Positions 1 to 20,696 of a stretch of 20,696 nt of DNA are shown here, piece by piece. The notes under the pieces are model-generated. The model ran no database searches. It saw nothing but the letters and a program-made list of their open reading frames with translations, and had not been told where the DNA came from. Made by a program: the position numbers and the translations under genes. Numbering within the stretch: position 1 is the first letter of the stretch; the number at the start of each line of letters is the position of its first letter. The stretch lies in IMG/VR virus record IMGVR_UViG_3300017743_004982, positions 1 through 20,696 of that record; one strand, written 5' to 3'. The stretch comes from a virus.

Positions 1-1
1 A

Positions 2-82
2 CAATATGAAGATGATGAAGGATTGGCTTCTTGGGAAAAAGTTAAAGAGCACGTATCTAAAATCTTAGCAGAACATGAGTGA
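2..82 (+). CDS. C-terminal end of an unidentified protein (partial)
   Basis: An open frame enters from the left edge and stops at TGA 80-82, leaving 26 C-terminal residues that begin QYEDDEGLASWEKV and end KILAEHE. The piece is charged, probably helical, and too short to assign to a family. Its last 8 bases overlap the ATG of the next gene (75), the same tight coupling seen throughout the window, which supports it as a real gene end. Function unknown. Confidence 0.6.
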   Translation, partial: QYEDDEGLASWEKVKEHVSKILAEHE

Positions 83-296
83 TAGAGAAATAATGGATGC
101 AAAAGGATTTGGTAGAGTTAATATGCCTAAACCTAAAAAACAAGAATTACCTGATGCTCGTAAACATCAAATAATTTCATTTATTAAATCAGGATTCCGT
201 ATTTTAGGGTATTTATTAATACCATATAGCTTGCCAATTGCTGCTGGTGTTCTTATATTTAGTGAAATAATTGGTATTATAGAAGAATTAGTATAA
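75..296 (+). CDS. Small membrane-associated protein, unknown function
   Basis: The predicted product has 73 aa. The first half is polar and basic (KPKKQE, RKHQ). The second half (about residues 42-72) is strongly hydrophobic and could form one membrane helix, possibly a re-entrant pair broken by prolines (LLIPYSLPIAAG). No catalytic motif and no family are recognisable. The ATG overlaps the previous stop region by 8 bases, so translation is probably coupled. The protein may act at the host inner membrane, but that rests only on hydrophobicity. The gene ends 15 bases before thioredoxin. Confidence 0.6.
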   Translation: MSDREIMDAKGFGRVNMPKPKKQELPDARKHQIISFIKSGFRILGYLLIPYSLPIAAGVLIFSEIIGIIEELV

Positions 297-311
297 ATTA
301 AAAATTAAATT

Positions 312-560
312 ATGAAACAATTACTTTATTTTAGTGCTCCTTGGTGTGCACCATGTAAATCTTTTGGACCTACTATGGATAGAATAGCTGGTGAAGGTAT
401 TCCTGTGTCAAAAATCAATATTGATTATGATGCCACGGCACCTGCAAAATATAGTGTTAAAAGTGTTCCTACAGTAGTACTAGTTCAGAATGGACAAGAA
501 GTTAAACGGTTTGTAGGAGTAAAGTCTCATCAAGAAGTAATGAATTTTTATAATGGGTAA
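312..560 (+). CDS. Thioredoxin-like protein
   Basis: An 82-aa minimal thioredoxin fold. The redox site WCAPC is at residues 11-15 (Cys12 and Cys15), and the cis-proline that packs against it is in SVPTVV (Pro53). It is shorter than bacterial TrxA (about 105 aa), as is common for phage thioredoxins and glutaredoxins. It probably reduces disulfides in the host cytoplasm. Family knowledge suggests electron donation to ribonucleotide reductase or another reductive enzyme, but no such partner is in the window. The start ATG follows an A/T-only leader with no Shine-Dalgarno. The last 8 bases overlap the queD-like gene, implying coupled expression. Confidence 0.9.
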   Translation: MKQLLYFSAPWCAPCKSFGPTMDRIAGEGIPVSKINIDYDATAPAKYSVKSVPTVVLVQNGQEVKRFVGVKSHQEVMNFYNG

Positions 561-1017
561 ATTTCAATCAAGTAAAGTATTTGACGGATTTAGTACAGTA
601 TTTCGTCAATGGAAAGCAGAAGATACACACTGTAAATTTCTACATGGTTATGGAGTTTCGTTTAAAGTTTATTTTGAAGGTGATTTAGATCATAGAAATT
701 GGGTCTGGGATTTTGGTGGTATGAAGCGTGCTAAAACTCAAATTGATGGTATGTCTCCTAAAGTATGGATGGATTATATGTTTGATCACACTTTAATTTG
801 TGCTGAAGATGACCCAGCCTTACCAGAATGGGAAAGATTAGATGAGGAAGGTATAATTCAACTAAGAGTTGTTGAAGCTACAGGAGCAGAAAAATTTTCT
901 GAATATATTTTTAATAAAATTAATGATTTTGTTTTAGAAGAAACTGAAGGTAGAGTAAAAGTTACTAAAGTTAAGTTTGCTGAACATGGTAAAAATGCTG
1001 CCTATTATGTTGCCTGA
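553..1017 (+). CDS. queD: QueD-like 6-carboxytetrahydropterin synthase / PTPS-family protein
   Basis: A 154-aa member of the 6-pyruvoyltetrahydropterin synthase fold. In queuosine and 7-deazaguanine synthesis, QueD converts dihydroneopterin triphosphate to 6-carboxytetrahydropterin. Visible marks are the candidate catalytic Cys27 and His31 in CKFLHGYG, the segment VWDFGGMKRA (about 51-60), the DH pair at 78-79 (LDH equivalent), and a glutamate-rich stretch EATGAEKFSEYI like the ExPTxE pterin-binding region. Oddities: the usual LHGH zinc motif reads LHGY (Tyr33), and the upstream FxAAH histidine is replaced by FRQWK, so two of three expected zinc ligands are missing. His26 might substitute. 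It lies directly upstream of queE and shares the window with folE, which supports a pathway role. It could be a divergent PTPS homolog with a changed reaction. Confidence 0.82.
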   Translation: MGKFQSSKVFDGFSTVFRQWKAEDTHCKFLHGYGVSFKVYFEGDLDHRNWVWDFGGMKRAKTQIDGMSPKVWMDYMFDHTLICAEDDPALPEWERLDEEGIIQLRVVEATGAEKFSEYIFNKINDFVLEETEGRVKVTKVKFAEHGKNAAYYVA

Positions 1018-1816
1018 TCCAAAATTATGGAAAAAAACAGCCCCTTTAGGTCGTATTGAAGATTATGATAAAGTCCTTCCTGTATTAGAAGTTTATCGTT
1101 GTGTTCAATCTGAAGGTAGTAGATTTGGACGCCCTACAATTGCTGTAAGAACTACAGGATGTACTCATCGTTGTTATTTTGGTGAAGGTGGATGGTGTGA
1201 CAGTTGGTATACAAGTGTTCACCCTGAAAAAGGTACTTTTACATTTAATGACATTATAAAAATTTATGATGAGAATCCTCATATTAAAGAAATGATGTTA
1301 ACAGGAGGTAGTCCAACTATGCATCCTAAACTAGTAAATGAAATAACTCATTTTGCTCATGAAAGAGATATTCTTATTACTATTGAAACTGAAGGAAGTC
1401 ATTTTTTAGAAACTGATTATCCAATAGGTCTTCTCTCAATTTCACCTAAGTTTAGTAATAGTGTTCCTGTTGTAGGAGCCCTTACACCTAATGGGACAGT
1501 TACAAATGAAAAGATGATTAAAACACATAATCGTCTTCGTCTTAATACTGAATCAATTAAATCTAGCATTAATTATCATAATGATTATCATTACAAACCT
1601 GTTTGGGATGGTACTGAAGAAGGTCTCGCTGAAATTGAAGCTTATAGACAAGAACTTAATATTCCTAAAAATAAAACATTTGTGATGCCTGCTGGAGATA
1701 CTAGAGAAACTTTAGTAGAGATGTATCCTTTAGTATTTGAAATGTGTGCTGAAAAAGGTTATAATATGACTGGTAGAGATCATATTATAGCATTTGACAC
1801 TAAAAGAGGTGTATAA
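1007..1816 (+). CDS. queE: QueE-like 7-carboxy-7-deazaguanine synthase (radical SAM)
   Basis: Radical SAM enzyme expected to convert 6-carboxytetrahydropterin to 7-carboxy-7-deazaguanine. From the ATG at 1007 it has 269 aa. The N-terminal substrate region reads VYRCVQSEGSRFGRPT, a variant of the QueE SxQGEG motif. Three cysteines follow at about residues 52, 56 and 64 (CTHRCYFGEGGWCD), and MLTGGSP (about 96-102) is the GGEP-like SAM-binding motif. The spacing CX3CX7C is not the classical CX3CX2C. In-frame starts also exist at TTG 977 and ATG 986 and 995. I prefer 1007 because it minimises overlap with queD (11 bases) and starts just before recognisable homology; no Shine-Dalgarno decides it. 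Coupled to queD upstream and, by TAATG, to the small ORF downstream. Confidence 0.87.
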   Translation: MLPDPKLWKKTAPLGRIEDYDKVLPVLEVYRCVQSEGSRFGRPTIAVRTTGCTHRCYFGEGGWCDSWYTSVHPEKGTFTFNDIIKIYDENPHIKEMMLTGGSPTMHPKLVNEITHFAHERDILITIETEGSHFLETDYPIGLLSISPKFSNSVPVVGALTPNGTVTNEKMIKTHNRLRLNTESIKSSINYHNDYHYKPVWDGTEEGLAEIEAYRQELNIPKNKTFVMPAGDTRETLVEMYPLVFEMCAEKGYNMTGRDHIIAFDTKRGV

Positions 1817-1989
1817 TGCCTGAAGATTATTTAGCTAAATTATGGAATTCATGGATGGAAGGTACTTTATCTCCATATGAAATTACTCAAAAAGTAGGTT
1901 TTTATGGATATAAGGTATCTATACTTTCTAAACAAAATATTGTAGTAGAAAAAACTAATGAAAGACGAGAATATCGATATTTAGGATGA
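1816..1989 (+). CDS. Small 57-aa protein, unknown function
   Basis: A short frame starting at ATG 1816, which overlaps the queE stop by one base (TAATG), and ending at TGA 1987-1989, which overlaps the next ATG (1986). The product begins MPEDYLAKLWNSW and ends with a basic, charged tail (EKTNERREYRYLG). It fills the gap between queE and the methyltransferase exactly, with coupled junctions at both ends, which is the main argument that it is real. There is no signal peptide, membrane segment or recognisable domain. Aromatic residues are frequent. It might be a small partner of a neighbouring enzyme; nothing in the sequence shows which. Confidence 0.6.
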   Translation: MPEDYLAKLWNSWMEGTLSPYEITQKVGFYGYKVSILSKQNIVVEKTNERREYRYLG

Positions 1990-2663
1990 ATGAGAAAAAA
2001 AATATCATTAATTATTTAATTGAAAAAAATAATTTTACTAAATATTTAGAAATTGGAGTAGATAATCCTATTGGGAATTTTGACCTAATCCAATCTCCTA
2101 TTAAACACTCAGTTGATCCTTGTATTGAATTTATTGATGCTATTGTAGATTATAAATACCCATCAGATGACTTTTTTTCTCTTTTGGAAAATAATCAATT
2201 AAATTTATCTTCTGATTATAAATGGGATGTTATATTCATAGATGGGTTACATATATCTACTCAAGTAGAAAGAGATTTTAATAATGCTTTAAATCATTTA
2301 TCTGAAAATGGGTTTATTTTATTTCATGATACCAACCCACCAACTTTATGGCATGCTAGAGAAGAATATTATGTTAATGGTTATCAACAACATTGGAATG
2401 GGACAGTTTGGAAAGTTATCTATAAACTTAATTCATTAAGATCAGATTTAACTATTCACACAGTTGGAGGTGTAGGATCTACTTTCAATACAATTGAAGA
2501 TGGATTACATAATGATTTAGGGTGGGGTGTATCTATAATTCAAAGAGGAGAACAAAAATGTTGTGAATTTGATAATCCTTTTTATGAATATAAAAAATTT
2601 GAAGAAAATAGAAAAAAGTATTTAAATTTAATTAATTTAGAAGAATTTTATCAAATATACTAA
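1986..2663 (+). CDS. Class I SAM-dependent methyltransferase (Methyltransf_24-like)
   Basis: A 225-aa Rossmann-fold methyltransferase. The N-terminal motif I is LEIGVDNP (about 21-28). An acidic residue after the next strand is in HSVDPCIEF. The post-motif segment is DVIFIDGLHIS, followed by a helix and FILFHDTNPP. The IDGxH...HDxxPP pattern is typical of Methyltransf_24 / cephalosporin-hydroxylase-like proteins that modify sugars or small molecules. The acceptor cannot be read from sequence: a glycan, a nucleotide or a surface component are all possible. It sits between the queuosine-type genes and the phosphoribosyltransferase, overlapping its neighbours by 4 bases and 1 base. It could belong functionally with the glycan genes at the right end of the window. 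Confidence 0.75.
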   Translation: MNEKKNIINYLIEKNNFTKYLEIGVDNPIGNFDLIQSPIKHSVDPCIEFIDAIVDYKYPSDDFFSLLENNQLNLSSDYKWDVIFIDGLHISTQVERDFNNALNHLSENGFILFHDTNPPTLWHAREEYYVNGYQQHWNGTVWKVIYKLNSLRSDLTIHTVGGVGSTFNTIEDGLHNDLGWGVSIIQRGEQKCCEFDNPFYEYKKFEENRKKYLNLINLEEFYQIY

Positions 2664-3166
2664 TGAAAGAATTAATTACATCTGAAGAAATTCAATTTCA
2701 AACAAAAATAATTGGTAAACAAATTACTGATGACCATAGAGGAGATAAAACTCCAATTGTAATGGTTGGTTTATTAAATGGTGCTTTTGCGTTTTATAGC
2801 GATTTAGTACGATCTATGCCAATTGACGTAGAATGTGATTTTATGCGCGTTAAATCGTATGTAAACCGTAAACAAGGCGATATACAAATCACTAAGGACT
2901 TAGAAACACGTGTTAAAGGAAAGCATGTTTATATTGTAGATGATATTTACGATACTGGAAATACCATGAAAGCAGTTATTGAATATTTAGAAGTTAAAAA
3001 ACCAGCTTCAATTTCAATTGTGTCTTTAGTTACTAGAGCAACATCCCCAACCCCAAAACTAAAATCATATCATGCTTTTACTATTAATGATGAATGGGTA
3101 GTTGGAATGGGGATGGATAATGAAAAAGGTCATATGAGAAATTTAACTTCAATTTGGGCTTTGTAA
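2663..3166 (+). CDS. hpt: Hypoxanthine/guanine phosphoribosyltransferase-like protein
   Basis: A 167-aa type I phosphoribosyltransferase. The PRPP-binding signature VYIVDDIYDTGNTM lies at about residues 89-102, the substrate/diphosphate loop GLLNGAF at 36-42, and the C-terminal aromatic/acidic hood sequence NDEWVVGMGMD at about 142-152 is where HPRTs contact the purine. Length and order match bacterial Hpt (about 170-180 aa). The expected reaction is PRPP plus hypoxanthine or guanine giving IMP or GMP in the cytoplasm. Next to folE (which consumes GTP) and two pyrophosphohydrolase-type genes, it would feed the guanine nucleotide pool. It starts at the stop of the methyltransferase (TAATG). 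Specificity between guanine, hypoxanthine and xanthine is not resolvable here. Confidence 0.88.
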   Translation: MKELITSEEIQFQTKIIGKQITDDHRGDKTPIVMVGLLNGAFAFYSDLVRSMPIDVECDFMRVKSYVNRKQGDIQITKDLETRVKGKHVYIVDDIYDTGNTMKAVIEYLEVKKPASISIVSLVTRATSPTPKLKSYHAFTINDEWVVGMGMDNEKGHMRNLTSIWAL

Positions 3167-3204
3167 AATTAGTTTTTATATTAACATAAAATAAGTTATA
3201 ATAC

Positions 3205-3900
3205 ATGGAAAACAAACGTAGAAAAATCCACGAGGAATTAGAAGTGGTACAAGAAGGGTTTGCTAATGGAATAGCTCCTGGTTTCCCTCTTAATATAGAT
3301 CAAAAACAAGAAATGATAGATGAAGCTACTGAAGCTTATGGTAAGTTTTTAGACGCTTTAAAGGGTGAGTGGAGGAATGACCCCAATTCAAAGGAAACAC
3401 CTAGACGTGTAGCTAAAGCATATGTAAATGATTTATGGTCAGGACGTTATACAGCAATGTCCCCTATTACTTCATTCCCTTCAGATGGTTATGATGGAGT
3501 AGTTATTGAAAGAAACATTCCATTAACCTCTATGTGTTCTCATCACCATCAAACAATTGGAGGAGTTGTTCATATTGGTTATATTGCTGGAGAAGATGGT
3601 CAAGTAATTGGTTTATCTAAATTAAATAGAATTGTAGAATTATTTGGTCGTAGAGGTGCTATCCAAGAACAATTAACTTCAGCAATACATAATGCTGTAT
3701 CTAAAATTACAGAAGGTAATTTGGGTGTAATTGTTACTATTGTAGGAACTCATAATTGTGTATCTTGTAGAGGTGTTAAACATCAAGGTGCAGCAATGGT
3801 TACTACTAAAGCATCAGGTGCTTTTAGAGATGATCAAAATAATGCTCGTAAAGAATTTTTTGATAGTTTAAAAATTAATAACGGAGGACATAACATTTAA
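3205..3900 (+). CDS. folE: GTP cyclohydrolase I (FolE, type IA)
   Basis: A 231-aa FolE with an N-terminal extension of about 40 residues. It opens GTP to 7,8-dihydroneopterin triphosphate, the first step of folate and of 7-deazaguanine synthesis. Zinc ligands are visible: Cys111 and His114 in MCSHHHQTIGG, and Cys185 in HNCVSCRG. The conserved core VIGLSKLNRIVELFGRR (134-150) followed by IQEQLT matches the family. The usual LPFxG after the zinc histidine is replaced by QTIGG, as in divergent phage forms. A 38-base A/T-rich gap precedes the ATG, with no clear promoter and no Shine-Dalgarno. Together with QueD- and QueE-like enzymes upstream it gives three consecutive pathway steps, arguing for deazaguanine rather than folate use, though folate supply remains possible. 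Confidence 0.92.
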   Translation: MENKRRKIHEELEVVQEGFANGIAPGFPLNIDQKQEMIDEATEAYGKFLDALKGEWRNDPNSKETPRRVAKAYVNDLWSGRYTAMSPITSFPSDGYDGVVIERNIPLTSMCSHHHQTIGGVVHIGYIAGEDGQVIGLSKLNRIVELFGRRGAIQEQLTSAIHNAVSKITEGNLGVIVTIVGTHNCVSCRGVKHQGAAMVTTKASGAFRDDQNNARKEFFDSLKINNGGHNI

Positions 3901-3903
3901 TTT

Positions 3904-4581
3904 ATGGATTTTAAAGAACAAATAGCAGTAGAACTAATTAAGGGATTAGGTACCCTTAATTCACTTAGAGATCGAGATCAACTAAGTATGACCCCTGAAT
4001 CAGAATGGGTTGATTTAATGGCTGATAAAATTGTAGCTAAGTTTAAGGGGGAGTATGTCCCATTTGTGAGTGAAGTAGAAGAATTTAATGCCACAATGGG
4101 AAAACCTAATAATTATGAACCTAATATACCTGAAAACAAAGCTGAATGGATGTTTGTTTACGACTTCATTCTCGAAGAACTTGAAGAATACAAAGCTGCC
4201 TGTGAAGCAGGTGATATTGTTGAGGTACTTGATGCTTTATGTGACATTGCCTACGTCTCGATTGGTAACGGAGCTATGCTTCATGGTCTTAAAGATAAAT
4301 TATGGGATGCGTATCAAGAAGTACAAGCGTCGAATATGTCTAAAGCTTGCTCAAGTGAAGAAGAAGCACAAAAAACGGTTGAAGTTCGTTCCAAAGAGCA
4401 AAATGAACCTTGTCACTACGAGAAGGTTGGAGACTATTATATTGTCTATAGAAGCCGTGATAAAAAAGTGATGAAGAATATTAACTATTTCCGTCCTAAT
4501 TTAAAACAATTCCTTCAAAAAAATAACCCATATTTTGGACATTTTGAAACCCACCCCTCAGCTGCAAAAATAAGAAAATGA
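3904..4581 (+). CDS. MazG-like all-alpha NTP pyrophosphohydrolase (PRA-PH-like)
   Basis: A 225-aa protein whose central region (about 85-147) carries the EExxE...ExxD metal-binding pattern of the MazG/dUTPase-like all-alpha superfamily: FILEELEEYKAAC, then DIVEVLDALCDIAYV (Glu91, Glu92, Glu95; Glu107, Asp110, Asp114), then a helix ending QEVQASNMSK. Such enzymes hydrolyse NTPs or phosphoribosyl-ATP to the monophosphate plus PPi. The C-terminal 75 residues (CHYEKVGDYYIVYRSRDKKV...) form a small beta-rich extension. I recall this two-part architecture from other phages, where it is annotated as phosphoribosyl-ATP pyrophosphohydrolase-like. It probably clears or remodels nucleotides, or acts on (p)ppGpp-type signals as proposed for phage MazG; the substrate is unknown. 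The gene follows folE after three bases and overlaps the polymerase by 4. Confidence 0.8.
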   Translation: MDFKEQIAVELIKGLGTLNSLRDRDQLSMTPESEWVDLMADKIVAKFKGEYVPFVSEVEEFNATMGKPNNYEPNIPENKAEWMFVYDFILEELEEYKAACEAGDIVEVLDALCDIAYVSIGNGAMLHGLKDKLWDAYQEVQASNMSKACSSEEEAQKTVEVRSKEQNEPCHYEKVGDYYIVYRSRDKKVMKNINYFRPNLKQFLQKNNPYFGHFETHPSAAKIRK

Positions 4582-6338
4582 GTTATAAAAAGTGCTATCA
4601 AGGTAAAAAATTAGGACCTAATCATTACGAAATGCACTTATGGGAAGATGATGGCCAACATCAAGTTGTTGGTTATAAAGATAAAGCCTATATTGAATGC
4701 AGTAAAGATCAGGCTACACATAGAGGCTTAAAGGGTGAATTTGTAAAACCTATAATAGATTGGAAATTCTCTAAAAACCCAGAGTATTCATCTGATAATA
4801 CTCCAGGCTTACATTTTCAAGATATGCCTCCTTATCAAAAATTCCTTATTGATAAGTATGGAACTAATGATGATCCTTCTACTACACATAAAGAAATATT
4901 TTTCGATATAGAGTGTGAAATGGGAGGAGCCCTTACAGAAGAATATATTGAATCAGCTCCAAAACCTATTACATCTATTGCTTGGTATGATAAACAAGTA
5001 GATGAGTGGGGGATTTTAATTTTAGATAAAAAACAACAACTTAATCATACTAAAGCTAAAAATAAAGAAATTATACCTTGTTCTACAGAAGTAGAATTAC
5101 TTAAAAAATTCGTAGCTAAATTTAAAGAACTTAATCCTGATATTCTTGTAGGGTGGAATAGTGATTACTTTGATATCCCCTATTTATATTATAGAATCTA
5201 CTCAGTCATAAGTAAAAAAGCAGCTAATAGTTTATCTCCTTTAGGTATAGTTAAGTCTAAAAGAGAAACTAAATTTTGGTGGAAAAAAGATCAATATGTT
5301 GATATTATAGGTGTTGAGTCTCTTGATTATATGAGATTACATAAGAAGTTTAGTTTTAGAGATGAACCTTCTTATAAATTAGATGTTATAGGAGAAAAAT
5401 ATACAGGTTTAAATAAAATTGAATATAATGGTAATTTGGATAAATTATTTGAAGAAGACATTTACACATTTATTCAGTATAATTTCCGTGATGTTGAGAT
5501 TTTAAAATTATTAGATGAAAAGTTAGAATATTTGGCTTTAACTAAAAACCTATCCCATAAAGGAAAACATAATTACAGTGAAGTTTATGCTAATACTAGA
5601 ACTCAAGATGGAGCTATATCAGCATATTTACTATCTCAAGGAATTGTTCCCCCTGCTAAAGATATAAATCCAATTCATAAGAAAAACTATGCTGGGGGTT
5701 ATTTATTTTGTCCTACCGCTGGTATCTTTAACTATATGTTTGATGAGGATTTAACTTCTCTATATCCATCTATTATTATGTCTTTGAATATTGGAAAAGA
5801 AACTTTAGTAGGTCGAATTATGATATCTCCTGAAAAATTAGTAGTTGAAGGTAAAGAAATATTTGATTGTAGACATGCTTTAAATGATCTAAAACAAATG
5901 GATCAAGATGAAAAATTAATAATTCAAAACCCACAACGTAGAACAATTGAAATGAAAATTTCTGAAATTATAAAATTAATTGAAGATAATAATTTAGCTG
6001 TTTCTGCTAATGGTGTGATGTATAGAACTGATTCAGACTCAGTACTTAAAACAATTCTTTCTAAATGGTTTGATGAAAGAGTTATATATAAAAATAAAAT
6101 GAAAGAAGCCTATACAGCTGGTAATAAAGCTCTAGGTGAACAAATGCACTTAAAACAACATACAATGAAAATTTTATTGAATAGTTTATATGGTGCTACA
6201 GCTCTTGGCAGTTTTAGATATGGTAATGTAATTTTAAGTGAATCTATCACCTTAACAGGTCAAAGAATCATCCAAGAATCAGCATTATTTGCCAATACAC
6301 ATATGAATCAAGTAATGAAAGGTAAAATACAATTATGA
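4578..6338 (+). CDS. 43: DNA polymerase, family B (gp43), N-terminal part: exonuclease plus palm motifs A and B
   Basis: 586 aa covering the N-terminal, 3'-5' exonuclease, first palm and fingers domains of a T4-type replicative polymerase. Exo I is FFDIECEM (Asp110, Glu112), Exo II is WNSDYFD (Asn194, Asp199) and Exo III is YNFRDVEIL (Tyr301, Asp305), so proofreading residues are intact. Motif A is DLTSLYPSII (391-400) and motif B is KILLNSLYG (531-539). The frame then runs about 47 residues and stops (MNQVMKGKIQL, TGA 6336-6338) before motif C. Motif C is found in a separate ORF starting at 8553. The product cannot polymerise alone; it should pair with that C-terminal piece. Fragment lengths sum to 895 aa, like intact gp43 (898 in T4). 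The stop overlaps the next ATG (ATGA). Confidence 0.95.
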   Translation: MSYKKCYQGKKLGPNHYEMHLWEDDGQHQVVGYKDKAYIECSKDQATHRGLKGEFVKPIIDWKFSKNPEYSSDNTPGLHFQDMPPYQKFLIDKYGTNDDPSTTHKEIFFDIECEMGGALTEEYIESAPKPITSIAWYDKQVDEWGILILDKKQQLNHTKAKNKEIIPCSTEVELLKKFVAKFKELNPDILVGWNSDYFDIPYLYYRIYSVISKKAANSLSPLGIVKSKRETKFWWKKDQYVDIIGVESLDYMRLHKKFSFRDEPSYKLDVIGEKYTGLNKIEYNGNLDKLFEEDIYTFIQYNFRDVEILKLLDEKLEYLALTKNLSHKGKHNYSEVYANTRTQDGAISAYLLSQGIVPPAKDINPIHKKNYAGGYLFCPTAGIFNYMFDEDLTSLYPSIIMSLNIGKETLVGRIMISPEKLVVEGKEIFDCRHALNDLKQMDQDEKLIIQNPQRRTIEMKISEIIKLIEDNNLAVSANGVMYRTDSDSVLKTILSKWFDERVIYKNKMKEAYTAGNKALGEQMHLKQHTMKILLNSLYGATALGSFRYGNVILSESITLTGQRIIQESALFANTHMNQVMKGKIQL

Positions 6339-6586
6339 ATACAAAACAAGCAATTAGAAAAGGAGTAACTGTTAAATGTAATGGTAAAACTTTAACCAAA
6401 GAAGAAATAGTTTCTAAAGGGGAAAATTGGAGTGAACACTCAGAAACCTTCTTTAGAAAAATGCTTAAACAAGGAGGAAAATTTAGCCTTAAAGGAGATC
6501 AATTTATTATATCAACTCCTGATTTACTTTTAAATAGTAAGGGTGAAATTGAATCTATATTTAAAGAAGACGAAGACGAAGATTAA
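6335..6586 (+). CDS. 83-aa acidic-tailed protein of unknown function
   Basis: First gene of the cassette between the polymerase halves; its ATG overlaps the upstream stop (ATGA). The N-terminus is basic and polar (MNTKQAIRKGVTVKCNGKTL). The middle contains FFRKMLKQGGKFSLKGDQFII, and the tail is a run of acidic residues (KEDEDED) made by a small GAAGAC-type tandem repeat at about 6567-6584. No domain is recognised. The segment KFSLKGDQFII loosely resembles RWSLEGDKVV in the 83-aa protein encoded at 13018, so the two might be distant relatives. It has no endonuclease motifs (LAGLIDADG, GIY-YIG, HNH), so it does not explain the polymerase split. Confidence 0.6.
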   Translation: MNTKQAIRKGVTVKCNGKTLTKEEIVSKGENWSEHSETFFRKMLKQGGKFSLKGDQFIISTPDLLLNSKGEIESIFKEDEDED

Positions 6587-6588
6587 AT

Positions 6589-7395
6589 ATGATTACTTCA
6601 GTTAAAATAAAAGATAATATTATTTTTGGTCAATCTACTCCCTTTGTTTTAATCTCGGGACCTTGTGTTATTGAAAATGCTGAGCATACTTTTTTTATGG
6701 CTGAGCAAATTAAAAAAATTGCAGATAAACTAAATATTCCATTTATTTTTAAAGCATCTTTTGATAAAGCAAATAGAACAAAACTAGAAAATTATCGAGG
6801 AGTATCAATAGAAGAAGCAATTAAAATTTTTACTAGAATTCGTAATGAATTAAATATTCCAGTTACTACTGATATTCATGAACCTTGGCAAGCTGATGCT
6901 CTAAAAAATTCTATTGATTTAATTCAAATTCCTGCATTCTTATGTCGTCAAACTGATTTACTAGTTGCTGCTGCAAAAACAGGACTACCTGTTAATATAA
7001 AAAAGGCTCAATTTGTAAATGGTGTTGATATGGAACGAGCTGTTAATAAAGTTATAATGTCCGATAATAATAATGTTATTTTAACTGAGCGTGGTAATAC
7101 ATTTGGATATGGTGATTATATAGTAGATATGAGAAATCTATTAGTTATGAAACAGTACGCTCCAGTTATATTTGATGCTACTCATTCAGTTCAAAAAGGA
7201 TGTTCTGGGGGTAGTAGTGGTTCTAATAAACATTTTGTAGAACCATTAGCAAAAGCTGCAGCAGCAATCGGTATAGATGGTTTATTTTTAGAAGTGCACA
7301 ATAATCCAGATAATGCCTTGTCAGATGGTACAAGTAGTATTACATTAGATAATCTAGAAAATGTTTTAGATAACATTTGTAAAGTTATCAATTAA
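6589..7395 (+). CDS. kdsA: 3-deoxy-D-manno-octulosonate 8-phosphate synthase (KdsA), metal-dependent type
   Basis: 268 aa, essentially full length for KdsA. The enzyme condenses phosphoenolpyruvate with arabinose 5-phosphate to give Kdo-8-phosphate, precursor of the Kdo sugars of lipopolysaccharide and some capsules. Characteristic segments are SGPCVIEN (23-30), FKASFDKANRTK (54-65), TDIHEPWQAD (94-103), IPAFLCRQTDLL (114-125), VNIKKAQF (135-142), LTERGNTFGYG (165-175), FDATHSVQ (195-202) and LSDGTSS (244-250). Cys26, His199, Glu235 and Asp246 occupy the four metal-ligand positions of the metal-dependent class, with spacing nearly identical to the Aquifex enzyme. Retention of the KANRTK and LCRQTDLL segments separates it from DAHP synthase and sialic-acid synthase. 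It is the second gene of the cassette splitting gene 43, followed within 10 bases by a HAD-like phosphatase. Confidence 0.95.
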   Translation: MITSVKIKDNIIFGQSTPFVLISGPCVIENAEHTFFMAEQIKKIADKLNIPFIFKASFDKANRTKLENYRGVSIEEAIKIFTRIRNELNIPVTTDIHEPWQADALKNSIDLIQIPAFLCRQTDLLVAAAKTGLPVNIKKAQFVNGVDMERAVNKVIMSDNNNVILTERGNTFGYGDYIVDMRNLLVMKQYAPVIFDATHSVQKGCSGGSSGSNKHFVEPLAKAAAAIGIDGLFLEVHNNPDNALSDGTSSITLDNLENVLDNICKVIN

Positions 7396-7400
7396 TAACT

Positions 7401-7706
7401 ATGAACATATACGTTGACATTGATGAAACTATTTGTTTCTACAAAAACAGAGAATATATCAACCCAGATTATTCAACAGCAATTCCTCATTATGAAAATA
7501 TAGAGAAAATAAATAAACTATATAATGAAGGACATACAATTACTTATTGGACTGCTAGAGGGGGTACAACAGGTATTGATTGGTATGATGTAACTAAATC
7601 TCAACTCCAAGAATGGAAATGTAAACATCATGATCTAATGGTAGGTAATAAACCACCATATGATTTATTAATTTGTGATAAAACTAAAAGAATAGAAGAA
7701 TTATGA
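7401..7706 (+). CDS. Small HAD-superfamily phosphatase-like protein
   Basis: 101 aa with a compact HAD fold. Motif I is YVDIDETIC (nucleophile Asp6, acid/base Asp8), motif II is the Thr in YWTARGG (Thr51), Lys84 in GNKPPYD is a motif III candidate, and a terminal acidic residue sits in LLICDKT (Asp93). The pattern DIDETIC...TARG...QLxxW...GNKPxYDL resembles a small family annotated as capsule-biosynthesis phosphatases or phage HAD hydrolases. It has no cap domain. Directly after kdsA, it is a candidate to dephosphorylate Kdo-8-phosphate, the job of KdsC, but KdsC proteins are longer (about 170-190 aa) and tetrameric, so this is inference. Alternatives are another sugar-phosphate or a nucleic-acid 3' phosphate. 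It overlaps the talC-like gene by 4 bases. Confidence 0.78.
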   Translation: MNIYVDIDETICFYKNREYINPDYSTAIPHYENIEKINKLYNEGHTITYWTARGGTTGIDWYDVTKSQLQEWKCKHHDLMVGNKPPYDLLICDKTKRIEEL

Positions 7707-8341
7707 AAATATTTTTAGATGCACTAGAATTAGATCAAATCAAAAAATACTCAAATATGGGTATTTTATCAGGAGTTACTACAAACCCTACTTTAGCAAA
7801 AAAACATGGGATGTTAGATGACATTGATATGATTGAAAAAATAAGAGAAGTTATGCCTGTTGGGGAAATTCATGTTGAAGCTTGGGGTAAAACTAAAGAT
7901 GAAATATTAAATAATATTACACGGTTAAAAACCCACTCAAATGACCCAGATCTAGTTTACAAAATCCCTTTTTCACCTGCTGGAATTGAAGCTTGTAATA
8001 TGGCTATTTTAAATGGAGATAAAACAAATATGCACCTTATATTTTCCCATAACCAAGCTATAATATGTGATAATGTAAATTCTACTTACATATGTCCTTT
8101 AGTAGGTAGACTTGATGATATAGGCCATGATGCATTATCATTTATATCTGAACTTACAAAAGTAATAGTTAATACTAATATTATGGTATCGAGCGTTAGA
8201 CACCCTATGCATGTTATTAAAGCATCAAAAGCCGGGGCTAATGTTATAACAGTACCTTTAAAAGTTTTAGAACAAATGTTTGAACACCCTTTAACTACAG
8301 CTGGTATTGAATTATTTGAAAAAGACATACAGTCGATGTAA
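7703..8341 (+). CDS. talC: TalC-like transaldolase / fructose-6-phosphate aldolase
   Basis: 212 aa, the length of the short TalC/FSA subfamily rather than the 310-aa TalB type. Signature GVTTNPTL is at 24-31, the Schiff-base lysine is Lys87 in VYKIPFSPAG, PLVGRLDD lies at 132-139, and VSSVRHPMHV followed by AGANVITVP is the phosphate-binding end of the barrel. The reaction is transfer of dihydroxyacetone between sugar phosphates, or reversible cleavage of fructose 6-phosphate. Phages of marine cyanobacteria carry talC to push host carbon flux to the pentose phosphate pathway. Here its neighbours are kdsA and a phosphatase, so it may instead adjust pentose-phosphate supply toward arabinose 5-phosphate. 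No isomerase for that step is in the window. Overlaps: 4 bases with the upstream gene, 1 base with the Smr gene. Confidence 0.9.
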   Translation: MKIFLDALELDQIKKYSNMGILSGVTTNPTLAKKHGMLDDIDMIEKIREVMPVGEIHVEAWGKTKDEILNNITRLKTHSNDPDLVYKIPFSPAGIEACNMAILNGDKTNMHLIFSHNQAIICDNVNSTYICPLVGRLDDIGHDALSFISELTKVIVNTNIMVSSVRHPMHVIKASKAGANVITVPLKVLEQMFEHPLTTAGIELFEKDIQSM

Positions 8342-8556
8342 TGAGTACTTTAGATCTACATGGGGTTAAGCACGCACAAGTAGAAGATACTCTGACACAA
8401 TTCTTTTTTTGGGAAAAACCTGGATGTAAAAATTATACTATTATAACAGGTAATTCTTCTGCAATGCAAAAAATTGTTTTAAATTGGCTTGATCACCATG
8501 AATATTCTTATTATATTCCAGCCCATAATTTAGGAGAAATAAAAATTAGTGAATGA
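8341..8556 (+). CDS. Minimal Smr-domain protein
   Basis: 71 aa, hardly more than a single Smr (small MutS-related) domain. Visible are the LDLHGVKHAQVED start (residues 4-16), where LDxHG is the diagnostic motif, the central YTIITGNSSAMQK segment equivalent to the family's ITGxG loop, the helix VLNWLDHHE, and the terminal strand GEIKISE. Smr domains are DNA or RNA nicking or binding modules found on MutS2 and as stand-alone proteins. The glycine-rich loop here is ITGNSS rather than the common TGKG, which could change activity. Its target is unknown. It is the last gene of the polymerase-splitting cassette and overlaps the start of the polymerase C-terminal part (ATGA). It is the only nucleic-acid-type protein recognised in the cassette. 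Confidence 0.78.
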   Translation: MSTLDLHGVKHAQVEDTLTQFFFWEKPGCKNYTIITGNSSAMQKIVLNWLDHHEYSYYIPAHNLGEIKISE

Positions 8557-9482
8557 AACAGTTAGAAACTACACCTTGGTTTATTTGTAATAAAGAAGAT
8601 ACAAATTACTGTGTATATGTTGATACAGATTCTAACTATTATAATGCTGAGCCTATGCTTAGACATCTTTACCCTAATTTTGATACCATGTCAGAAGAAG
8701 AAAGAGATGAAGCTCTTGAAAAAATTGCACTTACATATCAAGATCTAATTACCAAATCATATAATAATCTAGCTTTAGAAGCATTTAATATCAAAGATCA
8801 TAGGTTTGATATGAAAACAGAATGTATGATTCGTGCTGGTTATTTTAGGGCTACTCGTAGATATGCACAATGGATTACTAAAAAAGAAGGAGTACCAACT
8901 GATGATTTAGATATTAAGGGATTAGAGTTTATGAAAGCTAATTTCCCACAAATATTTAGTGATTTTTTTAAAGATGTTTTACAAAAAGTTATTAAAGGTA
9001 CTCCACAAAAAGAAATTGATGGGATGTTAAAAGATTTTAGATCTAAAGTTTTAGCTGATGATATGGATATTACTGTATTAGGTAATCCTACTCGTGTAAA
9101 AACATTAGATAAATATTTAGCTTCAATTCCTCGTCCCGGAGAAATGTTTTCTATTATAGCTCAAGGTGCCCCCGCACCTGTAAAAGCAGCTATTAAATAT
9201 AATGATTTACTTACATTTTGGAAACTAGACAAACAACACTCTAAAATAGTTCAGGGTGATAAAGTTAAATGGATTTATTTAAAAGATAATCCTTATAGAA
9301 TAGATGCCTTAGCATTTTTAGATTTTGATATGCCAGATAAAATCCGTACATTATTGGCTCAATATGCAGATAAAAATAAATCATTTGAAACAATTTTAGA
9401 AAGTAAATTAGCTGGGTTTTATAATGATCTAGGTTGGGATTTAAATATGAATCCATACAGAAATATGTTTTTTAATTTTTAG
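8553..9482 (+). CDS. 43: DNA polymerase, family B (gp43), C-terminal part: palm motif C and thumb
   Basis: 309 aa that complete the T4-type polymerase. Motif C, CVYVDTDSNYY, supplies the second catalytic aspartates (Asp24, Asp26). KTECMIRAGYFRATRRYAQW (about 92-111) is the KxY-type palm/thumb segment that grips the primer terminus, and the rest is thumb. The final residues NMFFNF resemble the hydrophobic C-terminal peptide with which T4/RB69 gp43 binds its sliding clamp. The clamp gene begins three bases after the stop. There is no upstream exonuclease or motif A/B; these are in the ORF ending at 6338. About 23 residues precede motif C, so the break falls in a surface-type connector. All key residues are intact in both parts, so a working two-chain enzyme is more likely than a decayed gene. 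Confidence 0.94.
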   Translation: MKQLETTPWFICNKEDTNYCVYVDTDSNYYNAEPMLRHLYPNFDTMSEEERDEALEKIALTYQDLITKSYNNLALEAFNIKDHRFDMKTECMIRAGYFRATRRYAQWITKKEGVPTDDLDIKGLEFMKANFPQIFSDFFKDVLQKVIKGTPQKEIDGMLKDFRSKVLADDMDITVLGNPTRVKTLDKYLASIPRPGEMFSIIAQGAPAPVKAAIKYNDLLTFWKLDKQHSKIVQGDKVKWIYLKDNPYRIDALAFLDFDMPDKIRTLLAQYADKNKSFETILESKLAGFYNDLGWDLNMNPYRNMFFNF

Positions 9483-9484
9483 TT

Positions 9485-10231
9485 ATGATAAATAAGAATG
9501 AACTTCAATCAACAATTGGTAAATACCATTTAAATGGATTAATTGAATCTGTTAAATGGACTATCGCAGATAACGCATTAACTGTTGATTTCCAATCCCC
9601 ATATAAAGACATGATTGGACGCGTTAATCACGCATCATTTCCATTAAAAGACGCAGAAATTGCTATATATGATACATCAAAACTAAATAAATTATTAGGT
9701 ATTACTAGTGGTGAAGTGTTTATTAATTTAACTAAACCCGAACAAGCAAAAATTTATGATAAGTTAGTAATCTCAGATTCTACATATACTCTTAATTACA
9801 CTCTTAGTGAATTATTACTAATTCAAAAAGTAGGTACTGTAGATGATCCTGATAATTATAAAATTGTTACTCAATTAGATGATGAAAGTATAAGTGCCCT
9901 TATTAAAGCACATAACGCACTTGAAAGTGATAATGTAATTGTTTCAATTGATAGAGATTTAGATGGTCAAGATATTTTAGTAATGTCTTTTGGTGATGAT
10001 CTTAAACATACTAATAAGATTGATTATCAAATGCCTTTTACTACTTTAACAGATATTAAATATGGAACTAGAATCCCATTTGATTCTAAAATGATTAAAA
10101 ATATATTAAATAATAATAAAGATGCTACACAAGCAACTATGAAAATTAGCTCTGAAGGTTTAATGAAATTTACATTTGAAGGTGAGAATTGGAATAGTTT
10201 TTATTATGTTGTGCGGAAAGCAAATATTTAA
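9485..10231 (+). CDS. 45: Sliding clamp (gp45)
   Basis: 248 aa, near the T4 gp45 length (228). Gp45 forms a trimeric ring that tethers gp43 to DNA, is loaded by gp44/gp62, and in T4 also activates late transcription. Supporting features are the N-terminal SPYKDMIGRVNHASFPLKDAE region (about 38-58), repeated beta-strand/turn pattern through both domains, and the C-terminal FEGENWNSFYYVVRKANI, which fits the final strands of gp45-type clamps. Identification rests on this pattern plus position: immediately after the polymerase C-terminal half and in the same cluster as gp44 and gp62. The T4 order is 45-44-62-regA-43; here 45 follows 43. It ends just before a 96-base gap with regulatory-looking sequence, suggesting the transcription unit may end or restart there. 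Confidence 0.87.
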   Translation: MINKNELQSTIGKYHLNGLIESVKWTIADNALTVDFQSPYKDMIGRVNHASFPLKDAEIAIYDTSKLNKLLGITSGEVFINLTKPEQAKIYDKLVISDSTYTLNYTLSELLLIQKVGTVDDPDNYKIVTQLDDESISALIKAHNALESDNVIVSIDRDLDGQDILVMSFGDDLKHTNKIDYQMPFTTLTDIKYGTRIPFDSKMIKNILNNNKDATQATMKISSEGLMKFTFEGENWNSFYYVVRKANI

Positions 10232-10327
10232 TATACGTATACATGAATATAAAATTGCAAGTAGCTAGGGCACGCGCAGTTTTTGTTTACATTAATCGAG
10301 AGCTTCGGCCTCACAAATTTAAATGAT
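10232..10327 (+). promoter_or_regulatory. Non-coding leader region upstream of hsp20
   Basis: This 96-base gap is the largest between genes in the window. It contains a perfect 10-bp palindrome TATACGTATA at 10232-10241, a conspicuously GC-rich patch (GGGCACGCGC, about 10268-10277) in otherwise AT-rich DNA, a T-run followed by TTTACATTAA, and a C(UUCG)G hairpin at 10298-10312. I expect a promoter or leader for the stress-chaperone gene here, but I could not find a convincing -33/-7 pair. A TTG-initiated extension of the Hsp20 frame reads through the right part of it; I consider that artefactual. Confidence 0.45.
10298..10312 (+). promoter_or_regulatory. C(UUCG)G tetraloop RNA hairpin in the hsp20 leader
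   Basis: The sequence GAGAGCTTCGGCCTC folds as GAG-(A bulge)-GC, loop UUCG, GC-CUC: five base pairs closed by the extra-stable C(UUCG)G tetraloop. It ends 15 bases before the chosen hsp20 ATG (10328). Such CUUCGG hairpins are known from T4 mRNAs. There is no U-run behind it, so it is not a classical intrinsic terminator. It may stabilise the 5' end of the message, act as a processing product end, or pause transcription. Confidence 0.5.
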
Positions 10328-10744
10328 ATGAGTACATTATTCAATGAACGTACACCGTTCGATTTATTATTTCGCAATCTGTTTAATACAGATTCAGGGT
10401 TTCAACCAACAACGTTTGAAACTAAACAACCCCACCCACTAGATATTTTTTATGATGACAAAGGACTTCATTTTGAAGTTGCCTGTACTGGTCTGACTAA
10501 AAAAGACATTCAACTTGAAATTGATGGAGATCTTCTACAGATTATCTATAATAAACCAAGTGAAGAAGAAGATTATAGTGGCTATATCTATAAAGGATTA
10601 GCCAAAAGATCTTTTAATTTAGGTTATAAAGTAGCAGCTAAATTCGAACTTGAGAAATTAGAAGCAGAAATGAAAGATGGTTTACTTCATTTATTTATTC
10701 CAATTGTGGAATCTAAAAAACCAAAAACAATTAAAATTAAATAA
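10328..10744 (+). CDS. hsp20: Hsp20 / alpha-crystallin small heat shock protein
   Basis: 138 aa from ATG 10328. A short N-terminal arm (RTPFDLLFRNLF) precedes the alpha-crystallin domain, which begins PLDIFYDDKGLHFEVACTGL and includes KKDIQLEIDGDLLQI and RSFNLGYKV. It ends with the family signature AxxxxGLL (AEMKDGLLHLFIP) and a C-terminal IKIK, an IxI-type anchor that packs between subunits. It is an ATP-independent holdase that keeps unfolding proteins soluble. Hsp20 genes are common in T4-like phages of marine cyanobacteria, and this sequence has that look (FEVACTGL). A longer reading from TTG 10283 exists, but it adds unrelated residues and runs over the leader hairpin. The gene lies between the clamp and the groES/groEL pair, forming a folding module inside the replication region. 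Confidence 0.93.
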   Translation: MSTLFNERTPFDLLFRNLFNTDSGFQPTTFETKQPHPLDIFYDDKGLHFEVACTGLTKKDIQLEIDGDLLQIIYNKPSEEEDYSGYIYKGLAKRSFNLGYKVAAKFELEKLEAEMKDGLLHLFIPIVESKKPKTIKIK

Positions 10745-10762
10745 AAGTTATATAAAATAAGC

Positions 10763-10793
10763 GTGTCCTAGCGCGATTTTATTCGTATATTTA
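10763..10793 (+). promoter_or_regulatory. Putative Bacteroidota-type promoter before the 92-aa gene and groESL
   Basis: ATTCGTATATTTAC at 10781-10794 contains TATATTTA (10786-10793), resembling the Bacteroidota -7 element TAnnTTTG. The same 14-mer occurs before the gp44 gene at 13928-13941. The -33 position holds only GTGT (10763-10766), a weak match to TTTG. The ATG at 10818 lies 24 bases beyond the box, leaving room for a short leader. The exact repetition of the 14-mer in two intergenic gaps is the main support. The downstream unit would be the 92-aa gene, groES and groEL. Confidence 0.5.
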
Positions 10794-10817
10794 CCGAAAC
10801 AAAATATATATAAAGTT

Positions 10818-11096
10818 ATGGCTAAACCTAGCAAATCAAATTTAAGATTTATCAAAGATCCACAATTAGATCCTTATTACATTCAATTGGATGACTATTG
10901 TTACATTGCTCAAAAATCCACATTTTCGGATGCTGGGCATGAATATCAAAACACTCTTGGACATTTTAGTTCTTTAGGACATTGTCTTGAATCTATTGCT
11001 CGTGATGATGCCAAATCTAAGAGTTACGACTCATTAAGAAGCTTTGTAGAACGTTTCGAAGCAAAAACACGTGAACTTAAAAACCTTATTAAATAA
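10818..11096 (+). CDS. Conserved-looking 92-aa protein of unknown function
   Basis: 92 aa with a compact two-part layout. The first half is aromatic-rich and probably beta-stranded (RFIKDPQLDPYYIQLDDYCYI). Then a loop, GHFSSLGHCLESIARDD, leads into a helical C-terminus with charged residues ending LKNLIK. I do not recognise a named family with confidence, although short phage proteins with this YYIQ...SL..CLxxIA pattern feel familiar. Two histidines and two cysteines are present but not in a zinc-binding arrangement. It stands first after a putative promoter and 6 bases before groES, so it is probably co-transcribed with the chaperonin genes. No membrane segment or signal peptide. Confidence 0.75.
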   Translation: MAKPSKSNLRFIKDPQLDPYYIQLDDYCYIAQKSTFSDAGHEYQNTLGHFSSLGHCLESIARDDAKSKSYDSLRSFVERFEAKTRELKNLIK

Positions 11097-11102
11097 TTAA
11101 TT

Positions 11103-13017
<1,915 letters not shown>

Positions 13018-13018
<1 letters not shown>

Positions 13019-13269
13019 TGAAAGAACAACAAGAATTCCTAGAATTAATAGCAACAAGAGTTCCCCCTGGTGATCGTTGGTCACTAGAGGGGGACAAAGT
13101 TGTCCATAAGTCTCTTACTGAAGCTTTAGAAGCATGGTTTGCTAAAACTGGTCAAAAAGCCCAATTTAGACTTGCTCCTTTAGAAGGAAAACTTTATGTT
13201 ATACGTACTGAAGAGGTAGAAGTTAAAGTTGAACCTCCTAAGAAGTTTAACATATATGGAGACTATTAA
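13018..13269 (+). CDS. 83-aa protein of unknown function downstream of groEL
   Basis: 83 aa with an ATG that overlaps the groEL stop by one base (TAATG), so translation is probably coupled. The N-terminal part is helical and acidic (KEQQEFLELIATRV). Next comes PPGDRWSLEGDKVVHKSLTE, a helix EALEAWFAKTG, and then two beta strands (AQFRLAPLEGKLYVIRTEEVEV) with a Pro/Lys/Tyr-rich end. No known family is recognised. The WSLEGDKVV piece loosely resembles FSLKGDQFI in the protein at 6335. There are no cysteines and no membrane segments. Context hints at a chaperonin accessory or an unrelated passenger gene; neither is shown by the sequence. Confidence 0.65.
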
Positions 13270-13908
13270 ATGAACTGGTCCTATATCCCAGAAGATAAAG
13301 ATGGTGCTTTAGTAGAATATGCTACAAAAAATTCTATAGAAGGAAAATGTACTTGGCAATCTGATACTTTAGGTTATTTATTATCTTTTTATAATAAAAC
13401 TACATTTCGTAGGTGTATTGATGCAGGAGCTAACTATGGATTTTTATCTGTAGGATTTTCTAAATTTTTTCAAAATGTAGAGGCATTTGAACTTTCTTCT
13501 GATATTAGACACCATTTAGAAATCAACGTAAAAAATATTCCTAATATTAGAGTCCACCAAAAAGGACTTTATGATACTACCACATCAGTTAATTTTAAAC
13601 TTAGAGATCAATCAGGTGCTAGTGGTATTATAGAACATGGAGGGGTAACAGAACAAGTTACTACTTTAGATTCTTTTAATTTTGATGATGTAGATTTATT
13701 GAAAATTGATGTAGAAGGTGCTGAGGAACATTTAATAATAGGGGCTGAAAATACTATAAAAAAATGCAAACCTATTATTTGTTGTGAACTTTTTTGTAAT
13801 AGGGATACTGCATCTCTTAATAAAAGACAATATATTTTTAAATTTTTAAATAGTTTAGGGTATAAATTAGTTGATATTAGACATCATGATTTATTATTTA
13901 TTGCTTAA
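13270..13908 (+). CDS. FkbM-family SAM-dependent methyltransferase
   Basis: 212 aa. Motif I is CIDAGANYGFLS (49-60), an acidic residue follows in EAFELSSD (about 71-78), and the FkbM hallmarks TTLDSFNFDDVDLLKIDVEGAEE (about 131-153, here cited in part) and PIICCELF (about 168-175) are clear. FkbM-type enzymes mostly O-methylate hydroxyl groups on sugars or polyketides. In phages they often sit with glycosyltransferase genes and are suspected to modify surface glycans. The acceptor is not predictable. It follows the 83-aa gene directly and precedes a putative promoter, so it probably ends a transcription unit that began before groES. It is a second methyltransferase beside the one at 1986, from a different subfamily. 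Confidence 0.87.
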   Translation: MNWSYIPEDKDGALVEYATKNSIEGKCTWQSDTLGYLLSFYNKTTFRRCIDAGANYGFLSVGFSKFFQNVEAFELSSDIRHHLEINVKNIPNIRVHQKGLYDTTTSVNFKLRDQSGASGIIEHGGVTEQVTTLDSFNFDDVDLLKIDVEGAEEHLIIGAENTIKKCKPIICCELFCNRDTASLNKRQYIFKFLNSLGYKLVDIRHHDLLFIA

Positions 13909-13940
13909 TTTGGGAATATAAATATAAATTCGTATATTTA
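13909..13940 (+). promoter_or_regulatory. Putative Bacteroidota-type promoter for the gp44 operon
   Basis: TTTG at 13909-13912, a 20-base A/T-rich spacer, and TATATTTA at 13933-13940 fit the Bacteroidota pattern TTTG-N~19-TAnnTTTG except for the final base. The 14-mer ATTCGTATATTTAC (13928-13941) is identical to one before the 92-aa gene. The ATG at 13945 begins only four bases after the box, so a transcript starting at the usual distance would be leaderless or nearly so. Alternatively the 14-mer is a binding site for a phage regulator. It lies in the only gap between the FkbM methyltransferase and gp44. Confidence 0.55.
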
Positions 13941-13944
13941 CGTT

Positions 13945-14859
13945 ATGGTAAGAAATGATCATACATTATTAGTTGAAAAATATCGTTCTAAAACATTAGA
14001 TGATTATGTTGGGAATGAGCATATTAAAAAAACTATTAATCAATATATTTCCCAAAATGATATTCAAAACCTTATTTTCTATGGCCCCGCTGGTACAGGT
14101 AAAACGACTTTGGCTAAGCTTATTGTTAATAACCTTAATTGTGACCACCTTTATATCAACGCAAGTGATGAAAGGGGTATCGAAACTATTAGAGATAAAG
14201 TATCCGGGTTTGCTAGCAGTGCTTCATTCAAACCACTCAAAGTGGTTATCTTGGACGAGGCGGATTTTCTTACGATACAGGCACAAGCTTCACTTCGAAA
14301 TGTAATTGAAACATTTTCACGTAGTACACGTTTTATTATGACTTGTAACTATGTTGAACGCATTATTGATCCACTTCAATCGCGTTGTCAAGTACTTAAG
14401 GTTATCCCACCTAGTAAAGGTGATGTTGCTAAACACATTGCTTGGATTTTAGAAGAAGAAAATACTAGTTTTGAATTACAAGATATCAAAACAATTACCA
14501 ACCAATTTTACCCAGATTTACGTAAATGTCTTAATACTGCTCAACTATCAACTCAGGATAATAAATTAGTTATAGATAAATCAGTATTAGTGTCATCTAA
14601 TTATATGACATCAATACTTAAAGAATTAAGTAATGCTAAACCTAAATGGCGTGAAATACGTCAAATTATTGCTAATGCAAACGTTAGTGATTTTGAAGAG
14701 CTTTATCGTTATCTTTATGATAACGCTCATGTATATGCAAGTGGTCGTGAAGGAATGGTTGCGATTTATATTAACGAATATAGTTACCAATCCAACTTCC
14801 GTATTGATAAAGAAATAAACTGTATGGCACTTATACAGAAGTTAATTGAGTTAAAATAA
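13945..14859 (+). CDS. 44: Clamp-loader large subunit, AAA+ ATPase (gp44)
   Basis: 304 aa, close to T4 gp44 (319). It opens with LLVEKYRSKTLDDYVG, the usual clamp-loader start. Walker A is GPAGTGKTTL (47-56), Walker B is VVILDEADFL (100-109), sensor 1 is in IMTCNYVERI (Asn135), and the SRC arginine-finger motif is at 146-148 (LQSRCQ). A helical C-terminal collar domain follows. Four copies with one gp62 load the gp45 clamp using ATP. It follows a putative promoter and is separated from gp62 by three small ORFs, whereas in T4 the two genes are adjacent and translationally coupled. The gene contains a somewhat more GC-rich central part (about 14080-14420) around the ATPase motifs, which I take as conservation rather than transfer. 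Confidence 0.95.
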   Translation: MVRNDHTLLVEKYRSKTLDDYVGNEHIKKTINQYISQNDIQNLIFYGPAGTGKTTLAKLIVNNLNCDHLYINASDERGIETIRDKVSGFASSASFKPLKVVILDEADFLTIQAQASLRNVIETFSRSTRFIMTCNYVERIIDPLQSRCQVLKVIPPSKGDVAKHIAWILEEENTSFELQDIKTITNQFYPDLRKCLNTAQLSTQDNKLVIDKSVLVSSNYMTSILKELSNAKPKWREIRQIIANANVSDFEELYRYLYDNAHVYASGREGMVAIYINEYSYQSNFRIDKEINCMALIQKLIELK

Positions 14860-14860
14860 C

Positions 14861-15052
14861 ATGAATTACCAAATTTTAATTTTTGGAGATAGACATTTTA
14901 AATTAATTCGCACCCTACCTGAAACACCTAAATTTTTAAAAGGTATTTCTGATCTTAAATCACTTTGGCATTGTGATACAGTTTTAAGAAAAAATGGAAT
15001 GCTTTATTTTTGTAGAGCAATAGAAAATATAGAATATGAAGAACTTCCTTAA
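14861..15052 (+). CDS. Small 63-aa protein, unknown function
   Basis: 63 aa, starting two bases after gp44. The N-terminus is MNYQILIFGDRHFKLIRTLP; the middle holds LKSLWHCDTVLRK and the end is acidic (AIENIEYEELP). The pattern strand-turn-strand, loop, strand suggests a small beta-rich fold, but no family is recognised. Its 3' end overlaps the next small ORF by 17 bases in another frame, which is typical for this genome. Position between the two clamp-loader genes suggests it is made together with the replisome; a direct role is not shown. Confidence 0.6.
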   Translation: MNYQILIFGDRHFKLIRTLPETPKFLKGISDLKSLWHCDTVLRKNGMLYFCRAIENIEYEELP

Positions 15053-15224
15053 ATTCACTATTATTTGGATTAGCCAAAATCTAGCCGTACCTTTTTGGAT
15101 GGTTGGTCATATCCATTTAATGACTACAATTTATGAAGACATACATGAGATCTTAGCCAGCTTAGGTATGAATATAATAGTATTAATTGGCTTTATTTTA
15201 GATTATAAACAAAACAAAAATTAG
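15036..15224 (+). CDS. Small membrane protein, unknown function
   Basis: 62 aa with two hydrophobic segments: about residues 4-28 (FLKFTIIWISQNLAVPFWMV) and 40-57 (ILASLGMNIIVLIGFIL), joined by a short polar loop with His, Tyr and acidic residues, and a Lys-rich end (DYKQNKN). This suggests a two-helix membrane hairpin with the basic tail inside the cell. No holin or superinfection-exclusion family is recognisable, but small phage membrane proteins of this shape often act at the host envelope. It overlaps the preceding ORF by 17 bases and ends 4 bases before the next gene. The 17-base overlap and small size leave some doubt that it is expressed. Confidence 0.55.
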   Translation: MKNFLKFTIIWISQNLAVPFWMVGHIHLMTTIYEDIHEILASLGMNIIVLIGFILDYKQNKN

Positions 15225-15228
15225 AAAG

Positions 15229-15477
15229 ATGGCAAAACAACCTCAAATGAACATTGACTTGAATAATACCGAGTCTGTAGAACACAAAAACGGCAAAATC
15301 TGGACTCAAGGATTTCTTATTAGAAAAATTTCTAAATTTGTAGCTGGAACAGATGAAGACGCTATGATGCCTATTCCCATTTTTTATGATTCTGTTAGTG
15401 GAGAGATTTTACAAGCAACCCTACCAAAAGAATTAAGAGATGACCAGCCCGAAAAACCTCTTCGAGTGGTTGACTGA
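15229..15477 (+). CDS. 82-aa protein upstream of gp62, unknown function
   Basis: 82 aa. It begins with a polar arm (MAKQPQMNIDLNNTESVEHK), followed by a beta-rich core (KIWTQGFLIRKISKFVAG) and MMPIPIFYDSVSGEILQATLP, and ends KPLRVVD. Its last 38 bases overlap the start of gp62 in another frame, a long overlap that suggests tight coupling between the two. No cysteines, no membrane segment, no recognised family. The core could be a small beta-barrel, but I cannot assign one. The A-rich AGAAAG just before the ATG is the nearest thing to a Shine-Dalgarno in this region and is weak. Confidence 0.65.
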   Translation: MAKQPQMNIDLNNTESVEHKNGKIWTQGFLIRKISKFVAGTDEDAMMPIPIFYDSVSGEILQATLPKELRDDQPEKPLRVVD

Positions 15478-15871
15478 GATAACAGTCAATAAAACTCCTA
15501 TTACAGAAATTTCGGAAGAATCATGGGATAAGTTTAATTCTTACATGATACATAGATATGTATCTATGAATATAGATTACATTGATATTGCAAATTATAT
15601 TCAAAAAATTAATCCACAAAATAAGAAACAAATTTATTCCATATATAAAGAAATGATTCCAAAGAAAAAAGTCTGGTTAAAGTATACTAAAAACGAAGAG
15701 AAAAAAAATTATCAAGAATTAGCTGAATATGTTGCTGATTATTATGAATGCTCCTTAGGTGAAGCTGATCATTATATTGATATTTTAGGTGTTAGTGTTA
15801 GAAGTATTCTTTGGGAATTAGGAGTTGAAGAAGAAGAAGTTGATAAATTAATTCAAAAAGCCCAATTATGA
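15440..15871 (+). CDS. 62: Clamp-loader small subunit (gp62-like)
   Basis: 143 aa; T4 gp62 is 187. It starts NLFEWLTEITVNK, continues with a helical FNSYMIHRYVSMNIDYIDI segment (about 30-48) and the basic IPKKKVWLKYTKNEE (about 71-85), and ends with YECSLGEADHYIDILG and an acidic helix. Gp62 proteins are poorly conserved, but the sequence of segments N/HRYxSM, iPKxKxxxKY, then an acidic helical tail is characteristic. Location in the same operon as gp44 supports it. Gp62 forms one of five subunits of the loader, has no ATPase site, and indeed none is visible. The start ATG lies inside the preceding gene (38-base overlap); a later start would remove the conserved LFEWL end. Confidence 0.8.
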   Translation: MTSPKNLFEWLTEITVNKTPITEISEESWDKFNSYMIHRYVSMNIDYIDIANYIQKINPQNKKQIYSIYKEMIPKKKVWLKYTKNEEKKNYQELAEYVADYYECSLGEADHYIDILGVSVRSILWELGVEEEEVDKLIQKAQL

Positions 15872-16086
15872 GTACTTTAGTAAAAATGCTTAAATCTACA
15901 GCAGAAGCCGATAAAGCAAAAGCATTATTAACTCTAGACTTACTAGAAAACCACCCAGCAGGTATTGGAGATCATTCAACAGATGATTTTTATAAAAATG
16001 CAAATGAAGCTCTTGAAATGTTAGCTGATGCTGATGATAGATTAGATGCAATTGAAAAATATTTAGTTAAAAAACAAGTTATTTAA
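15868..16086 (+). CDS. 72-aa helical protein, unknown function
   Basis: 72 aa, overlapping the gp62 stop (ATGA) and followed by the Nmad1-like gene after one base. It is nearly all helix-forming: MSTLVKMLKSTAEADKAKAL, then LLENHPAGIGDHSTDDFY as a turn, then NEALEMLADADDRLDAIEKYL. The second half is acidic and could form a coiled coil. No catalytic motif. It may be a small adaptor or structural helper; the coupled position after gp62 suggests early expression with the replisome. No family is recognised with confidence. Confidence 0.65.
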   Translation: MSTLVKMLKSTAEADKAKALLTLDLLENHPAGIGDHSTDDFYKNANEALEMLADADDRLDAIEKYLVKKQVI

Positions 16087-16087
16087 A

Positions 16088-16444
16088 ATGGAAAAAAAAT
16101 TAGGTTCTAATATTAAAGCAAGTGAAATTATTAAAAAAGAATATCCTCATATTTACAATGGTTATATGGCTGTCGTGGAAGAGCAACTGGAGCTATTCAG
16201 CAAAAAACATCTGGACTATGGTATGGCTAATATCAGTGCTGGGACTTTACTTGCTACTAAAGAAGAAAGGGCTTTTGCTCTTACAGGACTTTGGTATAGA
16301 ATAAGTGATAAAATTAGTAGGTGGAAAAATCTATTAATTAATAATAAAGTTATTAATAACGAACCTCTAACAGATACTTATCAAGATATTGTAAATTATG
16401 GTATCATTGCTCAATTAGTAGAGCGTGGTTTATGGAAAAAATAA
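16088..16444 (+). CDS. DUF1599 / Nmad1-like protein (nucleotide modification associated domain)
   Basis: 118 aa, all helical. The signature order is KKHLDYGMANIS (39-50), GLWYRISDKISRWKNLL (67-83), then EPLTDTYQDIVNYGIIAQL (92-110). This is the (K/N)xxDYG...RIxDKxxRxxxL...E...DTxxDxxxY layout of DUF1599, renamed nucleotide modification associated domain 1 because it occurs beside DNA-base-modifying enzymes in phages. Its helices and acidic positions (Glu92, Asp96, Asp100) are consistent with a MazG/PRA-PH-like nucleotide hydrolase, which would remove a competing or modified nucleotide. Together with FolE, QueD, QueE and the MazG-like gene, it makes a case for altered guanine in this phage's DNA or RNA. 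Biochemical activity is unproven for the family as far as I know. Confidence 0.75.
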   Translation: MEKKLGSNIKASEIIKKEYPHIYNGYMAVVEEQLELFSKKHLDYGMANISAGTLLATKEERAFALTGLWYRISDKISRWKNLLINNKVINNEPLTDTYQDIVNYGIIAQLVERGLWKK

Positions 16445-16447
16445 ACT

Positions 16448-17443
16448 GTGAAAGACTTAATTTGCATAACAGCACATTGTCCTAATACTGAAAAAAGAAA
16501 AATATTACTTGATTTAGTTTTAGGGTTACAACCAATTAGAGATGACTTTGATATTATGGTTGTAAGTCATACCCCTATTACATCGGATGTACAAGAAAAA
16601 GTAGATTGGGCAATCTATGATAAAGATAATGAATTATTAACTGAATGGAAGTATCAAAATTCTCCATGGTTTCACCCTGAAAATAAACATATTCAATCTA
16701 TCTTTTTTGGAGCTGGAAACACTTACCTTCCAGTACATAAACAATTAATTACTGGATATTCCTTAGCTAAAACTTTTGGTTATGAAAAAATTCATATAAC
16801 TGAATATGATGCTTATTATAAAGATTTTACTGAATTTTATGATAATTCTAAGGTTTTAGATGATTACGATGCTGTATTATATAAAAAACCTAATGGTTAT
16901 GGGGAAATTAATATTGAATGGGGATTAGGATGTTTTCATGCTGCTAAAATTTCTTCTTTAGATGAAAGAGCGTTTAATTATACTAGTGATTCTATAAAAG
17001 AAGAATTAGAAAATGCTTCTATTAAAACTACTGAAAAAAGAACCGAAGATATATATACAGCAAATAATAATAAAGTTTTATTTAAGGACCATAAACTTCT
17101 TACTCAGAATGGCAATCAAATAAGGTTAGTTAATTTTCATGCTTTAGATCTAGATATGCAATGGGCTGTTCCTGTTTATGATCCAAAAATTAATCAAATT
17201 GTATTTGTAGGGTGGAATGAATCATCAAATAAACCTTGTAATGTAACTGTTATTATTAATAATTCTCGAGTTTTGAATTTCCCAAATCTTAAAAAATTAC
17301 GTTGGTTTATAGAACCTCTTGGATCCCCAGAAGAAATATCAGATATTACTATTCTAATAAATAATAAATTAAGCCGACATATTCATCTCCACCCAGATAA
17401 TATAGAAGATTTTAAATATTATAACTTTATCAAAGATGACTAA
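16448..17443 (+). CDS. Glycosyltransferase-like protein (GT-A type)
   Basis: 331 aa with GTG as the likely start (16448), four bases after the previous stop; the next in-frame ATG would remove the first strand. The opening ICITAHCPNTEKRKILLDLV and then DIMVVSHTPI resemble the first beta-alpha unit of nucleotide-sugar transferases, with HITEYDAYYKDFTEFY (about 116-131) as the central acidic region where a DxD-like motif would bind metal and UDP-sugar. GLGCFHAAKISSL may be part of the acceptor site. The C-terminal third (about 235-330) is a separate beta-rich region. The product has no membrane segment. It overlaps the aminotransferase gene by 8 bases and is the first gene of the glycan-type block. 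Sugar and acceptor unknown. Confidence 0.62.
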   Translation: MKDLICITAHCPNTEKRKILLDLVLGLQPIRDDFDIMVVSHTPITSDVQEKVDWAIYDKDNELLTEWKYQNSPWFHPENKHIQSIFFGAGNTYLPVHKQLITGYSLAKTFGYEKIHITEYDAYYKDFTEFYDNSKVLDDYDAVLYKKPNGYGEINIEWGLGCFHAAKISSLDERAFNYTSDSIKEELENASIKTTEKRTEDIYTANNNKVLFKDHKLLTQNGNQIRLVNFHALDLDMQWAVPVYDPKINQIVFVGWNESSNKPCNVTVIINNSRVLNFPNLKKLRWFIEPLGSPEEISDITILINNKLSRHIHLHPDNIEDFKYYNFIKDD

Positions 17444-18581
17444 AAAAATAGATTTATTTAAAGTTTTTATGGCACCTACAGCTGCTGAAGAAGTATCAAA
17501 AGTTCTTAATAGTGGTTATATTGGCCAAGGACCTAAAGTTAATGAGTTTGAAAATCAATTAAAAAATCATTTTAACCATGATTATATTCAGACTGTAAAT
17601 GCGGGTACATCAGCATTGCATTTAGCCTTACATTTATTGAAATCTCCTGATTCTCAATGGCCTGGATTAACCTCAGATGATGAGGTTTTAACTACTGCTA
17701 TGACTTGTACAGCTTCAAATTGGCCTGTATTAGCTAATGGTTTGAAATTAAAATGGGTTGATATTGATCCAAAAACATTAAACATGGATCTTGATGATTT
17801 AGCTCGTAAAATTACTCCTAAAACTAAAGTTATTATTTTAGTTCATTGGGGTGGGTATCCTATTGATTTAGATCGAATAAAACAAATTCAAGATAAAACA
17901 TACCAAATGTATGGTTTCAAACCTGCTATAATTGAAGATGGAGCTCATTCATTTGGTTCAAGTTATAAAGGTAAACCTATTGGTACCCATGGTAATTTAA
18001 CTATGTTTTCATTACAAGCAATTAAACATATTACTTCAATTGATGGTGGTTTATTACTTTCACCTCATAAGAAATTACATGATAGAGGTAAATTAGCTCG
18101 TTGGTATGGGATAGACCGTGATGGAGATAGAAAAGATTTTCGTTGTGAAGCTGATATCGAAGAATGGGGATTTAAATTTCATATGAATGATGTTTGTGCT
18201 ACTGTTGGAATTGAAAACTTTAAACATTTAGACGAAATTGTTTCTAAACATAAAGCAAATGCTGCTTATTATGATAAAGAATTACAAAATATTCCTGGGG
18301 TAACTCTCCTAGAACGCAAACCAGGTCATGATTCTGCATTTTGGATTTATTCTATGTTAGTAGAAAATCGTCCTGGTTTTTATAAGTGGATGGATGAGTG
18401 TAATATTACAGTATCTCAAGTTCATGAACGAAATGATAAACATACTTGTGTAACTGAATATCGTTCTCATCTCCCAACATTAGACAAAATTATTAAAAAT
18501 ATAGTTTCAATCCCTGTTGGTTGGTGGATAAGTCAAGAAGAAAGAGAATATATAGCAGATTGTATTAAAAAAGGGTGGTAA
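17436..18581 (+). CDS. DegT/DnrJ/EryC1/StrS-family PLP aminotransferase
   Basis: 381 aa, full length for the family. Typical segments are GYIGQGPKVNEFE (28-40), VNAGTSALHLAL (54-65), DGAHSFGSSYKGK (168-180) and the PLP-binding lysine Lys197 in FSLQAIKHITSIDGG. A conserved aspartate (Asp168) contacts the PLP ring nitrogen. These enzymes put an amino group on keto sugars, usually nucleotide-linked, to make amino sugars for lipopolysaccharide, capsule or S-layer glycans. The C-terminal part (SQVHERNDKHTCV...) departs from the usual VHYPPIHLQ pattern, so the substrate may be atypical. It lies between a glycosyltransferase-like gene and a DUF1919-like gene, and upstream of a GNAT gene; aminotransfer followed by N-acetylation is a common sugar pathway. 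Confidence 0.92.
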   Translation: MTKKIDLFKVFMAPTAAEEVSKVLNSGYIGQGPKVNEFENQLKNHFNHDYIQTVNAGTSALHLALHLLKSPDSQWPGLTSDDEVLTTAMTCTASNWPVLANGLKLKWVDIDPKTLNMDLDDLARKITPKTKVIILVHWGGYPIDLDRIKQIQDKTYQMYGFKPAIIEDGAHSFGSSYKGKPIGTHGNLTMFSLQAIKHITSIDGGLLLSPHKKLHDRGKLARWYGIDRDGDRKDFRCEADIEEWGFKFHMNDVCATVGIENFKHLDEIVSKHKANAAYYDKELQNIPGVTLLERKPGHDSAFWIYSMLVENRPGFYKWMDECNITVSQVHERNDKHTCVTEYRSHLPTLDKIIKNIVSIPVGWWISQEEREYIADCIKKGW

Positions 18582-18582
18582 A

Positions 18583-19551
18583 ATGATTGAAATTACCCAA
18601 GCTACATATGGAGGAAGAATTCATTATACTGCTAAACAAGAGGTAAACACTCCACTTCAAGTAATTCTTAAAGATAAGAATTTAGAAGGAGAAATTTACA
18701 TAATGTCTCATAATAATTTATCTTTTACTGATTATTCATTCTCAGTATCTTCAGTAGTTTTACCTTTTTTAAAATCCCCTTATTTAGAAATTACTTTAGG
18801 TTCTCAGACCACATCTTATCCTTTTAATTTTGATAAAGGACCTTTAAATAATTTTTCTATAATATCAAATTCGTGTTTAGGTTGGAGAACTTATGAAAAA
18901 TTTAATTCTTCTTATAATTCTCCTACTATTGGTAATTTAATTTTAGATGATTTAGAATATTTAAGATTTTGTGAACACAATGAAACTTATTTAAATGCTG
19001 AAATGGTATTTGGAGAAAGCAAAGGTAATATAAATTTTAAAAATAGTTGTGGAAATATTAGAGTTATTAATGATGAAGCTGATATACCTGATAATTATCC
19101 TATTAGTCATCATTTAGATTTAGAAATTCATTGGATACATACCCATCCAAGATCTAAACTTACTTTTAAAGATAATATCTATCATTATGTAGAATTTAAA
19201 GACCAAATAATTCCTTTATCAACATTTAAAGAAAAATGGATTAGAAGAATAAATAGAATTAAATCAACAGAAAAAATATTTATTTGGTCTTCTTCTGAAT
19301 TATTTAATGCTCATGGTAATTGGGAAAGAAAACAAATTATTGATAGATTTAAATCACTCCCAGATAGAAGTATTTTTCTTACTGAACGAAAAGAAGAAGC
19401 ATTTGAAGATGATTTACATATAGTTAAATATATTCCTAAATGGGAAGGAAATTCTCAATATAAAAGAGATTCATCAGGGGGAATGTTATGGAATGATCAA
19501 TTAGCTAATGCACAGATTATTCACGATATAATTATTTCAAAATTTATATAA
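18583..19551 (+). CDS. DUF1919-like protein with N-terminal beta-rich extension
   Basis: 322 aa. From about residue 90 the protein shows NFSIISNSCLGWRTYEKFN, YNSPTIGNLIL, DLEIHWIHTHP and KEKWIRRINRI, which match the order of motifs in DUF1919 proteins found in exopolysaccharide and capsule loci. The first 90 residues are beta-rich with Thr/Ser/Leu strands (IYIMSHNNLSFTDYSFSVSS) and could be a carbohydrate-binding or structural module. Overall it would act in the cytoplasm on a glycan or its precursor; no reaction is established for DUF1919. The start ATG follows the aminotransferase stop by one base, and the stop overlaps the GNAT start. A C-terminal SSGGMLWNDQLANAQIIHDI segment is also reminiscent of the family end. 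Confidence 0.72.
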   Translation: MIEITQATYGGRIHYTAKQEVNTPLQVILKDKNLEGEIYIMSHNNLSFTDYSFSVSSVVLPFLKSPYLEITLGSQTTSYPFNFDKGPLNNFSIISNSCLGWRTYEKFNSSYNSPTIGNLILDDLEYLRFCEHNETYLNAEMVFGESKGNINFKNSCGNIRVINDEADIPDNYPISHHLDLEIHWIHTHPRSKLTFKDNIYHYVEFKDQIIPLSTFKEKWIRRINRIKSTEKIFIWSSSELFNAHGNWERKQIIDRFKSLPDRSIFLTERKEEAFEDDLHIVKYIPKWEGNSQYKRDSSGGMLWNDQLANAQIIHDIIISKFI

Positions 19552-20015
19552 TGAATTTAAGACCTTTAACTGAAGGTGATTTACCTTTTTTATTAGAAAT
19601 TAGAAATGATGATTCCACAAGATGTAATTTAGAAAATAATTCTAAATTTACTTTAAAAGAATCTCTAGAATGGTTTAGGCAAAATAAACCTAAATGGTAT
19701 ATTATAGAGGCATATAAAGTAGTAACAGAACAAAAATTAATCCAAATGGATTCTGTAGGCTATTTTAGAACTAATGGTGGTGAAGTTGGTTGTGATATAC
19801 ACCCTAATTTTAGAAGACGTGGTTATGCAAAACAGGCTTATGAAACTTATCTTGAAGATAAAGAATATGCTTCATTATGGGTTTTTGAGGATAATTTTGC
19901 AAAAGAATTATATAAAAAATTAGGTTTTTACTATACCCAAAAAAGTAAAATAGTTAGAGAAAGAAAATATTTACAAATGGAATGGATATCAATTGAATCA
20001 ATGACTTATGGATAA
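19551..20015 (+). CDS. GNAT-family N-acetyltransferase
   Basis: 154 aa with the complete GNAT fold. The first strand and helix are NLRPLTEGDLPFLLEIRND (2-20). The acetyl-CoA pyrophosphate loop is VGCDIHPNFRRRGYAKQAYE (79-98), containing the RxxGYA signature. A terminal conserved region (ASLWVFEDNFAKELYKKLGFYY, about 106-127, cited in part) carries the NxxAxxLYxKLGF pattern that closes the CoA site. It transfers acetyl from acetyl-CoA to an amine; next to a DegT aminotransferase, an amino-sugar is a plausible acceptor, like WecD or PseH, but a ribosomal or host protein target cannot be excluded. It overlaps the preceding ORF by one base and the following gene by 8 bases. Confidence 0.88.
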   Translation: MNLRPLTEGDLPFLLEIRNDDSTRCNLENNSKFTLKESLEWFRQNKPKWYIIEAYKVVTEQKLIQMDSVGYFRTNGGEVGCDIHPNFRRRGYAKQAYETYLEDKEYASLWVFEDNFAKELYKKLGFYYTQKSKIVRERKYLQMEWISIESMTYG

Positions 20016-20696
20016 TAAAGTTTGTTTTATTACTAGTTTTTGGTTAGGAGAAAGACGTATGGAATCTCCATCATATAAAGAAGATAGATTATATTTTTTA
20101 AAAAAACAAATTGAACTTCTTCAAACAAAAAAACACACCCTATCCAAGATTATATTTAATTTTAATATAACCCCAGAACATTACTCTTATTTATCTGAAA
20201 TAATTTCTATAACTCCTAAACAAATCCAAGGTACAGAAGTAGAAATTAATATTAGAGAAAATATAGGTATTAGTTATGGAGCTTGGTCTGATTGTTTTTC
20301 TAAACATAAAAGTGATTATGATTACTATGTTTTTAATGAAGATGATTATTTCTTTGTTCAAGATAATTGGGATACTTATTTAGTTAATAAACATAATTCA
20401 TATAATGATTGCGGTTATCTTTGTATGTTTGTTAGAGAACCTCATGAATGGAATAATTACAGAAAAATTGCTGGAAGTAGTGTAGGTATTGCTTCAAGTA
20501 AAACTTTAATGAAAATTTACTCTAAATATGGCAAACTCCCTAGCTTAGATAAAAAAGTAGATCATGCTTTAGAAGAATATAAAGTAGGTCAAGATATACA
20601 AAACCAATTTGGATTTGCTTTTCTAGAAGTAGGTTTAAATTTATATGATGTAAGAGATGATTATGCTATTTTATTTGAAAAAGGATCACCTTTAGA
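20008..20696 (+). CDS. Glycosyltransferase-like protein, partial (cut by window end)
   Basis: An open frame from ATG 20008 (overlapping the GNAT gene by 8 bases) to the window edge, about 229 codons without a stop. The N-terminus is MDNKVCFITSFWLGERRMES, then a helix and a NITPEHY strand. The region NIGISYGAWSDCFSKH precedes YYVFNEDDYFFVQDNW (about 106-121), where EDDYFF resembles the DxD-containing EDD(Y)xF motif of family-2-like glycosyltransferases. Later segments include GYLCMFVREPHEW and AGSSVGIAS. The acidic motif in this context suggests metal-dependent transfer of a sugar from a nucleotide donor. The C-terminus is missing, so domain count is unknown. It continues the glycan block. Confidence 0.62.
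   Translation, partial: MDNKVCFITSFWLGERRMESPSYKEDRLYFLKKQIELLQTKKHTLSKIIFNFNITPEHYSYLSEIISITPKQIQGTEVEINIRENIGISYGAWSDCFSKHKSDYDYYVFNEDDYFFVQDNWDTYLVNKHNSYNDCGYLCMFVREPHEWNNYRKIAGSSVGIASSKTLMKIYSKYGKLPSLDKKVDHALEEYKVGQDIQNQFGFAFLEVGLNLYDVRDDYAILFEKGSPL

Follow-up and report, generated by a model that had tools for sequence, protein, structure and literature searches.

Organization of the gp43 Locus

The window, by which the whole analyzed stretch of DNA is meant, is a 20,696-base metagenomic fragment from IMG/VR in which the T4-type replicative DNA polymerase gp43 is encoded by two ORFs, 43A (586 aa) and 43B (309 aa), whose exact coordinates are given with those of the neighboring features in Table 1. 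The first ORF carries the exonuclease residues, motif A (FDEDLTSLYPS), and motif B (KILLNSLYG), and the second carries motif C (VDTDS); the full set of exonuclease residues and polymerase motifs is present, spread over two ORFs. The window belongs to a large clade of T4-type phages, uncultured and for the most part marine, and in every member gp43 is likewise encoded by two ORFs rather than as a single polypeptide. An earlier note on this DNA had placed motifs A and B in the ORF ending at 6338 and motif C in the ORF starting at 8553, and both the motifs and a profile search with phrog_262, which represents intact gp43, confirm this division. Its statement that the two lengths add up to an intact gp43 is likewise borne out, since 586 and 309 sum to 895 aa, where the fused protein of Microcystis phage Mel-JY01 has 848 aa and that of RB69 ∼900.

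Between 43A and 43B lie exactly five genes, the number counted previously, all on the same strand and touching or nearly so. The names proposed earlier for four of them also hold: the kdsA product exceeds two NCBIfam equivalog cut-offs, the TalC-like protein belongs to TAL_FSA, the HAD-type protein matches phrog_1238, and the Smr-like protein falls just below the Pfam cut-off. The gene that follows 43B is named as a candidate gp45 on the basis of its position, the family match being weak.

Table 1. Features of the split gp43 locus in the window.
Feature	Coordinates	Strand	Evidence
43A, N-terminal part of gp43 (NTD, 3′-5′ exonuclease, palm motif A, fingers, motif B)	4578..6338	+	phrog_262 positions 23–567 of 856, E 3e-115
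C0, 83-aa gene, function unassigned, commonest gap resident	6335..6586	+	homologs between the halves at 116 loci
kdsA, KDO-8-phosphate synthase, variable cargo	6589..7395	+	NF003543 355.9 bits (cut-off 242); TIGR01362 344.3 bits (cut-off 314)
HAD-type phosphatase-like protein, variable cargo	7401..7706	+	phrog_1238, E 1e-23
TalC-like transaldolase/fructose-6-phosphate aldolase family, variable cargo	7703..8341	+	Pfam TAL_FSA, E 1e-31; phrog_440; under NCBIfam equivalog cut-offs
Smr-like 71-aa protein, frequent gap resident (32 loci)	8341..8556	+	Pfam Smr 24.6 bits (cut-off 25.7); LDLHG and ITG..N.GEI motifs by eye
43B, C-terminal part of gp43 (motif C, remaining palm, thumb, C-terminal tail)	8553..9482	+	phrog_262 positions 565–844 of 856, E 4e-43
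43B N-terminal arm (MKQLETTPWFIC), two-chain form only	8553..8588	+	conserved positions in 139 43B sequences; not in fused relatives
Candidate sliding clamp gp45, next gene downstream	9485..10231	+	place after 43B kept in 147 loci, Mel-JY01, and LR756508

Position of the Break and Structural Models

The C-terminus of 43A lies 47 residues past motif B and the N-terminus of 43B 23 residues ahead of motif C. Projected onto RB69 gp43, the break precedes motif C by ∼20 residues and falls in the loop (residues ∼609–614) that joins the helix after motif B to the strand bearing motif C. HMM searches of PDB sequences matched 43A to RB69 residues 92–609 and 43B to the protein from residue 607/608 onward. 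When modeled as monomers with AlphaFold2, 43A (pLDDT 86.5) superposes on RB69 gp43 residues 3–614 with a Z-score of 36.6 and 43B (pLDDT 70) on residues 603/621–901 with Z-scores of 15–18.4, and the RB69/T4 gp43 fold is covered across its full length by the two models jointly. Model certainty is lowest in 43A at residues 371–393 (the motif A strand) and in 43B at residues 1–30 (the motif C hairpin) and 85–124, and these low-certainty segments are the strands that meet in the palm. Low certainty at the meeting strands suggests that the palm may need both chains, although it could alternatively arise from shallow alignments.

Conservation and Selection

Residues D110, E112, D199, D305, D391, K531, N535, Y538, and G539 of 43A are invariant in 60/60 relatives. 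In 43B, the motif C aspartates D24 and D26 are found in 62 of 63 relatives (the other has a gap) and R102, R103, and Y104 in all 63; the exonuclease and polymerase residues described in the earlier note as intact are conserved in both halves among relatives. Purifying selection is equal in the two halves, with a median dN/dS of 0.25 for 43A and 0.235 for 43B, and their protein distances are correlated (r 0.87, slope 0.97), the relationship of 43A with the gp45 candidate, gp44, GroEL, or folE in the same loci being looser (0.37–0.72).

It is very improbable that the split enzyme is nonfunctional or in decay and that genome replication is left to another polymerase. Sporadic broken copies (L136, L055, and L126) would fit such a process, but purifying selection is strong on both halves, the catalytic residues are invariant, and conservation extends to the depth of the clade. 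Moreover, 14 relatives with contigs of 50–170 kb, the completeness of which is not stated, each contain a single 43A and a single 43B without any further gp43 or family-B polymerase match, and the second complete gp43 that was earlier named as evidence against a split enzyme was not found in any of them, although it might lie outside these contigs. As to the broken copies themselves, an apparent 1-nt frameshift precedes motif C in 43B of L126, and the ORFs of L136 and L055 are broken; either sequencing error or decay could account for all three.

A Proposed Two-Chain Polymerase

The two halves very probably constitute a working family-B polymerase whose chains assemble without a covalent joint, an interpretation drawn from sequence comparison and structural modeling. 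The working two-chain palm suggested by the earlier note is thereby supported in silico, through the conserved residues, selection, complementarity on RB69 gp43, lineage-wide occurrence, and lack of a second gp43 in the long contigs. In the proposed enzyme, the palm would be shared, with 43A supplying its motif A half and 43B its motif C half; 43A would in addition contribute the N-terminal domain, the exonuclease domain, and the motif B-bearing fingers, and 43B the thumb and C-terminal tail. The polypeptides would join non-covalently.

Between the glycine of motif B and the aspartate of motif C, the two-chain form has 66–115 residues (median 72), as compared with 52 in 5/5 fused relatives measured, and the extra residues include a conserved N-terminal arm of 43B that is absent from the fused relatives. 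The distance from the 43B start to motif C is 23 aa in 137/139 sequences, and the 12 residues of the arm follow the pattern MKxLExTPWFIC, in which P8 is found in 139/139, T7 and I11 each in 137/139, and W9 and E5 each in 129/139. This arm is a likely docking element that would hold the two chains together. The start of 43B overlaps the preceding stop codon by 4 nt (ATGA) in 98 of 147 loci and lies within 10 nt of it in 131 of the 147. The 4-nt overlaps suggest translational coupling, which, in a single unidirectional run of genes, would be likely to adjust the ratio of the chains.

That the halves are instead joined during or after expression, by split inteins acting in trans, an RNA intron, or programmed frameshifting, so as to yield one chain, is hardly credible, even though split-intein gp43 broken at motif C occurs in the T4 relatives Aes508, PA5oct, and MIJ3 as well as in L185. 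The 47 residues after motif B and the 23 before motif C provide no room for an intein, and the Cys/Ser..HN junction is absent; at neither end was an intein or intein remnant detected in the junctions of the clade that were read. Group I and group II introns were sought with Rfam in the window and seven relatives and none was found. The genes filling the gap are coding and have start and stop codons of their own, frameshifting would be unable to span 0.2–5.9 kb, and in the overlap class, where the open frames share 7–28 nt, a common slippery site was not seen.

Distribution of the Split

Two scans with the halves, one profile scan, and one scan with a distant member yielded 149 locus copies with both halves in order (deduplicated by sequence, with a few near-identical ones remaining); all share the junction and none of the clade is fused, which answers the search for unsplit versions suggested earlier. 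In the 277 loci with 43B (158 distinct sequences), the open frame of 43B reaches at most 24 residues upstream of its start. The kdsA-HAD-talC version recurs in six further contigs from separate metagenomes, and the same break is present in five MAG contigs from outside IMG/VR (L342, L343, L344, L346, and L347). Because independent contigs share the junction, misassembly, a worry raised in the earlier note, is excluded, and the likelihood of a chimeric or artefactual assembly is negligible despite the window being a 20.7-kb metagenomic fragment. Several of the five MAG bins are assigned to Flavobacteriia, a weak hint at the host.

The Gap as a Variable Gene Slot

The gap between the halves measures 0–5.9 kb and, where filled (0.2–5.9 kb), contains co-directional genes. 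Its most frequent residents are C0 (116 loci), a DUF6165 gene (45), the Smr-like gene (32), and a mannose-6-phosphate-isomerase-like cupin (25); rarer cargo includes a dTDP-sugar epimerase, glycosyltransferases, an aminotransferase, and sulfotransferase-like, tryptophan-halogenase-like, and methyltransferase-like genes. C0 has no match in annotated phages and no confident Pfam, PHROG, or NCBIfam match, and the low-scoring Pfam names assigned to small ORFs in the gap were dropped as noise, none of them reaching the cut-off. The proposal that metabolic cargo is fixed in the replisome gene is not supported, the turnover of cargo being rapid: kdsA, HAD, and talC are missing from L010 and L011 (43A 91% identical), and in 22 of 147 compared loci the gap is without a gene, the halves being in ATGA overlap or close to it. 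The absence of a mobile enzyme, in contrast, was correctly noted and extends to every gap examined in the clade, since no homing endonuclease was recognized among 39 gap gene clusters (20 representatives run through Pfam and the rest judged by eye); the window is devoid of recognizable homing endonucleases, inteins, and Rfam introns.

The 43A-43B junction exceeds 600 nt in 57% of loci; the adjoining junctions do so in 15% (downstream) and 14% (upstream). The junction between the halves is among the most variable of the often-sampled core-gene junctions, some queE/folE junctions being equally variable. The gap thus behaves like an ordinary, rather open gene boundary because nothing needs splicing, and it receives and loses short genes. 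A fuller account can be put forward tentatively, and is perhaps somewhat less likely to be right than wrong: an ancient, lineage-wide heterodimer with an evolved docking arm, in which the two conserved flanks of the gap, at the 3′ end of 43A and the 5′ end of 43B, might serve as homology arms, making the gap a site where phages infecting the same cell exchange small genes, frequently surface-sugar genes, within the replisome operon.

Comparison with Known Split Polymerases

Division of gp43 is known from Aeromonas phages 25 and 44RR, in which it is encoded by two genes, 43A and 43B, and the chains of phage 25 co-purify and are polymerase-active (PMC2988022). Given this split, a single chain is not a strict property of T4-type gp43. 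Phages 25 and 44RR2.8t resemble the window clade in having a T4-type gp43 in two genes with motifs A and C on different chains. Their break, however, lies in the fingers, upstream of motif B, whereas that of the window clade follows motif B; the 44RR halves are 498 and 391 aa (phrog_2062/1918), and 43A of Aes508 also ends before motif B. The gap in 25/44RR holds a seg homing gene or an untranslated spacer, whereas that of the window clade holds variable cargo and no mobile element.

A second group, the split-intein gp43 of Aeromonas phages Aes508/AS-gz, of PA5oct/MIJ3, and of Campylobacter phages, shares with the window clade a break near motif C with a gene between the parts; PolB of Pseudomonas phage MIJ3 is split with a split intein (PMC6892783), and in L185 and several isolates a split intein is accompanied by a VSR-type endonuclease at motif C. 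These polymerases have N- and C-intein halves and a homing endonuclease and are expected to give one spliced chain, whereas neither is present in the window clade, which is broken ∼20 residues upstream of the split-intein site at motif C. A more distant parallel is PolB of Methanothermobacter thermautotrophicus, described as two polypeptides in a passage of PMC7776575 that cites Kelman (1999); it is likewise a family-B polymerase in two polypeptides but is archaeal and of unrelated origin.

The closest isolate polymerase is gp43 of Mel-JY01 (PP395634), at 33–35% identity, and no isolate closer than about 35% was found. Mel-JY01 shares the gene order gp43-clamp candidate-clamp loader, but its gp43 is a single 848-aa chain with a motif B–C spacing of 52 residues and without the arm. 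A search of papers and phage records, which covers few subscription papers (Petrov 2010 not among them), returned no intein-free gp43 split between motifs B and C. Split phage gp43 was already known, though not with this break point, without a mobile element, and lineage-wide; what is new here is the position of the break, the conserved 43B arm, and the gap as a variable gene slot of 0–5.9 kb. The reading in the earlier note is too strong in that a split gp43 and the separation of motifs A and C on two chains have precedents in the Aeromonas phages.

Origin of the Split

In a quick maximum-likelihood tree, all split members form one group with a support of 100 against the fused Mel-JY01 type. 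The absence of cargo requires at least five or six changes on this tree, so cargo came and went, and on this tree either the ATGA overlap or C0 could be the ancestral state of the gap. Since the split-intein breaks lie ∼20 residues further on and the inteins are kept, the window clade cannot simply be counted among these cases, and descent of its break from the motif C intein site, given the same distance, is not directly supported. In the metagenomic huge phage LR756508, gp43 is broken at a similar place and has inteins inside motif B and inside motif C; this break may or may not be homologous with that of the window clade, and no relatives of the LR756508 43B were confirmed in IMG/VR.

Implications for T4-Type Phages

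These observations indicate that the catalytic palm of a replicative polymerase can stay permanently in two proteins across a large and widespread phage lineage, the split being kept lineage-wide without mobile DNA to maintain the break. The 43A/43B pair offers a natural system for testing how the parts of a divided enzyme are stabilized, with the 43B arm as the candidate element, how translational coupling may replace covalent linkage, and whether dividing a core gene creates a safe place for capturing other genes. In addition, annotation pipelines and PolB-based phage trees may miss these phages or count them as fragmentary.

Genes of the 43A-43B gap and their relatives

The C0 family, which encodes a small conserved protein, resides in most of the variable gene slots (43A-43B gaps) between the genes for the N- and C-terminal parts of gp43. 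Among the scanned loci of the overlap class, which lack gap genes, L114 alone has a C0 gene, located ∼7.6 kb upstream of 43A. Genes resembling the window's second glycan-type block, whose acetyltransferase shows weak similarity to PseH, sit within this gap in relatives.

Features of the window outside the polymerase genes
Feature	Position	Content
Probable 7-deazaguanine synthesis genes	553-3900	PTPS/QueD-like, radical-SAM (QueE-like), folE
C0 family gene	6335-6586	Small conserved protein
Chaperonin genes	11103-13018	GroES-like and GroEL-like (540 aa), both complete, adjoining
Second glycan-type block	16448-20015	331-aa gene, DegT-like aminotransferase, 322-aa gene, acetyltransferase

Other broken gp43 genes

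The huge-phage gp43 of L147 (LR756508; 2-6885) is broken near the break site of the window clade and contains two inteins, one within motif B and one within motif C; its 43A tail may be an intein remnant, and its gap holds two paralogous genes, a cytidine-deaminase-like gene and one more gene. In L185 (6001-10084) a split intein fractures gp43 at motif C, with an endonuclease-like ORF between the halves, an arrangement resembling that of phages Aes508 (Aeromonas) and MIJ3 (Pseudomonas). Among relatives, L126 (∼13040-13100) and L127 share an apparent 1-nt frameshift between the conserved N-terminal arm of 43B and motif C, which may reflect either genuine decay or a sequencing error, and frameshifted copies occur in L136 (43B in three pieces) and L055 (43A in two).

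Neighboring genes

Gene-neighbor comparison found the GroES-like/GroEL-like pair adjacent in 137 related loci. The PTPS/QueD-like, QueE-like and folE set probably directs 7-deazaguanine synthesis, which possibly serves DNA modification.
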